A program made the position numbers and the translations under genes. DNA of 64,000 nt from Ignavibacteria bacterium (lineage in GTDB: Bacteria > Bacteroidota > Ignavibacteria > Ignavibacteriales > SURF-24): positions 124,001-188,000 of the forward strand of contig JAAXKQ010000002.1 in NCBI GenBank assembly GCA_025612245.1, written 5' to 3'. This document shows, piece after piece, positions 1 through 64,000 of this stretch. Below the pieces are notes generated by a model that was not told where the DNA came from, did no database searches, and saw only the letters and a list, made by a program, of their open reading frames with translations. How positions within the stretch are numbered: the first letter of the stretch is position 1; each line of letters begins with the position of its first letter.

Positions 1-360
1 TTCCTGACACGCAATGTACCTGACTACACTGTTAATCTGCGAATGTGAATATGAAAATGCTCCATATCCATCCTGCCATTTGAATTCACCCACACATAGC
101 CTCTTGTCATTGATAAAAAATGTTGATGACCGTTTTATATCCCTGACTGTTTCAGCGATGGATATTTCAGTATTCAGGCCAAGGAAATAATGAATATGAT
201 CGCTGACGCAGTTTATTGCAATCATCTTCTGATGTTTTTTCGATACAACCCCTGTAATGAATTTGCAGAGAGGCTCCTTGAAATCCGGATGGATCAGAGG
301 TGCCCTCTGTATTGTGGAATGAACAATATGGATGTAGACCTGGGAATATGTGTTTGCCAT
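1..360 (-). CDS. IS200-like Y1 transposase (partial, runs off left edge)
   Basis: The reverse strand reads as an open frame starting at 360 with MANTYSQVYIHIV, typical of the N-terminus of IS200/IS605-type single-strand transposases. The HUH metal motif is seen as H55-I-H57 in SDHIHYFLG. The family block WQDGYGAFSYSHSQ follows at about residues 95-108, and Y115 in VVRYIACQ is the likely nucleophile. These enzymes cut and join single-stranded DNA at subterminal hairpins. The frame is open to base 1, so the last residues lie outside the window. No TnpB is seen. The 450 bases upstream hold a cluster of palindromes that may be its substrates or relics of its movement. Confidence 0.88.
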   Translation of the reverse strand, partial: MANTYSQVYIHIVHSTIQRAPLIHPDFKEPLCKFITGVVSKKHQKMIAINCVSDHIHYFLGLNTEISIAETVRDIKRSSTFFINDKRLCVGEFKWQDGYGAFSYSHSQINSVVRYIACQE

Positions 361-552
361 GCCAACATACCTCATAATTGTTTTAACAATATTATTACAA
401 ATAATACCACAATATGCAAGCGGGAATGGAAAATTGGAATGGGTATCCTCTAACGTGGATATGACATTTAACTATTTCATGCAAAGTCCCAGATTTTCTA
501 AAAGGCAGAATATGGGACCACTGACGTGGTCCTGAATTATGTTTGACCCATT

Positions 553-585
553 TTCTACAAACAGGTATCCGCTAGCGCGGATAGG
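553..585 (+). repeat. 33-bp inverted repeat, left arm
   Basis: This arm is the exact reverse complement of 752-784. It contains the TATCCGC/GCGGATA palindrome plus the flanking TTCTACAAACAGG. Exact identity over 33 bases points to a recent duplication-inversion or to selection on the structure. Confidence 0.9.
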
Positions 586-751
586 ATATTCCCTCCATGG
601 GCTGGTAATTGTGTTTAATTATGGACGGAATTTAATCCCTAACCGAGTTAGAGGCCATCTGTTTGTAGCACATTAAAAGAATTTCCGAATTGTGTACTGG
701 TTTATATTCCAATTTGTACAAAATCTTAACTTTGTACGGATAATAAAGTGC

Positions 752-784
752 CCTATCCGCGCTAGCGGATACCTGTTTGTAGAA
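752..784 (-). repeat. 33-bp inverted repeat, right arm
   Basis: Exact reverse complement of 553-585. The spacer between the arms is 166 bases and carries the eroded copy at 637-668. Confidence 0.9.
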
Positions 785-970
785 TCCAAGAAAAAACTAT
801 TCTCTGGACCACGCTAGTGGTCCCATATTCTTGTGCCCCATTCCCCCTGTGACAATTTTTTACAAACCTTTACCGAACCATGACAACTTGTTTCAACTTA
901 AGGCCGTCTTAATTATTAGATTACAGAAAGAAAGATTATTTAATAATTAAACGCCGAAAGGAGGCCTGAA

Positions 971-1435
971 ATGAAACGTAACAGCTTGTACCATAGCACA
1001 GTATCCGTAAAATGCAGTTTATTAAGCCTGCCCATGGTTTTGATAATAATGGTTTTCTTAACTTCCATGAGCACATTTGCACAGACAAATTCTGTGGATG
1101 CAAAGGCGGCAAAAAAGAAGTTCAACGCCATAGAGAGTCTCATTGCAGGAATAGGATCCGATAATGAAGGACTCAGCAGAAGCAGCGTTTATTTTGCCGG
1201 TTTGTACAGAGTCCCCGAAGCTGTTGAGCCGCTGCTGTATAAAATGAAGAATGAAACAGATCCTTCGACAAAGGTGCTCATAGCTCTTGCCCTTTTCAGG
1301 ATCGGTGACCAGGAAGGAATGAAAATGATAGAATCACTGGCCTTAAAGGATCCAAATCCAAAGGTAAGGAGAATGTGCAGCGCAATATTTAATGAATATG
1401 TTTCTCCCGATTCACTGGACTATGTAGCAAGATAA
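971..1435 (+). CDS. exported HEAT-repeat-like protein
   Basis: A 154-residue protein with a long N-terminal signal peptide (hydrophobic core about residues 20-36, likely cleavage after STFA). The mature part is helical and ends in HEAT-like repeats (LIALALFRIGDQEGMKMI, then DPNPKVRRM), a scaffold for protein-protein contacts. The start is supported by a strong GGAGG 9 bases upstream of the ATG. No catalytic residues are visible. It lies upstream of another exported protein on the same strand with a gap of 67 bases, so the two may be co-transcribed. Function unknown. Confidence 0.65.
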   Translation: MKRNSLYHSTVSVKCSLLSLPMVLIIMVFLTSMSTFAQTNSVDAKAAKKKFNAIESLIAGIGSDNEGLSRSSVYFAGLYRVPEAVEPLLYKMKNETDPSTKVLIALALFRIGDQEGMKMIESLALKDPNPKVRRMCSAIFNEYVSPDSLDYVAR

Positions 1436-1502
1436 AAGGACGAAAAAATATTCCGGATGAATAAGAGAAATATTTCCAGGATTTATTATATTTTAAGCCG
1501 TT

Positions 1503-2549
1503 ATGAAAGATAAATTAAAATTATTTGTAATTACTGCATCCGTCCTGATGATTCTAAGTCAAATTACTTTCAGCCAGGAAAGTGAGTGGAAGGTTCTGAG
1601 CCTTAAAGGGAAATGGAAATTTTCCATAGGGGACGACAAGAAATGGGCGCGCGCGGACTATGACGACAGGAGCTGGGAAATTATAAATGCTCCAAGTCCA
1701 TGGGAGGAACAGGGGTTCCACGGTTATGACGGCTACGCCTGGTACAGGAAACACTTCTATTGTCCCGCGGCGGTTAAAGGAAAATTTCTTACGCTTCAAC
1801 TGGGTTATATTGATGACGTTGACGAGGTCTATATTAACGGAAAACTAATTGGTTCCACGGGCTCATTTCCTCCTGCCTATGAGACGGCTTATAGTGCAGA
1901 AAGAAGATATACGGTGCCCGAAAGCATTCTTAAATTAAATGGTTATAACCAAATTGCTGTGCGAGTCTATGATGCGGAGCTTTCGGGGGGCATCATGTCT
2001 GGCGACATAGGTATTTTTGCACTCTCTTACCCCATCTGGCCTGACGTTGCACTGGAGGGGTACTGGAAGTTCCGTACGGGAGACAGTCCCGAATGGATGA
2101 GAAAAAATTTTAACGACAATGCCTGGGGTGAAATTGTTGTGCCCTCTTTCTGGGAAAGCCAGGGCTACAGAAACTACAACGGCTATGCCTGGTACAGGAA
2201 AAAAGTTGTCATTCCCTCGTGGCTTAATGGCAAACAGCTTGTACTGATGCTGGGTAGAATTGACGACAAGGATGAAGTTTATTTTAACGGGAAGCTCATC
2301 GGCTGCACGGGTGACCTGAGGGATGAGTCGACAAATGACCGCGACTACCAGATGTTCCGCGGCTACTATATACCGAAGGATATTATCTCAAATGGTGAAA
2401 ACACCATTGCCGTAAGGGTATACGACGGTTTCAGGGACGGGGGCATCTATCAGGGGCCCATCGGCATTACCACGCAGGAAAAGTATAATCAGATGTGGAA
2501 AAAACAAAGAACGCACAAGTCCTTCTGGGAGCTTTTCTTTGGAGGGTAG
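1503..2549 (+). CDS. exported protein with two GH2-type jelly-roll domains
   Basis: 348 residues. A signal peptide (about 1-25, ending ITFSQ) is followed by two homologous beta-sandwich domains at about 32-172 and 181-331. Both carry the same landmarks: WKF near the start, GYAWYRK, then DEVY(I/F)NGKLIG and (I/T)IAVRVYD. This pattern is that of the sugar-binding (galactose-binding-like) domain at the front of glycoside hydrolase family 2 and of sialate acetylesterases. No catalytic domain is attached, so it more likely binds a glycan or a partner protein outside the inner membrane than cleaves sugar. The internal duplication is clear by eye; the ligand is unknown. Confidence 0.72.
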   Translation: MKDKLKLFVITASVLMILSQITFSQESEWKVLSLKGKWKFSIGDDKKWARADYDDRSWEIINAPSPWEEQGFHGYDGYAWYRKHFYCPAAVKGKFLTLQLGYIDDVDEVYINGKLIGSTGSFPPAYETAYSAERRYTVPESILKLNGYNQIAVRVYDAELSGGIMSGDIGIFALSYPIWPDVALEGYWKFRTGDSPEWMRKNFNDNAWGEIVVPSFWESQGYRNYNGYAWYRKKVVIPSWLNGKQLVLMLGRIDDKDEVYFNGKLIGCTGDLRDESTNDRDYQMFRGYYIPKDIISNGENTIAVRVYDGFRDGGIYQGPIGITTQEKYNQMWKKQRTHKSFWELFFGG

Positions 2550-2647
2550 AAAATAAACCATGGTGTCTGGTTTGTCACTGACGGATATTTTGCGTATTTT
2601 GCAAGCCATATTTTTGATTTGTTTGATTAGAGTTCTGGAAACTGGAA

Positions 2648-3325
2648 ATGGATTTAAGCATAAAGGATGTTGCGAACCTTCTGATGCTTGAGAAAAAGGA
2701 AATTGAGAAGTTAGTTAAAAAGAAATTAATCCCTTCTAAAATAATTCAAGACAAGGTCCGTTTCAATAAGCAGGCCATTATAGAATGGGCGCTGCTTAAC
2801 AACAAGCCGCTAAACCTGTCCGATTCCTCGCACTTCAGCGAGTTCAGGTTTGACGGATTGACTTCAATACTGGATGAGGAATCATTCTACCTGAACTGCA
2901 GCTTCACCGAAAGTGACTACGTTGAGGAAATGGTGCGCATGCTCAGGCTCAAAGAGGATATCGACCGCAATGTAATTGCCGAGCTCCTGATAAGCCGCGA
3001 AAAACTGATGTCTACTGCAATCGGAAACGGCATTGCTCTGCCCCATCCAAGAATACCGATCATATTAGGGCGTGAAAAACCCCTTATTTGCTTTTTCTTT
3101 CCAGAAAAGCCTCTCAATATTGAATCTGTCGACGGCGAAGCTGTACATACTCTCATTCTGCTCGTCTCGCAGACAATAAAACAGCACCTGTTTATGCTTG
3201 CACACCTGAGCTATCTGCTCTCAAAGGAAGAATTCCGCAAGGCTCTTAAAAACCGTATTCCCACAGGTGAAATCTTAAGGCTTGTTTCCGGACTTGAAAT
3301 GCAGAGAAGTAAAGCCTCGAATTAA
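2648..3325 (+). CDS. HTH domain fused to PTS EIIA (PtsN-like) domain
   Basis: 225 residues. Residues 1-52 look like a MerR/excisionase-type helix-turn-helix (SIKDVANLLMLEKKEIEKLV, then VRFNKQAIIEWA). Residues about 75-215 are a PTS EIIA type 2 domain with the phosphoryl-accepting histidine H133 in GIALPHPR. EIIA-Ntr proteins take phosphate from NPr and act as regulators, not sugar carriers. The HTH suggests direct DNA binding controlled by EIIA phosphorylation, which is an inference. It sits 71 bases upstream of the Ehr operon in the same direction and could regulate it. No EI, HPr or EIIBC is in the window. Confidence 0.78.
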   Translation: MDLSIKDVANLLMLEKKEIEKLVKKKLIPSKIIQDKVRFNKQAIIEWALLNNKPLNLSDSSHFSEFRFDGLTSILDEESFYLNCSFTESDYVEEMVRMLRLKEDIDRNVIAELLISREKLMSTAIGNGIALPHPRIPIILGREKPLICFFFPEKPLNIESVDGEAVHTLILLVSQTIKQHLFMLAHLSYLLSKEEFRKALKNRIPTGEILRLVSGLEMQRSKASN

Positions 3326-3396
3326 AGCGCTTTTTTAAGCCTAATTAGGGCTTCCCTTCATTGCTAAGCCGACATATATAGTCTTACAGGAATAAA

Positions 3397-5400
3397 ATGA
3401 CCTTAAATTTATTTGCAACTGGACTAGCAATCCAACTGCTCGGGGCCTTACTGTCCCTGGCGTTAAAAGATGATAAAAAGTTTTCAGCTCTCTGCCACTT
3501 TAGTGCGCTTGCAGGAGTTATAATTAGTTTTATGGGCACGCTGGGGATGATAGTGTTCCCGGCCCCTGACATAGTAAATCTCTTTGAGAATTCCACCTGG
3601 GGTGTCTTTAGCCTGCGCTTCGACATGCTGGCGAAATTCTTTACGGCAGTAGTTCAGCTCTTGAGCATTCCGGTACTCATCTACAGCCACAGCTACCAGA
3701 AGCCTTATATTGAGAATGGAAAGAGCGTCAGGCTCCCGGTCTTTTCATTTGTAACACTTGGCCTGTCGCTTCAGGTCCTTACGGTTGCAAATAACGCCGT
3801 GCTGTTTTTAATATTCTGGGAACTGATGGCAATTCTGTCATACGTCAATATGATTTTTGAAAATGAAAAGCCGGAAGTGCAGAAAGGAAGCTTTGTTTAT
3901 TTTGTGGCAACACATGCGGCTACTTTCATACTTTACGTGTTTTTCCTTATGCTGCACGCAAAGGCAGGTTCGTGGAATTTTTCTGACTTCCACGTTGCAA
4001 ATGACGGCACGGCTTTCTATTACGTGCTTTTTGCGCTCGGCTTTACGGGTTTTGCAATTAAGGCGGGCTTTATGCCGTTTCACTTCTGGCTCCCAAAAGC
4101 GCACCCGGTTGCACCCACATACCTCAGCGCATTCCTTTCAGGCGTAATCATTAAGCTCGGCATTTACGGAATCTTCAGGGTAATTGAATTCCTGAGGCCG
4201 GGAGATCCATGGATCGGCTGGGCGGTTGTTTTAGTGAGCCTTGTAAGTGCCATTTTCGGCGTGTGGTATGCACTGGCGCAGCACGACATAAAGACTTTGC
4301 TTGCCTACCATTCAATTGAAAATATAGGCATCATAGGAATTGGCCTTGGCCTGGGCATACTGGGCATTTCATACGGCAACAGAACAATTACGGCCCTTGG
4401 GTTTTCAGGAGCACTTCTTCATACGCTTAATCACGCAATCTTCAAGAGCCAGCTTTTTATCGGTTCTGGCATAATTTACCAGAACCTTCACACACGCAAC
4501 ATCGAGAAGATGGGCGGCATTGTGCATTATGCGCCCTGGCTTACGGCTTTCTTTCTTATTGGTTCCGTTGCAATTTCTGGCATTCCCCCTCTTAACGGCT
4601 TTATTTCGGAGTTTATCATTTATACCGGACTTTTCCAGTCGGGAGGTCTCGCGCCAAATTACACAATTTTTATGCTCCTGGTAACAGTCGGGCTTGCCCT
4701 TGTAGGGGGCCTTGCAGTGGCCTGCTTTACGAAAGTTAATTCCATCATGTTTCTCGGTCTTCAAAGGAGCGATTTTAAGAAGTTCAGGGTTTCAGCAGCC
4801 GAATATTTTTCTATTGGAATGCCTGCACTGCTCTGTATAGTAATTGGTCTTTTCCCCATGCCCGTTTTAAGGCTCGTCTCAGGAGTAACCGACGCCTTTT
4901 TACCCCGTGGCTTTGAGTCTTCATCCAATAACGGCGCAACACTGGGGATGCTTCCTGATTTGTTTCCGCTTACGGTTATTTTTGCGTCACTTTTTGTCCT
5001 GGCGGGAAGCCTCTACGGGTTAAAGAAATACCGCTCCTTAAAACATACGGGCATCAGGGTCTCAAAGCCCTGGGGCTGCGGCAACCAGCACCTGACGCCC
5101 AGGGTACAGTACACCGCCTCCTCATATGCCGATGAACTGAATTCAATTCCTGCAAATATACTTTTACTCAAGGAGCATTCACTTTATCCGCAGGAGATAT
5201 TCCCCGTAAAGGATGCTTTTTACGAATCACATTCCGAAGATTACACGGAAAAGAAAGTCTTTGGGCCTGTTTATTCGGGAATAATTCAGGCACTAAGGAA
5301 GTTCAGTATCCTCAACAAGAGCGACATCAGGGTTTACATTGCCTATATGCTTGTTGCACTGGTTGCGTACTGCATAATCGGATTTTTATGGAAATATTAA
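3397..5400 (+). CDS. hyfB: Ehr complex antiporter-like membrane subunit (HyfB/NuoL-like)
   Basis: 667 residues, strongly hydrophobic with about 14-16 membrane helices. It belongs to the proton-translocating NuoL/M/N and Mrp antiporter family, closest to HyfB/HycC. Family blocks include FWELMAILSYV, GFAIKAGFMPFHFWLPKAHP with the conserved Lys, and LLAYHSIENIGIIGIG. The soluble tail has WGCGNQ and RVQYTASSYADE, typical of HyfB. It is the first gene of the operon and is followed after 21 bases by the HyfC-like subunit. It is expected to move H+ or Na+ across the inner membrane, coupled to electron flow in the peripheral arm. Confidence 0.88.
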   Translation: MTLNLFATGLAIQLLGALLSLALKDDKKFSALCHFSALAGVIISFMGTLGMIVFPAPDIVNLFENSTWGVFSLRFDMLAKFFTAVVQLLSIPVLIYSHSYQKPYIENGKSVRLPVFSFVTLGLSLQVLTVANNAVLFLIFWELMAILSYVNMIFENEKPEVQKGSFVYFVATHAATFILYVFFLMLHAKAGSWNFSDFHVANDGTAFYYVLFALGFTGFAIKAGFMPFHFWLPKAHPVAPTYLSAFLSGVIIKLGIYGIFRVIEFLRPGDPWIGWAVVLVSLVSAIFGVWYALAQHDIKTLLAYHSIENIGIIGIGLGLGILGISYGNRTITALGFSGALLHTLNHAIFKSQLFIGSGIIYQNLHTRNIEKMGGIVHYAPWLTAFFLIGSVAISGIPPLNGFISEFIIYTGLFQSGGLAPNYTIFMLLVTVGLALVGGLAVACFTKVNSIMFLGLQRSDFKKFRVSAAEYFSIGMPALLCIVIGLFPMPVLRLVSGVTDAFLPRGFESSSNNGATLGMLPDLFPLTVIFASLFVLAGSLYGLKKYRSLKHTGIRVSKPWGCGNQHLTPRVQYTASSYADELNSIPANILLLKEHSLYPQEIFPVKDAFYESHSEDYTEKKVFGPVYSGIIQALRKFSILNKSDIRVYIAYMLVALVAYCIIGFLWKY

Positions 5401-5421
5401 CGCATCATTTGAATTAAAATA

Positions 5422-6345
5422 ATGGAAATACTCTCTAAAATAACCATTTACATGGTTTTTATTTTTGCGGCTCCCTTATTCATGGGGCTTGTAAATAAAC
5501 TAAAGGCACGCCTGACCGGGAGGATTGGACCTTCAGTATTCCAGTCCTATTACGACCTGAGGCGCCTGTTGAGAAAGGAGACAATTTATGCCAATTCAGC
5601 TTCTTTCATCAGCCGTATGGCACCCGTAGTAAGCTTTGTAAGCATTCTCTTTGCGGGAATGATCCTTCCCGTCAGCTTTACGAGGCCCTTAATCAGCTTT
5701 AACGGCGATTTGATACTGTTTGCCTATCTGCTCGGGCTTTCGCGATTTTTCCAAATACTGGGTGCCATGGATATTGGAAGCTCATTTGAAGGCATGGGCG
5801 CAGCCCGTGAGGCGACCTTTGCAGTTTTCGCCGAACCGATATACTTTTTTACGCTGGGAAGCCTTGCCTTTATTTTCGGGCGTACCTCCATGTATGAAAT
5901 ATTCCATTCAATTACGCTGGGCGATCCTTCGTTTCTGGTATTCATCGTTGTAGCCAGCATATCGGTTTTCTTTCTCATGATAACGGAAACCTCGCGCATG
6001 CCGGTAGATGACCCGAATACGCACCTGGAGCTAACGATGATACACGAAGTAATGATTCTGGATAATTCCGGGCAGGACCTTTTCCTCTACCAGTATTCTG
6101 CATACCTGAAGATTCTTATCTATGCAACATTTACTTCGAACTTTTTCAACCCTTTCAGTATGGCTGAAAATTACATGATAGGTTTTCTTGTTTATCTGTG
6201 TGTAATGCTTGTGCTCATATGCTGCCTGGTGTGGATCGAAACCATGCTGGGACGTTTTAAGATGAAGAGCATTCCCCAGTATCTGCTCTTTGCAGCCTCA
6301 ATAGGAATTCTTAATCTTCTGATTTATTCATTCTTTAGGAAATAA
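5422..6345 (+). CDS. hyfC: Ehr complex NuoH/HyfC-like membrane subunit
   Basis: 307 residues with about eight membrane helices. It matches the NuoH/HycD/HyfC family: LTGRIGPSVFQSYYDLRRLL on the first loop, a conserved acidic cluster in ITETSRMPVDDPNTHLELTM, and GPSFEGM-like spacing (DIGSSFEGMGAAREATF). This subunit anchors the peripheral arm and forms the entry to the quinone/proton channel in complex I. It lies between HyfB- and HyfE-like genes with short gaps (21 and 10 bases), consistent with one transcript. Confidence 0.87.
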   Translation: MEILSKITIYMVFIFAAPLFMGLVNKLKARLTGRIGPSVFQSYYDLRRLLRKETIYANSASFISRMAPVVSFVSILFAGMILPVSFTRPLISFNGDLILFAYLLGLSRFFQILGAMDIGSSFEGMGAAREATFAVFAEPIYFFTLGSLAFIFGRTSMYEIFHSITLGDPSFLVFIVVASISVFFLMITETSRMPVDDPNTHLELTMIHEVMILDNSGQDLFLYQYSAYLKILIYATFTSNFFNPFSMAENYMIGFLVYLCVMLVLICCLVWIETMLGRFKMKSIPQYLLFAASIGILNLLIYSFFRK

Positions 6346-6355
6346 GTTTTTAGAA

Positions 6356-6991
6356 ATGGGAAACGTATTAAACATATTGTTCTGTCTGAGCCTTCTTTAT
6401 CTTGCAACTACTACAAGGGTGACGGCCTACCTGCAGGTTTTTGTACTGCAGAGCATACTCCTGTTTTTCATAGTTATGATGCCGCTTCTTAATCACCTCT
6501 CGGTCTTTACGCTCGTGCTTCCACTTACAATACTGGTAGTAAAAGCCATACTGATTCCGAGGTATATGAAAAAGAAAATCATCTATGAGCTGGAAATCAA
6601 AACCACAATTGAAGCAAACATTCAGCAGTTCAACTTTCTTCTGCTTTCGGTTTTTTCCATGGTTGCTGTTTTTGTTTCCTGCAACCTGATTACAAAAGAT
6701 GCGGCAGTTGACCCGATCCCTTTTGCCGCGGCTTTTTCGAGCGTAGTGATCGGGCTTTATGTAATAATATTCAGGAAAAAACTGATCGTGCACGTAATAG
6801 GTTTTCTCGTAATGGAAAACGGCATATTCCTGCTGGGTATTGCCGTGGCCTCCGAGATGCCGTTTTTAATTGAGCTCGGGATCCTGCTGGATATCTTTGT
6901 GGTGGTATTCCTGATGGGAATTGCAATTAACAAGATATCTTCGACCTTTGCCGCAGATGAAGTCTCGGCTCTGGACAAACTGAAAAATTAA
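6356..6991 (+). CDS. hyfE: Ehr complex HyfE-like membrane subunit
   Basis: 211 residues with about six or seven membrane helices. The C-terminal half resembles NuoK/MrpC (FLVMENGIFLLGIA, then LGILLDIFVVVFLMG), as known for HyfE of hydrogenase 4. It probably forms part of the small proton-channel bundle between HyfC and the antiporter-like subunits. It follows the HyfC-like gene by 10 bases and precedes the HyfF-like gene by 66 bases. Confidence 0.82.
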   Translation: MGNVLNILFCLSLLYLATTTRVTAYLQVFVLQSILLFFIVMMPLLNHLSVFTLVLPLTILVVKAILIPRYMKKKIIYELEIKTTIEANIQQFNFLLLSVFSMVAVFVSCNLITKDAAVDPIPFAAAFSSVVIGLYVIIFRKKLIVHVIGFLVMENGIFLLGIAVASEMPFLIELGILLDIFVVVFLMGIAINKISSTFAADEVSALDKLKN

Positions 6992-7057
6992 AAGAATAAC
7001 CGGGTTGAAGGGAATCCTCAGGGGTTCTTTTAGCCTTAAACTAAACCTTTTTTTAAG

Positions 7058-8512
7058 ATGCTCGTTTTATTTTACATACTGATCCTCCCGCTTTTAGCCG
7101 GGGGGCTATTTTTCATACCGGGTGGCAAGAAGCTGAAGTATCAGCTTTCGCTGATGGTTTCGGTAGTTCACCTTGCAGCCTCGTATTTAATTTTTGCGGG
7201 CCTTGTTGCTCCCGAACTGCATCAGTGGTTCAGGATAGACGCCTTTTCAAAGCTCTTCCTGCTGATCCTCTCGCACGTTTATTTCTGGGTAGTGCTGAAC
7301 TCATGGCATTTTCTGAACAGGCCAACTGTCTACAGCCCGGACAAGTCGACAAAAATCTTCTTCAGCATAATGAACCTGTATCTTTTTGCAAATACGCTTG
7401 CCCTGATCAGCAACCACCTGGGGCTTTACTGGGTTGCGCTTGAATCGACGACATTGTGTGTGGCCCCGCTGATACACTATTACCGCAATAAAGAATCGCT
7501 TGAGGCCATGTGGAAGTATCTTTTCCTGGTTTCGGTTGGCATTGCCTTTGCATTTATTGGAATTCTTTTCCTGGCTTTTTCAGCTCACGGGACGGACATT
7601 ATTGAAAAGGGGCTTTTCTTAAGCGACCTCATTGAAGGCTCTTCGAAGCTGAACATGGTCTGGCTGAAGGCGGGTTTTATTTTTATATTTGCCGGCTTGA
7701 GCACCAAGGCCGGGATTGCACCGATGCACCCGGGTGAAGTTGATGCCTTAAGCTACTCGCCAAGTCCGGTTGCGGCGCTTGTTTCGGCGTCTTTAAGCGG
7801 CACGGCGCTCATTGGAATCTTCCGGCTAATGCAGATAACGGCAGGAACACCGGTTCACCAGTTTGCGCAGGTGCTCATGATTACGGGCGGAATGATTTCC
7901 CTGCTGGTTGCGCTGGTCTTTATGTTCAAGGTGACAAATTATAAAAGGATGATTGCCTATTCGAGCGTTGAGCACATAGGCCTCATCGTTCTTGGCGCCG
8001 GCATTGGCGGAGCCGCCCTTATAGGCTCAATGCTTCACATGATATTTAACTCTCTTAACAAGACCGCAATGTTTTTGATGGCGGGTAATATTCACCGCAC
8101 ATACAATTCGCGCGAGACCAGGGATGTAAAAGGCGTGCTGAAAAATATGAGGTGGACCGGAATACTTTTCCTGACGGCTTTCCTTGCCGTAATTGCAATG
8201 CCCCCGTTCGGGCTGTTTTTCAGCGAGCTCATGATATTCCGCGGGCTTGTTGAGCAGAACCGTTTCATACTGCTTGCGGTAATTCTTTTTGTGCTGCTGT
8301 TTATTTTTATCGGAATGAGCCGCCAGACGTTTTCAATTCTTTATGGCAAGGCTGAGTCTGAAGGTGAAGCGGCCGAGCCCAAAAGCGAAAAGTTTAATAT
8401 TACGCACCTCTCGGCCCTGGTTTTATTATTGCTTCTGGCCTCGGCAGGGCTGTTTATGCCGGCGGTCTTTACGGATGTAATAAATCAAATTGCAGGAGAG
8501 TTAAGCAGATGA
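7058..8512 (+). CDS. hyfF: Ehr complex second antiporter-like subunit (HyfF/NuoN-like)
   Basis: 484 residues, about 13-14 membrane helices. A second NuoM/N-type ion-translocating subunit like HyfF: the charged motif GLSTKAGIAPMHPGEVDALSY, MIAYSSVEHIGLIVLG, and HMIFNSLNKTAMFL. Its stop overlaps the start of the large-subunit gene by 4 bases, so the two are likely translationally coupled. Having two antiporter-like subunits fits the Hyf/Ehr layout and not the single-antiporter Ech or formate hydrogenlyase-1 layouts. Confidence 0.85.
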   Translation: MLVLFYILILPLLAGGLFFIPGGKKLKYQLSLMVSVVHLAASYLIFAGLVAPELHQWFRIDAFSKLFLLILSHVYFWVVLNSWHFLNRPTVYSPDKSTKIFFSIMNLYLFANTLALISNHLGLYWVALESTTLCVAPLIHYYRNKESLEAMWKYLFLVSVGIAFAFIGILFLAFSAHGTDIIEKGLFLSDLIEGSSKLNMVWLKAGFIFIFAGLSTKAGIAPMHPGEVDALSYSPSPVAALVSASLSGTALIGIFRLMQITAGTPVHQFAQVLMITGGMISLLVALVFMFKVTNYKRMIAYSSVEHIGLIVLGAGIGGAALIGSMLHMIFNSLNKTAMFLMAGNIHRTYNSRETRDVKGVLKNMRWTGILFLTAFLAVIAMPPFGLFFSELMIFRGLVEQNRFILLAVILFVLLFIFIGMSRQTFSILYGKAESEGEAAEPKSEKFNITHLSALVLLLLLASAGLFMPAVFTDVINQIAGELSR

Positions 8513-9990
8513 AACGTTTGACAGTACAGAACCAGAGGCCCTTTGAGACATCCAAAGTTCCCGAGCTTTCGGTCCCGGAATTTGAAAGCGAGGTGGGGCA
8601 GATACTAAGTGAAGGTAGCCGGATGATGGGGCTTTTTGCAGTTGAAGCCTCAGTGGATTCTAAAAAAGTGCTTGCGGTTTTGGGCAACGATGAAACCTCG
8701 CAGATATACCTTGTAAAGTGTCTTTTTACGGGTGAAAGCATGCGCTTTAACAGCTTTGCAAATGAGTATCCCAACACAAATTATTTTGAGTGCGAGCTGG
8801 CTGAGAATTCACTGATTGTTCCGGAAGGTCATCCGTGGCTCCGTCCGGTAAGGAAGCAAACCGTAATTCTGGGCAACATTCCCTATGAATTCTACAGCAT
8901 GCAGGGCGACGAGGTGCACGAAGTTGCAGTCGGTCCGGTACACGCGGGTGTAATTGAGCCGGGGCATTTCCGTTTCCAGTGCCACGGGGAAGAGATTTAT
9001 CACCTGGAAATCAGCCTGGGATACCAGCACAGGGGTCTGGAAAAGCTCTTGCTTACGCAGGATGAAAATAAGCGTGCCGTGCTGGTTGAATCGATTGCAG
9101 GCGATTCGGTAGTTGCGCACAGCATGGCTTACTCGCTTGCCGTGGAAGCCCTTTCAAGAACAAGCGTTTCCTTGAGGGCAAGCGTCATACGCTCGGTTGC
9201 CGAAGAGCTCGAAAGGATTGCAATGCATCTTTCGGGCCTTTCGGGCATTGCAAACGACATAGGCTTTGCCATTGGCGCTGCTGCATACGGGAGGTTAAGG
9301 ACGCTCGTAATCAACAGCCTGCTTCTTCTTTGCGGCTCCAGGTTCGGCCGTGGGCTGGTAAGACCCGGAGGCGTAATGTTCGACCTGACGGAGAAAAGTG
9401 CAAACAAAATCACTGAAAACCTCATAAAGGTCCAGCAGGACATAAGTGAGATAAACGATTTTATGTTCAGCTCAACTTCGGTTATGACACGCCTTGAGGC
9501 CACAGGGAAGGTCAGTCTCAAGTGGGCCGGGGCCATAGGCATGGTCGGTCCTGCCGCAAGGGCTTCCGGCATCAGGACAGACGTGCGCTCGGGCTTCCCG
9601 TACGGAGCCTACAGGTATCATTCAATTCAGACGGTAACGCTTGATTCAGGAGACGTATATGCGCGAGCCAGGATGCGTTCGCTTGAAATTGAAGAGTCGC
9701 TTGGCTATATACTTGAAAGGTTTGTGGACATTCCGCAGGGGGAAACAAGGTCTGAGGTGAACCCGCTCATGGAAAATTCGGGCGTAATTTCGCTTTCCGA
9801 AGGCTGGCGCGGCGAGATAATGCACGCCATATTAACCGGCCCTGATGGAAAAATTAAAACCTACAAGGTAAAGGATCCGTCATTTAACAACTGGTACGGC
9901 CTGGCGCTTTCGGTAAGAAACGAGGGAATTTCCAACTTCCCGCTGTGCAATAAAAGCTTCGACCTGTCTTATTCCGGGCATGACCTGTAG
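8509..9990 (+). CDS. hyfG: Ehr complex large subunit, hydrogenase-like without Ni-Fe cysteines (HyfG/NuoCD-like)
   Basis: 493 residues: a short NuoC-like N-terminal part (about 15-120) followed by the 49-kDa/hydrogenase large-subunit fold (LEISLGYQHRGLEKLL, EELERIAMHLSGL, RPGGV). In group 4 [NiFe] hydrogenases two CxxC pairs hold the metal. Here the first pair reads E194-S-I-A-G-D-S-V, so A197 and S200 replace cysteine. The second, at the extreme C-terminus, reads FDLSYSGHDL, so S487 and G490 replace cysteine. No Ni-Fe site can form. This matches the known energy-converting-hydrogenase-related (Ehr) complexes, where the cavity may bind a quinone-like or other substrate. The substrate is unknown. 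Confidence 0.87.
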   Translation: MKRLTVQNQRPFETSKVPELSVPEFESEVGQILSEGSRMMGLFAVEASVDSKKVLAVLGNDETSQIYLVKCLFTGESMRFNSFANEYPNTNYFECELAENSLIVPEGHPWLRPVRKQTVILGNIPYEFYSMQGDEVHEVAVGPVHAGVIEPGHFRFQCHGEEIYHLEISLGYQHRGLEKLLLTQDENKRAVLVESIAGDSVVAHSMAYSLAVEALSRTSVSLRASVIRSVAEELERIAMHLSGLSGIANDIGFAIGAAAYGRLRTLVINSLLLLCGSRFGRGLVRPGGVMFDLTEKSANKITENLIKVQQDISEINDFMFSSTSVMTRLEATGKVSLKWAGAIGMVGPAARASGIRTDVRSGFPYGAYRYHSIQTVTLDSGDVYARARMRSLEIEESLGYILERFVDIPQGETRSEVNPLMENSGVISLSEGWRGEIMHAILTGPDGKIKTYKVKDPSFNNWYGLALSVRNEGISNFPLCNKSFDLSYSGHDL

Positions 9991-10040
9991 AAAATGGGCA
10001 GTCTTGCGGCGATTTTTAACATTTTACTTTTGGCTTAATC

Positions 10041-10793
10041 ATGTATAAAGGGATCAAGATACGCCTGGCTCAGGGAGAGCCGGCAATAAAAGATTTACAA
10101 AAGGCCGAGCTGCCTGAACTCTTCAGGGGTATGCCTCAGATTGATACAACAAGGTGCACCGTGGGCTGCAGAACCTGCCGCGATGCGTGCCCTACGGGCG
10201 CAATCATGCTGGAGCCCTTGAGGCTAGACCTTGGCAAATGCACTTTCTGCTCCATTTGCACGGATTGCTGCCCTGCAGGAGCGTTAAGTTTTACTTCCAA
10301 TTACCACATTGCGTCATCCACGCGGCAGGGGCTAATTACGGATGGCAGGCTTTCAGGAGGCATTAAGCCCACGGCTGCCTCAGAGGAGATTAAAAAATAT
10401 TTCGGGCATTCGCTTAAGCTCAGGCAGGTTTCTGCCGCCGGGTGCAACGGCTGCGAACTGGAGTTAAATGCCCTGGGGAACGTTAACTTCGACATGGGGC
10501 GCTACGGAATTGAGTTTGTTGCCTCCCCGAGGCATGCCGACGGAATTGTAATTACGGGCCCGGTATCAAAGGCGATGTCAAAGGCGCTTCATGAAACCTA
10601 TGAGGCCGTTCCATCTCCAAAGATCATAATTTTATTTGGCGCCTGTCCGATCAGCGGCGGCATCTTTCAGGATTCTGAAGAAACCGACAGGTCGTTCCTC
10701 GGGGATTTCAGCGCGGACCTTTACATCCCCGGATGCCCGCCACACCCATTGACATTTATCTCGGGCATTTTGGACTGGCTCGAAAGGAAGTAA
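10041..10793 (+). CDS. Ehr complex small subunit: 2x[4Fe-4S] ferredoxin fused to NuoB/HyfI domain
   Basis: 250 residues that combine two usually separate subunits. Residues 38-80 hold two cluster motifs: C39-x3-C43-x2-C46-x3-C50-P and C67-x2-C70-x2-C73-x3-C77-P. The first has one residue more than usual between its first two cysteines. Residues about 125-250 are the NuoB/HyfI small subunit with its four cluster ligands C135, C138 (GCNGCELE), C202 (GACPISGG) and C232 (IPGCPPHP). All iron-sulfur ligands are intact although the partner large subunit has lost its metal site, so electron transfer is likely retained. It is the last gene of the operon and is followed by two hairpins. Confidence 0.87.
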   Translation: MYKGIKIRLAQGEPAIKDLQKAELPELFRGMPQIDTTRCTVGCRTCRDACPTGAIMLEPLRLDLGKCTFCSICTDCCPAGALSFTSNYHIASSTRQGLITDGRLSGGIKPTAASEEIKKYFGHSLKLRQVSAAGCNGCELELNALGNVNFDMGRYGIEFVASPRHADGIVITGPVSKAMSKALHETYEAVPSPKIIILFGACPISGGIFQDSEETDRSFLGDFSADLYIPGCPPHPLTFISGILDWLERK

Positions 10794-10816
10794 CAGGCAT
10801 TAAAATCCTTTAAAAT

Positions 10817-10858
10817 AAGGGCAAACGGCTGAGTGCTTAAAGCCGCCTGTTGGCCCTT
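10817..10858 (+). terminator. hairpin after Ehr operon, terminator-like
   Basis: AAGGGC at 10817-10822 pairs with GCCCTT at 10853-10858, and an inner stem CGGCT/AGCCG strengthens it. It begins 24 bases after the small-subunit stop. The T-run after it is poor, so termination may be incomplete and backed up by the second hairpin. Confidence 0.45.
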
Positions 10859-10920
10859 TACTGTCCCAAAATCGAACACGTGGCTAATAGTGACCAAGTG
10901 CTTAGCCTCATTCAATAAAT

Positions 10921-10955
10921 AAAGCGCGAAAACGCTCCATTTTCGCGCTTTTTCC
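10921..10955 (+). terminator. rho-independent terminator before flagellar operon
   Basis: A perfect 12-bp stem AAAGCGCGAAAA / TTTTCGCGCTTT with a 7-base loop, followed by more T residues. The near-symmetry means it could act on both strands. It separates the Ehr operon from the flagellar operon. Confidence 0.85.
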
Positions 10956-10978
10956 CGCCCCAAAAGCCGAAATTCAGG

Positions 10979-10994
10979 TGGTATATTCTTTGCA
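10979..10994 (+). promoter_or_regulatory. sigma-54 type promoter upstream of flagellar operon
   Basis: The sequence TGGTATATTCTTTGCA matches the -24/-12 consensus TGGCACG-N4-TTGCA: GG at 10980-10981 and GC at 10992-10993 with exactly 10 bases between. A start of transcription about 12 bases downstream would lie near 11005, just before the first gene at 11022. Sigma-54 control of flagellar genes is established in several other phyla. No enhancer-binding protein gene is in the window. Confidence 0.55.
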
Positions 10995-11021
10995 CTTCTA
11001 AGCAAAAAATTATTAGATGAA

Positions 11022-11249
11022 ATGAATAAGATTATCGTGCAAATAGGGTTGTTGGTTTTTTTTATTTCAGTCATCTTTTTCAGTCAAAAAGAAATGGCAA
11101 TCCAGGATATACTTGTCCGCTCCCTGGTATTGTTTGTCGCCTCTACAATAATGTTGAGTCTTCTGTATCTGGTATTTGTAAGATCGATAAATAAAATGGC
11201 CGTTTCCAAAAGGAAAAGTTTTTCAGATAACATTGGCAGAGGACAGTAA
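11022..11249 (+). CDS. small membrane protein, first gene of flagellar operon
   Basis: 75 residues with two hydrophobic helices (about 4-21 and 31-52) and a basic C-terminal tail (KMAVSKRKS), so a small inner-membrane protein. It ends 3 bases before fliA and sits directly behind the sigma-54-like promoter, which supports it being translated. An upstream ATG at 11016 is followed by a stop after one codon, so 11022 is the likely start. No family recognised; a role in motility is inferred from position only. Confidence 0.55.
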   Translation: MNKIIVQIGLLVFFISVIFFSQKEMAIQDILVRSLVLFVASTIMLSLLYLVFVRSINKMAVSKRKSFSDNIGRGQ

Positions 11250-11252
11250 AAT

Positions 11253-11879
11253 ATGAATACTGCGCTTTTATGGACTCAATTTAAGCAATCTCACAATTCT
11301 GACTTGAAAAAGCAGATTATGATGAACTATACCAACCTGGTCCATTACGTCATTCATAATTCAAAGTTTATTTCTTTGAACATTGTGGACGACAGGGACT
11401 ATTTCCAGTTTGGAATTGAGGGGCTCAGCGAAGCCATAGACAGGTTCGATCCTGAATACGGTACCAAATTCGAAACTTACGCCATACAGAGAATTCGCGG
11501 CAAAATTATTGACGAACTCAGAAAAATCCAGATCAAACCCAGAAGTGCAAACACTGCTGAGGGCGATACTACTTATACAAACGTCTCCCTCAATAACTCT
11601 TATGATGAGGAAGACGGATACATGCTTTACGAAGTGATTCCAAATGAAGGTGAATTGCCCGATGAAGCCTTAGATAAAAATGAAGCGAAAGAACTGCTGT
11701 TAAACGCAATTAAAAGACTAGAGGAAAGGGATAGGCTGGTATTAACTTTATACTATTATGAGAATTTGAATTACAAGGAGATTGCTCAGGTTCTGAATAT
11801 TACTGTTTCGCGCGTTTCGCAGATACACTCTAAAATAATTCAGGAACTTAAACATAAACTTGTAAGACAGTATGACTGA
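11253..11879 (+). CDS. fliA: flagellar sigma factor sigma-28 (FliA/WhiG type)
   Basis: 208 residues, short for a sigma-70 family member and typical of sigma-28. Region 2 is seen in DYFQFGIEGLSEAIDRFDP and GTKFETYAIQRIRGKIIDEL, region 3 in the segment after residue 90, and region 4 HTH in LNYKEIAQVLNITVSRVSQIH. It directs RNA polymerase to late flagellar promoters, normally held by FlgM; no flgM is in the window. The 3' end overlaps the next gene by 8 bases, so it is translated as part of the flagellar operon. Confidence 0.88.
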   Translation: MNTALLWTQFKQSHNSDLKKQIMMNYTNLVHYVIHNSKFISLNIVDDRDYFQFGIEGLSEAIDRFDPEYGTKFETYAIQRIRGKIIDELRKIQIKPRSANTAEGDTTYTNVSLNNSYDEEDGYMLYEVIPNEGELPDEALDKNEAKELLLNAIKRLEERDRLVLTLYYYENLNYKEIAQVLNITVSRVSQIHSKIIQELKHKLVRQYD

Positions 11880-12750
11880 AATTACTCCGGAACTGCAGAA
11901 AAGAAAAGAAAAAAGCAAGAATACACTTGCACAAGTCTATAACCTGCCTTCCATACCTCTGGTAATGATGGAAGTTACCAGACTTTTAAACAACCCTAAT
12001 ACAAGCGCCATTGAGCTGGCTAAAGTCATCAGCCGCGACCAGGCGCTGGTTACAAAAATTCTTTCTGTGGCAAATTCCCCCCTCTACGGGTTGCCCAGAA
12101 GGGTCTCTACAATTGATTTCGCCATTATCATACTGGGTTTCGACCATATAAAGAACATAGTCATTGCCCTTTCGATGATGGAGGCTTTTAAGAATAAGAG
12201 TGACAAAAACCTGAATCAGAAGAAGTACTGGACGCATTCAATACTTACTGCCAGTGCCGCAAAGAGGATAGCCGACGACCTGGGATTTCACTTCACGGGC
12301 GAAGCCTTTACGGCAGGACTGCTTCACGACCTGGGCATACCGGTCATACACAAGTACTTCAATTCAGAGTTTATAAAGATCCAGGAGCTTGCCGAGCAGG
12401 AAAACCTGAGCTACAAGCAAGCACAACAGGAGGTCATAGGGCTGGAGCACCAGCAGATCGGCAACCTTCTGGCACAGAGATGGAATCTGCCGCTTTCATT
12501 GAGCGACTCAATACTCTACCACCACACGCCTTCAATGGCTGAGCAGAACGTCCCCCTGGCTGCAATCGTTCACCTGGCGGACTATATGACCGTAAAACTC
12601 GATACGGGCTGCTTCCAGTGGGATGGAAATTTCGAGCTCGACAAAAAAATTATTACAATACTTAACCTGAGGGACGAGGAATTCCTGGAAAACTTCATCA
12701 TGCGCTACAAAGAACCTTTTCTCAGCCAGGTAGACGCAATTCAGATATAG
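11872..12750 (+). CDS. HDOD-domain signalling protein (copy 1)
   Basis: 292 residues, almost all one HDOD domain (about 25-225): LPSIPLVMMEVTRLL at the start, AELAKVISRDQALVTKILSVANS, an HD pair in GLLHDLGIP, and LYHHTP. HDOD proteins are HD-domain relatives that act in signal transduction and often sit with chemotaxis or motility genes; most have no proven enzymatic activity. The neighbouring gene is a close paralog with the same landmarks in the same order, so a tandem duplication is clear. It overlaps fliA by 8 bases. Confidence 0.82.
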   Translation: MTEITPELQKRKEKSKNTLAQVYNLPSIPLVMMEVTRLLNNPNTSAIELAKVISRDQALVTKILSVANSPLYGLPRRVSTIDFAIIILGFDHIKNIVIALSMMEAFKNKSDKNLNQKKYWTHSILTASAAKRIADDLGFHFTGEAFTAGLLHDLGIPVIHKYFNSEFIKIQELAEQENLSYKQAQQEVIGLEHQQIGNLLAQRWNLPLSLSDSILYHHTPSMAEQNVPLAAIVHLADYMTVKLDTGCFQWDGNFELDKKIITILNLRDEEFLENFIMRYKEPFLSQVDAIQI

Positions 12751-12786
12751 TCAAAATTTTCTAACAAAAACAGCAGAAGCAGAACA

Positions 12787-13665
12787 ATGGATATCGAATT
12801 ATTTAACAGGCAGGAAAAAAGAGAAAAAACAGAACTGGTATTGTCAAACGTTTACAATCTGCCGGCTATTCCTACTATTATGATGGAAATTTCACGCTTG
12901 CTCGAGAAACCTTCGACAACTACAGCAGAACTTGCCAAGGTAATTGGCCGCGACCAGGGAATAGCCTCTAAAGTGCTGTCCATTGCAAATTCACCCCTTT
13001 ACGGGTTGCCCAGAAAGGTCTCTACGATCGATTTTGCCATACTTATTATCGGCTACCAGGATATTAAGAATATCGTTACGGCACTTTCCATGGTGGAGTC
13101 CTTCAAGAACAAGACGGATAAGAACCTTAACCAGAAAGACTTCTGGCTGCATTCCATACTCACGGGCCTGGCTTCAAAGAAAATGGCCGAGGATTTGGGC
13201 TACCGCAGCGGCTCCGAGGCTTTTGTCGCAGGTCTAATTCATGACCTCGGCATTCCCGTTATTCACAAGTATTTTCACACGAACTTCATCGTCATATGCG
13301 AGAAGGCAGCTTCTAAAAAGACGAGCTACATGGAAGCCGAATTCGACACTCTCGGCCTCAGTCACCAGGAAATTGGAAGGTTCCTGGCCTCAAAATGGAA
13401 CCTGCCGCTTGCGCTGTGTGATACCATATTAAATCACCATACGCCTTCTCTGGCACAGGAGAACAGGATTCTTACTTCAATTGTACACATTGCAGACTAT
13501 GCAACGCACAGGCTGAACGTGGGACATTTTTACTGGGATGATGAGTACCTTCTGGACCAGTCAATACTGGAAGCCTTTAAGTTCAGCGACAAGGCTCAGC
13601 TGGACAAGTTTATAGAAGGATATAAAGAACTCTTTGTTCAGGAAGCTAATACTTTAAGGATTTAA
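12787..13665 (+). CDS. HDOD-domain signalling protein (copy 2)
   Basis: 292 residues, the same length as copy 1 and similar throughout: LPAIPTIMMEISRLL, SKVLSIANSPLYGLPRKVST, GLIHDLGIP, LNHHTP. The main differences lie in the first 15 residues and in the C-terminal third. Duplicate HDOD genes in one operon suggest either dosage or two inputs or outputs that have diverged. It is followed after 2 bases by the kinase-like gene. Confidence 0.82.
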   Translation: MDIELFNRQEKREKTELVLSNVYNLPAIPTIMMEISRLLEKPSTTTAELAKVIGRDQGIASKVLSIANSPLYGLPRKVSTIDFAILIIGYQDIKNIVTALSMVESFKNKTDKNLNQKDFWLHSILTGLASKKMAEDLGYRSGSEAFVAGLIHDLGIPVIHKYFHTNFIVICEKAASKKTSYMEAEFDTLGLSHQEIGRFLASKWNLPLALCDTILNHHTPSLAQENRILTSIVHIADYATHRLNVGHFYWDDEYLLDQSILEAFKFSDKAQLDKFIEGYKELFVQEANTLRI

Positions 13666-13667
13666 GC

Positions 13668-14990
13668 TTGCGACTTCATAAAGACAATACTTTAAGGTAC
13701 GAGCCTTTTTTTTCTTCTCTGCAGTATACTCCGGGCCCTTCGGAAGAGGAAGAAAGGCCGGAATTGCCTTCGCTGGAAGGACAGCCGGACTCTGCCGCGG
13801 GGAGCCTCCTGGAAAAGTACTACCATATGGTGCAGAACATTATTGCAATGGAAAGGCAGATCTCCTCAGCCGAGACTATTCCCGACATATCCAGGAACCT
13901 AAAGCTTGGCCTTAAAAGGCTTGTACCCCTGAAGAATGCAAACTTTTTCCTTTTCAATGAAACCAAGTCGGATCTCTTCCCTTTTGATAACGACGAGGAT
14001 GCCGCTTTTGTCAGTATGGTAAACAATGTTTATAAAGAAGGCATTCTCGACTGGATTTTCGAAAGCGGAAAGCCTGCCGTCATTCCTGAGGTCAATAACT
14101 ATACGGCGGCCGGGCCGAAATTAAATTACCTTTTCTTCCCTGTCTCGGAGGACAGGCAGAACAGGGGTGTACTGGCCATACTGACCACACTTTCCAAGGA
14201 AAACTTCAATGAGCTGGAAAGCCACGCCATACAGATCATTCTTAGCACCTGCATTGCGCGCATGGATAAAATCTTCCTAAAAGAAAAACTCAATAAAACC
14301 TACAATGAGCTGCAGACCTACCAGGCCAAGCTTTCAAACGATTTCAGGCTTTCTGCAATCGGAGAGCTTACGGAAGGAATTGTTGAGGACATAAAATCGC
14401 CGCTGCAGGTGATCTTAAGCTATGCGGATCTATTGAGCCGCGAGGAATCGGATCAGAAGGCAGCCAATATTGTAAAAGAGCAGGTAAAGAAAATTAACTT
14501 TGTCATTAACCGCCTCGTAAAATTCTCCAGTCTGAACGAGGAAAAAATAAAGATCTATCCCTGCAACCTCAATACTATAATAAGTGAATACTATAACCTG
14601 GTAAAGTCGTCGCTGGAGAATGCAAACATAGAATGCCTGCTCGATTTCGAGAACGACATTCCTTCTGTAATCAGTCATCCGAGCTACATATACCAGCTCT
14701 TAAGCAACGTAATCAGCATAATCAAGGCAAACAGTTCCAAAGGCGGCGGAATAATCATTCAGACGAGGTATTATTCCGAGAACATCATAGTAAAGGTAAT
14801 CAATACGGCGCAGATAGCTTCCTACAACTCAAAAAGCAGGGAAGCCCTTATGCAGTCTCCCAACCTGAATTTTAAGATTATCGATAACATAATGAGAATT
14901 CATGAAGGAACTTTCAACATAGAGTCCTTCCAGAAGAACAGTTCAGTAATACTAATGAAATTTCCATTGAGGAGAAGGAAGATACAATGA
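13668..14990 (+). CDS. GAF-containing histidine-kinase-like protein, predicted kinase-dead
   Basis: 440 residues starting at TTG; AAGGA 7 bases upstream and the 2-base gap after the preceding stop support that start. A GAF-like region (about 60-205) is followed by a coiled segment and a HisKA-like region. The H-box reads GIVEDIKSPLQ where active kinases have GIAHEINNPL, so E240 replaces the phospho-accepting histidine. The ATPase region is also degenerate: the second N-box asparagine is missing (SNVISIIKAN) and no DxGxG is found. It therefore probably acts as a sensor, scaffold or inhibitor and not as an autokinase. It lies inside the flagellar operon and overlaps the next gene by 4 bases. 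Confidence 0.75.
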   Translation: MRLHKDNTLRYEPFFSSLQYTPGPSEEEERPELPSLEGQPDSAAGSLLEKYYHMVQNIIAMERQISSAETIPDISRNLKLGLKRLVPLKNANFFLFNETKSDLFPFDNDEDAAFVSMVNNVYKEGILDWIFESGKPAVIPEVNNYTAAGPKLNYLFFPVSEDRQNRGVLAILTTLSKENFNELESHAIQIILSTCIARMDKIFLKEKLNKTYNELQTYQAKLSNDFRLSAIGELTEGIVEDIKSPLQVILSYADLLSREESDQKAANIVKEQVKKINFVINRLVKFSSLNEEKIKIYPCNLNTIISEYYNLVKSSLENANIECLLDFENDIPSVISHPSYIYQLLSNVISIIKANSSKGGGIIIQTRYYSENIIVKVINTAQIASYNSKSREALMQSPNLNFKIIDNIMRIHEGTFNIESFQKNSSVILMKFPLRRRKIQ

Positions 14991-15640
14991 GAACCCTTTT
15001 TGTTCAGGCGGTAATCGTTTTTTTTCTGGCAGGCCTTACGCTTTCCCATGGCGAGCAGGATGCCCGGATAAACATAAAGCAGCTGGTCAAAAATCAGATC
15101 GCGCAGATAAGAGCCCGTGAAATAAAGCAGGAATTGCCCGCATCTGAACAGAAGGCGCCCGAAACGAGGAGCATTACCGAGAGCCCCTCAATGAATGAAA
15201 CTAAAAATTTTACGAACAGCAGCAGCAATGAGGCCCTGGAAGAGCCCGTAAAGGAAAACAGGAGCCGGGAGGCTGAAAAGCCGGTCCTTAAGAGCAGCTC
15301 CCAAAAGTCCGAAGGCGGGATATTCATGAAACTTTTTATACTCGTTGACCTGTCGCTTGCCGCGGCTGTTTTTGTTTACTGGAGGAGAAGGCAGCTCAAG
15401 ATAGGGATGGCCGAGAAGGCGCAGTTCAAGAAAAATATTTCGAAGTTAAGAAAAGAAGGCAAATTCAGCCGCAAGTCCGAGGGCCGCAAGGATGAGATCC
15501 GGAAAAAGCTTAAGCTGCACCCGGCAATAGATATTGAAGACGAGGCGATGCTCCTTAGCCAGGCAAAGAAACTCTCAGTCCCGGCCGGAGAGCTCATGCT
15601 GGCCTCCAGGCTGAAGGCGCTTGAAAAGGTCCATGAATAA
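14987..15640 (+). CDS. single-pass membrane protein of flagellar operon, unknown family
   Basis: 217 residues: an N-terminal signal-like segment (about 3-21), a Ser/Glu/Lys-rich low-complexity linker (about 45-105), a membrane helix (about 110-127, LFILVDLSLAAAVFVYW) followed by RRRQ, and a basic cytoplasmic tail rich in helices. The layout (short periplasmic part, one helix, basic tail) resembles FliO-type proteins, but no clear family motif is seen. It overlaps its neighbours by 4 and 1 bases, so it is translated with them. Confidence 0.6.
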   Translation: MRTLFVQAVIVFFLAGLTLSHGEQDARINIKQLVKNQIAQIRAREIKQELPASEQKAPETRSITESPSMNETKNFTNSSSNEALEEPVKENRSREAEKPVLKSSSQKSEGGIFMKLFILVDLSLAAAVFVYWRRRQLKIGMAEKAQFKKNISKLRKEGKFSRKSEGRKDEIRKKLKLHPAIDIEDEAMLLSQAKKLSVPAGELMLASRLKALEKVHE

Positions 15641-16833
15641 TGCTCAGTCAGGTAGTAAATATTACGGGAATTCAGCTAAGCAGTCTGAAGCCTTCGGAAG
15701 CTGAAGAACTACTGCCTAAACTTCTGCCCCGCGAAAATTCCCTGGTGGAAGTCACCGTGCTGGACAAGGGGCCAAATGGTACCTATAAGCTCTTAATCAG
15801 CGGCAGCGTCTTTCAGTCAAAGCTTCCCGTAAACCTGAACATCGGTGAGGCACTGGCAGCAAAGGTAATAGGATTAAACCCTTTTACGCTTTCGCTCGAC
15901 CACATTTTCCCGGCGAAAATGCTGAATGAAAACAACATTGCGCTGCTTCTTTCAAAACTTGGCATTGCAGGAACGGAAATTTCTTCGAAAGTACTGAAGG
16001 CCTTCTTAAAGGAAGAAAAGCCGCTCGTAAAGTCGAAGCTGGAGAAGGTAATTGAGCTCCTGGAAAAAGAGGATATAAAGCTGGACGACCAGCAGCAGCT
16101 AAGCCTTTTTATTCAGATGATACATACAGATGACTTCAGGGGCTCTTTTCTGAAGAAATCTTATGCGAAAATGTTCCGGTATTCGGTTGAAATCCTGGCC
16201 GAGGAGGTCCTGGGTTCTGTTAAAAGGCTAAACAGCATGGGAATTCCCGAGGAGGTCATCTCCCGGATAAACAGGGCCCTTGTACTGGACTTCTCGGAAA
16301 CCGGAAGCCTGGATGCAATTGAACTAAAGGAAAAATCTTCCGGAAAAATTGAGGACCAGTTGAATGCGCTTCTCGAAAAGGGAACGCTTTTGGGTGATAA
16401 GGTAAAAAATGAGCTCTTATGCCTCAAGGAAATTCTAATAAGATTTAACATGCTCAGAGCCTGCTATCACAGGACCGGCATTTATCCCGGTTTTATCATC
16501 ATCAGAACGGGTGACGGGCTGGAGATGGTTGAGTACAGGCTTGAAAATGACTCCAAGGAAGCGGGAATAAAGCCGCAGAAATTAAAGCTTGAGATGAATC
16601 CGGGTTCGCTTGGCAAAATAACCATTAACGGATTTCTGGCCGGACAGACCCTGAGTGCGGCTTTCGGCTGCTCCTTGGAATCTACCTCAGAAATGCTAAA
16701 TGGCGGTAAGGAAGAGCTCATAAAGGCTTTGGAAAGGATAAACATTCTGCCGCGCCTTAGTTTTGGGTCAGGCGTGAAGACGGGTGAAATTCCGGAGGGC
16801 GGAAGCATGAGGCAGGTAAATGTCAGAATTTAG
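15640..16833 (+). CDS. FliK-like flagellar hook-length control protein (tentative)
   Basis: 397 residues. The N-terminal part has a small beta-domain (VEVTVLDKGPNGTYKLLISG, then GEALAAKVIGLNPFTLSLD) like that of divergent FliK proteins. The C-terminal part (KLKLEMNPGSLGKITINGFL, then a long helix) resembles the FliK C-domain, where a leucine-rich 'linear-in-PG' segment precedes a helix. FliK measures hook length and switches export specificity through FlhB. The following gene encodes an FlhB C-terminal-like protein, which fits. Similarity is weak by eye, so the name is tentative. Confidence 0.5.
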   Translation: MLSQVVNITGIQLSSLKPSEAEELLPKLLPRENSLVEVTVLDKGPNGTYKLLISGSVFQSKLPVNLNIGEALAAKVIGLNPFTLSLDHIFPAKMLNENNIALLLSKLGIAGTEISSKVLKAFLKEEKPLVKSKLEKVIELLEKEDIKLDDQQQLSLFIQMIHTDDFRGSFLKKSYAKMFRYSVEILAEEVLGSVKRLNSMGIPEEVISRINRALVLDFSETGSLDAIELKEKSSGKIEDQLNALLEKGTLLGDKVKNELLCLKEILIRFNMLRACYHRTGIYPGFIIIRTGDGLEMVEYRLENDSKEAGIKPQKLKLEMNPGSLGKITINGFLAGQTLSAAFGCSLESTSEMLNGGKEELIKALERINILPRLSFGSGVKTGEIPEGGSMRQVNVRI

Positions 16834-17110
16834 TTCTAGATACAGAAAAGGCGCCGTTGCCTTGGGCTATAACGGCACTGAAGACAACGCACCCAGGGTG
16901 ATTGCCAAAGGCCAGGGGGAACTGGCAGAGAGGATACTGGAGGTGGCAAAGGAGAACAGCATTATGGTACAGGAGGATCCTTTGCTTTTCGACTCTCTTT
17001 ACAGGCTGGAAACCGGCGATGAGATTCCGGCAAGGCTTTACCAGGCGGTGGCCGAAATCCTGGCTTATGTGTATAAAATCAACGGAAAAAATATCAGGGG
17101 TAGCTTATGA
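16820..17110 (+). CDS. stand-alone FlhB C-terminal-like protein
   Basis: 96 residues resembling the cytoplasmic C-domain of FlhB without the membrane part: KGAVALGYNGTEDNAPRVIAKG, ENSIMVQEDPLLFDSLYRLE and ARLYQAVAEILAYVY. Such small FlhB-like proteins exist in many flagellated bacteria and can partly replace the FlhB C-domain in export switching. The NPTH autocleavage motif of FlhB is absent, as is usual for this group. It overlaps the FliK-like gene by 14 bases and flgF by 4 bases. Confidence 0.8.
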   Translation: MSEFSSRYRKGAVALGYNGTEDNAPRVIAKGQGELAERILEVAKENSIMVQEDPLLFDSLYRLETGDEIPARLYQAVAEILAYVYKINGKNIRGSL

Positions 17111-17817
17111 TAAAAGGTATGTACTTTATTTCACAGAACCTGGGCTATAAGGAAAAGAACATGCAGATTGTGGCCAATAACCTGGCCAACATCAATACCA
17201 CGGGCTTCAAGCGCGAGCTGCCCTTTGTCGAGATAATGTCCAGGATTGCAAACGCCCCGGTAAAGCAGCTTACGGATTATACGCAGGGAAACCTCATACA
17301 GACCACAAACACACTTGATCTTGCAATTTCAGGCGACGGCTACTTTGCGCTTAGAAATGAAAGGGGGAACCTCGAGTATTCACGCAACGGCCGCTTCAGG
17401 ATCTCCGATGAGGGATTCCTGATCAACGAGGAAGGGATGAAGGTAATGGGGAAAAAAGGAGAAATTGACTTCTCCGACTTTACCTTCGAGCAGCAGAAGA
17501 ATATAAATATTTCCAAGAACGGGGAGATAAGGGTTGGCGACACCGTGGTAGATGAGATACTCGTCTCAAGGCTCAGCGATCCTTCCAAGATGCAGAGGCA
17601 GAACGGGCTGAATTTTATGGATACCGAAGGCATGGCGCCCGAGGCAGAGGAAAGCACCTACGAAATACAGCAGGGATACCTTGAGGAGTCCAACACAAAC
17701 GCAATACTCGAAATGCAGTCGATGATTGAGCTGGGCAAGGATTTTGAGACTGCGCAGAAGATAATGAATTCCCTGGATGACTCGCTGGGTAAGGCAAATG
17801 AAATTGGAAAAGTTTAA
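17107..17817 (+). CDS. flgF: flagellar proximal rod protein FlgF
   Basis: 236 residues. The N-terminal rod motif is present (NMQIVANNLANINTTGFKRE), with the internal LDLAISGDGYFALRNERG and the C-terminal QQGYLEESNTN followed by the helix that packs in the rod. Against FlgG it is shorter and starts MIKGMYF, which fits FlgF. It forms the proximal part of the rod in the periplasm. It precedes flgG by 69 bases, a gap that carries a strong hairpin. Confidence 0.85.
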   Translation: MIKGMYFISQNLGYKEKNMQIVANNLANINTTGFKRELPFVEIMSRIANAPVKQLTDYTQGNLIQTTNTLDLAISGDGYFALRNERGNLEYSRNGRFRISDEGFLINEEGMKVMGKKGEIDFSDFTFEQQKNINISKNGEIRVGDTVVDEILVSRLSDPSKMQRQNGLNFMDTEGMAPEAEESTYEIQQGYLEESNTNAILEMQSMIELGKDFETAQKIMNSLDDSLGKANEIGKV

Positions 17818-17842
17818 CACATAAAGTTTTGAACAAGGTTCA

Positions 17843-17861
17843 GGGCCTCCCTTGGGGGCCC
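17843..17861 (+). other. GC-rich hairpin between flgF and flgG
   Basis: GGGCCTCC / GGGGGCCC folds as an 8-bp stem (one G-U pair) around a 3-base loop. AGTTTT at 17825 and AAAACT at 17862 could extend it as an outer stem. No T-run follows and flgG has AAGGAG after it, so an mRNA-processing or stability role is more likely than termination. Confidence 0.4.
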
Positions 17862-17886
17862 AAAACTATTAAGGAGATCTCAGAGT

Positions 17887-18687
17887 ATGTCAACAAGAGC
17901 ATTAAGAACGGCTGCATCGGGCATGTTTGCTCAGCAGGTTAACATTGAAACCATTTCAAACAACATCGCCAACATTAATACGACGGGTTTTAAGAAAAAC
18001 AAAGCCGAGTTTAAGGATATGATGTACCAGGAGGTATCAATCAATCCCCAGTTTACAGGCACTCAGGCGATGAATGAAAAAACCAGCGTTCAGATACAGG
18101 TCGGTAACGGTGTTCAGCCGGCTTCAACACAAAAGCTTTTCTCGCAGGGCGACCTGACGTCAACAAACAATCAGTTCGACCTGGCAATTCAGGGAGAAGG
18201 TTTTTTCCAGGTAAGAAAAAGTGACGGAACCTTTGCCTATACGCGCGACGGCTCGCTTAAGGTGTCATCCAACGGGACTCTTGTTACTTCAAACGGCTAC
18301 ACGCTTGAACCCGGAATTACGCTCAATGAAGACGTTACCGAGGTTACGGTTTCTAAAGACGGAACAATTGAAGCCAGGGAAATCAACGGCAACACGGTAA
18401 GCCTTGGAAACATTGAACTGGTGAAATTTATGAATCCCGGCGGGCTTCTTCCGGTCGGGGATAACCTTTATGCCGAAACCCCGGCCTCGGGCGTTCCTTT
18501 AACCGGCACACCGGGACAGGAAGGCTTCGGTGAAGTGCATCAGGGATACCTTGAAGCCTCCAACGTCGACATCGTCGAAGAAATGATCTCCATGATTACG
18601 GCGCAAAGGGCTTATGAGATAAATTCCAAGACCGTAAGGACGGTCGAGGACATGATGACAATGGCAAATAACCTCAAGCGTTCATAA
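17887..18687 (+). CDS. flgG: flagellar distal rod protein FlgG
   Basis: 266 residues, close to the usual 260. It starts STRALRTAASGMFAQQVNIE and has SNNIANINTTGFKKN, FDLAIQGEGFFQV and the C-terminal block VHQGYLEASNVDIVEEM followed by ITAQRAYEINSKTV. FlgG builds the distal rod that crosses the peptidoglycan and outer-membrane rings. An AAGGAG 11 bases before the ATG supports the start. Confidence 0.93.
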   Translation: MSTRALRTAASGMFAQQVNIETISNNIANINTTGFKKNKAEFKDMMYQEVSINPQFTGTQAMNEKTSVQIQVGNGVQPASTQKLFSQGDLTSTNNQFDLAIQGEGFFQVRKSDGTFAYTRDGSLKVSSNGTLVTSNGYTLEPGITLNEDVTEVTVSKDGTIEAREINGNTVSLGNIELVKFMNPGGLLPVGDNLYAETPASGVPLTGTPGQEGFGEVHQGYLEASNVDIVEEMISMITAQRAYEINSKTVRTVEDMMTMANNLKRS

Positions 18688-18715
18688 AGATTATAATTCC
18701 GGGAATAAAGATAAT

Positions 18716-19378
18716 ATGAAAATCTTCTGCCTTCTTTTCTCCCTTGTATTTTCCCTTCAGAGTGGCGGCGACACCTTAAAGGAGGAAATTGCAGGATACC
18801 TGAATAAGAGGCTTACTGGATACGACAAAGTTGAATTTGAAATTGCTTCCAGGCCTTTTAATCCGGCGGGTGGAAGCATAAGGCTTGACACGCTGAGGGA
18901 GACAAAAATTACGGGCAGTGTGGCTTACCTCCCGGTTCTTGTCGTGAATAAGGACAAAAAGGTTTCGCAGTCTTTTGTGAGCCTCAGGTTAAGTTTATAT
19001 AAAAAAGTTTTGGTCTCAAAGAAGCTGCTTCCTTCAGGAAGCGAGCTTAAGGCCGCGGATTTCGAATTGAAAAGTGTTGACGTGGCAAAATTCAGAAGTC
19101 TTCCCGTCTGCGACACAAGCCTCCTTTCAGGTTTCAGGGCAAAGTTCGCCCTGAAAGAAGGTGAAGAGCTCCTAAAGGAGAAGCTCCAGCCCGTACCTGT
19201 CATAAAGAAAGGCGACAGCGTAACGGCTTTTGCCGTAAAGGGAAACGTGGAGATTTCAATGGATGCCGTGGCCCGTCAGGATGGCTGTCCGGGAGAAGTG
19301 ATCAGGATTTTAACCCCTGAGAAGAAGATTTTCCGGGCAAGAGTAATCGATCAATTCAGTGTAAACATTATCGAGTAA
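18716..19378 (+). CDS. flgA: flagellar P-ring assembly chaperone FlgA
   Basis: 220 residues with a short signal peptide (1-17). The C-terminal half contains the SAF domain typical of FlgA: SGSELKAADFELKSVDV, ALKEGEELLKEKLQP, KGDSVTAFAVKGNVEISMDAVA and a closing R-A-R-V-I. FlgA acts in the periplasm as chaperone for FlgI. It lies between flgG and flgH, with 4 bases to flgH. Confidence 0.82.
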   Translation: MKIFCLLFSLVFSLQSGGDTLKEEIAGYLNKRLTGYDKVEFEIASRPFNPAGGSIRLDTLRETKITGSVAYLPVLVVNKDKKVSQSFVSLRLSLYKKVLVSKKLLPSGSELKAADFELKSVDVAKFRSLPVCDTSLLSGFRAKFALKEGEELLKEKLQPVPVIKKGDSVTAFAVKGNVEISMDAVARQDGCPGEVIRILTPEKKIFRARVIDQFSVNIIE

Positions 19379-19382
19379 AGTT

Positions 19383-19961
19383 ATGAAACGTTTTATATCG
19401 GCTGTTTATTTGACATTTGCCCTGTGTGCGGCAGCCTCTGCACAGGATATGAGGCAGAATTCCTATTATTCGCTTTTTGCCGACCAGAAAGCAAATAAGG
19501 TTGGCGACGCGGTTACGATAATTGTCGTGGAATCCTCTCAGGCTTCGAACAATGCCGAAACACAGACGGGCAGAACGAGTGACCTGGGCTTTAACGGGAG
19601 CATTACGGCAGGCTCTAATTCTACTCCCGAGGCAAAGCTCGGCATAGGATCAAAGAACGATTTCAGCGGTTCGGGCTCAACCAAGACTACAGGGCTAATA
19701 AGGACAAAGATCAGCGCTACGATTGACTCTGTGATGTCCAACGGTAACCTGATGATTAAGGGAAGCAGGAAGATCGTCATCAATGGCGAGGAGCAGCTCA
19801 TTACAATCAAGGGGATTGTAAGGGGGTCAGACATAATGTCGGACAACTCCGTGCTATCGTACAATATTTCCGAGGCGGTAATTACTTTTGAGGGAACCGG
19901 CATAATAAATGATTCCCAGAAGCCGGGCTGGCTTACTAAATTTTTCCACTGGTTGTTTTAG
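19383..19961 (+). CDS. flgH: flagellar L-ring protein FlgH
   Basis: 192 residues. A signal peptide ends in AASAQ. The FlgH blocks are VGDAVTIIVVESSQASNNA and GNLMIKGSRKIVINGEEQLI, then a GIVR motif and NSVLSYNISEAVI. FlgH builds the L ring in the outer membrane. Most FlgH proteins are lipoproteins with a lipobox; here the only nearby cysteine is in FALCAAA and lacks the required small residue before it, so this FlgH is probably cleaved by ordinary signal peptidase and not lipidated. Confidence 0.88.
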   Translation: MKRFISAVYLTFALCAAASAQDMRQNSYYSLFADQKANKVGDAVTIIVVESSQASNNAETQTGRTSDLGFNGSITAGSNSTPEAKLGIGSKNDFSGSGSTKTTGLIRTKISATIDSVMSNGNLMIKGSRKIVINGEEQLITIKGIVRGSDIMSDNSVLSYNISEAVITFEGTGIINDSQKPGWLTKFFHWLF

Positions 19962-20023
19962 GAGTTTTTACAGCACAATGGCTCAATTTCAAAACCTGCA
20001 GAAATTTCTTTTGGGAATTTAAG

Positions 20024-21121
20024 ATGAAAATAAAAAGCATAATCGTTTTAGCTTTGCTCCTTACGGTCTTCGGAGAGGTGCACGCCCAGAGAATTAAGGA
20101 CATTGCTTACTTTAAGGGTACCGGCTCAGAGCAGATACTGGGCTACGGGCTTGTTGTGGGGCTGCCCGGATCAGGCGATACATACCGTTCGGTCTTTACA
20201 ATTCAGTCGGTCTCGAGCATGCTGAAAAGGTTCGGCATCACGGTTCCGCAGACAGACATGAAAACGAGGAACGTGGCAGCCGTAATGGTGACTGCAAAGC
20301 TAAACAGCGGCCTGAAGGAAAAGGCTGAATTTGACGTTACGGTTGCCTCCATGGGAGATGCAACAAGCCTGCAGGGAGGAGTTCTACTGATGACTCCCCT
20401 TTCGGCATTGGACGGGAATGTATATGCATTTGCACAGGGGCCAATTTCCGTTGGGGGATATGACGTTAATACCCCTTCGGGCGGAAGGGTTTCTAAAAAC
20501 CACACACTGACCGGCAGAATTCCAAGGGGCGGAATTCTTGAAAGAGCCATCGGCGTTAACAGTGCCGACAGTAAGACGGTAGGCATAATGCTGAGGGATC
20601 CTGACTTTACCACGTCAAACAACATTGCCTCCGCAATTAACAGCAAAGCCGGATCCGACATAGCCAAAGCGCTTGATGCGTCCGAAATTACCGTACAGGT
20701 GCCCACTGACAAGCAGAACAACATGGCGGCATTTTTAGCAGAACTGGAAGGAATCCAGGTGCAGAGTGACGTAACGGCAAGGGTTGTACTTAATGAAAGA
20801 ACGGGAACCGTGGTTGCAGGCAGCAACGTGAAGATACTTCCTGTCACAATTTCGCACGGCAACCTGAGCATTAACATCCGTTCGTACCCCGTCATTTCGC
20901 AGCCGGGACAGCTCTCCAACGGTTCGACTATATTTTTTAACAACCTGGTGCCCACGCAGCAGGAGGACTCAACGAAGGCTGTAGCCATAAACGGGGCTGC
21001 CACGGTGCAGGAAGTGGCAGCGGCGCTTAATTCCCTTAAAGTTGCCCCAAGGGATATAATTGCAATCTTCCAGGCCTTGAAGGAAGCCGGGGCGCTGGTA
21101 GCTGAACTGGTAATAATGTAA
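20024..21121 (+). CDS. flgI: flagellar P-ring protein FlgI
   Basis: 365 residues with a signal peptide (1-22, ending VHAQ). Typical blocks are RIKDIAYFKGTGSEQILGYG, VVGLPGSGD, ASMGDATSLQGGVLLMTPLS, DGNVYAFAQGPISVGG, NERTGTVVAGSNVKILP and a C-terminal PRDIIAIFQALKEAGAL. FlgI forms the ring in the peptidoglycan layer around the rod. Together with flgH it shows that the cell has an outer membrane. Confidence 0.93.
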   Translation: MKIKSIIVLALLLTVFGEVHAQRIKDIAYFKGTGSEQILGYGLVVGLPGSGDTYRSVFTIQSVSSMLKRFGITVPQTDMKTRNVAAVMVTAKLNSGLKEKAEFDVTVASMGDATSLQGGVLLMTPLSALDGNVYAFAQGPISVGGYDVNTPSGGRVSKNHTLTGRIPRGGILERAIGVNSADSKTVGIMLRDPDFTTSNNIASAINSKAGSDIAKALDASEITVQVPTDKQNNMAAFLAELEGIQVQSDVTARVVLNERTGTVVAGSNVKILPVTISHGNLSINIRSYPVISQPGQLSNGSTIFFNNLVPTQQEDSTKAVAINGAATVQEVAAALNSLKVAPRDIIAIFQALKEAGALVAELVIM

Positions 21122-21170
21122 CTAATATATATGGTTTTATAATAGATGGCTTAAAACTGGCTCTAAAGCT

Positions 21171-22031
21171 ATGGAACTGAAAATAACTAACGAAGAAAAA
21201 CATATTTCAAGCACTCCCGGAATAAACGACAGGTTTTCTCCGGAACAGAAGCAGAAGCTTGCCAAAGCCTCAAGGGACTTTGAGAGCCTGCTTACCTCAA
21301 TGATGCTCAAATCGATGACGAAAACCACAAACGGGCTTTTCGGCGATGACAGTTATGGCGGTGAAACCTTTGAGGGGCTCTTTGAAAACGAAATTTCTTC
21401 TTTTATGTCCAAAAACCAGAGCCTTGGGGTAGCAGCAAAGCTTTATAAGTCAATTACAGGAGAGGAGCTGGAAACAGGGGCGGGAATCCCGGTGAAGAAA
21501 ATTACCGGGCATAAAGATTCTCCGGAAGAAGTCTCCCGTGAAGAAGGCGCACAGGGAAACGGTGCTACTGGCAGCGGCCGAATACAGGTAAAAGGAACCG
21601 GTACGCATAGCGCGGTTGAGCCTTCACAGAGCTCCATGAGCAGGATTGGCCGGTATGAGGACGTAATTGAACAGGCATCGAAGGATTTTGGCGTCGATTC
21701 GAACATAATAAGATCGGTTATACTGGCCGAATCGGCCGGAAACGTAAAGGCCCGCTCGGTATCCAACGCTAAAGGACTCATGCAGCTCATGGATTCAACG
21801 GCAAGCTCCATGGGAGTAAAAAATGTGTGGGATCCCAAAGAAAATATTTACGGCGGGACTAAATATTTGGCAGGATTGCTTCGACAATATAATGGGGAAT
21901 TAAAGCTCGCTTTAGCGGCTTATAATGCGGGACCCGGAAATGTAGAAAAGTATAACGGGGTTCCCCCCTTTAATGAAACCAGAAACTATATATCCCGGGT
22001 TTTGGGGTATCTAAAGCATCTAAACGGATAA
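21171..22031 (+). CDS. flgJ: FlgJ-type rod-binding domain fused to lytic transglycosylase (SLT)
   Basis: 286 residues. Residues about 20-100 match the FlgJ rod-binding domain (KASRDFESLLTSMMLKSMTK, FEGLFENEISSFM). After a Gly/Glu-rich linker, residues about 165-285 are an SLT transglycosylase: the catalytic glutamate is E187 in LAESAGN, then SNAKGLMQLM, AAYNAGPGNVEKYNG and NYISRVLGYL. Enterobacterial FlgJ carries a glucosaminidase in this position, so the cutting domain is of another fold and chemistry. It likely opens peptidoglycan for the rod. It is followed 2 bases later by the FlgN-like gene. Confidence 0.88.
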   Translation: MELKITNEEKHISSTPGINDRFSPEQKQKLAKASRDFESLLTSMMLKSMTKTTNGLFGDDSYGGETFEGLFENEISSFMSKNQSLGVAAKLYKSITGEELETGAGIPVKKITGHKDSPEEVSREEGAQGNGATGSGRIQVKGTGTHSAVEPSQSSMSRIGRYEDVIEQASKDFGVDSNIIRSVILAESAGNVKARSVSNAKGLMQLMDSTASSMGVKNVWDPKENIYGGTKYLAGLLRQYNGELKLALAAYNAGPGNVEKYNGVPPFNETRNYISRVLGYLKHLNG

Positions 22032-22033
22032 AA

Positions 22034-22486
22034 ATGGAAATAAAAGAGCTTACGGCATCCCTGGTGAATCAGAAAAATAACCTCACCTCGCTGCTTAACG
22101 CCGCATTGCAGAAGCAGAAAGCACTCGTGAATTTCGATTACGCGGGGCTTGAGGACTCAATTACAAGAGAAGAGAAAGCCATTGCCTTTATTACCGAGGG
22201 TGAAAAAGGAAGAATTAAAATACTCAGTGAGCTTTATTCCAGGTATTCTATTTCAAACAGGACCTTTAAGCTTTCGGAATTTTTGGAGAACACAAGGGGT
22301 TTACTGGACGCAAAGTCACAGAAACAGATTGCCGTAACTGAAAAAGAGCTCAAGGAGCTAATTACAAGGGTTTCCATGGTAAACCAGCAGAACAAGTTCC
22401 TGATCGAAAATTCAAGGGCGTTTATAAAAGAAACGGTCAGCCGCATTCTGAATGCGCGCCGGTCGCTGCTGGATAAAAAAGTTTAA
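22034..22486 (+). CDS. flgN: FlgN-like export chaperone
   Basis: 150 residues, nearly all helical and charged, with the FlgN pattern: a first helix ending in LLNAALQKQKALV, then LEDSITREEKAIAFI and a long last helix up to the C-terminus. FlgN holds FlgK and FlgL before export, and here it sits directly upstream of both genes, which is the usual place. Sequence conservation in this family is low, so the call rests on position as much as on pattern. Confidence 0.7.
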   Translation: MEIKELTASLVNQKNNLTSLLNAALQKQKALVNFDYAGLEDSITREEKAIAFITEGEKGRIKILSELYSRYSISNRTFKLSEFLENTRGLLDAKSQKQIAVTEKELKELITRVSMVNQQNKFLIENSRAFIKETVSRILNARRSLLDKKV

Positions 22487-22508
22487 CACAAAAGAAAAGT
22501 CCGGACAC

Positions 22509-23849
22509 ATGGGTATTTCAAGAATATTTGACATTGCAAGCCGCAGCCTCGGGGTCTATCAAAGGGCACTCGACATTACCTCGCACAACGTGGCCAATGC
22601 GAACAACGCCGACTATGCGCGCCAGAGGGTGATCTTTGGAAGCGAGCGTGCCGAGGCTACTGTTGGCGGTGAATTCGGCGCCGGAGTCAAAATTGATGAT
22701 ATTGCCAGGATTAAAGACAGCCTTACAGACCTCCAGATAAGGAATTATAACCAGGCATACTCCAATTCCAGCAAGCGTTCTGAAGTTCTGGGACAGGTTG
22801 AAACCCTGTTCTCCGAGCCTTCGGACTTAGGTCTTTCAAGTTTAATATCCTCGTTTTACAATTCGTGGGATGAGCTGGCCTCATCGCCAAACTCAACGCC
22901 CCTTAGAAACGGCGTCATTCAGGCGGCAGACAAGCTGAGCAACAAAGTTAAGGACGTCTATGAGGGCCTTAACCTTTTGAAGACCGACCTTAACTCCCAG
23001 GTGAGCGAAAAAGTTGAGGAATTGAACTCCACAATTCAGGACATACAGGACTTAAACAGGCAGATCAAGGAGTCCAAGGTAATTAACCAGCCGGTCAACG
23101 ACCTGCTCGACAGAAGAGATAAAAAGATAGACGACCTAAGCAAGCTCACAAACATTAACGTGCACACAGACGACCAGGGCTCTGTAAGCATATCCATCGG
23201 CGGCGTTTTTGCAGTGGATGAATACAGCTCAACAAAGTTCAAGGTGAATTCTACAAACGGGAAGCTCTCACTGACTACGCAGGACGGGAGCGTTACCACC
23301 TCTCTTAATGGAGGAGAGCTTTATGCCAGCATGGATCTGTACAACAACCAGATCTCCAGCTACCAGGACAGCGTCAATTCCATAGCTCAGAACATAATGG
23401 ATTCGGTTAATGCCGTGCACAGGCAGGGCTACGGTCTTAATAACTATCACGGCGATTTCTTTACCGGCTACTCGAACGGAGTTCTCAGCTTTACGCACGA
23501 TACCAACGACATTGCGGCTTCGGATGCAATAAATAACGCCGGAAACTCCAACAATGCAATTGCAATTGCAAAGCTCGCCGATTCAAAGCTGATCGATGGA
23601 AAATCCATCGGTGAGTATTATAACTCTTTTATAAGCGGCATTGGCACACAGAAGAAATTAAACGAACAGAGCTCTGATGCCAACCAGCTGGTGCTCGACC
23701 AGCTGAACAACCAGAAGGCCTCTTACTCCGGGGTTTCAATTGACGAGGAAATGACAAACGTCATAAAATTCCAGAAGTCGTACGACGCTTCAGCGAAGCT
23801 CATAAAAGTGGCCGATGAAATGCTTCAGACATTATTAAATATGGTGTAA
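22509..23849 (+). CDS. flgK: hook-filament junction protein FlgK (HAP1)
   Basis: 446 residues from the chosen start MGISRIFDIASRS. The open frame extends 57 bases further upstream into flgN, but those residues do not fit the family. The N-terminal helix block is SHNVANANNADYARQRV, and the C-terminus ends in FQKSYDASAKLIKVADEML. The protein is shorter than the usual 550 residues, mainly in the surface-exposed middle domain. FlgK joins hook and filament outside the cell. It is followed 3 bases later by flgL. Confidence 0.9.
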   Translation: MGISRIFDIASRSLGVYQRALDITSHNVANANNADYARQRVIFGSERAEATVGGEFGAGVKIDDIARIKDSLTDLQIRNYNQAYSNSSKRSEVLGQVETLFSEPSDLGLSSLISSFYNSWDELASSPNSTPLRNGVIQAADKLSNKVKDVYEGLNLLKTDLNSQVSEKVEELNSTIQDIQDLNRQIKESKVINQPVNDLLDRRDKKIDDLSKLTNINVHTDDQGSVSISIGGVFAVDEYSSTKFKVNSTNGKLSLTTQDGSVTTSLNGGELYASMDLYNNQISSYQDSVNSIAQNIMDSVNAVHRQGYGLNNYHGDFFTGYSNGVLSFTHDTNDIAASDAINNAGNSNNAIAIAKLADSKLIDGKSIGEYYNSFISGIGTQKKLNEQSSDANQLVLDQLNNQKASYSGVSIDEEMTNVIKFQKSYDASAKLIKVADEMLQTLLNMV

Positions 23850-23852
23850 TAA

Positions 23853-24770
23853 ATGAGAATTGCAGATTCAATACTCTCAGCAAACTATCTTGTTGCCCTT
23901 AACAGCAACAAAGAGCAGGTCGAGGAAATCCAGCAGAAGATTGCCACGGGCTCAAAGATAAATAAACCTTCCGACTCCCCGAGCGGAATCTCCCGGGTCT
24001 TAAGGCTGCAGGAACAGCTGCAGACAGGAGAAACATACCTGAAGAATATTGAAGACAGTCAGTCCTTCATGCAGACTACGGCCTCATCGCTTGAAGGCAT
24101 GCAGAATGAAATTCAAAATACACTCGTGCTTTTTACAGACGCCATCAACCCGGTCAATGTTTCGAACTATCCCTCGTATGCCAAGCAGATAGACATGACG
24201 CTAAGTACGCTTATGGATCTTGCAAACAGCGAATACGGCGGAAAGTACCTCTTCGGCGGAACGGATTTTTCTGCAAAGCCTTACGGCTATAACGCCTCGG
24301 GCCAGGTGGAGCTGAAGGTCGGCGCTACGAGCGGTCAGCAGATGACAAGGATAAGCAAGTACATGGAACAGGCGACCAATATTCCGGGTGCCGACCTCTT
24401 TACCAATGTACCTGCAACAGGAACGACAAACACACAAAATTCAACGGATATTTTTAACACGCTCCTGCGTGTTAAAGCCAGCCTTGAGAACGGCGACAGC
24501 CCGGCCGACAGCGACGTTGCCGCGGTAAAAACATTTCAGGATAACATTGCAAAACAGCTTACCGTTGCCGGCGACTTGATAAACCGACTGGATTCAACTC
24601 ACGAGCTCATGGACAGCCAGCAGCTCGACCTGAAAGGGCTTCTTTCAAAGGAAAAGGACGTGGACGTGGCAGAGGCGGTAATGGATCTGCAGAACAGGGA
24701 ATATTACCTGCAGCTTTCGTACAAAATGTCGTCAATGGTTTTACCTAAATCGCTGCTGGATTATATGTAA
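23853..24770 (+). CDS. flgL: hook-filament junction protein FlgL (HAP3)
   Basis: 305 residues, a flagellin-family protein: N-terminal KEQVEEIQQKIATGSKINKP and VLRLQEQLQTGETYLKNIED, an internal YLFGGTDFSAKPYGYNASG, and a C-terminal helix block EAVMDLQNREYYLQLSYKM. The start MRIADSILSANYLVALN fits the family. It overlaps the motA start by 1 base. No filament flagellin gene (fliC) lies in the window. Confidence 0.88.
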   Translation: MRIADSILSANYLVALNSNKEQVEEIQQKIATGSKINKPSDSPSGISRVLRLQEQLQTGETYLKNIEDSQSFMQTTASSLEGMQNEIQNTLVLFTDAINPVNVSNYPSYAKQIDMTLSTLMDLANSEYGGKYLFGGTDFSAKPYGYNASGQVELKVGATSGQQMTRISKYMEQATNIPGADLFTNVPATGTTNTQNSTDIFNTLLRVKASLENGDSPADSDVAAVKTFQDNIAKQLTVAGDLINRLDSTHELMDSQQLDLKGLLSKEKDVDVAEAVMDLQNREYYLQLSYKMSSMVLPKSLLDYM

Positions 24771-25549
24771 TGATGAAGAAGCTTGGCGGAATAAACGGAC
24801 TGATACTCGGGGTCTTCTCGATTTTCGGGGCATTCTTAATTGAAGGCGGCTCCATAAAGGCTCTTTTCCTTCTTCCCCCGCTTGTTGTTGTATTCGGGGG
24901 AACTTTTGCCGCTGTAATTATCGGCTTCGGCTTTAATGAATTCAGGAAGATCTTCTCTCTGGCCGGGCTGGCATATTTCCCCCGCGAGTACGACACCACG
25001 GGGCTTATTTATACTTTTATTGAGTTTTCAATTCTGGCCAGGAAAGAAGGACTCCTCTCGCTGGAAAGCCAGCTTGAGAAACTTCCATCTTCTTACCCGA
25101 AGAAAATGGTGCGCCTGCTGGTGGACGGGACGGATGCAGAGTCGCTGCAGAATATAGCCTACTGCGAAATGAAGTCCATGCAGGAAAGGCATTTTTCGAA
25201 TATATTTATTTTTACAAAGATGGGAGGCTATGCTCCCACGATGGGTATACTGGGAACCGTGATGGGTCTTGTGATGACGCTGGCACAGGCCGGCGGCGAT
25301 CCGAACAGTCTCATTCATAATATTGCCTCGGCATTCATAGCTACATTATGGGGAGTTTTTAGTGCAAACCTTATCTGGTTACCAATTGGTGATAAATTAA
25401 AACAATGTCATTTAGAAGAAAAACATATGATGGAGATATCCTTGGAGGGGGTTTTGGCGCTTCAGAGCGGCGAGATTCCTTCGGTGGTGAAAGCCAGACT
25501 TATAAGCATGCTTCCCCAAAGAGAACAGGAAAAGATCCTCGCCTCCTAG
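24770..25549 (+). CDS. motA: flagellar stator protein MotA (set 1, MotP/PomA-like)
   Basis: 259 residues with four membrane helices. It starts MKKLGGINGLILGVFSIFG and has GGTFAAVIIGFG, then the two C-terminal helices around MGILGTVMGLVMTLA and HNIASAFIATLWGVFSANL, with the conserved tail GVLALQSGEIPSVVK. The short length and this tail place it with the MotP/PomA/Bacillus-MotA type and not with the longer enterobacterial MotA seen at 27604. The ion used cannot be read safely from the sequence. Confidence 0.87.
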   Translation: MMKKLGGINGLILGVFSIFGAFLIEGGSIKALFLLPPLVVVFGGTFAAVIIGFGFNEFRKIFSLAGLAYFPREYDTTGLIYTFIEFSILARKEGLLSLESQLEKLPSSYPKKMVRLLVDGTDAESLQNIAYCEMKSMQERHFSNIFIFTKMGGYAPTMGILGTVMGLVMTLAQAGGDPNSLIHNIASAFIATLWGVFSANLIWLPIGDKLKQCHLEEKHMMEISLEGVLALQSGEIPSVVKARLISMLPQREQEKILAS

Positions 25550-25563
25550 AGAGCGGCGAATCC

Positions 25564-26229
25564 ATGTTCCAGGAGGAGGGCGATAAGGACAGATATCTTA
25601 TAACTTATGCCGACCTGATTACACTCCTGCTCGGGCTGTTTATAATTCTTTATGCTATCTCTAATATAGATACTCAAAAATACCATAAACTGATGAAAGC
25701 CGTTGGCAGCACTTTCGGAATTGAAACCGGCATATCCTCCGGGCTTGAAAGCAAGAATTTTGCCTTAAATAAAGCTCATCAGACAGCCGGGGGACTTAAA
25801 AACAAGCTGCAGAACCTGCTGGATGAGAATAAGTTGAATAATTCCATCAGGCTGGATGAAAATGAAAGGGGAATTACCATTCACATTCTGGATGACATTC
25901 TTTTCCCTTCCGGAACTTCCGAGCTGAACGACAGCTCAAGGACCATTTTAATGAAAATTGCCGCGCTGCTGAAAAACCTGCCTAACGATATCAGGGTTGA
26001 AGGGCATACGGATAACATTCCGATCAGCTCCCCTTCGTATCCCTCGAACTGGCATCTTTCTGTGAGCAGGGCCTTGAATACGGCATATCACCTGATAAAA
26101 AATGAAGGCCTGTCGCCTGACAAGGTGTCAATTGTGGGGTACTCGGAATACAGACCCGTGACGACAAACTCCACACTTGAAGGCAGGCGCAGCAACAGGC
26201 GCGTAGATATTGTAATACTAAACAAATAA
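25564..26229 (+). CDS. motB: flagellar stator protein MotB (set 1)
   Basis: 221 residues from the chosen ATG at 25564, 14 bases after the motA stop. An earlier in-frame ATG at 25405 would overlap motA by 145 bases, and the extra residues look like a shifted reading of the conserved motA tail, so it is not favoured. One membrane helix follows YADLITLLLGLFIILYAIS, with the ion-binding Asp in YAD. The C-terminal OmpA-like peptidoglycan-binding domain is seen in RVEGHTDNIPIS, NWHLSVSRAL and GRRSNRRVDIVI. Confidence 0.86.
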   Translation: MFQEEGDKDRYLITYADLITLLLGLFIILYAISNIDTQKYHKLMKAVGSTFGIETGISSGLESKNFALNKAHQTAGGLKNKLQNLLDENKLNNSIRLDENERGITIHILDDILFPSGTSELNDSSRTILMKIAALLKNLPNDIRVEGHTDNIPISSPSYPSNWHLSVSRALNTAYHLIKNEGLSPDKVSIVGYSEYRPVTTNSTLEGRRSNRRVDIVILNK

Positions 26230-26238
26230 AGTAAGAAG

Positions 26239-26622
26239 ATGAAAATTAACACAAATCAATTCGGTGAAGTTGAGTTTGACGAATCTATGATTATCCACTT
26301 CAAGGATGGGATCCTTGGATTTGAAAACTATAAGAAGTATCTGCTGATTAATTCAGGCTCGGAACTCTTCTTATGGCTTACTTCAATTGACGAGCCGGAG
26401 ATAGTATTTCCGCTCTGCGGCGTAATGATGCTCATGGAGGAATACCCGCAGCAGAAAGGATTTGAACCTTTCGGAATAGTTAAGCTGGACAAGGACCCGC
26501 TGAAGATTACAGTTAACCTGAAGGCTCCGGTTTATATTAACCAGAATGAAAAAACCGGATTCCAGAAGATTTTAGATGAAGATGAGCTTCCTATTGATTA
26601 TATTCTGTTCAAAGAAATTTAG
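26239..26622 (+). CDS. fliW: flagellar assembly factor FliW
   Basis: 127 residues, typical FliW: FGEVEFDESMIIHFKDGILGFE at the start, FLWLTSIDEPEIVFP and ITVNLKAPVYIN. FliW binds flagellin and, when free, binds and inhibits CsrA, linking filament assembly to flagellin translation. Its gene lies 11 bases before csrA, the usual arrangement. Confidence 0.93.
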   Translation: MKINTNQFGEVEFDESMIIHFKDGILGFENYKKYLLINSGSELFLWLTSIDEPEIVFPLCGVMMLMEEYPQQKGFEPFGIVKLDKDPLKITVNLKAPVYINQNEKTGFQKILDEDELPIDYILFKEI

Positions 26623-26633
26623 GCAGGTGAGCA

Positions 26634-26876
26634 ATGTTAATTTTAAGCAGAAAATTGAATGATGAGATCAGGATCAATGGTGATATTGTAATTAAAATTG
26701 TAGCGCTTTCCGACAACCAGGTCAAAATCGGGATTGATGCCCCGAGCGACATTAAAATACTGCGCGGCGAAGTCTATGAGAAAGTACGCGACTACGCAAT
26801 CGAAGCGTCACAGAAAAGCAAAGAAAAAGTACCCGTGGATTTGACTAAACTCAAAGTAAATAAAATTAAAAAATGA
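26634..26876 (+). CDS. csrA: carbon storage regulator CsrA (translational repressor)
   Basis: 80 residues: MLILSRKLNDEIRING, VKIGIDAPSDIKILRGEVYE and a basic tail. It binds GGA motifs in mRNA leaders, commonly that of flagellin. The longer C-terminus (LTKLKVNKIKK) is typical of the FliW-antagonised form. Its stop overlaps the start of the next gene by 4 bases. Confidence 0.94.
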   Translation: MLILSRKLNDEIRINGDIVIKIVALSDNQVKIGIDAPSDIKILRGEVYEKVRDYAIEASQKSKEKVPVDLTKLKVNKIKK

Positions 26877-27604
26877 TGGAACAGCAGACAGATAGAATTA
26901 GAATCCTTGTTGTAGATGATTCCGACATTATACGTCATGCACTAAAGACATTCTTCGAGGATTATAATCTTGAAGTGGTTACATGCACCGACGGCCTGGA
27001 AGGGCTGCAGAAAGCAGCAGAATTTAAGCCGAGCCTTATATTCCTGGATCTCATGATGCCTAACTTCGACGGGCTGAAGATGCTCCAGGTAATTAAAGTG
27101 CTCGATAATTTAAGGCATATTCCTATTATTGTCATTAGCGCAAATACAGACAGGCGTAACGTGCTGGCTGCCGTTGAGGCCGGGGCTGAAAGGGTGCTTT
27201 CGAAGCCATTGCAGAAGGAAATGATCATTAAATATGTTAATGAGATCCTCGGCAACGAGACACTTTCAAAGTCCAAAAAGAAAAAGGTAATTTCCGATAC
27301 GGAAAAGAACGATATACAGAAAAGCCTGGTGAAATTTTTCCTGAACAGCTTCCCCGACAAGAAGAAAAGAATTGAAGAGGCACTTGGCTCAAAAAATAAA
27401 GACATGTTAAAAATTGTTGTCCACGAGATCAGGGGAAACGGAGGAACCATCGGCTACCAGACGCTCTCAACACTCAGCGGCGAGGTGGAAGACAGGCTTG
27501 TAAAGGGTGAATTCGACTGGCCATTTTTTAAGTTAAAATGCGACCAGATCTTTTCTGTGGTTAAAGAAATTGAAAATATCAACATGACTCAGGATAAACA
27601 TTAA
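26873..27604 (+). CDS. response regulator with C-terminal HPt domain (REC-HPt)
   Basis: 243 residues. A receiver domain at 9-127 has acidic residues D15-D16, the phospho-acceptor D59 in FLDLMMP and the Lys in SKPL. A linker of lysines follows, then a four-helix HPt domain (about 148-240) with the histidine H184 in VVHEIRGNGGTIG. REC-HPt proteins pass phosphate between a kinase and a final regulator. No output domain is present. It sits in the flagellar operon between csrA and the second stator pair, overlapping both neighbours. Confidence 0.8.
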   Translation: MMEQQTDRIRILVVDDSDIIRHALKTFFEDYNLEVVTCTDGLEGLQKAAEFKPSLIFLDLMMPNFDGLKMLQVIKVLDNLRHIPIIVISANTDRRNVLAAVEAGAERVLSKPLQKEMIIKYVNEILGNETLSKSKKKKVISDTEKNDIQKSLVKFFLNSFPDKKKRIEEALGSKNKDMLKIVVHEIRGNGGTIGYQTLSTLSGEVEDRLVKGEFDWPFFKLKCDQIFSVVKEIENINMTQDKH

Positions 27605-28461
27605 TGTTCGTTATTATCGGCTTTGTTGTAGTAATTGTTGCCGTCCTTGCAGGCTTTACTGTTGCGGGAGGACAGATTCCGCTTCTAATCCAGCCGGCTG
27701 AATTTCTTGTCATTGGCGGGGCTGCCATTGGCAGCGTACTTATTACGGCTCCCCTGGCGCTGATCAAGAAGATTATTGCGGCAATTCCTGCTGCCATTTC
27801 CTTCAAGGGGTTTTCAAAGGAAGATTATCTGGAGCTTCTGAAAAGCTTTAACGACCTTTTCCTTGTAGCGCAAAGAGACGGCCTTATTGCCATTGAAAAG
27901 CACATCGAAAAGCCGGAGGAAAGCGACATACTTGCGCGCAACAAGAGGTTTATTAACGATAAATTTGCAAGAAGCTACTTCTGCGATACCATGAAAGTAA
28001 TGCTCTCTGGCGGCGTTCCGCCCCACGAGATAGAGGCCCTTCTGGATACGGAAATCGAAACCTACGAAATGGAAGAAAAGCCCATTTCGGGCGTTTTAAG
28101 TAAAACAGGCGACGCGCTTCCCGGCCTGGGCATTGTTGCTGCGGTGCTCGGAATTATAGTTACCATGGGCGCCATAAGCGAGGGAGCGGAAACCGTTGGC
28201 CACCACGTTGCCTCTGCTCTGGTTGGAACATTTCTTGGCGTTCTTATGGCATACGGCTTTATTGGTCCGCTTGCTTCAAACATAGAACACAACCTGGAAC
28301 ATAAAATAAGGTATCTTGAGACAATTAAGGCCTGTATTGTGGCCTATGCAAAGGGCAACCCCCCTATAATTGCAGTTGAAATTGCAAGAAGAACCATCTT
28401 TACCGATGAGCGCCCAAGCTTCAGCGAACTTGAAAACTACATCAGAGGGAAAAAAGAATAG
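27604..28461 (+). CDS. motA: flagellar stator protein MotA (set 2, enterobacterial type)
   Basis: 285 residues, the length of E. coli MotA and longer than set 1. It starts MFVIIGFVVVIVAVLAGF and has GGQIPLLIQPAEFLVIGGAA, the large cytoplasmic loop with FINDKFARSYFCDTMKV, and the last helices around DALPGLGIVAAVLGIIVTMG and VASALVGTFLGVLMAYG. It overlaps the REC-HPt stop by 1 base and is followed after 3 bases by its own motB. Confidence 0.9.
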   Translation: MFVIIGFVVVIVAVLAGFTVAGGQIPLLIQPAEFLVIGGAAIGSVLITAPLALIKKIIAAIPAAISFKGFSKEDYLELLKSFNDLFLVAQRDGLIAIEKHIEKPEESDILARNKRFINDKFARSYFCDTMKVMLSGGVPPHEIEALLDTEIETYEMEEKPISGVLSKTGDALPGLGIVAAVLGIIVTMGAISEGAETVGHHVASALVGTFLGVLMAYGFIGPLASNIEHNLEHKIRYLETIKACIVAYAKGNPPIIAVEIARRTIFTDERPSFSELENYIRGKKE

Positions 28462-28464
28462 CTT

Positions 28465-29238
28465 ATGGCTCTCGATGAGGGACAGGGTCCCATAATAATC
28501 CAGAAAAAGAAGAAAGCACACGGAGACCACCACGGCGGAGCCTGGAAGGTAGCCTATGCAGACTTCGTAACGGCCATGATGGCGCTTTTTATCGTTCTTT
28601 GGATTTTAGGGCAGAGCGAGAAGGTTAAGCAGTCGGTCTCAAGCTACTTCAAGGATCCCGTAGGCTTCAGCTCAAAAAAAGGAAAATTTATCCTGGACGG
28701 CAAGGGTCCCTCGCCCGTGAACGTAAAGCTTCAGGCAGAGATGGCTTCCAAGGAAATGGAAAAGCAAAGGCTTGACCAGATGGGGCAGACAATTGTAAAT
28801 GAGATGTCGCAGAGCCCTGAATTCAAGGACCTGATGGATCAGGTTAAAATTGAGTTTATTGATGAAGGAATGAGGATTGAAATCATGGAATCCTTCGACG
28901 ACATTTTCTTTGAAATCGGTACCTCGGAGCTCAAGCCGCGCGCACTTTCCATCATCAAGAAGATCGGAACTGAACTTAAAAAGCTTCCCAATAAAATTGT
29001 CATTGAAGGGCATACCGATGCCCGCCCGTATAGCGGAAACGGCGTAGGATATACAAATTTTGAACTTAGCGCCGAAAGGGCTAATTCCGCCAGACGCGCC
29101 CTCACGGCCTCCGGTGTCAGGCAGGAACAGATTGACGAAGTGAGAGGCTATGCCGACAAGCGCCTGAGAAATAAGGACAACCCGCTTGACGTCACGAACC
29201 GCAGGATAAGTATTATCGTTAAATATTCAGGAAAATAA
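28465..29238 (+). CDS. motB: flagellar stator protein MotB (set 2)
   Basis: 257 residues. A basic, His/Gly-rich N-terminus (KKKKAHGDHHGGAWKVAYAD) leads into one membrane helix with the ion-binding Asp in YADFVTAMMALFIVLW. The C-terminal OmpA-like domain (about 140-255) shows VIEGHTDARPY, FELSAERANSARRAL and TNRRISIIV. It pairs with the preceding MotA. Together with set 1 the operon encodes two complete stators. Confidence 0.9.
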   Translation: MALDEGQGPIIIQKKKKAHGDHHGGAWKVAYADFVTAMMALFIVLWILGQSEKVKQSVSSYFKDPVGFSSKKGKFILDGKGPSPVNVKLQAEMASKEMEKQRLDQMGQTIVNEMSQSPEFKDLMDQVKIEFIDEGMRIEIMESFDDIFFEIGTSELKPRALSIIKKIGTELKKLPNKIVIEGHTDARPYSGNGVGYTNFELSAERANSARRALTASGVRQEQIDEVRGYADKRLRNKDNPLDVTNRRISIIVKYSGK

Positions 29239-29239
29239 A

Positions 29240-29635
29240 ATGGAAAAGAATATTATTATTGTTGAGGATGATCCATTTACACAGGAATTCTATAAATACC
29301 TTTTCTCCAAAACTAAGTATCAGACTACCACAATTGAAGACGGCGACCTGCTGATTGAAAAGATCGGCGAGAACAATACCAGCCTTATTATTATGGATAT
29401 CAACCTTAAGAATACATATATGAAAGGTGAAAAGGTGGATGGCGTAATGCTTTCGCGTTTTATCAAGCAAAACGAGCAGTTTTCCGCCATTCCAATTCTT
29501 CTTGTTACGGCATACCAAAAAAATGTCGGGCCAAATAACTACTTTGAAGAAAGCCTGGCAGATGATTATATTGTAAAACCGATTATAGATTATAATGATT
29601 TGTTGAACAAAGTAAATAAATTGATAGTGAACTAG
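29240..29635 (+). CDS. single-domain response regulator (CheY-like)
   Basis: 131 residues, a stand-alone receiver: acidic residues E9-D10-D11, the likely acceptor D53 in IIMDINL, the T/S position in LLVTAYQ and Lys in YIVKPI. There is an unusual insert with NTYMKGEKVDG after the acceptor. It has no output domain. It could bind the motor switch as CheY does or feed the neighbouring proteins; the sequence does not tell which. Confidence 0.8.
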   Translation: MEKNIIIVEDDPFTQEFYKYLFSKTKYQTTTIEDGDLLIEKIGENNTSLIIMDINLKNTYMKGEKVDGVMLSRFIKQNEQFSAIPILLVTAYQKNVGPNNYFEESLADDYIVKPIIDYNDLLNKVNKLIVN

Positions 29636-30292
29636 ATGGATAAGGATAAGATACTAATAGTTGAAGACGAAGAGGATACCAGGTTTATACTGGAGCGCCT
29701 CTTAAGCAAGAATGACTATGAGGTGAAGACCGCCAATAACGGACAGGAGGCCCTTCAGCTCCTGGACAGCTATATGCCAAAGGTGGTGGTGGCCGACTGG
29801 ACCATGCCCGTCATGGACGGAATTGAGCTTTGCAATGTGATCAAGAAAAACGACAAATACAAGCTTATTTATTTCATCCTTCTTACAGCCAGGGCTTCGC
29901 TGAAGGACAGGGTGACGGGGCTGGATATAGGAGCCGATGACTTCCTGGTAAAACCAATTGAAAACCAGGAACTCCTGGCCAGGATCCGCTCGGGCATCAG
30001 GATTCACAACCTGCAGAATGAGCTAAAAAGCATTGAACACAATAAGGCGCTCGTGGAAATGGCCTGTACAATTGGCCACCAGATAAATAATCCCCTGAGC
30101 AGCCTGATAATGTCGTTAAAAAGCCTGGAAGCCGAGATGGAATCTGCAAAGATGAAAAAGCCTGACGAGGACTTTTACGTCATTAACGAATCGATCGAAA
30201 GGATCAAAAAGTTCGTCCAGGCACTGATTAACCTGGAAAATCCGGAGATAGTAAGCTATACGCCGGACAGCAAAATGCTCAAGATCAAGTAA
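29636..30292 (+). CDS. receiver fused to a histidine-kinase DHp segment without ATPase domain
   Basis: 218 residues. The receiver (about 4-122) has acceptor D54 in VVADWTMPVMDG and Lys in FLVKPIENQELLARI. A coiled linker leads to a HisKA-like dimerisation helix pair with H148 in IGHQINNPLSSLIMSL. The protein then ends: no N, G1 or G2 box follows, and the downstream DNA holds no such domain. The histidine is intact, unlike in the kinase-like protein at 13668. It could act as a phosphotransfer protein in the manner of Spo0B-type DHp domains, but this is inference. It is the last gene of the flagellar operon. Confidence 0.77.
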   Translation: MDKDKILIVEDEEDTRFILERLLSKNDYEVKTANNGQEALQLLDSYMPKVVVADWTMPVMDGIELCNVIKKNDKYKLIYFILLTARASLKDRVTGLDIGADDFLVKPIENQELLARIRSGIRIHNLQNELKSIEHNKALVEMACTIGHQINNPLSSLIMSLKSLEAEMESAKMKKPDEDFYVINESIERIKKFVQALINLENPEIVSYTPDSKMLKIK

Positions 30293-30296
30293 TATT

Positions 30297-30339
30297 ATTT
30301 TCTCTCTCTCTTTCTCTCTTTTCTGCCTTTTTTTCTCCG
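30297..30339. other. pyrimidine-rich low-complexity tract
   Basis: A run of T and C in CT repeats lies between the end of the flagellar operon and the convergent gene at 30352. No hairpin is visible. It may help end transcription through the T-rich part; otherwise nothing is seen here. Confidence 0.4.
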
Positions 30340-30351
30340 CCGTTTTCAGGA

Positions 30352-31227
30352 CTAGTCTATTGCCTTTATGAACTCCTGCAGGTTGCCGGAAGGGAAGTTC
30401 GACTCGAAATAGACTAGTTCAAGCGGGGCTGTCTTTTTTACTGCCTTAAGTACCCCTTCGCGGTTTATGGAGCAAAGCGCTGAGTCAGCCCGCAAAAAAC
30501 CTGCGTTTTCATAAAAGCTCTTCATGTCTTCATCCGAGGAAAACTTTATCTTGGAGGCGTTTATAAAGCCGGAAGGGGTTTCGATCGGGAGCAGGTACAT
30601 GGAAAACTTGCCGTAGCGGTCGAACTGGTCGCTCCAGGCTGGAAAGCCGTTCTGGACGCCGAGCTTTCCGTTAAAGAATTTCAGCTCATTTATATACGGC
30701 TGAAAAACTTTTTCCTGGAAAAGTCCTGGGAACTCCAGTGAATCCTCTTTAATTTGCCCCAGAATAAGCCGGACAAGACTGCAGCAGAGCTCTTGTTCCT
30801 GCAAGGTGCCGTTTTCATTTATTGCCGAGACGTAGTACCGTCCACAGGCAGCCTGAACCTGGTAGCCCGAGATGCAGCTAAAGCGTGAAAGTGAATCTTT
30901 TTGAGAGCACTTGAAACGGGAGACCGAAAAAATTCCATAGGCTGCCGCGGGGTCTTTCATACGGTAAATTTCAAGCTTTATCTGTTGGCCTTCCTTAAAG
31001 CTGATCTCCTGAATGCGGAGCCTTGAAAAACCGTATTCAAGATAGAGGTCTGCTCCCCCGTCAATATAGCCCCAGAGGGATTTCCCGTCAAAAAAGTCGT
31101 TTCTCGTAATTTTACCCGAAGGCACGTCCCGGGGTAAAATGCCCGGCATTTCATCAGTCTGAGGCAGTGCGGGCATTGAAATGAACAGCAAAAAAAAGAT
31201 AAAAAATAAAAAGGCTTCCCGTTTCAA
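30352..31227 (-). CDS. exported DUF6599-like protein
   Basis: 291 residues with a signal peptide (about 1-22, ending PALPQ). The mature protein shows DUF6599-like landmarks: FFDGKSLWGYIDGGADLYLEYGF, the DPAAAYGIFS segment after a stretch on body mass and metal-type residues, and a string of cysteines (CSQ, CISG, AACGR, CC). Function is unknown. It is encoded 20 bases downstream of the DUF362 gene on the same strand, so the two are likely co-transcribed. Confidence 0.62.
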   Translation of the reverse strand: MKREAFLFFIFFLLFISMPALPQTDEMPGILPRDVPSGKITRNDFFDGKSLWGYIDGGADLYLEYGFSRLRIQEISFKEGQQIKLEIYRMKDPAAAYGIFSVSRFKCSQKDSLSRFSCISGYQVQAACGRYYVSAINENGTLQEQELCCSLVRLILGQIKEDSLEFPGLFQEKVFQPYINELKFFNGKLGVQNGFPAWSDQFDRYGKFSMYLLPIETPSGFINASKIKFSSDEDMKSFYENAGFLRADSALCSINREGVLKAVKKTAPLELVYFESNFPSGNLQEFIKAID

Positions 31228-31247
31228 GTCACTCTCTTAATAAATGG

Positions 31248-32399
31248 TTAAAGTGTAATTTTCTCGAGCTTAATTTTTTCCAGCTCCGCCGTTCCAAGTC
31301 CCAGTTCCTGTGCCAGGTCCATATATTTGCGGGCAGCCGGGTAGTCGGCTTTTTGAATCTTTTCCTCAATTCTTTTCTTCAGGACGATTTCGTATCCAAT
31401 TCTGTCCAGTGCCACGGGATCCGTAGCAAGAAGAATGGTCTTATATTCCGTAAAGAACTGCGGGTTGGCGCCGGGGCCTCCCTGGAAGCAGCCCTTAATT
31501 CCGTCTGCTATGTTCAGGATTACTTTATCTCTTAAAGGGGGAAAAGCGCACACTTCGGCGCAGGTTTCTGCCCAGAGGTCCTTGTGCAGCCTGGAAGTGT
31601 TTGAAATGCTTCCAAAGGCCAGGTTTTTCATGGCAAGAGTAATTGATGCGCCGGCATTTTTAAGTATCGGGATGTTAATGATCTTATCCACCTGCTGAGT
31701 AACGATTTTAGTAAAATAGGAATACTTACCCTCGTTAGTCATATAAGGGATCGTCTCTGCATCGTACTTTTCCTCGACGTCGGCCCAGTAGTACCAGTTC
31801 TTATCCATCATCTCTTCGCTGTAGAGCTTCCCCTTTTCGTCGTAGAAAGAGCCGTTTTTATCCTTAAACTCGGTAGCGGCAATCCTGATGCCGGGGAAAT
31901 TGGCCTCTGTAAAGCCGGCCTCTTCCAGGTCGGGCATTCTTCTATCCCAGATTACGATATTTGTTGCGGGAATTCCGGCTTCCTCAAGCTGGCTGATTAC
32001 GCTTTTTACCACCTCCCGGCTCGTCGAAAGCTGGGCGCCTCCGATAGGGTTTACCTTAATTCCGATTACGTCTTTGTCTGAGACGAAGTTTTGCCATGCA
32101 GATGGGATATCCCCTGCACCCGTAAGGCGGAGCATTCCTTTTCTGAGCATTTCATCTGCGGCGGAAAAGTCGATCTTGTTCTCCAAAATGCACTTATCGT
32201 GTGTAACCTGGATTACGCGTGCCGGCAGCTTACCGGGCATTGAAAATTCCGTTCTCGGGTATTTCATGGCGTCGCTTATGTTGGTTGCAGGCTTGCCGGG
32301 AAGTCCCGGTTTTCCGTACAGGTTTTTGAGCAACAGTGGAGAAAATGCTGTACCGATTCCTCCAAGAGTGAGTAATTTGAAGAATTTGCGGCGGTTCAT
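31248..32399 (-). CDS. Tat-exported DUF362 protein
   Basis: 383 residues from the chosen start MNRRKFFKLLTLGG. The twin arginine in NRRKFF and the hydrophobic stretch after it form a Tat signal, so a longer start at 32441 is not favoured. The DUF362 fold is recognised by VNPIGGAQLSTSREVVKSVI, VIWDRR, IINIPILKNAGASITLAMKN and LLATDPVALDRIGYEI. No ferredoxin motif is present. Some DUF362 relatives carry iron-sulfur clusters, but here the cofactor behind the Tat signal is unclear. It pairs with the DUF6599-like gene downstream. Confidence 0.78.
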   Translation of the reverse strand: MNRRKFFKLLTLGGIGTAFSPLLLKNLYGKPGLPGKPATNISDAMKYPRTEFSMPGKLPARVIQVTHDKCILENKIDFSAADEMLRKGMLRLTGAGDIPSAWQNFVSDKDVIGIKVNPIGGAQLSTSREVVKSVISQLEEAGIPATNIVIWDRRMPDLEEAGFTEANFPGIRIAATEFKDKNGSFYDEKGKLYSEEMMDKNWYYWADVEEKYDAETIPYMTNEGKYSYFTKIVTQQVDKIINIPILKNAGASITLAMKNLAFGSISNTSRLHKDLWAETCAEVCAFPPLRDKVILNIADGIKGCFQGGPGANPQFFTEYKTILLATDPVALDRIGYEIVLKKRIEEKIQKADYPAARKYMDLAQELGLGTAELEKIKLEKITL

Positions 32400-32618
32400 T
32401 TGTTTGATCTCTATAAATGTGAGTGAAATCGGATTAAACAAAATAAATTACAGTAGTTTGACGCACGACGCCTTAAAAATGTGCCATATTTAGCCGGAGC
32501 CTTATAAAATATTTCTTTTCATGGAGAAACTTTGTACCAAAAGCGTTACATTAAGTTAATTTGTAATATAATTAAATAAAATTTAACCAATTAGCCGGCA
32601 GTTCAGGGAAGAAAATAA

Positions 32619-33191
32619 ATGTCCAGAGAATTATACCACAGGCCGACAAAGGAAGAGATCCGGGCCGCGGCTGATAAGAAGGTCCCCGATATAATTGCGC
32701 CAGACCTTAAGGTCCTCTTTTGCGGCATTAATCCGGGCTTATACACGGCAGCCGTGGGGCATCACTTTGCGCGTCCGGGCAACAGGTTCTGGCCGGTACT
32801 CCACATGTCGGGTTTTACACCGAGGCTTCTTTCCCCTTTTGAAGAAAGGGAGCTCCTGAAGGATGGCTACGGGATAACGAACGTTGTTGAAAGGGCAACT
32901 GCTGCTGCCGACGAGCTGGGGCGAGAGGAATACAGGGCAGGAGGAAAAGTGCTGGAAGAAAAGCTCCTCAGGTATAAACCTTCTTACATTGCAATACTCG
33001 GCATTGGAGCCTACAGGACAGCCTTTGACCGTCCGGAAGCCACGCTGGGCCTGCAGTCTGAAAAGATCGGGCAGACCTCAATATGGGTGCTTCCAAGTCC
33101 AAGCGGGCTGAATGCCCACTATCAAAAGCAGCACCTTGTTGAGATGTTCAGGCAGCTCTACCTTACGGTTCACGCACGGACTGAAGGCTAA
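32619..33191 (+). CDS. mug: G/U mismatch-specific uracil-DNA glycosylase (Mug/TDG)
   Basis: 190 residues. The family's first motif GINPGLYTAAVGHHFARPGN carries the catalytic Asn, and the second motif LPSPSGLNAHY inserts into DNA. Such enzymes remove U or T opposite G and 3,N4-ethenocytosine. The N-terminus has a short helical extension (RPTKEEIRAAADKK) seen also in other bacterial members. Single gene, divergent from the DUF362 gene. Confidence 0.9.
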   Translation: MSRELYHRPTKEEIRAAADKKVPDIIAPDLKVLFCGINPGLYTAAVGHHFARPGNRFWPVLHMSGFTPRLLSPFEERELLKDGYGITNVVERATAAADELGREEYRAGGKVLEEKLLRYKPSYIAILGIGAYRTAFDRPEATLGLQSEKIGQTSIWVLPSPSGLNAHYQKQHLVEMFRQLYLTVHARTEG

Positions 33192-33240
33192 AAGCCGAAT
33201 ATCAGGGCGTAAAAAAGGCGATTTCAGGGCTGAGAGCCTT

Positions 33241-34005
33241 TTAATAAGCCATTCCGTAGCTGTCTTCTTCAGGCTTATTAGTGTCTGAAGGGCCCCGGGC
33301 TTCATGTTTTTCGAGAATCCTGGCTTTCTGGTATTCGCGGTAGAAGCCGGGGTACTTCGACTTTAATGAATCCACCAGCCTGTCCAGGTTGTTCTTCATG
33401 AACTCGTGCGCATTTACGAAAAGCCTGTCGTGTTCTTTCTTCCAGTTATTCTTTCCCCTTAAAGAACTGCCCGGTCCGCTTGTAGCATAGCCGAAGTCGT
33501 CCATTGCAGTTTCGCATTCAGTAAATATTTCGTGATAGATTCCAAAAGGGTTAGGAGCCTGCAGGTATCTCCTCGCATGTTCCAGTATCCTGCCGCTCCG
33601 GCTTAAAATGATTTCGTCGTTCAGGTTTTCCAAGAAGATCTCATCGACGGAGGATTCAACTATAAGCTCGTCGTTTTCAATCATGACGCCATAGGTATTG
33701 ACAGCTGCGGCAAGCCTGCAGGTAAATTCTATGAGCCGCGCTTTAGTATCCCTGTACATACGGTTGATATTATTAATATAGCCTTCAAAGGTATCGAGTG
33801 CCTGTACAAAATTTGGAAGTGACTGTACAATATCGGTATTGGTGCAAAGAGTAAACCTGACATTCTTAAGCATTCTGAATTCGTCTTTGAAGTATTCGGG
33901 GATGAGTCTTTGAATTTCGCGCTCCTGCAGGTCCAAATCCGGTAAAAGTCCTCCTTTTGCGGCTTGTTCGGCCCCCGGTTCTGAAATAAAAAATCTCTCA
34001 GGCAT
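33241..34005 (-). CDS. alpha-helical protein of unknown function (family shared with 40313)
   Basis: 254 residues, mostly amphipathic helices and no signal peptide or membrane segment. The C-terminal part NLDRLVDSL-x7-FYREYQKAR aligns with NTDKLIGSM-x5-FYEEYICAR of the gene at 40313 (10 of 26 positions identical, many others conservative). A weaker shared block is K-x2-L-x-C-x-LA-x-Y near the middle. I recall unnamed Bacteroidota proteins with the same FY..Y..AR ending, without an assigned function. The last 20 residues are polar and disordered. Confidence 0.62.
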   Translation of the reverse strand: MPERFFISEPGAEQAAKGGLLPDLDLQEREIQRLIPEYFKDEFRMLKNVRFTLCTNTDIVQSLPNFVQALDTFEGYINNINRMYRDTKARLIEFTCRLAAAVNTYGVMIENDELIVESSVDEIFLENLNDEIILSRSGRILEHARRYLQAPNPFGIYHEIFTECETAMDDFGYATSGPGSSLRGKNNWKKEHDRLFVNAHEFMKNNLDRLVDSLKSKYPGFYREYQKARILEKHEARGPSDTNKPEEDSYGMAY

Positions 34006-34104
34006 TAGTTCCTCGCTGTGTTAAATTGGTTAAAAAATTCCCCGCTCAGTGTATTTAAGAGTGCCAATTCTGCAAAAAAAGCTGTACGTGTATCTAAGAG
34101 AATC

Positions 34105-34830
34105 TCATGTCGTGTAATATTTCATTAAGTCTTCCCTGTACTTTACGTCCTTGAGCCTGGATGGATTAAATTCCGGGCTCAGTCTAATTTTCTCCCGGGG
34201 CACTTCAATGCAAATGGACTGCTGGTCGGCATCGACTTTAGAGATAAGGAGGACGGGTATAAGGATTTTTTTCCCTCCCGGCAGCCAGTTTCTCAAATTT
34301 ACGCATAGGTACCTGACCTTCCAGTTTGAATCATCAAACAAAAGGTCTTCAACGTGTCCAATTTCGCCGTCGCTGGCGTGAAGCCTGAAGCCGGTCATTT
34401 CCCAGGTGCTTCTGAGGTGCGGGTCGTAATGCTCTTCGGCGTGTCTTTGAACGCCGTCTTTGCTTATCTCTGAATCGGAAATGACGTCGGAATAGAACTC
34501 CTCGCTGGTTTCAAAAAAGTTAGGCCAGCCGTATTCATTGACTAGGTAGGAGTTTCTGTGCACTTTGATTTTTTTCGTGGAAATGTCGGGGCTGTTCTGT
34601 ATCTGTTCTTTTGTAAGTATAACCGGGAATATTTTTTCTTCCGGATCGGGCTGAAGGAGATCCTGTGGTTCCAAAAGAACAAACCTGCCATATAGCCAAT
34701 GCCCGATATCGGCAATCAGGTACTGAATAAACCAGTCGGAGTCGCTGAAATAAAATTCGTACACCTTGCCCGCATGCCCGTCGGCAGCAAAGATGTCGTA
34801 TCCTTCCAGTTCTTTTACGCTATGCAACAT
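34105..34830 (-). CDS. tandem PRC-barrel protein
   Basis: 241 residues with two PRC-barrel domains: the first at about 5-80 (GYDIFAADGHAGKVYEFYFSD, WFIQYLIADIG) and the second at about 145-225 (GFRLHASDGEIGHVEDLLFDD, WKVRYLCVNLRNWLPGGK). The two share the pattern D-G-x-G-x-V-x-x-x-x-F-D followed by W-x(2-3)-YL. PRC barrels bind small ligands or protein partners and are found in photosynthetic reaction centres and in RimM. Probably cytoplasmic. A GGAGG is present 6-10 bases upstream of the start. Confidence 0.82.
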   Translation of the reverse strand: MLHSVKELEGYDIFAADGHAGKVYEFYFSDSDWFIQYLIADIGHWLYGRFVLLEPQDLLQPDPEEKIFPVILTKEQIQNSPDISTKKIKVHRNSYLVNEYGWPNFFETSEEFYSDVISDSEISKDGVQRHAEEHYDPHLRSTWEMTGFRLHASDGEIGHVEDLLFDDSNWKVRYLCVNLRNWLPGGKKILIPVLLISKVDADQQSICIEVPREKIRLSPEFNPSRLKDVKYREDLMKYYTT

Positions 34831-35191
34831 GTTGCCCTCCTTATGAAAATAGAGCTTCTGTTTCTGCTCTTGAAAAGAGCATATTATTTAAGAACCTTCA
34901 GCTTATTGTGGAGCCGGTTTGAAATAAGAAGACAGCTGCATACCCGGGATGGGGTTGATATCGGGACCCTTCCCATATTGTAAGGGCACTCTTATTGTGT
35001 GTAAAGTTTAACCAAGATAGATATAATTTGCAAGGGATTATAATGTCTCCATTTCCTGCGACCCATATTTTCAGCTCAGGTGTGAGGGGCATAAACGGGT
35101 TAAAAAAGCATTGCTGCCACTGTTTGGTCTGCTTGCAAGTAAAGGCCGGATTTAATAAGTTAATGCTGAAACCAGTGGAGCTAAGCTTATA
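34831..35191. other. intergenic region without a recognised gene
   Basis: Divergent promoter region between the PRC-barrel gene (- strand) and the nucleoside hydrolase (+ strand). A short open frame at 34995-35192 has no family signature and overlaps the next start, so it is not called. No hairpin or repeat stands out. Confidence 0.5.
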
Positions 35192-36199
35192 ATGAGAGTC
35201 TTCCCAGTTTTACTTGCTGTTTTGCTTTTCTGCTGCGGCTATGTTTACCCTTTTGAAGGGATAAGTGAGCCTCAGAAAAGGCAGAAGGTTTTAATTGACT
35301 GCGACCTTGGAGGCGACATTGATGACGCATTTGCCCTCGCCCTCATGCTTTCTAGTCCGGAGTTTGAGATAGTGGGGCTTGTAATGGAGCACGGACAGAC
35401 GACGAAGCGTGCCCGGATTGCCTGCAAGATGCTTTACATGACGGGCCGGGAGGAAATACCAGTTGTTGTGGGGCGCGAAACCCCGCTGGTTGTCGGAAAA
35501 GATACCGGTAAAAGCATCTATAACGACCAGTTCTACTGGGCTGAAGGGTTTAAGGCCCTGAAGCCTGTAGATGAATCGGCGCCTGACTTCATAATTAAAA
35601 CCCTCAGGAAATTTCCCAATGAAGTAATACTTTTTACGCTTGCTCCACTTTCAAACATTGCAGACGTAATAAGGAAGGATCCCGGGGCGCTTAAGCTCGC
35701 AAAGCACATATATTCCATGCTGGGCTCTTACTACATGGGTTACGACGGAGGTCCCAGGCCCGATGCCGAATGGAATGTTTACGCAGATATTCAGTCGGCA
35801 AAATTGTACATTGAGAACGCACCCAACACAGGCGGATTGAACCTGACGCTGGCAGGGCTTGACATTACCACTACTGTCAGGCTCCCGAAGGAATACATGC
35901 CCCGGCTTCTCATGCGGCAGTCGCCCCTTACAAACGCCCTTACCGGTCTTTACTCCCTCTGGGGAGATGGCAACCCGACGCTCTTTGATGCCGTGGCTGT
36001 TGGCATGCTGATCTGGCCCGAGCTATTTACCACTAAAAAGGCTTCTGTTTCCGTTACCGATAAGGGCTATACTGTTCTTAACGCAGGCAATGCTCCAAAC
36101 TGCTCGATCGGTATCTCGATAAATAAGGAAGAATTCATTAAGCGCCTGATAGAACGCCTCTTAAGACAGAACCTGGGTCCGAAGGGTAAAAGAATGTGA
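35192..36199 (+). CDS. exported nucleoside hydrolase (IunH family)
   Basis: 335 residues with an N-terminal signal peptide (about 1-20). The calcium/ribose-binding motif of the family is present as DCDLGGDIDDAFALALML. The active site continues with LAPLSNIADVI, the GPRPDAEWNVYAD segment and FDAVAVGM near the end. It splits the N-glycosidic bond of nucleosides. The first aspartates are spaced with two extra residues compared with the common DTDPGIDDA. Secretion suggests scavenging of nucleosides in the periplasm or outside. Confidence 0.83.
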   Translation: MRVFPVLLAVLLFCCGYVYPFEGISEPQKRQKVLIDCDLGGDIDDAFALALMLSSPEFEIVGLVMEHGQTTKRARIACKMLYMTGREEIPVVVGRETPLVVGKDTGKSIYNDQFYWAEGFKALKPVDESAPDFIIKTLRKFPNEVILFTLAPLSNIADVIRKDPGALKLAKHIYSMLGSYYMGYDGGPRPDAEWNVYADIQSAKLYIENAPNTGGLNLTLAGLDITTTVRLPKEYMPRLLMRQSPLTNALTGLYSLWGDGNPTLFDAVAVGMLIWPELFTTKKASVSVTDKGYTVLNAGNAPNCSIGISINKEEFIKRLIERLLRQNLGPKGKRM

Positions 36200-36276
36200 G
36201 GGGAAAATTCTTTCCTCTTTGGAATCAGAGCGCGGAAATTAGTATTTTTGTCCCCGGAATTTAAGAATAAAGTTGA

Positions 36277-36957
36277 ATGAAACCTCTTTCAGGGAATGAC
36301 TATTATATAAACATTCACACTCACAAGGATAACTGCGGTTCTGAGGAACTGTCACTAATCAATATCTTTGCCGAGGAGTTTGAATGCTACCCTTTGAATG
36401 AAAACTGTTTTTATTCTGTTGGGCTGCACCCCTGGAACATACTGAAAACGGACCTTGAGCGGGCAATAGCCTCGGTCAAATCTGCCTCTTTGTATCCCAT
36501 GGTCAAGGCAATCGGGGAAACGGGGCTGGACCGTGCAATTCAAACCCCGTGGGAAGTGCAGGTGGAAGTTTTCCTTAAGCACCTTGAAATAGCCGAGGAA
36601 GTGAAAAAGCCCGTAATGATCCATTGCGTAAGAGCTTTCTCCGATATAATTGCAATTAAAAAGAAATATAAGTTTACTTCTCCCTGGATAATACACGGGT
36701 TCAACAGCAACCTTCAGACTGCAATTCAGCTGCTCAAATACGGATGCTACCTGTCTTTCGGGAAGTTTCTTTTCAACTCTAAATCCAAAGTGCCGGGGGT
36801 GTTCCCCGAAGTGCCTGATGGCAGCTTCTTTCTTGAATGTGACGACTCTGATCTGAGGATCGGGGAGATCTACACCAAAGCCTGCACACTTAAAGGCCTC
36901 AGTCCGGAAGAGCTGAAACTCCGGATGAAGGAAAACTTCTTAAAGCTGTTTTTATAA
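36277..36957 (+). CDS. TatD-family metal-dependent hydrolase
   Basis: 226 residues, short for TatD. The metal ligands are seen in INIHTHKD, VGLHPW, IGETGLDR, VMIHCVRAF and the LECDDSD near the end. TatD proteins are deoxyribonucleases or related phosphodiesterases. The gene sits 35 bases before tcdA; I recall this short TatD type next to tcdA in Bacteroidota genomes, from memory and not checked. Confidence 0.85.
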   Translation: MKPLSGNDYYINIHTHKDNCGSEELSLINIFAEEFECYPLNENCFYSVGLHPWNILKTDLERAIASVKSASLYPMVKAIGETGLDRAIQTPWEVQVEVFLKHLEIAEEVKKPVMIHCVRAFSDIIAIKKKYKFTSPWIIHGFNSNLQTAIQLLKYGCYLSFGKFLFNSKSKVPGVFPEVPDGSFFLECDDSDLRIGEIYTKACTLKGLSPEELKLRMKENFLKLFL

Positions 36958-36992
36958 CAATAAATTAAAGATCAGGAAAAAGTAAAGATCAG

Positions 36993-37772
36993 ATGGAGAC
37001 AATGGAAAATACCGCCTGGATGTCCCGCACGGAGCTGCTCGTAGGGAAAGAAAAACTGGGAAATTTGATGAATTCGCACGTACTTGTAATGGGACTTGGC
37101 GGCGTGGGTTCTTATGCAGCAGAGCTTTTATGCCGTGCCGGGGTTGGAGAGCTGACAATAGTGGATGGCGATAAAGTTGAAATGAGCAACCGCAACCGTC
37201 AGCTGCCGGCGCTTCAGAGCACGCTTGGCAAAAGCAAGGCTGAGGTGGTCTCGGCCAGGCTGCTGGACGTAAACCCCGCACTGAGGCTTAATGTGATCAA
37301 TAAATATATTGAAGACAAGGAGATGGAGAATCTTCTTGAAACGAAGTTCGATTACGTGGTGGATGCAATTGACACGCTTTCACCCAAGGTAAATCTTATA
37401 TACCAGTGCATGAAGAATAATATTCCAATTGTAAGCTCAATGGGAGCCGGGGCAAAGTTCGATCCCTCGCAGGTCAGGGTTGCCGACGTATCAAAGTCGT
37501 ATAACTGCACGCTGGCCAGGAAACTCAGGAAGCGCTTATACAAGCTTGGGGTTTATAAAGGTTTCAAAGTGGTATTCTCGAGCGAGGAGATTGTAAGAGA
37601 GTCTGTGGTACTTGAGCCCCAGAGGAACAAAAAGTCGACCGTAGGCACGATATCCTATATGCCGCCGATTTTCGGGTGCTATTGTGCATCAGTTGTACTG
37701 AGGGATTTAATGTGTCTGGACAATAAAATGCCGGGATTGAATTCACCTGAAACAGCATTCTCCGAAAACTAG
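36993..37772 (+). CDS. tcdA: tRNA threonylcarbamoyladenosine dehydratase (TcdA)
   Basis: 259 residues, close to the usual 250-270. It is a ThiF/E1-type enzyme: the nucleotide-binding VMGLGGVGSYAAELLCRAG, VDGDKVEMSNRNRQLPA and DAIDTLSPKVNLIYQC. TcdA cyclises t6A to ct6A at tRNA position 37 using ATP. The start is chosen at METMEN; the protein proper begins near TAWMSRTELL. Confidence 0.87.
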   Translation: METMENTAWMSRTELLVGKEKLGNLMNSHVLVMGLGGVGSYAAELLCRAGVGELTIVDGDKVEMSNRNRQLPALQSTLGKSKAEVVSARLLDVNPALRLNVINKYIEDKEMENLLETKFDYVVDAIDTLSPKVNLIYQCMKNNIPIVSSMGAGAKFDPSQVRVADVSKSYNCTLARKLRKRLYKLGVYKGFKVVFSSEEIVRESVVLEPQRNKKSTVGTISYMPPIFGCYCASVVLRDLMCLDNKMPGLNSPETAFSEN

Positions 37773-37891
37773 TCGTAATTTCGTTTGGTAAAGCACGTTG
37801 TTGAACCCGGTTTCTCAGTATTAAGCATTTTTTCTCCCCCGTTCAAAACTTACAACTTAGCTTTTCACTCTTGCCTGGGTATATGGGAATA

Positions 37892-40054
37892 TCAGATGAA
37901 TAAGAGTATGTTGTCCCGTAGTTCTTTCCAGACATCGGTTCGGGCAAATTCGTCAAATGCTTCTTCTCCACCGGGATAACTGCTCTTAATCTGGCCGAGT
38001 GTAATGGCTTCGGTTGAATTGACGGAAGCTTTCCGGGCAATTTCTTTTATCCAGTTTGCCGTGCGGAAATCCAGTTTCCAGTCGGCTGCAATTGAATTGC
38101 CGTGCACGCTCAGGTCCAGTTCCATTTTGCCTGCCTTTGCAGTTAAAGGTTCGGCAGCCGCCCAGAGGACCCTTTTTCTGTCTTCCGGGTGATACTTATC
38201 CTGCGTGTCAGAAATAAAACTGCTTATGAGCGACTTATTGATGCTGCTTTTAGGCACCCTGAAATCAAACCAGCGCGTTACGTCCCAGTCGAGTCCGATT
38301 CCGTGCATGTAGTTATACAGGGCCTTATTAAGTCCGTCGGAATAATTGCCGTAGTTAGTTCCTGAAAGGCTCTTATAGCTGAGGTCGTTATTGGCAAAAG
38401 GGTTTTGCGTGGAAGAGAGCACCTCAATATTAAAATCAACCGCGTTAGCTGCAATGGGGCTGTGTGCGGTAAGTGAAAACAGGTGCCAGAAGCCCGACTG
38501 GAAAAGGTTATTTTTAATAAACTGGCGCACCAGTTCCAGGCTGTTAATTATCTCCTGTGGGGTTTCTGTCGGGAAGCCGTACATAAGGTATGCATGCACC
38601 ATAATGCCGGAATCCCTGAAGCCTTTGCACACCCTGGCAACCTGGCTTAATGTAACTCCCTTATTAATCAGTCTGAGTATCCTTTCGTCGGCAACCTCAA
38701 GGCCGCCGCTTACGGCAATGCAGCCGGAAAGGGCCATGAGTCGTGCGAGGTCCTCTGTAAAAGCTTTTTCAAAGCGTATGTTACCCCACCAGCTTACGGC
38801 AAGATTGCGCCTGAGGATTTCGAGCGAGATTTCCTTAAGCAAAGCCGGCGGCGCGGCTTCATCTGTAAAGTGAAAAGCGGTTTTACCCGTCTCTGCAATC
38901 ATGTCCTCCATCCAGTCGACAATTGTTACGGCTCTTGCAGGGCTGTAGCGTTTTATATAATCCAGCGAAATGTCGCAGAAAGTACATTTGTGCCAGTAGC
39001 ATCCGTGGGCAGCCGTAAGCTTATGCCAGTATCCGTCGGACCATATCCTGTGCATCGGGTTCAGCATTTCGGTTACAGGGACGTACTTATCCGGATCTAT
39101 GCCTTCCAGTGATGGGGGGAAGAGTTCGTCGTGCTGGAGGTTTTTCTCTTTCGCGTCATCCCGGTAGAGAAGCTTCCCACGCTCTCTTGAAAGTGTGCGG
39201 ACGAATTGGCTAGTCTGGCCTTCAAGCGCACGGATAATATTCAGTATCGGGAGTTCACCGTCATCATAGGTTATGTAATTCGTATAGTCAAACATTCTTT
39301 CATCGCTCAAAGACCTGAGCTCTGTGTTAATGTAGCCTCCGCCAAAAGCAATTTTTATACCTGGGTAATATGCCTTAATGTACTTAGACGAGATTAGCGC
39401 ACCGAGAAGGTTGCCCGGAAAAGGGACCGTAAAACCCACCAGTGCCGGGTTAAAGCATTCAATTTCCTTTGCCAGCTCTTCAAGCATCATCTCTTCAATT
39501 AAGTTACATGGGCGGTTTAATTCCTTCAGAATCGGGTCGAAGTATGGAGGGCTCTGCGCCAGCTTTTCAGCATATCGGCTAAGGCGGAAAAAAGGCGTAA
39601 CGGTTCTGGCGATTATCTCCGTAATGTCGTCGATTAAAAGTGAAGAATAGTATTTTGCCTTGTCCTGAAGGCTGAAATACCCGAAAGCCTTCTTTTCATC
39701 TGAAGCCCTCGAAAAGGCATCCCCTTCAGGCAGGAATCCATCCTGTACTATTCTGTAGGCCAGGTTCGGATTTTTCCCCTGCAGGAAATTTATAACCGGC
39801 CCGATGGTGCTAATGTACTTGTCCGAGAGCGAAAGGGCTCTTTTTATCATTTCGTCCTGGCTGTGCAGGGACCTGATATGAGAGAATATTCTCTCAAGGC
39901 CCTGCCTGGAAAATATCTTCAGGGCTACAGCTAATGAAAGATCAAACGTCCTGGCGTCGTAGCCTCTTGACTTTAGAAAACCTGAAAGCTGCAAGGCAGA
40001 GGGATAAGGCGTATTGATCTGTGAGAAAGGAGGAATTACAAGTAATACTTTCAT
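37892..40054 (-). CDS. B12-binding radical SAM protein
   Basis: 720 residues. The N-terminal third contains a B12-binding-like Rossmann domain (VLLVIPPFSQINTPYPSALQLSGFL, then FGGGYINTEL and a DYITYDDGE segment). The radical SAM core follows with cluster cysteines C352, C357 and C360 in GCYWHKCTFCD. The spacing is Cx4Cx2C and not the canonical Cx3Cx2C. Substrate unknown. The gene is single and convergent with tcdA. Confidence 0.83.
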   Translation of the reverse strand: MKVLLVIPPFSQINTPYPSALQLSGFLKSRGYDARTFDLSLAVALKIFSRQGLERIFSHIRSLHSQDEMIKRALSLSDKYISTIGPVINFLQGKNPNLAYRIVQDGFLPEGDAFSRASDEKKAFGYFSLQDKAKYYSSLLIDDITEIIARTVTPFFRLSRYAEKLAQSPPYFDPILKELNRPCNLIEEMMLEELAKEIECFNPALVGFTVPFPGNLLGALISSKYIKAYYPGIKIAFGGGYINTELRSLSDERMFDYTNYITYDDGELPILNIIRALEGQTSQFVRTLSRERGKLLYRDDAKEKNLQHDELFPPSLEGIDPDKYVPVTEMLNPMHRIWSDGYWHKLTAAHGCYWHKCTFCDISLDYIKRYSPARAVTIVDWMEDMIAETGKTAFHFTDEAAPPALLKEISLEILRRNLAVSWWGNIRFEKAFTEDLARLMALSGCIAVSGGLEVADERILRLINKGVTLSQVARVCKGFRDSGIMVHAYLMYGFPTETPQEIINSLELVRQFIKNNLFQSGFWHLFSLTAHSPIAANAVDFNIEVLSSTQNPFANNDLSYKSLSGTNYGNYSDGLNKALYNYMHGIGLDWDVTRWFDFRVPKSSINKSLISSFISDTQDKYHPEDRKRVLWAAAEPLTAKAGKMELDLSVHGNSIAADWKLDFRTANWIKEIARKASVNSTEAITLGQIKSSYPGGEEAFDEFARTDVWKELRDNILLFI

Positions 40055-40312
40055 TAAAATTGCTTTACATTCTTCTTTGAAACATGACCCCGCGTAACTT
40101 ACGGAATAACTCTGAAAAACTATGAATAATAAATGTGCCAGTCAAGGAATAAGAATTTCTGTAAGCAAACTACTTACATTAAATTCAGAAAATGCCCTAT
40201 GTTTTATTTTTTATACGGGTTTTATTTTTCATTAGTGCAGTGAAATTACAAATGGGCATGCAGTTTTCTCATAAATATTAAATTAGTCGGAAACTAAGCA
40301 TCAGAGAAAATT

Positions 40313-41002
40313 ATGAATGAAATAGAAAAGAAAAAGTTCGGGATGTACCGGGATGTTTTGAGCCTGCTGACAAAGCACACGGAGGTTTGTGTGAAGCTGG
40401 AGGCTGTGGCATTTTTAATTGCAAAGTTACGCAAAACAATGGATGAGATTGAGCAGGCAGACAGGAATGTAACAACACAGGAAGCTCTGGACCTGACAAT
40501 AGAAGGCCGGGCCGGAAAAGAGAGTCTGACTGCCGATCTGAGGTGCATTGCGCAGTCGCTTTTTAATTATTCCAGGCAGTCGGCTATCCTTGAATTAAAA
40601 GACAGTGCGAAGTATACTCAAAGTTACTTTCTTCATTTACCGGATGCGGAATTTTTAAGCAAAGCTGAAAGCCTGAGGCTTTTGTCGCTGAAATACATTG
40701 TGGAATTAAGGCACATGGGAATTACGCCGAACATAATTCACGGTCTCGGCTTAAAAATAGAATATTTCAGGAGGGCGCTGGAGAAAAAAGTTTTAGCATC
40801 GAAAGCCGGGTCAGGCAGGACGCAGCTTTCGGGGCTTTTTTTGATTGCCGACCAGGTACTTGAAAATACGGATAAGCTGATTGGTTCAATGCCGGATGAA
40901 TTTGAAGAGTTCTATGAAGAGTATATATGTGCGAGGGATTTTGAAAACCAGGAAAGGCGAAAAGCCCTGCTGGATTTAGAGGAGGATGAGGGCTATAATT
41001 AA
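40313..41002 (+). CDS. alpha-helical protein of unknown function (family shared with 33241)
   Basis: 229 residues, all-helical, no signal or membrane segment, acidic C-terminus. It shares the block NTDKLIGSM-x5-FYEEYICAR with the protein at 33241. The helix containing GRAGKESL also resembles the TKARLIEF helix of the other. The two genes are 6 kb apart, so this is a small paralogous family in the same region. A terminator follows at 41032. Confidence 0.6.
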   Translation: MNEIEKKKFGMYRDVLSLLTKHTEVCVKLEAVAFLIAKLRKTMDEIEQADRNVTTQEALDLTIEGRAGKESLTADLRCIAQSLFNYSRQSAILELKDSAKYTQSYFLHLPDAEFLSKAESLRLLSLKYIVELRHMGITPNIIHGLGLKIEYFRRALEKKVLASKAGSGRTQLSGLFLIADQVLENTDKLIGSMPDEFEEFYEEYICARDFENQERRKALLDLEEDEGYN

Positions 41003-41031
41003 TTGAATAAGGGCAATTCAATTAACGACAG

Positions 41032-41059
41032 GAAGGGCAAAGTGGTCTTTGCCCTTTTT
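41032..41059. terminator. bidirectional rho-independent terminator
   Basis: Stem AAGGGCAAAG / CTTTGCCCTT with a 4-base loop and T-run on the + strand. It lies between the + gene ending at 41002 and the - gene ending at 41088 and may serve both. Confidence 0.85.
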
Positions 41060-41087
41060 TATGGGTGAAAAACTAACAAGTGTTACT

Positions 41088-41822
41088 TCACTTATTCATC
41101 TTCCAGTCTTCCAGGTCCTTTATGTCGTCCTGGTTGCTTTTTATCATTTGTTTAGCCAGGCGGATCAGGTCCTCGTTTTTACCTTTATCCAGGTAGGTGT
41201 TTGCCATATCGATTGCATGCTGGTGATGCATGATCATCATGCTGACGTAGTCATTATCCTGGTCCCCGGTCATCTGCATGTTCTGCATCTGGCTCATCAT
41301 TTTATGCTCAGCCGAGCCCGTCATGTCGTCGGTATCCATTCTTCTATGCATTGAGGAATCCTTATGCATACTCATGCCGCTCTGGTCGGTTTTTACAAAT
41401 TTCTGCAGTTTCTGAATGTCACTCTGCTGGTCCATAATTGTTTTTTCGGCCATTGTAATGATCTTCTGGTCTTTCCCCTTGTTGACTTCATTTTCCGACA
41501 TTCTGATAGCTCCCTTGTGGTGCTGTATCATCATTGCCGCAAAATCCTCATCCGGGTCGCCGGTCCTCTGAACGTTCATCATGCTGTCGCGCATCTCTCC
41601 CATCATTGCCTTCATGCCGCCGGTCGATTCGTTCATCTCGTCGTGTGACCTTTGAGTCATGCCTGTGTCGGTTTGCATGCCTTTATCCGTACGGCTTGTA
41701 TCCTGAAGGCTTCTGTTCAGTGCGGCATAATTATTTGAACCTGCAAGCAGAACGAAGCCAGCTGTAAAAATGCAAATCAAAAACATACATCTTTCCAGAC
41801 CTGATATGAAAAACTTCGACAT
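41088..41822 (-). CDS. exported DUF305 protein with two repeats
   Basis: 244 residues with an N-terminal signal or anchor segment (about 10-30). Two DUF305-like ferritin-fold repeats occur at about 90-140 and 180-240: FAAMMIQHHKGAIRMSENEV and YVSMMIMHHQHAIDMANTYL, each with the HH pair. The linkers are rich in Met, Asp and His and could bind copper or another metal. The start is supported by AAGGAGG upstream. DUF305 proteins are often near copper-resistance genes, but none is in this window. Confidence 0.78.
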   Translation of the reverse strand: MSKFFISGLERCMFLICIFTAGFVLLAGSNNYAALNRSLQDTSRTDKGMQTDTGMTQRSHDEMNESTGGMKAMMGEMRDSMMNVQRTGDPDEDFAAMMIQHHKGAIRMSENEVNKGKDQKIITMAEKTIMDQQSDIQKLQKFVKTDQSGMSMHKDSSMHRRMDTDDMTGSAEHKMMSQMQNMQMTGDQDNDYVSMMIMHHQHAIDMANTYLDKGKNEDLIRLAKQMIKSNQDDIKDLEDWKMNK

Positions 41823-41912
41823 ATCATTTTCCTCCTTAATGTTTTTAATCTATCGTGCAAAAATAGGATACTATCAATGCCATACATTGTCAATGCAATA
41901 ACCTGCCTATTC

Positions 41913-41926
41913 CTTTAGGCGTCAAC
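41913..41926 (+). repeat. 14-bp inverted repeat, left end
   Basis: CTTTAGGCGTCAAC, the exact reverse complement of 44087-44100. It stops matching by one base on both sides. Confidence 0.75.
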
Positions 41927-42056
41927 GTAAGGGAATAGGATAAAAGATAAGCCGCCTTTGAGTGCAAAATACCATAAACTGTTTTTTGACAAGAAAAACG
42001 AAAGATTATGATAGTTATGAAAACAAACAGCAGCAAGAATATATAAATTATGATGA

Positions 42057-42296
42057 AGGAAGATAGTTGGAACACTAATAAATAAGAGTTTACTGTCTAA
42101 GTGGGATAAGTTTCAAAATAGGCTGATCAAGGGTTTTAAGAATATATTCATACAGGATTCTACTTTCTTGGGCTTTGATGGGAATTTATATGAAGATTAT
42201 CCAGGCAGTGTCAACCAGAATAAGAACTCTAAAGTCTCTGGTCTGAAGGTGCGGGCCATTTATAATGCAGTAAAAAATGTTTCATTGTTAATTTAA
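42057..42296 (+). pseudogene. IS4-family transposase fragment
   Basis: An open stretch of 79 codons without a proper start. It reads IFIQDSTFLGFDGNLYEDYP then GSVNQNKNSKVSGLKVRAIY, the region around the first catalytic Asp (DST) of IS4-type DDE transposases. The rest of the protein, including the other catalytic residues, is absent. Its stop overlaps the 3' end of the convergent hydrolase gene by a few bases. Confidence 0.68.
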
Positions 42297-43799
42297 CAAT
42301 TGCTTCAGAGCTTTAATGGAATCTTCATTACCGGGATTTATTACCAGTGACTTTTTATACATCAGTACGGCTTCTTCTTTTTTCCCGGCCAGGTTTAAGG
42401 CTTCGGCATAGCTGTTAAACGCATTATCGCTTTCCGGATACAAAAGCGTATTTATTTTGAATGTCTCAAGCGCCTGGCTGTAGCATTTTGCTGAAAGAAA
42501 ATCATAGCCCAGGTTGTTCATATCATTTTCAGAAAAATTGTAATTGACAGTATCGGACCTGTACTGCTGCAGGAGGCTGAATGCATAATCGGCATCCCTG
42601 CTCATTAGGGCTTTACCATATATTTTGGCAAGCGACCTTTTTGACGGCAGAATGGGCTTGCCATTAAGAATATTCATTCCTGAAAGTGCACTTCTGTAGA
42701 GTCCTTCGCTGCTTGTATTATCAAGCAATACCACCATCTGATGCCTGCCTGTATTTCGCAGAAGGATAGTAGCACAGCCGGGCATTCCGCCTGTGTGCCA
42801 TACAATTTTTCCTGCTGTGGTATCTTCAAAAATAAACCAGCCTAAACCATCATCGGCATTTCCCATTGCTCCCAGGTTCTTCCAGACAAAATCCTTTGTA
42901 CCGTCTTTTAATCTTGCAGGTGTAAATGCTTCATTTAAGGTTTTATTTTTTAACAGCTTCCCGGTATAAAGCGCATTATCAAACTTCAGCAAATCAGAGC
43001 ATGTGCTTATTACATTGCTGTGACCGTAAAACATTTCATTATAATAACTCCTGTCTCCATCGAATTTAATTCTAGCGGTCGAATACCTGAATTCATAATC
43101 GTAATTGCCGGCAAGATTAGGCGTGTCAAAATTGTTAATATATGCAGTCCTTAAGTAAGTGTGCTCCATGCCTGAAGGCTTAAAAATGTGCTTGTATAAA
43201 TATTTGTCAAATGATTCACACGAGATTTTTTCTACCAGTGCCGCCAGGAGCTGGAATCCGGTGTTGCTGTACCACCATTTCTGTCCCGGTTCCAGTTTTA
43301 ATTTTACTTTGGCCTCTGCAAGCATTGAAATCAGTTCGGAATTTGATAGTGCTTTACCATTGTGTTTTTTGAAATAATTTTCAATTACTCCGGCAAGGTC
43401 CTGATCAGATAGTCCTGAGGAATGGGAAAGTATCTGTCGTAACGTCATCTCCTTATAAGGGAATTCCGGAAAATATTTGGCAAAAGTATCATCAAGCTTA
43501 AGCCTGCCCTTTTCATATAACTGCATGACTGCAACTGCAGTGAAAGTCTTGGATACTGAAGCCAGTTGAAATTCCGTTGAATCATTATTCAGCTTTTTGT
43601 TTTCAAAGTCAGCATACCCGAAAGATTTTTTATATATCACTTTTCCCTCCCGGGCAATTAATACATTGCCATTGAACTGTCCCCTTGCTGCCAATGCAGT
43701 ATACAGGCTGTCAAGTGATGAGTTTATATCTTGTGCTTTGGTAGATAAGCTGCATAGTATGAAAGCGGCAAATATACCTGAACAGATTTTAAATTTCAT
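42288..43799 (-). CDS. exported serine hydrolase (class C beta-lactamase fold) with TPR tail
   Basis: 503 residues: signal peptide (1-22, ending TKAQ), then a beta-lactamase/penicillin-binding-type domain (about 28-385) with S81-V-S-K84 as the SxxK nucleophile motif, YSN in WWYSNTGFQ and HTGG as the KTG-like box. The C-terminal 80 residues form tetratricopeptide-like helices (SQALETFKINTLLYPESDNA, AVLMYKKSLVINPGN). Such proteins may be esterases or peptidases; beta-lactam hydrolysis cannot be assumed. The gene looks more AT-rich than its neighbours and lies inside the remains of an IS element. Confidence 0.83.
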   Translation of the reverse strand: MKFKICSGIFAAFILCSLSTKAQDINSSLDSLYTALAARGQFNGNVLIAREGKVIYKKSFGYADFENKKLNNDSTEFQLASVSKTFTAVAVMQLYEKGRLKLDDTFAKYFPEFPYKEMTLRQILSHSSGLSDQDLAGVIENYFKKHNGKALSNSELISMLAEAKVKLKLEPGQKWWYSNTGFQLLAALVEKISCESFDKYLYKHIFKPSGMEHTYLRTAYINNFDTPNLAGNYDYEFRYSTARIKFDGDRSYYNEMFYGHSNVISTCSDLLKFDNALYTGKLLKNKTLNEAFTPARLKDGTKDFVWKNLGAMGNADDGLGWFIFEDTTAGKIVWHTGGMPGCATILLRNTGRHQMVVLLDNTSSEGLYRSALSGMNILNGKPILPSKRSLAKIYGKALMSRDADYAFSLLQQYRSDTVNYNFSENDMNNLGYDFLSAKCYSQALETFKINTLLYPESDNAFNSYAEALNLAGKKEEAVLMYKKSLVINPGNEDSIKALKQLLN

Positions 43800-43998
43800 T
43801 TGTTCTTACGGGTTACTTGGATAGATATTAATTATTGCTTTGCAAAAAATATGGAAATAAGTGGAGAAATGCATTATTAACTGCCCCCCGTATGGTACCC
43901 TCATAGAAAAGACAATATGATATTAAAGAAAGATATTACATTATGAACAGCGGCACTAATATACAATGAAGGATAATGTAAAATGGAAGGATAGTTAA

Positions 43999-44058
43999 AA
44001 AGAAGGGCTTTCGATTGAGGAATTTGAGATCCTGAAGCGGGAAATATGTCTTAACTGA
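43999..44058 (+). pseudogene. possible C-terminal transposase fragment
   Basis: A 19-codon open piece (EGLSIEEFEILKREICLN then stop), with upstream codons in the same frame interrupted by a stop. It ends 28 bases before the right inverted repeat, where an IS transposase would end. Too short to be sure. The rest of the gap 43800-44197 holds only the right repeat. Confidence 0.25.
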
Positions 44059-44086
44059 TTATGTACTTTGCGGGGGGGTAAATCAG

Positions 44087-44100
44087 GTTGACGCCTAAAG
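44087..44100 (-). repeat. 14-bp inverted repeat, right end
   Basis: GTTGACGCCTAAAG, the partner of 41913-41926. Confidence 0.75.
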
Positions 44101-44197
44101 CCTCTTGCCCGGGTGTCTCAAAATTTTGGCCATTAAATAGTTCCGCAAACTTGATATTATATGAGTATTATGCACAAAGAATCTTTAGAAAAGACTT

Positions 44198-45511
44198 ATG
44201 AACAAAGGGACCGCTGCTCAGCCGGAAGAAGGCCTCAGGAAAGCCAAAGCTAAAAATCCGCTGAAGAATTTCTTAAAGAGGCTGGGGCCGGGAGTTATTA
44301 CGGGTGCTTCGGATGACGATCCGAGCGCAATAGCCACTTTCTCGCAGTCGGGTGCACAGTTCGGTTTTGCGCTGTTGTGGACCGTTTTATACACCTATCC
44401 CCTTAAAAGCGCCACGCAGGAGATCAGTGCCAGGATAGGGCGCGTTACAGGGCGCGGCCTTGCGGGCAACATGCTGAGGTATTATTCTCCCTGGATCGGC
44501 ATTACGATCACCACGCTGATGATCATAGCAAATATCATTAATATCGGCGCCGATATAGCTGCAATGGGAAGTGCAATGAAGCTTTTGATAGGCGGACCTG
44601 AAATATTGTATTCCATACTGCTTGCGGGGCTTTCACTGGTTCTGCAGGTATTTATTCCATATACAAAATATGTCAGGATACTTAAGTGGCTTTCTCTTGC
44701 GCTATTTTCTTACATGCTTGCAGCATTTATAATTGACGTCAGGTGGGAAAGGGCTCTGCTGGCAACGCTGATACCTGAGTTCAAGTGGGATTCAAAATTT
44801 CTGAATGCAGTTGTGGCCGTCCTTGGGGCAACGATAAGTCCGTACCTTTTTTTCTGGCAGGCCTCGCAGGAAACCGAAGAGGTTAATACTAAGCAGGAAG
44901 AGGAGCCTCTGAAAGTTGCCCCCGGGCAGGCATCTGAGCAGATAAAAAGAATTAAAATAGATACCTATCTCGGCATGGCGTTTTCAAACATCATAATCTT
45001 TTTTATCATTGTCACTACCGCAATGACTCTTAATGCAAAAGGGGTAAACGAGGTCAGCAGTGCGGCACAGGCGGCAGAGGCATTAAGGCCCCTGGCAGGC
45101 CGCTTTGCATTCCTTCTTTTCAGCGCGGGAATCATAGGAACGGGCATGCTTGCAATACCAATACTTGGGGGCTCTTCGGCTTATGCAATAGGAGAGCTCT
45201 TTAAGTGGCCCGTGGGCCTTGAGCAAAAGCCCTTCCGTGCTGTAAACTTTTACCTTGTGCTCAGCGTTGCCACGCTCATAGGGCTTGCGCTCAACTTTAC
45301 GCCGGTCAATCCCATAGAGGCCTTATTCTGGGCGGCAACAATAAACGGGCTCATATCGGCTCCGGTAATGATAATAATGATGCTCATTTCCTCAAACAGG
45401 GTTATTATGGGGCGGTTTACTGTATCGCCTGCCCTGAAGGCGGGGGGCTGGATTTCAGTTGCACTCATGACGTTAGCCGCCTCGGGGCTAATCTATTCCT
45501 GGATAAAATGA
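44198..45511 (+). CDS. NRAMP-related metal transporter, non-canonical metal site
   Basis: 437 residues with about 11 membrane helices, NRAMP fold. Canonical NRAMPs coordinate metal with DPGN in helix 1 and MPH in helix 6. Here helix 1 reads DDDPSAIAT (D41-P42-S43-A44) and helix 6 GATISPYLFFWQ, so Asn is lost and the metal-binding Met of MPH is Ser. This type is known in NRAMP-related transporters that prefer other ions such as Mg2+ or Al3+, so the substrate should not be taken as Mn/Fe. A hydrophilic loop with EEVNTKQEEE lies after helix 6. A terminator follows. Confidence 0.84.
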   Translation: MNKGTAAQPEEGLRKAKAKNPLKNFLKRLGPGVITGASDDDPSAIATFSQSGAQFGFALLWTVLYTYPLKSATQEISARIGRVTGRGLAGNMLRYYSPWIGITITTLMIIANIINIGADIAAMGSAMKLLIGGPEILYSILLAGLSLVLQVFIPYTKYVRILKWLSLALFSYMLAAFIIDVRWERALLATLIPEFKWDSKFLNAVVAVLGATISPYLFFWQASQETEEVNTKQEEEPLKVAPGQASEQIKRIKIDTYLGMAFSNIIIFFIIVTTAMTLNAKGVNEVSSAAQAAEALRPLAGRFAFLLFSAGIIGTGMLAIPILGGSSAYAIGELFKWPVGLEQKPFRAVNFYLVLSVATLIGLALNFTPVNPIEALFWAATINGLISAPVMIIMMLISSNRVIMGRFTVSPALKAGGWISVALMTLAASGLIYSWIK

Positions 45512-45530
45512 CGATGTGTGTAGCGGGCAT

Positions 45531-45558
45531 AAAAAAGCTCCTTTGAAAGGAGCTTTTT
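45531..45558. terminator. bidirectional rho-independent terminator
   Basis: AAAAAGCTCC / GGAGCTTTTT around a 7-base loop, with A and T runs on both sides. It lies between the convergent transporter and histidine-kinase genes and can serve both. Confidence 0.88.
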
Positions 45559-45563
45559 AGTGT

Positions 45564-46772
45564 TCAGGAATTTTTTCTAAGTATAATCTTGAACGTCGTT
45601 CCGTCGGGCCCGGTATGTTTTACAAATATCTTTCCCTTGTGGTAGTCTTCCACTATTCTTTTAGAAAGACTCAGCCCCAGTCCCCAGCCGCGTCTTTTTG
45701 TGCTGTAGCCGGGGCGGAAAATGTCTTTCTTTCTCTTGGGGTCTATACCTTTACCGGTATCTTTTACGTCGATCTCGGCATTCTTGTGGGTTTCGGAGAC
45801 GAAAAAGGTAATGCTTCCCTTTTTGCTTTCAATTGCATCCAGGGCATTTTTAATCAGGTTTTCGAGCACCCACTCAAAGAGTTCAGGGCTCATTTTTGCG
45901 CACACGTTTTCATTCCCCTCGATCTTAAGAGAAACGTTTTTGCCGGTCTGGGGAAGGCGCCTTTCAAAATACTTTGTCGTTCTTTCAATTACCTCATAAA
46001 GGTTGGCCTCTTTGAGTTCGGGATTTGAGCCGATCTTTGAGAAGCGTTGCGTAATTTTGTTCAGGCGCGCCAGGTCGTTATTGATTTCCTCTGAGATGTC
46101 GAGCACCTTGTCGGGATTGTCGTGGCTTAGTTTCAGGATTTCGGACCAGCCCATAAGGCTTGAAATTGGTGTTCCAAGCTGGTGGGCTGTTTCCTTTGCC
46201 ATACCGACCCAGATGTTGCTTTGCTCATTTCTTTTAATGTAGCTGAAGCTGATGTAGCCGATAAGTATAAACATTGCGGCAAAGAGGATCTGCAGATAGG
46301 GGTAGTTCCTGAGCTGGTTTATCAGGTCGGAATCGCCGTAGTGGATTTTGCCGAATATAATGGAATCGTTGTACTTAATGACAATGGGCGGATTAATGGC
46401 GTCCATTTCCTGGATTTTCTTATACAGGAACTGTTCCTGCTCCTGCGGAGTCTTTGTTGAATCGAGTACGAGGTTGCGGTAGCCGGATTTATTCTTGAGA
46501 TTCACCTTGTCCTGTGTGTCGGTAAGAATAATCGGAAAATCAATGGGCTTGATGACATTTTCAAAAATAAAGGTCAGGTTTGTCGAAGTATCTTCCGTAT
46601 TAGCCAGGTATTCCAGGCTTTTTGCGTAAAGTTCAACAATCTGCTTTTCTTTCTGCTGCAGTTTTTCAACAATCATACGTGTATAGAAAACGGTTCCAGA
46701 GGCAATAATGAGTGCTATTGCCAGCAGTATGATTTTGATGTTCCTGGTTCCGGGTCCGCCCGCCATCTTCAT
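45564..46772 (-). CDS. membrane-bound sensor histidine kinase
   Basis: 402 residues. Two membrane helices (about 11-29 and 160-179) enclose a periplasmic sensor of about 130 residues. The HisKA helix has H197 in KETAHQLGTPISSLMGW. The ATPase domain has ENLIKNALDAIE, DTGKGIDPKRKKDIF and GWGLGLSLSKRIV. No HAMP domain is obvious. The start overlaps the 3' end of the amidase gene by 4 bases, so the kinase is probably made from the amidase transcript. No response regulator is next to it. Confidence 0.87.
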   Translation of the reverse strand: MKMAGGPGTRNIKIILLAIALIIASGTVFYTRMIVEKLQQKEKQIVELYAKSLEYLANTEDTSTNLTFIFENVIKPIDFPIILTDTQDKVNLKNKSGYRNLVLDSTKTPQEQEQFLYKKIQEMDAINPPIVIKYNDSIIFGKIHYGDSDLINQLRNYPYLQILFAAMFILIGYISFSYIKRNEQSNIWVGMAKETAHQLGTPISSLMGWSEILKLSHDNPDKVLDISEEINNDLARLNKITQRFSKIGSNPELKEANLYEVIERTTKYFERRLPQTGKNVSLKIEGNENVCAKMSPELFEWVLENLIKNALDAIESKKGSITFFVSETHKNAEIDVKDTGKGIDPKRKKDIFRPGYSTKRRGWGLGLSLSKRIVEDYHKGKIFVKHTGPDGTTFKIILRKNS

Positions 46773-48625
46773 TCGCTGTATTCCTTATAAAAGCTATCGA
46801 GTGCATCCAGGACCGATTCGGCTATTTTGTACTGAAATTCGTCAGTCTTAAGGAGTCTTTCCTGTTCGGGTACGATCATGAATGCGGGTTCCATTAATAA
46901 TGAAATTGATTCCGGGATGCGGGACATGTAAAGGTTATCCCAGTAAAGCCCGAAATTCTTAAGTTTTAAGTTTTTAAGAATATTCCTGTGTATCAGCTGT
47001 GCAAGCGGAAGTGCCTGCGGGTAATAATAATAGACCGAACTGCCGTTATGAACGAGGGGGTCTACTCCCTGCGGAACCGCGTTGTTGTGCATGCTGATTG
47101 AAATTTCGGGATCGAATGAATTAACCTTTGTTTTCCTCTGTGTCAGGGGAAGACTTTCTCCCTTTGCGTGAGTCATGTACACAACGGCGCCTTTTTTCTC
47201 CAGCAATTCTTTAAGTTTCAGGGAAATTTCATAATTCACGTCTTTTTCCTTTGTACCTCTGGGTCCGACGGCTCCAAATTCAGGAGTATGTCCGGGATCA
47301 ATTGATATAACACGTCCTTTGAGCTGATTGTTCCGGAAATCGGGAGCGCCGTTCTTGCGGGCCGGTTTATTAATCCTGAATTTCAGAATGCTGCCGTCGT
47401 ATTCAGGCTTATAGCCCCAGAGGGTTTTCTCCTTTAAGAAGATCTCAACCTTCAGGACGCCGTCGGCAGGCTGCGAATGCTTGATTTCTTTGATGAAATC
47501 GCTTTTCGTGTCGTAGAAGACCCAGTCGATTTCGGAGCGGACGTTGTAGAATGTCAGCTCAAGTTTCTGTGGGTCGCTGTACTCGGTAACGCTGAATGGG
47601 ACGCGTTCATTGAAGCCGAACTCAACGTTGACAAACCTGTCGAAGTCTTTGGTCCTTATTATCTGAATTGAGCTAAGGGGTGTTTTGCCGCCCTGGACGT
47701 AAGTAACAGAATTTTCAGGCACGTAGGCAGACTCGTTGCCGGAGAGTTTTGCCTTTATCCAGCGGCCTTCTTTTCCCGTTACCTCAAGTCTGGTACCTTC
47801 CTGCAGGAAGAGTTTATATCCTGCTGCCGGGCCGAATCTTCCGGTCACAAGGTTGGGGTCCGACTTAACCTCAACGATGGGGTGCATATATTTGCTGATT
47901 GAACTGACCGTTGAAGCGGGGCTCCATCTGATTTTGCCAAGCTTGGGGTGGAGAAGGGTGACTGTTATTTTTGCCTTATTCAGCCCGCCATCTGCAATAA
48001 AATGGCCGGAGTAGATCCCTCCGATAGTATCACCCTTAGATTCCAGGCCGCCTCCGAAGACAGCTTCACCCCAGTAGTAAGAGTTTACGAAGTTTGACTC
48101 CTCCATCGGGAACTCACCTGCAATTCCGTCGACGGTAAAGGATGCCTTGCAGCCGGGTGTGGCTTTCAACTGAACGTTGATGCTTTCGCCTTCCTGAACC
48201 AGGAGTGTGTCGGAAGGTGTGCTAGGCCATTCCATGTCCACTGTAAGAGAGTCCTGTCTGGAAGTTGCAGGAGGAAGCTTAACGCGGTAGAGTCTTACGA
48301 TGTTCTTAAAGTCCTTACCTGAAGAGATGTTAATTTCAATTTTCCCTTTAGCGAAACCGGGTTTATCTTTTTCGTTAAGAAGCACAATGGGAGCATATAC
48401 AAGAAAAGCGCCGTCTTTATCCACGGAAGCCACATTTCCGTTTACGGTTACACGGGCATTAGAAGGGCTGACAATTCCCATGAAGTAAAAAGGTCTTCCG
48501 TTTAGTTCTATTACCTGGGTTGTATCCGGGTAAGACATTTTAATGGATATCTTCCCGGTATCCTGGGCCATTCCTATTTTAACAGCAAATAAGAGTGAAA
48601 ATGAAAGTATAAGAAATTTTTTCAC
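46769..48625 (-). CDS. exported N-acetylmuramoyl-L-alanine amidase (Amidase_3)
   Basis: 618 residues with a signal peptide (1-20). The first two thirds are beta-rich, with an SH3-like segment around GTRLEVTGKEGRWIKAKLSG and an AMIN-like region (FGFNERVPFSVTEYSDPQKL). The C-terminal 210 residues are the zinc amidase: VISIDPGHTPEFGAVG, TKEKDVNYEISLKLKELLE, YMTH, ISISMHNNA and LLMEPAFM with the catalytic Glu. It cuts the peptide stem from muramic acid in the periplasm. It is much longer than AmiC because of the added N-terminal domains. Confidence 0.88.
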   Translation of the reverse strand: MKKFLILSFSLLFAVKIGMAQDTGKISIKMSYPDTTQVIELNGRPFYFMGIVSPSNARVTVNGNVASVDKDGAFLVYAPIVLLNEKDKPGFAKGKIEINISSGKDFKNIVRLYRVKLPPATSRQDSLTVDMEWPSTPSDTLLVQEGESINVQLKATPGCKASFTVDGIAGEFPMEESNFVNSYYWGEAVFGGGLESKGDTIGGIYSGHFIADGGLNKAKITVTLLHPKLGKIRWSPASTVSSISKYMHPIVEVKSDPNLVTGRFGPAAGYKLFLQEGTRLEVTGKEGRWIKAKLSGNESAYVPENSVTYVQGGKTPLSSIQIIRTKDFDRFVNVEFGFNERVPFSVTEYSDPQKLELTFYNVRSEIDWVFYDTKSDFIKEIKHSQPADGVLKVEIFLKEKTLWGYKPEYDGSILKFRINKPARKNGAPDFRNNQLKGRVISIDPGHTPEFGAVGPRGTKEKDVNYEISLKLKELLEKKGAVVYMTHAKGESLPLTQRKTKVNSFDPEISISMHNNAVPQGVDPLVHNGSSVYYYYPQALPLAQLIHRNILKNLKLKNFGLYWDNLYMSRIPESISLLMEPAFMIVPEQERLLKTDEFQYKIAESVLDALDSFYKEYSE

Positions 48626-48662
48626 AGAGACATTCCTCGAATTAAATTAGTTGAACGGAAAG

Positions 48663-48690
48663 GGAAATATGCAATCAGAGGGCATATTCC
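48663..48690. other. hairpin upstream of amidase gene
   Basis: AATATGC / GCATATT stem extended by GG/CC, in the leader of the amidase gene. It shares the half GGGCATATTCC with the hairpin at 48884, so the two are related copies. The remainder of 48691-48936 holds no gene. Confidence 0.35.
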
Positions 48691-48883
48691 ACAAAAATAA
48701 TACGGATGTTAATATGCGGGAATTATTTCAAAAAATAAACAGCAACTTCGTCTTAATGGTCTATTCCCGGAAAGCCTCCCGGCATGAGCAGCCGGATTGA
48801 GATTCCTGGAGTAAGATAGTTTAATTTATGAATATGGGTGACATGGATTTCAGTCTTATTGCAGTAATTCAGGCGGAAAAAGA

Positions 48884-48909
48884 AATATGCCCTGCAAAGA
48901 GGGCATATT
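48884..48909 (-). terminator. hairpin downstream of purA
   Basis: AATATGCCCT / AGGGCATATT with a 6-base loop, 28 bases after the purA stop. The flanks carry few T residues on the - strand, so it may be a weak terminator or a 3'-end stabiliser. Confidence 0.5.
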
Positions 48910-48936
48910 CCTGTATAAATATGGGGGTAACCGGGA

Positions 48937-50202
48937 TTACATGACTATGGTTTCCGAGCGCTTGGCGCCAACGGAAATTAGACTGATCCTGAAGCCGCAG
49001 TATTTTGAAATGAACTCCAGGTAATCCTTTGTTGCCTGAGGCAGATCCTCATATTTCAGCGCCTTTGAGATGTCAGACTTCCAGCCCGGAAGGGTCTCAT
49101 AAACCGGCTTTACGCAGTCGAGCTGGTCGACGTCATTCGGGAAAGCCTTCAGCATCTTGCCCTGGTACTCATAGCCCACGCAAACCTTAATTTCATCGAA
49201 ACTGCTCAAAACGTCCAGCTTTGTAATTGCAGCCTGGTCAATTCCGTTAATCATGGTTGAATACTTGACCAGAAAAGCGTCGAACCAGCCGCAGCGCCTC
49301 GGGCGTCCCGTTGTAGCGCCGAATTCAGCGCCGATCTTTCTTAATTTCTCGCCGTCTTCGTCCAGAAGCTCCGTCGGGAAAGGTCCGTTTCCAACTCTTG
49401 TTGTATAAGCCTTGACAATTCCGATTACAGAATCGATTTTCGTCGGCGGAATTCCGCTTCCCGTGCAGGCGCCACCTGAAGTAGGGCTCGATGAGGTGAC
49501 ATAAGGATAAGTCCCGTGGTCTATATCAAGCAAAGCGCCCTGGGCGCCTTCGAGCAGTACGGACTTGCCTTCGCCAATGGCATTATTCAGCAAAGCCGGA
49601 GTATCTTTTATGTATTTATCTATTCTCTTGTCGAATTCCATGTATTCGGCTATTATGGCCTCTACGTCCAGTTCGTTTCTTTCATAAACCTTTTTAAGGA
49701 GCGTATTTTTCTCCTGGAGGTTCTGCCTGATCTTTTTCTCCAGTATATCCTTATTAAGCAGATCGACGATTCTGATCCCTTTTCTTGCATATTTATCTAT
49801 GTAGCAAGGACCGATGCCCCGTCCGGTAGTGCCTATCTTCTGCCCGCTCTCGTTTAGTGAATCCAGCAGCTTGTGGTAAGGCATGATAAGATGTGCATTA
49901 TGGCTTATAAAAAGGCGTCCGTCTATCTTTATATTGTTTTTTTCAAGGAAACTGATTTCATCTAAAAGGGCCTGGGGATCGACTACGACGCCGTTGCCGA
50001 TAACACAGGTTACATCCTCTCTTAGAATTCCAGATGGTATGAGGTGAAGGATGTACTGTTTGTCGCCTATCTCTACGGTGTGCCCTGCGTTTGCTCCGCC
50101 CTGATAACGGGCTACAACCTGATACTTTTCGCTCAGTATATCTACAACTTTTCCTTTCCCTTCGTCGCCCCACTGGCTGCCGACTAAAACTGACACGCTC
50201 AT
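48937..50202 (-). CDS. purA: adenylosuccinate synthase
   Basis: 421 residues, as usual. GTP-binding VGSQWGDEGKGKVVDIL, the catalytic His in GGANAGHTV, IGTTGRGIGPCYIDK, LLEGAQGALLDIDHGTYP, and ATTGRPRRCGWFDA. It joins IMP and aspartate with GTP, the first step from IMP to AMP. It is preceded by a terminator that isolates it from the STAS gene, so it has its own promoter in that short gap. Confidence 0.96.
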   Translation of the reverse strand: MSVSVLVGSQWGDEGKGKVVDILSEKYQVVARYQGGANAGHTVEIGDKQYILHLIPSGILREDVTCVIGNGVVVDPQALLDEISFLEKNNIKIDGRLFISHNAHLIMPYHKLLDSLNESGQKIGTTGRGIGPCYIDKYARKGIRIVDLLNKDILEKKIRQNLQEKNTLLKKVYERNELDVEAIIAEYMEFDKRIDKYIKDTPALLNNAIGEGKSVLLEGAQGALLDIDHGTYPYVTSSSPTSGGACTGSGIPPTKIDSVIGIVKAYTTRVGNGPFPTELLDEDGEKLRKIGAEFGATTGRPRRCGWFDAFLVKYSTMINGIDQAAITKLDVLSSFDEIKVCVGYEYQGKMLKAFPNDVDQLDCVKPVYETLPGWKSDISKALKYEDLPQATKDYLEFISKYCGFRISLISVGAKRSETIVM

Positions 50203-50235
50203 TTTAACTCCTGTTTCACTCCTGAATTATATGCA

Positions 50236-50267
50236 TAAAAAAACTCCGAATGAGCTATCCGGAGTTT
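50236..50267 (-). terminator. rho-independent terminator of STAS gene
   Basis: On the - strand AAACTCCG pairs with CGGAGTTT around a 10-base loop and is followed by a T run (A run on the + strand, 50236-50240). It lies 48 bases after the STAS gene stop. Confidence 0.82.
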
Positions 50268-50314
50268 ACAAAATACTCAAAAAATGTAATATTCGCTTTC
50301 TTACTCTCTGAAGA

Positions 50315-50656
50315 TTACTTGCTATAGCTCTTTACAGCATCCTCAACGGAATCATAATTCTCAAAAATAGTTACCAGCTTTGTGATCATAAGCAGGCTGT
50401 GGATCTTTTCGGTGGCATTGGCCAGTACCAGGTTGCCGCCGGCATTCTTCATGGTGGTATAACCGCTGATAAGCATTCCAAGGCCTGAACTGTTCATAAA
50501 CTTGACTTCCGAGAGATCAATAATTACATGAAGCTTCTTTTCTTCAACCAGCTTGTGCAATGCATCACTCAGCTCGGCAGCTTCGGGCCCACCCATTACA
50601 TTACCCTTCAGCTCAATTACAACTGCCCCGTACTGTTCGGTGGTTCTGATTTTCAT
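50315..50656 (-). CDS. STAS-domain anti-sigma factor antagonist (copy 1)
   Basis: 113 residues, one STAS domain. The phosphorylatable serine lies in KFMNSSGLGMLISG, as in SpoIIAA and RsbV. Dephosphorylated antagonists bind RsbW-type kinases and free their targets. The gene is divergent from the ECF sigma gene, 260 bases away. Confidence 0.9.
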   Translation of the reverse strand: MKIRTTEQYGAVVIELKGNVMGGPEAAELSDALHKLVEEKKLHVIIDLSEVKFMNSSGLGMLISGYTTMKNAGGNLVLANATEKIHSLLMITKLVTIFENYDSVEDAVKSYSK

Positions 50657-50884
50657 GAATGCTCCTATTTATTAACTGATTAAATTTACTCTATTAGGCC
50701 AATTTTTGCAAGCAAATTAAAAGATTTTGTTGTTATTTTTATAGAATTCAGATAATTTTTGGCTGAACAATAAAAAAAATAGCTGCGGGAAATTTTTCAC
50801 ATTATTTATTGGATAAATTTCTTAGTTTTAAGCAGCAGGTTTCTTTCAGGGGGCCGGAGGAGGTACGGGGTATTCTGTCTCAAC

Positions 50885-50909
50885 GGAACAATAATTAATA
50901 AGTAGCGTC
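50885..50909 (+). promoter_or_regulatory. ECF-type promoter candidate
   Basis: GGAAC at 50885-50889 and CGTC at 50906-50909 with a 16-base spacer, the shape of promoters read by many ECF sigma factors. It is directly in front of the ECF sigma gene (start 50917), so it may be self-controlled. The start of the mRNA would fall at about the ATG, giving a leaderless or nearly leaderless message, which lowers confidence. Confidence 0.25.
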
Positions 50910-50916
50910 TAAATTA

Positions 50917-51516
50917 ATGGATTTAACAAAAGATGAAATCGGCCTTGGCCATACTCCGCTGTCCAGTACTGAAGATGACTTTGCGCTGATTAAAAGATTT
51001 ATTGACGGGGATGAGTCATCCTTCCGTGTGCTGGTGCTCAGGCATAAGGACAAGGTGAGAAATCTTGTGTTCCTGACCGTCGGCAACCGTGAGATGGTGG
51101 ATGATATCTCTCAGGACGTATTTATTACTGTTTTTAACAAGCTGAAGTCATTCCGCTTTGAGTCGCAGTTTACCACCTGGCTTTACAGGATTACGGTCAA
51201 CAAGTGCAAGGATCAGCTCAGGAAAATGCGCATCAGGAGCATATTTGTCCCGATGAAGGATTCCGAAGAGGAAATGGGCGGCATGAGGCATGAAGCCGAG
51301 TATGTGGATACTACAGAGATAGTCCAGCAGGCCATAGCCAAACTGCCCGAGAAGCTGAGGGTGCCCCTTCTGATGAGGGAAATTGACGGCCAGAGCTATA
51401 AGGAAATTGCCGACGCTTTGGGATGTGAAGTCGGAACGATTAAGTCCAGAATCTTCAGGGCAAGAGAAAGCTTAAAATATCTGCTGCAGCCTTTTGAACG
51501 CGATTTGATGATTTAA
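50917..51516 (+). CDS. ECF-type sigma-70 family factor
   Basis: 199 residues. Region 2 is seen in VLRHKDKVRNLVFLTVGNRE, DISQDVFITVFNKLKSFRF and FTTWLYRITVNKCKDQLRK. Region 4 HTH is in LPEKLRVPLLMREIDGQSYK and EIADALGCEVGTIKSRIFRA. Typical ECF length. The usual zinc-binding anti-sigma factor is not downstream; the next gene encodes a membrane protein of unknown family. This sigma factor is the likely output of, or an accessory to, the partner-switching genes nearby, but that link is inferred from position. Confidence 0.9.
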   Translation: MDLTKDEIGLGHTPLSSTEDDFALIKRFIDGDESSFRVLVLRHKDKVRNLVFLTVGNREMVDDISQDVFITVFNKLKSFRFESQFTTWLYRITVNKCKDQLRKMRIRSIFVPMKDSEEEMGGMRHEAEYVDTTEIVQQAIAKLPEKLRVPLLMREIDGQSYKEIADALGCEVGTIKSRIFRARESLKYLLQPFERDLMI

Positions 51517-51636
51517 GAACCGTTTTTATTGTTTTGCCTTCCTCTCTGTCCTGATTTATGTCTGCTGTAACTGAAGACTTCTGCTTAAGTGTCGTTTCTC
51601 TATTTGGGGTGATTCTTCCATTTTGAAAGCTGATTT

Positions 51637-52917
51637 ATGGAAAACAAAAATAAAACTAAGCTTGGCGGAATACTCTTCTCAGGAAAAGCCATGTCGCTTC
51701 TGGGACTTATTGTCCTTACTATAGCACTGACGTTTTATTTTAGGGTAAATAAGTTTGAGAATTTCTTCGAAGAGCAGAAAGGCAGCCTCCTGAGCTTTTA
51801 TACCAGGAGCCTGCAGCCCCTATTCCTCGGCAGGGAGATTACCCGTGAAGACATATTTAACTTTGCTTTCTACCACGAACTCCCTCTCGACAGGCAGAGG
51901 CGCCAGTACCTCCTGCTCGGAATTGACTCCGTGGGAAAACAGTACGTGGAATTCAGGAACGCCCCGGCAGTATTGAACACGAATAACCTGGAAACATTCA
52001 GCAGCAACCTGAACCTTAACTCTTCGCAGCGTAGGGATATGGATTCGATTCTGAACTACTATGGCGATAAGATAAAGGCGCAGATACTCGTAAATGAGAA
52101 TAACACGGTTGCAATAAATGAAAATCTCTGGAGCCTTAATAAGGCACTCCTGGCAGACCTGTTCATATTTGCCTCAAAGGCAAATAAAACAAGGTTCAGG
52201 GAGCTGATTCCCGCGGCCGCTGAATTTGCCGAAAACCCGGAACTGCCGAAAATGCTCTCGGAAGTTAAGAATGCCAACCTTGACCGCTTTATTTTTGTTA
52301 CCTCCGACTCTGTATTCTCGCATGACTTCAAGTTCGATATGGGGCAGTTTAAGAAGGAGGCGAAGAATTGGAAGCGTGAGGCGGATAAGGACCTCAGGGT
52401 AGAAATGAAATTTGAGCGCAACTACGCTCAAAAGATGAAAACCCCTTCCGGAAGATCAAAGGGCAGGGATATAAAAGTTTCAACCGACCCCAACCGCTTC
52501 CGCGTTGAGGTGCCTGAAATTCCGGAGATCCCGGACGTCGAGGCTATTATGAAACAGGTGGAAGCGGCAACCGCGCACCTGAAAAACCTGAAAATCAACA
52601 TGCACCCGCCTGTTGTAACGGGCGGAAAACATAAACCGCCTTCTCAGCCGGAGACCCCGCCGGAAGAAGGCTCTTCTGACGACAAGGAAGACTTTGAGCT
52701 GAACATTGAGCTGCCGGACGTCGATTCGATAATTGACGAAAGCCTGAATGAGGATAAAACGCACAGGCTCAAAAGGCTTCCTACTGACTCGCAGGGGACA
52801 TATATGTACGGGAACCTCGACAGCCTCGACCGCGCCAGGATAAAAGAAGGCCTGCAGAAAGCAAGGGAAGAATTAAAAAAGCTGAAAAGGTATTCAAACA
52901 AAAAAAACGCTAAATAG
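51637..52917 (+). CDS. single-pass membrane protein of unknown family after ECF sigma gene
   Basis: 426 residues. One membrane helix at about 17-35 (SLLGLIVLTIALTFYFRV) precedes a mainly helical region (about 40-270). A low-complexity, Pro/Glu/Asp-rich segment (about 285-385, with EIPEIPDVE and TPPEEGSSDDKED) and a Lys-rich helical C-terminus follow. No zinc or other anti-sigma motif is found. It lies 120 bases after the ECF sigma gene and 13 bases before a SpoIIE phosphatase, so it could be a membrane-bound regulator of either. Not recognised. Confidence 0.6.
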   Translation: MENKNKTKLGGILFSGKAMSLLGLIVLTIALTFYFRVNKFENFFEEQKGSLLSFYTRSLQPLFLGREITREDIFNFAFYHELPLDRQRRQYLLLGIDSVGKQYVEFRNAPAVLNTNNLETFSSNLNLNSSQRRDMDSILNYYGDKIKAQILVNENNTVAINENLWSLNKALLADLFIFASKANKTRFRELIPAAAEFAENPELPKMLSEVKNANLDRFIFVTSDSVFSHDFKFDMGQFKKEAKNWKREADKDLRVEMKFERNYAQKMKTPSGRSKGRDIKVSTDPNRFRVEVPEIPEIPDVEAIMKQVEAATAHLKNLKINMHPPVVTGGKHKPPSQPETPPEEGSSDDKEDFELNIELPDVDSIIDESLNEDKTHRLKRLPTDSQGTYMYGNLDSLDRARIKEGLQKAREELKKLKRYSNKKNAK

Positions 52918-52930
52918 TGAGCCCGAATAA

Positions 52931-55051
52931 ATGCATAATATATTGATGAAAAATATACTGGTAAAAAAACTCTTTCACTGGAGCAGTACGCGCAAACTTC
53001 AGAATGCAATGACTTTTTCCGTCATTTTGTTCCTCTTCAGGCTGGTTTTCCCGGACAACCTCAGCTACAGCCCCTTTTTTGTGGCTCTAAGTGAAGCACT
53101 GGTGATTTTGACGTTTTATTCAATTACGCTTTATATAATAGATTTTATAGAAGAAAAGAAGCATTCGCCCCTTTCGGTAATACTGAATGCGGGCATATTA
53201 AATGCCCTGATATTTTTCGTCCTTTCGGTTATTTCCCCTGTCTTCAATGAACTCTTCGGGAGCAATTCCAACGGCGGCTTTATCTATTCAATTGCGGCAA
53301 TTTTCCTGGCTTTCCTGTTTATTGTTGCCCTGTCGTATAACTTCTCGGTCTTCAGGAGCCTGTTTTTCCTGAAGCAGAAGCGGAACCCGTCGTTTTACTT
53401 CAACACAATGACGGGCTTTTTCCTTGCCTGCTCGCTGGCAAGTACGGTATCATTCCTGCACGTGGAGTTTGGTGACTTTAAGACCGCCCTTCTGGTGGTA
53501 TCCATACTCCTAATTACAATTAATTCTATCAGGACATCCTGGATAGCATTCCTGACTAAAAAGGAAAAGAAATACCTGCTCATAATTTCCGTAGTCCTGT
53601 CCATACTATTTGGCGTTAACATTGGCCTCAGCAATTCAGGGAACCTGTTTGTAACACAGGCCTTAACGGAATTCTCTCCGGCGCTGCATGAGTTCCTGGT
53701 GCTTATGATGTCTTACGGCTGCATTTATTTCAGCGTCGTGTTCTTTACCACACTCTTCCACATGCCGACGGCCGAGGCCTTCGACCGCAAGGCACAGGAG
53801 GTGTCGTCCCTTATGGACTTAAGCCGGCTGATGACGCAGGTATTTGACTTTAAGGAGCTTGCCGAGACTGTAACGGACATTACCATGAAGGTCTGCAACA
53901 GCGATTCGGCCTGGCTTATTTCGGGGGAAGACGGGGATTTTAACCTGAGCGCCGTTAAGAATATCGGATACCTTGAGGCAGACAAAATTACAGACACTTT
54001 GACAAAAAGCTACGGGCTCAGGAAGATAACGGGAGTAAAGACGATTTCCCTTGAGCAGCTTAAGGCCGGGAATTCAACTTCCGCGGGCGAAATGCCGGGT
54101 ACGGATTTCCGCATGCTTGCCGTTTCACCCCTCAAAGTCCACGATGAAATAAACGGATATCTGATTGCGGCACGCAAAAGCGAGGATGCCTTTGACGACG
54201 ACGACCAGAAATCCATTGCTGCCTTTGCCGACTATGCGGCTGTTGCAATTGAAAACGCAAAGCTCCTGGCAGAGTCGCTTGAAAAGGAAAGAATGGAAAA
54301 AGAGCTGGACGTGGCGCGCGAAATCCAGTACAAGATATTGCCCGATAAGACTCCGCAGATTGAAAACCTGCAGGTCTCGGCACTCTTTGTGCCCGCATTT
54401 GAGGTGGGGGGCGACTATTACGATTTCTTCAGGCTTGAGGGTGACCGGCTTGGATTTGTAATTGCCGACGTCTCGGGTAAGGGGATTCCGGCAGCTTTTA
54501 TCATGGCAGAGGTGAAGGGAATATTTGAATCCCTGGCAAGGCTCATCCAAAGTCCAAGAGAAGTGCTCATTAAGGCCAATGAAGCGCTCCGATCGAGCCT
54601 GGACAGGAAGAATTTTGTTACGGTTATCTACGGCGTGCTGGACTTAAAGAGCGGAACGGCGTTTATTTCGAGGGCGGGTCATTCGCCCGTCCTTCTGGTC
54701 AGGGATCAGACGATCGCGGAGCTGAAGCCGTGCGGCATGGGCCTGGGTCTCGATTTTTCGTCAAATTTTTCGAATTCACTGGAAGAAATTCAGATTAAAT
54801 TAAAAGAAAATGATATATTGCTCCTTTACACGGACGGAATCCCCGAATCTAAGAACGCAGAGCTGGAGGATTTCGGCTATGAGCGGTTCAACAAGGTCAT
54901 TCTGGAAAATGCAGAAGGGCCGATAGACATCATATCAAAAAGGATCATGAAAGAAGTGGCGATCTTTTCGCAGGGAAAGCCGCAGCATGATGATATAACT
55001 TTGGTTATTTTTAAGTGGAAAAACAAATTTAATAAATCGGGAGAGGTTTGA
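52931..55051 (+). CDS. SpoIIE-type phosphatase with membrane and GAF domains (phosphatase 1)
   Basis: 706 residues. About seven hydrophobic helices (20-280), then a GAF-like domain (about 310-455), a coiled segment (EKERMEKELDVAREIQYKIL) and the PP2C-like SpoIIE domain (about 465-700). Metal-site motifs are intact: GGDYYDFF, ADVSGKG, YTDG and HDDIT. Such phosphatases remove phosphate from STAS antagonists. Its 3' end overlaps the STAS gene by 4 bases, which makes that STAS protein the likely substrate. Confidence 0.88.
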   Translation: MHNILMKNILVKKLFHWSSTRKLQNAMTFSVILFLFRLVFPDNLSYSPFFVALSEALVILTFYSITLYIIDFIEEKKHSPLSVILNAGILNALIFFVLSVISPVFNELFGSNSNGGFIYSIAAIFLAFLFIVALSYNFSVFRSLFFLKQKRNPSFYFNTMTGFFLACSLASTVSFLHVEFGDFKTALLVVSILLITINSIRTSWIAFLTKKEKKYLLIISVVLSILFGVNIGLSNSGNLFVTQALTEFSPALHEFLVLMMSYGCIYFSVVFFTTLFHMPTAEAFDRKAQEVSSLMDLSRLMTQVFDFKELAETVTDITMKVCNSDSAWLISGEDGDFNLSAVKNIGYLEADKITDTLTKSYGLRKITGVKTISLEQLKAGNSTSAGEMPGTDFRMLAVSPLKVHDEINGYLIAARKSEDAFDDDDQKSIAAFADYAAVAIENAKLLAESLEKERMEKELDVAREIQYKILPDKTPQIENLQVSALFVPAFEVGGDYYDFFRLEGDRLGFVIADVSGKGIPAAFIMAEVKGIFESLARLIQSPREVLIKANEALRSSLDRKNFVTVIYGVLDLKSGTAFISRAGHSPVLLVRDQTIAELKPCGMGLGLDFSSNFSNSLEEIQIKLKENDILLLYTDGIPESKNAELEDFGYERFNKVILENAEGPIDIISKRIMKEVAIFSQGKPQHDDITLVIFKWKNKFNKSGEV

Positions 55052-55404
55052 TGGTAGATTTTAATGTGGAGACGCGCGAAAACAGCCATGTGAATGTCGT
55101 TAATTTGCATGGCTATCTCGATGCACACACAGCCCCTGAACTGGAGGATGTTTTCACAAAACTAATAGATGATAGGAAATTCAAGGTCGTAGTAAACTTT
55201 GAAAACCTTGCTTACATAAGCAGCGCCGGCCTCGGAGTCTTTATGGCATACGTAGAGACAATGAGAGAAAACAACGGGGATATTAAATTCTCGAACATGA
55301 GTCCGAAAATTTACAATATTTTCGACCTCCTGGGCTTTCCGCTGCTCTACGAGTTCTATAAAGATGAAAAAGAAGCCGTTCAAAAGTTCAACGAAAAGAG
55401 TTAA
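55048..55404 (+). CDS. STAS-domain anti-sigma factor antagonist (copy 2)
   Basis: 118 residues. The serine motif lies in YISSAGLGVFMAYVE. It resembles copy 1 in fold but is not a near duplicate. It overlaps the phosphatase gene by 4 bases and is followed 2 bases later by the RsbW-type kinase, the classic RsbV-RsbW pair. Confidence 0.9.
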   Translation: MMVDFNVETRENSHVNVVNLHGYLDAHTAPELEDVFTKLIDDRKFKVVVNFENLAYISSAGLGVFMAYVETMRENNGDIKFSNMSPKIYNIFDLLGFPLLYEFYKDEKEAVQKFNEKS

Positions 55405-55406
55405 TA

Positions 55407-55838
55407 TTGAAAACTGCAAATAATATATTCGAAAAAGAGCTGGTTGTCAAAAGTACTACCGATAACCTGGCGCTAATAAGAGACTTTACGAAGTCTGCGG
55501 CCCAGAAGTGCGGTTTTACCGAGGAGACTATAGACAAGATTGCCCTGGCGGTGGACGAGGCCTGCACAAATGTGATCAAGCATGCCTACAAGTTCTCGCC
55601 CGAGGGGGATATTATTGTCAATATTAACGTCAACCACAGCAAAATGACCGTCTCCATTACCGATCATGGCAGTAACTTTGATCCTTCACTGGTACCCGAA
55701 CCGGACGTGAAAAAGTATTACCGCCAGCATAAGATCGGCGGCCTGGGAATATACCTTATGCGGAAACTCATGGACGAGGTGAATTTTAATTCCGTTGCCG
55801 GAAGCAAGAACCAGGTCGTCCTAGTTAAATACTTTTAA
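55407..55838 (+). CDS. RsbW-type serine kinase / anti-sigma factor
   Basis: 143 residues starting at TTG (AAAAGAG upstream, 2 bases after the STAS stop). GHKL-type ATPase: LAVDEACTNVIKHAYKF as the N box, DHGSNFDP as the G1 box and GGLGIYLMRKLMDEV as the G2 box. It should phosphorylate the adjacent STAS protein and bind a sigma factor or other target. No SigB-type sigma is present; the ECF factor 4 kb upstream is the nearest candidate, and a non-sigma target is possible. Confidence 0.88.
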   Translation: MKTANNIFEKELVVKSTTDNLALIRDFTKSAAQKCGFTEETIDKIALAVDEACTNVIKHAYKFSPEGDIIVNINVNHSKMTVSITDHGSNFDPSLVPEPDVKKYYRQHKIGGLGIYLMRKLMDEVNFNSVAGSKNQVVLVKYF

Positions 55839-55849
55839 GAAAGTTTACA

Positions 55850-57550
55850 ATGAATAGTTACGACATAGATGCAGCCAAAAGAAATCTTTCTGCCCTGGTA
55901 GATTTCAGTAATTTTATTAATTCCAGTCTGGACCTGAAGTTTATACTGAGTAATCTTCTTCTTACGTGCTTTGGAAAATTCCATACCACGCGGGGGCTGG
56001 TTGCCCTCATGGATGAGGATGGCAGGCTGAGGCTTAAGGCCTACAAGGGGCTTACACAGGCTATGGCCGGCGAATTCCCGGAAATTGAAGCAGCCAGCAA
56101 GTCTGAATCCTGCACAGAGGAGGCTTTTAACTCATCAGCTCTCGGGGAATTCTGCCGGAAGTACCACATCACTTACTTTCAGAACATTGTCTGCTCTCAG
56201 GGCATAAAAGGGGTCCTGTTTCTCGGTGAAAGGCTGAATAAGAAAGAGTACTCGCCAGACGATAAAGCTTTCGTCGGGACGCTGGTAAATATTGCCGCAA
56301 CTGCAATCGAAAACTCGGCTTTTATTGAAAAGTTGAAGGACCTAAACCGCAGGCTCGACTCCAAGGTTAGCATGCTCTCTGCCCTGTTTGAGCTGAGCAA
56401 GGAATTTAGCGGCATACTGGAGCCTTCGAGAGTAGGGAAGCTCCTGGTTTATTCTGTAATAGGACAGCTCCTTGTATCCAACTACGCCGTCGTGCTCTGT
56501 ACGCCTGAGGGACTAAAGGTCCTGGAGGCTAAGTTCCCCAAAAAGCTCCTTGAAACGCTTAACCTCTGCAATGCCGCGGAAGTCAGTACTCCTTTGAGGA
56601 AAGAGGACTTTGGCGAAGAGCTTGAGACTCTTGGCTCGCTTGGCGTTGAACTTATCATACCGATGCAGATACAGGGAGAAACCAAGGGACTTATACTCCT
56701 TGGCAAGCGCTTTAACAAGGAGGAATTTAAGGAGTCCGACATAGAGTTTATTTATGCAACGGGAAGCCTTGCAATTATCTCCATAGAAAACGCAAAGCTT
56801 TTCAAGGAGGCACTTGAAAAGCAGAGGATGGAAGAGGACCTGGAAATTGCCCGCGACATACAGAAAAACCTCTTCCCGCAGAAAATTCCCGCGCTTGAAG
56901 GCTTTGAAATTTCTGCCGTAAACGTCTCCTCAAAACAGGTGGGAGGCGACTATTACGACGTCATTAAGCTTAATGACTCCGACTGCCTTATTGCAATTGG
57001 CGACGTTTCGGGCAAAGGGGTACCGGCGGCGCTTCTTATGGCAAACCTTCAGGCATTCTTAAAATCCATTTGCCGGCAGGGACTTGAGCTCAACAGGGCA
57101 ACAGACATAATTAACGACCTAGTCTCTGAGAATACGGCAATGGGTAACTTTATCACGTTTTTCTGGGGCATCCTGGACAGCCGGGCAAAAAGCATGACTT
57201 ATGTTAATGCGGGTCATAACCCGCCGCTTTTAATAAGAGGCGGACAGATACTGAAGCTGACAAAAGGCGGGATGATACTGGGTGTCATAAAGACCATGGT
57301 GCCTTATGTTTCCGAAACCATAGAGCTTCAAAGAGGCGACATACTCATTCTCTTTACTGACGGTGTTACAGAAGCCATGAATAGGAATATGGAAGAGTTT
57401 ACGGATGAAAGGCTGGAAAGCCTGGCTTTGGGATTAAAAAACGAGTCCTCTGACGAGATTCTGCAGAAAATCAGGGCTGAGGTTGAAAAATTCGTCAACG
57501 GGGCGAACCAGTCCGATGACATAACCCTTTTGACTGTAAAGGTAAAATAA
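55850..57550 (+). CDS. SpoIIE-type phosphatase with two GAF domains (phosphatase 2)
   Basis: 566 residues, soluble. GAF-like domains at about 10-165 and 180-330, a coiled linker (KQRMEEDLEIARDIQKNLFP) and the SpoIIE domain at about 345-565 with GGDYYDVI, IGDVSGKG, FTDGVTEAMN and SDDITLL. The lack of membrane helices separates it from phosphatases 1 and 3, so it should sense an intracellular ligand. It follows the RsbW-type gene by 11 bases. Confidence 0.88.
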   Translation: MNSYDIDAAKRNLSALVDFSNFINSSLDLKFILSNLLLTCFGKFHTTRGLVALMDEDGRLRLKAYKGLTQAMAGEFPEIEAASKSESCTEEAFNSSALGEFCRKYHITYFQNIVCSQGIKGVLFLGERLNKKEYSPDDKAFVGTLVNIAATAIENSAFIEKLKDLNRRLDSKVSMLSALFELSKEFSGILEPSRVGKLLVYSVIGQLLVSNYAVVLCTPEGLKVLEAKFPKKLLETLNLCNAAEVSTPLRKEDFGEELETLGSLGVELIIPMQIQGETKGLILLGKRFNKEEFKESDIEFIYATGSLAIISIENAKLFKEALEKQRMEEDLEIARDIQKNLFPQKIPALEGFEISAVNVSSKQVGGDYYDVIKLNDSDCLIAIGDVSGKGVPAALLMANLQAFLKSICRQGLELNRATDIINDLVSENTAMGNFITFFWGILDSRAKSMTYVNAGHNPPLLIRGGQILKLTKGGMILGVIKTMVPYVSETIELQRGDILILFTDGVTEAMNRNMEEFTDERLESLALGLKNESSDEILQKIRAEVEKFVNGANQSDDITLLTVKVK

Positions 57551-57553
57551 TTC

Positions 57554-60112
57554 ATGAAAAATATAAAAGCTTTCATTCAGAAATACAGACAGAAACTTGT
57601 AGTAATTGCTACCGTCATTCTGGCGGTAATAGGAATTACGAACCTGTACTATAATCTGAAAATCAACCCGATGTCGAATGACGAATGCCTCTGGGTCCCT
57701 CACATTGAGGGACGGGATACGCTGATCTATTTTGACAAGGTGAAAGTTGGCGGCGTGGCCTGGAATGCCGGCATCAGGAACGGCGACCGTCTGGTGGCAA
57801 TAAATAACGTCAGGCTTAAAAATCTGCGGCCTGCCAGCATAACGCTGAATAAGTTTCATGAGGGCGAATACGCGCCTTATACCTACGAAAGAAACGGCCA
57901 GAGGTTCAATACCACCGTTTACGTGAAAAAGCTGATTAGCTTCAACAACCTGAGCTTTAACCTCCTTGGGCTGATCTGGCTCCTGGTGGGCTTTATTGTG
58001 ATAATGGCAAAGCCAAACGGCTACGTGCAGCGCCTTTTCTACAGGGTAGGCGCGCTTTTTGTGCTGTCGTTTACTTTTTCTTTCCTTAGCTCGGAATCCA
58101 TCCCTTCCTCGCTCAGGGATGCCCGGTGGCTTGCCGCAGTAATTGATTTTGTATGGACATTCTCGGCCTACCTGCTCTCTTTCATGATAGTCTACTTTTT
58201 CTGGTTTTTCCCTAAGCCATTTAAGGTGGTTGAGAAACTCTGGGTGCGCAGGCTTTTCTTTATAGCCCCTTCAGCTATTTTTGTTATATCTTATATATAC
58301 AGGATATTTTTTATCTTCATGACGGGGGATACCGAAAGATACAGTTATATTGTGGCTTCAGTTAACCTGCTGCTCATGCTTGGTCTGGCCGTAGGGCTCG
58401 TTTCCCTCATAATCAACTACAGGCGCCTTAAGACCAAAAGGGAAAAGAAACCCGTTTTTGTGGTAATGGCGGGTTTTATACTGGGCGTTGCCTCAGTGAT
58501 TTACGTTACGGCCATTGCAAACGTCATTGCAGATTCCATATTTAATTCGCCTGAATTTTTTATGCCTATCATACTGGTTACGCTTATACCCGTTTCCTTC
58601 GGGTATTCGATTTTCAAGTACCAGCTTATGGACGTGAGTATAGTGGTTAAAAATACAATTATATACGGGACGGCAACGGTTGCCCTTGCGGCAATATACT
58701 TCCTCAGCGTTTACGGACTCGGGCAGGGAATAGGCGAGGTAGTAGGTACCGAGAACAGGAACTTTATTGCAGCCGCGGCTTTTGTCGTCTTTGCGCTCAT
58801 ATTCCAGTCGACAAAGGACAGGTTCCAGGAGCTCCTGACCAGGAAGTTTTACCCCGAGCAGTTTACATACCAGAAAGTAATACTAAAGTTCGGTAGAGAT
58901 GTAGTGTCAATAGTGGGGCTGGATAACATACTGGACTCCATGCGCGACACATTTGTTAACTCGCTGAGGCTTGAGCACTTTGCAATTTTCCTGAATGATG
59001 AGAACCCGCACCGCTTTTACGTAAAAAGGGGCATGGGGCTTGACTCCGCCTCAGAAGCCGTGAGCATCTCGGACCAGGAGCTGAGGCTTACGCATTACGT
59101 GAGGGAACAGCTTGTAATGCAGGATGAGATAACCATTGAGCGCCAGCAGTTTATGGAAATTTTCCCGGAAAACTTTGCCGCGCTTGAAGCTGCAAAGATA
59201 TATACTATAATCCCAATGGTAATAAAATCCAGGATAGTGGGGCTTCTGGCCTTCGGCCTCAAGCATTCGGGTTCCCAGTTTGCCGGAAAAGACCTGGAGC
59301 TTCTCTGTGCCGCGGCCAACCAGGCTGCCGTTTCAATTGAAAACGCCAGGCTTTATGAATTCGAAGCGCAGAGGTTTGCTCTTCAAAGGGACCTTGAGAA
59401 TGCAAGAAAAATTCAGCAGAGTCTGCTTCCCAAAACTCTTCCGCAGATATCCTGCTTCGACCTTAGCGGAAGGATGATCTCGGCAATGCAGGTCGGTGGC
59501 GATTACTACGATTTTATACAGGTCTCCCCGTTAAAACTGTTTGCTGTTGTTGGCGACGTTTCAGGAAAAGGGCTCTCGGCCTCACTTTACATGTCGAAGC
59601 TGCAGACCATGATGAGGCTCTACTGCGTGGATGGAAAGAGCCCGAAGGAGATACTCATAGAGATAAACAAGAAAATCTACGAGGGCATTGAAAGGAACTG
59701 GTTTATTACGGCTACACTCGTGCTCTTTGATGCCGGGCAAGGGGTGATCAGGTTCTGCCGTGCAGGGCATTCGCAGCTGCTTGAAATCTCGGGCGATAAG
59801 GTCAACTTCTACCAGCCCAAGGGAATCGGCCTGGGGCTTGAGGAAGGCAGGGTTTTTGCAGACACGCTGGAGGAAGTGACGCTCAGGCTTGAGCCGGAGC
59901 ATATATATGCCATTTACTCTGACGGCGTCAGCGAAGCCATGGACGAGAATAACGAGCTCTTCGGAACGCAGCAGCTGGCAGATTCCATTCTGGGCAATAA
60001 GAACAAGAATGCCGGGGAGATAATTTCCGGCGTTCTGGCCTCGGTAGAGCGGTTCCGAGGCTCGCGAGAGCAGAATGACGATATTACACTCGTTCTTGTA
60101 AAAAGCAAGTGA
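57554..60112 (+). CDS. SpoIIE-type phosphatase with PDZ, membrane and GAF domains (phosphatase 3)
   Basis: 852 residues. A first membrane helix (about 15-35) and a periplasmic PDZ domain (about 40-115, with VGGVAWNAGIRNGDRLVAIN) are followed by seven or so membrane helices (130-370), a GAF-like domain (about 440-600) and the SpoIIE domain (615-850). Metal motifs are GGDYYDFI, VGDVSGKG, YSDGVSEAMD (Ser in place of the usual Thr) and NDDITLV. The PDZ domain could read an unfolded-protein or protease signal outside the membrane, by analogy with DegS-type sensors. Confidence 0.88.
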   Translation: MKNIKAFIQKYRQKLVVIATVILAVIGITNLYYNLKINPMSNDECLWVPHIEGRDTLIYFDKVKVGGVAWNAGIRNGDRLVAINNVRLKNLRPASITLNKFHEGEYAPYTYERNGQRFNTTVYVKKLISFNNLSFNLLGLIWLLVGFIVIMAKPNGYVQRLFYRVGALFVLSFTFSFLSSESIPSSLRDARWLAAVIDFVWTFSAYLLSFMIVYFFWFFPKPFKVVEKLWVRRLFFIAPSAIFVISYIYRIFFIFMTGDTERYSYIVASVNLLLMLGLAVGLVSLIINYRRLKTKREKKPVFVVMAGFILGVASVIYVTAIANVIADSIFNSPEFFMPIILVTLIPVSFGYSIFKYQLMDVSIVVKNTIIYGTATVALAAIYFLSVYGLGQGIGEVVGTENRNFIAAAAFVVFALIFQSTKDRFQELLTRKFYPEQFTYQKVILKFGRDVVSIVGLDNILDSMRDTFVNSLRLEHFAIFLNDENPHRFYVKRGMGLDSASEAVSISDQELRLTHYVREQLVMQDEITIERQQFMEIFPENFAALEAAKIYTIIPMVIKSRIVGLLAFGLKHSGSQFAGKDLELLCAAANQAAVSIENARLYEFEAQRFALQRDLENARKIQQSLLPKTLPQISCFDLSGRMISAMQVGGDYYDFIQVSPLKLFAVVGDVSGKGLSASLYMSKLQTMMRLYCVDGKSPKEILIEINKKIYEGIERNWFITATLVLFDAGQGVIRFCRAGHSQLLEISGDKVNFYQPKGIGLGLEEGRVFADTLEEVTLRLEPEHIYAIYSDGVSEAMDENNELFGTQQLADSILGNKNKNAGEIISGVLASVERFRGSREQNDDITLVLVKSK

Positions 60113-60186
60113 CACTTTTCATAAGGTTTGTCCAACTCGGTTAACAATTTCCGCCGCTTCTACGATAATACCATACAGGGAATTCC

Positions 60187-60876
60187 ATGCTGGACAAAAT
60201 CATAAATATTAAAGCTACGCCGCAGTACCAGAAAGAAAAGGGTATATACAATAACCTCGAGGGCAGCAACCTTGAGAAAATACTTGACGGTACTGTAAAA
60301 AATCTGCAGGGCAGCAGCAACAGCAGTAAGGACTCTATAAAGTTCTCTCCTGCGGCGCATTTCCTTGCCCGGCTCGGCTGGCGTCTGAAAGATCTTGCCT
60401 TCGAGAGCGCCGACAGGCTCCTGATATCCTTTACCGCAGGCGGTTTTGACGTACGCACCGAGGTTGACTTCCTTAATTTTCATGCTGCTGCAAGGCAGTT
60501 TTATGAAATTTCCAGCAGCAGGGCTCTTGAAGGGCAAAGCATCAGGGCGCAGATAGGGATCTCGGCAGCCAAAAAAAGTAAGTCTCAGCCCGATGAAAAG
60601 GCGGCAGTGGATTTCCCGGGGCTCCAGCAGCTCTTTGGAAGAATATTCCAGCTCGAGCTCAGCGGGGAGATAGACAAGTACTACAGCCTGGCACTTCGTG
60701 AGCTGATGGATGGAATTAAAGAGACTTTAATTGAAGAATTTGATTATATTAATGGCGCTCTTTTTACTTTAATTGACAGAATTTCTCCGGGTAAACTGGC
60801 CCCAAAGTACGTCTTTTTGGGCGACGAGAGAAATGAACCGCTAATAATTGAGAAGATAAAAGTATTAAATGACTGA
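60187..60876 (+). CDS. protein of unknown family between phosphatase 3 and the PAS kinase
   Basis: 229 residues, soluble. An N-terminal low-complexity stretch (GSSNSSKDSIKFS) is followed by a mixed alpha/beta segment (ESADRLLISFTAGGFDVRTE) and helices (LFGRIFQLELSGEIDKYYSL). No known motif found. It overlaps the PAS kinase gene by 8 bases, so the two are translated together and probably work together. Confidence 0.6.
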   Translation: MLDKIINIKATPQYQKEKGIYNNLEGSNLEKILDGTVKNLQGSSNSSKDSIKFSPAAHFLARLGWRLKDLAFESADRLLISFTAGGFDVRTEVDFLNFHAAARQFYEISSSRALEGQSIRAQIGISAAKKSKSQPDEKAAVDFPGLQQLFGRIFQLELSGEIDKYYSLALRELMDGIKETLIEEFDYINGALFTLIDRISPGKLAPKYVFLGDERNEPLIIEKIKVLND

Positions 60877-62749
60877 TACATCCCCCGACAGTATGGATCA
60901 TACGGAAAACATTCCGAAAAGGTTTGAGTCGCTTGACGATTTTAAGCTCCTGGAGGAATTCCCGGATACAAAATCGCTGGTGATAGTAAACATCGCAGGG
61001 GAAATTGTATACAGCAACCACTCCTTTGAAAAAACTTTCCAGCTAAAAGAGCATAACAACATCTTCGACATAGAATCCGAGCCCAGGATTTTCCACCTCG
61101 TGCAGGGACTTGCAGGAAGCCACTACAGCAGCTGTCACCTGGAGATTTTCTTCCAGGGCGGCAAGAGCGAAGTTCCAATGAATTTTCTTGCTGAAATTGA
61201 AAGGATATTCCTGCAGGATCAGGAGCTTTTTGCAATCGTACTCAGCTCGCTTGAGGACAAGTACAGGCTGGAGAATAAGATAAATTCTCTGCACAATGCA
61301 CTTGAGTTCGGCAATGTACCGGTTATTATCACTGATGGAATGGGAAGGGTCACCTTCTCAACCAGGTCCTTTGAGGAAATACTTGGGACAAACATAGAAC
61401 TCCTTTATAATAAGCCGATACAGAATGCGCTGGAGCAGTTTCTTGACGCTCCCGCGCTCGAAGAAGTAAAGAATAAGATAGCTATGCGGCAGAAGTGCAC
61501 CAGGATCATTTCAGGGCTGCACAGTGACGGGACACTCTGGTATAATGAAATTACCATTACGCCTGTACAGAAAGATGAGCCGGCTCCCGTAAGCTTTATT
61601 GTTACGGCTAACGACATAACAAACTACATTCTGAAAAACCGCATTGCCAAGCGTTCTGAAGAAAGACAGAAGCTCATAATAAACAACATCTCGGACCTTC
61701 TTCTTATTGTGCGCAATGAAAAGGAATCTCTTTTCTTTGAAAATGCAAACGACAACTTCTACGAGACATTCTCAATTAAAAGGGAAAGAGCCCTGGAGAA
61801 GAAGATTGAAGAGGTTTTTGACGAGCATTTCCTCATGGTGCTTACGCAGGCAGTTACTACACTGCTTAGAATAAAGAGCGGCTTTCACGAATTCAGGTAC
61901 AAGAACTACGTGCTTGAAAGGGAATACCTGGGATCAATTACCTTTACAGAAGACCTTTATGAGTCGCAGAGGATCTTTATAATAAGCCTGAAGGACATCA
62001 CAGAGCAGCTCTTAAACGAGGAACGCCTGAGGAAGGCATACCAGAAGGAAACCCACATAAACAAGCTGAAAAGCTCTTTTTTGGCAAACATGTCGCACGA
62101 AATCAGGACACCATTAAATGCCATAGTAGGCTACTCTGAACTGATTGAAGATGACGTAAATGCAGGAAACATTGCCTCTGCAGCAGAACTGTTCCCCTAT
62201 CTTAAAGAAGGCTATGCCAGGCTTTTGAAACTGGTGGATAACATACTGGAAGTCTCACTGATACAGTCCGGTGAAACAGAGTTTGAGATCGGAAGGACGA
62301 GAATAAGCGAGATACTGAGGGCGGTCTACCAGTCGATGATGAATGCCGCAGTTGAAAAGACGCTGGCTTTCGACCTGGATATTGAAGACGAAAACCTCTC
62401 GATTAATGCCGACAGCAAAAAGCTTGAGAAGATCATAGCAGCCCTGGTGGATAACGCAATAAAGTATACCGAAGCACGCGGCAGAGTGCGCTTAAGTTCA
62501 AGAATGGAAGGCAGCTATGCCAAGGTAGTGATTTCGGATACGGGAATCGGCATCAAGAAAGAAAGCCTTGCCCGGCTCTTTGAGGCTTTTACGCAGGAAG
62601 ACGAAGGCCACAAGAGGCAGTTTGAAGGCGCAGGACTGGGACTTACGATAGCCTACAACCTCACAAAAATGATGGGAGGCGAGCTTTCCGTGGACAGCAT
62701 AATAAACGAAGGGACAACAATAACCCTGACATTCCCCATCCCCTGCTAA
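60869..62749 (+). CDS. cytoplasmic PAS-domain sensor histidine kinase
   Basis: 626 residues, no membrane helix. Three PAS-like domains: about 30-120 (SLVIVNIAGEIVYSNHSFEK), 140-255 (VPVIITDGMGRVTFSTRSFE) and 265-385 (SDLLLIVRNEKESLFFEN). HisKA has H410 in NMSHEIRTPLNAIVGYSELI. The ATPase domain has ALVDNAIKYTE, ISDTGIGIKKESLARLFEAF and GAGLGLTIAYNLTKMMGG. No receiver or response regulator is near. It ends the signalling island. Confidence 0.9.
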   Translation: MTDTSPDSMDHTENIPKRFESLDDFKLLEEFPDTKSLVIVNIAGEIVYSNHSFEKTFQLKEHNNIFDIESEPRIFHLVQGLAGSHYSSCHLEIFFQGGKSEVPMNFLAEIERIFLQDQELFAIVLSSLEDKYRLENKINSLHNALEFGNVPVIITDGMGRVTFSTRSFEEILGTNIELLYNKPIQNALEQFLDAPALEEVKNKIAMRQKCTRIISGLHSDGTLWYNEITITPVQKDEPAPVSFIVTANDITNYILKNRIAKRSEERQKLIINNISDLLLIVRNEKESLFFENANDNFYETFSIKRERALEKKIEEVFDEHFLMVLTQAVTTLLRIKSGFHEFRYKNYVLEREYLGSITFTEDLYESQRIFIISLKDITEQLLNEERLRKAYQKETHINKLKSSFLANMSHEIRTPLNAIVGYSELIEDDVNAGNIASAAELFPYLKEGYARLLKLVDNILEVSLIQSGETEFEIGRTRISEILRAVYQSMMNAAVEKTLAFDLDIEDENLSINADSKKLEKIIAALVDNAIKYTEARGRVRLSSRMEGSYAKVVISDTGIGIKKESLARLFEAFTQEDEGHKRQFEGAGLGLTIAYNLTKMMGGELSVDSIINEGTTITLTFPIPC

Positions 62750-63002
62750 GAAAAGTAATTCTCAGGCTGAGAAAGTGAACGTTTATTTAGCCCGGAGGAT
62801 AACCCGGGGGATTTCAAGCATCCGTTTGCTGACGCTTCAAATTATCAAAATCAGCCCGGCATATATTTGGTTTCAAGGGACAGTTTCCTAAAGGCTTCAG
62901 AGGGCCTCAAAAATCTTAAAAGTGCCTCCATTTAATTCTTTCCTTTCAGGTCTTATTTACTTAACTTTTCGAATTAAAAAAACTGACTAATTAATTATAG
63001 TT

Positions 63003-64000
63003 ATGAAACTTAGAAACCTTTTACCCGCTCTTTTGCTCTTTGTGCATCCGCTGAATGCCCAGGATACTTCACAGACTTTTCTCTCGTTGAAACCGACAGG
63101 AGTTGAAAACTTTCTTAGCCTCCATCCTGATTATGACGGCAGGGGGACGGTTATTTTTGTGCTGGATACGGGTGTGGACATGGGAATTGACGGCCTTAAG
63201 ACTACTCCCGACGGTAAGCCCAAGGTAATTGACGTGAGGGATTTTACCGGGCAGGGCAACGTCAGGATATCCGGAGCCCGTCTGGAAAAAGAAGATGGCG
63301 AATTCGTCCTTGAAAACGCCGAGCGCACGCTTTCGGTAAAAGGAGTTGATAAGCTGGGCCTTAAACCCGTTGACGGCAGCTACTTTATCGGGAATTTTGA
63401 CGAGGAAAGATTTAAGAACTCAAATTCCGGCGTAAAGGACCTTAACGGGAACGGTAAGACAAACGATAACTTTGTTGTTGTAGTCTTTAAGACCTCACAA
63501 GGCGGCGAGGAATTCTGGGTGGCATATTTCGACACCAACGCCGACGGCAGCCTGGAAGACGAAAAGCCTCTCAGGAGCTATCACGAGAAGTTCGACACCT
63601 TCCAGATCCAACAGGCACCCGGCAGGCTTCCTTATTTTACGTTTGCCTTTAACATATTTCCCGAAGCCGGTACTGTAAGCGTTTTTTATGACGACGGCGC
63701 CCACGGCACACACGTCTCCGGCATAGCATCCGGCTACATGATAGGCCGCGAGAAGCACTTTAACGGGGTTGCCCCGGGTTCAAAGCTTGTGGGACTCAAG
63801 ATCGGTCAGAACACAATGTCGGGCGGTGCTACGGTTACCGAAAGCATGAAAAGGGCCTACCTCTTTGCCGATTCGGTCTCCAGGGTGTGGAAACAGCCGT
63901 GCATCATTAATATGAGTTTTGGAATAGGAAGCGTCATTGAAGGAAATGCGGATATGGAGCTTTTCCTGCAGGACCTCTTAAGAAAGAATCCTTACCTTTA
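63003..64000 (+). CDS. exported subtilisin-family (S8) protease, partial at right edge
   Basis: At least 332 residues before the window ends. A signal peptide (1-20, ending NAQD) is followed by the Asp site D55 in VFVLDTGVD and the His site H234 in GAHGTHVSGIASG. The Ser site lies beyond the window. About 178 residues separate Asp and His against about 30 in subtilisin; the insert spacing is like that of tripeptidyl-peptidase II-type subtilases. Its start is supported by position and the signal peptide. Confidence 0.85.
   Translation, partial: MKLRNLLPALLLFVHPLNAQDTSQTFLSLKPTGVENFLSLHPDYDGRGTVIFVLDTGVDMGIDGLKTTPDGKPKVIDVRDFTGQGNVRISGARLEKEDGEFVLENAERTLSVKGVDKLGLKPVDGSYFIGNFDEERFKNSNSGVKDLNGNGKTNDNFVVVVFKTSQGGEEFWVAYFDTNADGSLEDEKPLRSYHEKFDTFQIQQAPGRLPYFTFAFNIFPEAGTVSVFYDDGAHGTHVSGIASGYMIGREKHFNGVAPGSKLVGLKIGQNTMSGGATVTESMKRAYLFADSVSRVWKQPCIINMSFGIGSVIEGNADMELFLQDLLRKNPYL

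Follow-up and report, generated by a model that had tools for sequence, protein, structure and literature searches.

An Ehr complex of an Ignavibacteria bacterium with a conserved cysteine-free site in its large subunit and an HTH-EIIA gene heading its operon

Ech-hydrogenase-related (Ehr) complexes, whose published members are built of group-4-hydrogenase-like subunits that likewise lack the Ni-Fe cysteines, have been described in Geobacter sulfurreducens, Nitrospira, Melainabacteria and Margulis-/Saganbacteria (Coppi 2005; Marreiros 2013; PMC7894505, PMC12342949, PMC10284858, PMC6349859, PMC3787301). The Ehr complex of Geobacter KN400 has been termed a non-functional relic (PMC13194489, 2026). 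Such complexes occur in many phyla, under annotations that vary between hydrogenase 4, formate hydrogenlyase and NADH dehydrogenase. By tree, sequence and fold, the hydrogenases closest to the complex studied here are formate hydrogenlyase-2 and -1 (Hyf/Hyc) of E. coli; the MBS sulfane sulfur reductase (6u8y; PMC7684303) resembles Ehr in being a hydrogenase-derived ion pump that has lost its Ni-Fe site, and complex I (NuoCD/NuoB/NuoH) shares with it the fold and the loss of all four cysteines.

The 64-kb stretch of DNA that we analyzed (the window) encodes an Ehr complex, by its sequence a member of this described but biochemically uncharacterised kind, in one operon on the forward strand. The first gene (2648-3325) specifies a 225-residue HTH_17 and PTS EIIA_2 protein (Pfam PF12728 and PF00359) carrying a phospho-acceptor-type histidine, H133. 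It is followed by EhrA1 (3397-5400, 667 residues, PF00361), a HyfB/NuoL-like antiporter-type subunit; EhrB (5422-6345, 307 residues, PF00146), a HyfC/NuoH-like membrane anchor; EhrC (6356-6991, 211 residues, PF00420), a HyfE/NuoK-like membrane subunit; EhrA2 (7058-8512, 484 residues, PF00361), a HyfF-like antiporter-type subunit; the large subunit EhrL (8509-9990, 493 residues), with a NuoC-like N-terminal domain and a NuoD/HycE-like domain; and the small subunit EhrS (10041-10793, 250 residues, PF12838/PF01058), in which a 2x[4Fe-4S] ferredoxin-type domain is fused to a NuoB/HycG-like domain. A single operon thus combines two antiporter-like, a NuoH-like and a HyfE-like membrane subunit with a small Fe-S subunit; the profile matches at 3397-8512 bear out the initial annotation, made from the sequence alone, which had stated that HyfB/C/E/F-like subunits are retained. 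The EhrA2 stop codon overlaps the EhrL start (8509 versus 8512), the order EIIA-A1-B-C-A2-L-S is conserved among relatives, and the six-gene ehr order is intact across phyla. The cultivated Stygiobacter electus has the operon as well, as have relatives of Melioribacter. A glycosyl-hydrolase-like gene sits upstream in the window, which has no Rfam match anywhere along its 64 kb.

The complex has HyfB/C/E/F/G homologues and the EPGHFR loop in common with Hyf, but it differs from Hyf/Hyc in lacking the Ni-Fe cysteines, the C-terminal cleavage extension, HyfD (absent among the operon's subunits), HyfA, FdhF and the Hyp proteins (HypD having been searched), and EhrS fuses the functions of HyfH and HyfI, unlike Hyf. 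The warning that name-based annotation would misread the locus as hydrogenase 4 proved only partly right: the best NCBIfam models for EhrA1 (hydrogenase 4 subunit B, scoring 500.6 bits where the cut-off is 667), EhrC (hydrogenase 4 membrane subunit) and EhrA2 (hydrogenase 4 subunit F) do bear that name, but all three scores fall under the model cut-offs, and the best model for EhrL is NuoD (180 bits against a cut-off of 360).

The EhrL reading frame is intact, and its alignment with E. coli HycE/HyfG (RVCGICG; DPCYSC) confirms that all four Ni-Fe cysteines are gone, as had been claimed: the window has S195-I-A197-G-D-S200 and F484-D-L-S487-Y-S-G490, with A197/S200 and S487/G490 in place of the two pairs. 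The first degenerate motif (E194-S-I-A197-G-D199-S200, 9088-9108) and the second, which runs to the C-terminus (N481-K-S-F-D-L-S487-Y-S-G490-H-D-L493, 9949-9987), were compared across relatives. A sequencing error need not be invoked and can be ruled out, because 118 further cysteine-less relatives from many phyla carry the same replacement. Throughout the resulting set of 119 cysteine-less sequences, D199 is invariant, a position that is Ile in all 22 [NiFe] relatives, and N481, K482, S483, L486, S487, Y488 and D492 are each found in 119/119; residue 490 is Gly in 118 of the 119, and residues 197 (mostly A or S, occasionally a single C) and 200 (S, T, N or A) vary among small residues. These invariant replacement residues and the dN/dS of 0.04-0.18 between close pairs together indicate that the emptied site is under selection and is not decaying.

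The AF2 model of EhrL (pLDDT 90, pTM 0.91), which was made without EhrS and has low-confidence pocket loops at 142-151 and 489-493, finds its closest solved fold in HycE (7z0s_E, TM 0.86 over 505 columns). The alignment with HycE/HyfG shows no cleavable C-terminal extension in EhrL, whose end (HDL) lies level with the residue where its protease cuts HycE. The catalytic proton-transfer glutamate is kept as E150, equivalent to MbhL E21, although it is not universal, since clade III has Gly at this position in 18/19 sequences.

The small subunit has kept every Fe-S ligand, as the initial annotation had held: 12/12 cysteines are present in the window EhrS, namely C39/43/46/50, C67/70/73/77 and the proximal-cluster ligands C135xxC138...C202...C232. 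The proximal ligands C135, C138, C202 and C232 are kept in 78, 78, 78 and 76 of 78 relatives, and the number of ferredoxin-domain cysteines varies, with C39, C43 and C46 in 44-48 of the 78. The C135-x-x-C138 motif (10443-10454) is of the hydrogenase type, whereas complex I has two neighbouring cysteines (CC) there (PMC7684303). In comparison, MBS has a three-cysteine proximal cluster where Ehr has four cysteines with hydrogenase spacing, still has two of its Ni-Fe cysteines where Ehr has lost all four, and lacks an E21 equivalent where Ehr has E150 (PMC7684303).

Two trees, when rooted on NuoD, put the Ehr clade inside the group 4 [NiFe] hydrogenases with HycE/HyfG as its sister (100/99), and a clade of Ehr with NuoD is rejected (p-AU 0.003). 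The complex had been called a complex-I/hydrogenase intermediate of the Ehr type; Ehr, and not a hydrogenase, it is, but an intermediate on the way to complex I is ruled out by the tree, the CxxC motif and the retained E150. A position inside bona fide hydrogenases, which was said to speak against that reading, is what the topology gives; the cysteines are nonetheless truly absent. Ehr is further set apart from complex I by having neither H38/Y87 nor an NADH module. The window EhrL clusters with Melainabacteria sequences and one from Nitrospirota, lineages from which Ehr has already been published, in a comparison that stands apart from the published reference sequences, Geobacter among them. 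A sister sequence from one Omnitrophota MAG (L116) keeps 4/4 Ni-Fe cysteines, which points to a single loss of the Ni-Fe site inside a hydrogenase lineage, parallel to the losses in complex I and MBS and not a step towards complex I. We make only this cautious claim because L116 is on a long branch, comes from a MAG without HypD and is the only such sequence in the Omnitrophota sample; its candidacy as a living hydrogenase ancestor is weakened on the same grounds.

The check for maturation genes proposed at the outset agrees with the loss of the site. A search made for HypD alone among HypA/B/C/D/E/F, which recovered the E. coli positive control, found none in the host genome (97% complete); HypD is also absent in 30 of 46 other Ehr genomes, a figure that, like the other gene-absence counts given here, may be inflated by MAG incompleteness. 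The host has no PF00374 protein by a probe that also misses EhrL itself, and it carries three separate NuoD genes.

The membrane subunits have the residues of a pump. The TM5 Glu, TM7 Lys and TM12 Glu of the proton path are retained in both EhrA1 (E142, K222, E405) and EhrA2 (E129, K217, E390), whereas HycC has Leu at TM7, and EhrC retains the MENG glutamate. The EhrB coupling loop, DDPNTHLELTMIHEVMILDNSG, is Ehr-specific in comparison with HyfC, HycD and NuoH. Judged by these residues, Ehr belongs with the ion-pumping members of the complex-I superfamily.

The conserved residues of the emptied site and the phosphate-relay regulator gene together suggest that the window Ehr is probably a working enzyme, neither a broken hydrogenase nor a complex I link. 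We give an even chance to the explanation that Ehr is a redox-driven ion pump of Hyf-like build, without hydrogenase chemistry, that acts on a small proton-requiring acceptor. Electrons from a low-potential ferredoxin-type donor would pass through the two ferredoxin-like clusters to the EhrS proximal cluster and would reduce a small acceptor that is not H+ and need not be a quinone; this acceptor would sit in the cavity left by the Ni-Fe site, which D199, N481, K482, S483, S487, Y488 and D492 would line. E150 would supply the protons, turnover would drive H+ or Na+ through EhrB, EhrC, EhrA1 and EhrA2, and the HTH-EIIA protein may couple expression or activity to the PTS phosphorylation state.

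Alternatively, Ehr could be a ferredoxin:quinone oxidoreductase in which menaquinone enters the vacated cavity as it does in complex I; we consider this unlikely. The chamber and fold are shared with NuoD/NuoCD, D250 aligns with Nqo4 D139, the loss of Ni-Fe in MBS opens a hydrophobic chamber (PMC7684303), and the host carries MenD, which makes a quinone acceptor possible in the window organism. However, I149 and G198 stand where Nqo4 has H38 and Y87, the charged D199 and K482 are invariant in the cavity region, the proximal motif is CxxC and not CC, and 22 of 47 Ehr genomes have neither MenD over the cut-off nor MqnA/D. Among these 22 are the two Lentisphaeria and every one of the eight gut-type Melainabacteria genomes that were tested; five Ehr genomes, two of them Lentisphaeria of 5.9-6.7 Mb, are without any UbiA-family protein. 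Melainabacteria may not be strictly quinone-free, as it has been suggested that some make vitamin K (PMC3787301) and MqnA/D is present in 2/10 Melainabacteria/Cyanobacteriota genomes (G165, G185). The quinone-like pocket that the initial annotation had proposed to look for thus fares poorly, and quinone appears a weak candidate for a general Ehr acceptor. What may occupy the site is narrowed by the quinone-poor hosts, by the hydrogenase-type proximal cluster and by the retention of the proton-transfer glutamate.

It is also unlikely, in our estimate, that hydrogen bonds and a salt bridge between D199 and K482 simply close off the site, leaving EhrL as no more than a coupling scaffold, and that EhrS hands its electrons to a soluble partner, for instance an NAD(P)- or formate-linked module with its genes at another locus. 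The opposite charges at 199 and 482 are invariant, an FDH-Ehr complex has been proposed (PMC6349859) and formate raises Geobacter Ehr subunits (PMC7894505), but E150 and the hydrogenase-type ligands would be superfluous for a plug, and neither Fdh nor NuoEF-like genes lie inside or flanking the window operon. Reverse operation, in which the proton-motive force pushes electrons uphill to ferredoxin, has been hypothesized for Melainabacteria (PMC3787301) and would suit both the ferredoxin-type domain fused in EhrS and the conserved pump residues, but it would need a donor at the EhrL site, and we regard it as very unlikely. The view of Ehr as a hydrogenase relic that no longer functions and has escaped strong selection, for which the missing Ni-Fe site and the ehrA-2 and ehrB missense mutations of long-term cultures (PMC13194489) might speak, is scarcely credible, being contradicted by the low dN/dS, by an alignment of 48 sequences with more than 70 invariant residues and by the six-gene order; the invariant replacement signature and dN/dS argue for an active enzyme, contrary to the Geobacter verdict.

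Returning to the pump with a small acceptor, its regulation has a testable handle in the EIIA partner, which tracks HPr. Where the contig reaches far enough, most relatives have an HTH-EIIA homologue as the next gene upstream, and H133 and H180 are present in 53/53 homologues. HPr was found in the genomes of 32/33 assessable EIIA-bearing loci versus 0/9 EIIA-less loci (Fisher p 2e-8), an association that is phylogenetically clustered (the Cyanobacteriota/Melainabacteria clade and one Nitrospirota). The Melainabacteria/Nitrospirota Ehr loci checked are without the HTH-EIIA gene that the window operon has. An EIIA-SulP fusion occurs within a clade-II ehr operon, and an EIIA-Na+/H+ exchanger fusion stands beside a clade-I ehr operon. 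The HTH-EIIA gene heading an ehr operon, its occurrence together with HPr and these fusions were apparently unreported before, and nothing relevant linking EIIA or SulP to hydrogenase-4 was found in the open-access literature.

A bolder version, which we offer as a rather improbable speculation, is that D199/K482/N481/S483/S487/Y488 make up a new active site without a metal, at which a small anion is reduced with protons from E150. Ehr would then be PTS-gated via EIIA and, in some cases, would receive its substrate through a SulP anion transporter whose gene lies inside or beside the operon. If true, Ehr would be the third hydrogenase-derived end to a complex-I-type chain, after polysulfide and quinone. 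A SulP gene directly precedes the operon, in the same orientation, in 11 loci, lies two genes upstream in L082 and is divergent in L046; as the 11 loci belong to one group of relatives, SulP is lineage-specific and ruled out as a general Ehr partner.

The Ni-Fe cysteines are absent from EhrL, the large subunit of the Ech-hydrogenase-related (Ehr) complex. Its reading frame (8509-9990, plus strand) is intact, and both motifs are degenerate as the initial annotation had claimed, with alignment to E. coli HycE and HyfG agreeing exactly: RVCGICG falls on S195-I-A197-G-D-S200 and DPCYSC on F484-D-L-S487-Y-S-G490. EhrL stops where mature HycE ends and thus lacks the cleavable extension. The AF2 model has good overall confidence (pLDDT 90, pTM 0.91) and best matches HycE, the two pocket loops being unreliable without the partner subunit. 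Maturation genes were checked through HypD; neither HypD nor a PF00374 protein was found in the host genome (4.84 Mb, 97% complete), which carries three separate complex-I type NuoD genes, and HypD is missing from 30 of the 46 other genomes with an Ehr operon. The window complex is not a hydrogenase. The host is a member of the Ignavibacteriales, and another genome from that order (G093) carries the locus catalogued as Melioribacter sp. MnB_16. A CbiM-type cobalt/nickel uptake gene (L140:10442-11344) follows one cysteine-less clade-II operon, which has an ArsR-type regulator gene (L140:1516-1845) on its upstream side; several clade-I operons of Omnitrophota are likewise preceded by similar ArsR genes.

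In two maximum-likelihood trees of large subunits rooted on NuoD, the three cysteine-less Ehr groups and one four-cysteine sequence form a single clade (100/100), sister to HycE/HyfG and with it inside the group 4 [NiFe] hydrogenases; a topology constrained to unite Ehr with NuoD is rejected (p-AU 0.003). The earlier view of a complex-I/hydrogenase intermediate, which had been staked beforehand on a position outside the hydrogenases, is on this evidence wrong. The four-cysteine sequence (L116, which is L139:8415-10046, minus strand; Omnitrophota MAG G260) carries RLCGACS and ELCYACCDR in an operon with the Ehr six-gene order and fused small subunit of the cysteine-less loci, and branches, on a long branch, below every cysteine-less member (100/91). 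A sample of 384 Omnitrophota genomes gave 62 matches, and among the best 31 of these it was the sole four-cysteine Ehr-like sequence; HypD was not found in its MAG. The simplest reading of these sequences is that the Ni-Fe ligands were lost once, within a Hyf-like hydrogenase lineage and in parallel to complex I and the sulfane sulfur reductase MBS.

Regarding the emptied site, a bound quinone may apply to the host, where MenD is present, but explains Ehr poorly in general: I149 and G198 occupy the places of Nqo4 H38 and Y87, and the proximal-cluster motif is the CxxC of hydrogenases, where complex I has CC. Among 47 Ehr genomes, 22 yielded no MenD above the cut-off and no MqnA/D, and five of the 47 contain no UbiA-family protein whatever. 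Absences from single MAGs are weak evidence, the pattern across clades being stronger; genomes without menaquinone genes include two large Lentisphaeria and all eight gut-type Melainabacteria. One Lentisphaeria contig, CAIPAT010000028.1, has two diverged Ehr operons near each other (L041 and L097), and its genome gave no UbiA-family, MenD or MqnA/D match. In MBS, reduction takes place directly at an incompletely ligated cluster; that solution too is unlikely in Ehr because all four proximal-cluster cysteines are retained. E150 is equivalent to the glutamate that delivers protons in hydrogenases (MbhL E21; PMC7684303). It is not kept in MBS, whereas it is present in 87/88 clade-I and 12/12 clade-II sequences but not in clade III; its retention suggests that the molecule being reduced takes up protons. 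D199, N481, K482, S483, L486, S487, Y488 and D492 are each invariant in 119/119 cysteine-less sequences, the corresponding residues in 22 group 4 [NiFe] sequences being Ile, Leu/Ile/Met/Val, Ala/Gly, Ala/Ser, Pro, Cys, Tyr/Phe and Glu/Asp, respectively. Ehr has been published as non-functional and drifting (PMC13194489); this invariant replacement, together with dN/dS of 0.04 to 0.18 in close pairs, rules out decay and contradicts that claim, at least for the window's clade.

The pump residues and the paths for electrons and protons are retained, the Ni-Fe ligands and maturation protein are missing, and the replacement is conserved. The annotated HyfB-, HyfC-, HyfE- and HyfF-like membrane subunits are present beside EhrL (3397-8512), and the small subunit EhrS (250 aa, 10041-10793), a two-cluster ferredoxin domain fused to a NuoB/HycG-like domain, keeps all 12 expected Fe-S cysteines, as had also been stated. 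No HyfD, Fdh or NuoEF-like genes occur within the window's Ehr operon. Both antiporter-like subunits retain the TM5 Glu, TM7 Lys and TM12 Glu (E142/K222/E405 and E129/K217/E390), unlike HycC, in which Leu replaces the TM7 Lys (PMC9474812). The AEAEQEL type loop of NuoH/HyfC is replaced in EhrB by a coupling loop specific to the clade, DDPNTHLELTMIHEVMILDNSG. Tested as a [NiFe] hydrogenase, complex I or MBS, the complex fails on each; it has the cysteine-less large subunit and the operon make-up of Ehr, an already known kind, and works like a hydrogenase-derived ion pump. It may accept electrons from a ferredoxin-type donor, reduce a small, proton-requiring acceptor and pump H+ or Na+. In L080 and L084, the Ehr operon is followed by a second full membrane module (A1-B-C-A2; about 11155-16127 in L080) that has no large and small subunit genes of its own; the module may double the membrane arm or act as a transporter by itself.

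Control of the complex would be PTS-dependent. The operon's seventh gene (2648-3325), directly upstream of the Ehr genes, encodes an HTH_17 and PTS EIIA_2 protein; homologues stand first in the operon in relatives from Ignavibacteria, Lentisphaeria, Spirochaetota, Omnitrophota and others, with His133, of the phospho-acceptor type, and a second His180 invariant in 53/53. Where upstream regions were readable, HPr was in the genome for 32 of 33 EIIA-bearing loci, and all nine loci without the EIIA gene were in genomes without HPr (Fisher p 2e-8, kinship ignored; at least two independent events). Beside one clade-I operon, EIIA_2 is fused to a Na+/H+ exchanger (L083:1039-2796), and in 11 loci the EIIA gene is directly preceded by a SulP gene in the same orientation. 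According to PMC11808508, unphosphorylated PtsN inhibits a cation/proton antiporter in E. coli, which gives a precedent for direct pump control by EIIA; no literature linking EIIA with Ehr was found among open-access papers. The invariant pocket, the quinone-poor hosts, the EIIA-HPr link and the four-cysteine sister make the question of what fills the site more testable. An Ignavibacteria clade-II operon holds a SulP-STAS-EIIA_2 fusion between its large and small subunit genes (L143:6939-9137), and a spirochaete has an EIIA_2-CBS gene directly downstream of its Ehr operon (L046:11311-12213) as well as the usual EIIA gene upstream.

Right after the window's Ehr operon, the gene for a short sigma factor of the FliA/WhiG family (208 aa; 11253-11879), which matches sigma regions 2 and 4 only, heads an apparent flagellar gene region. 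Farther on, G+C falls to 0.397 at 40001-44000, against about 0.46, and this stretch contains a gene for a beta-lactamase-family protein (42288-43799).
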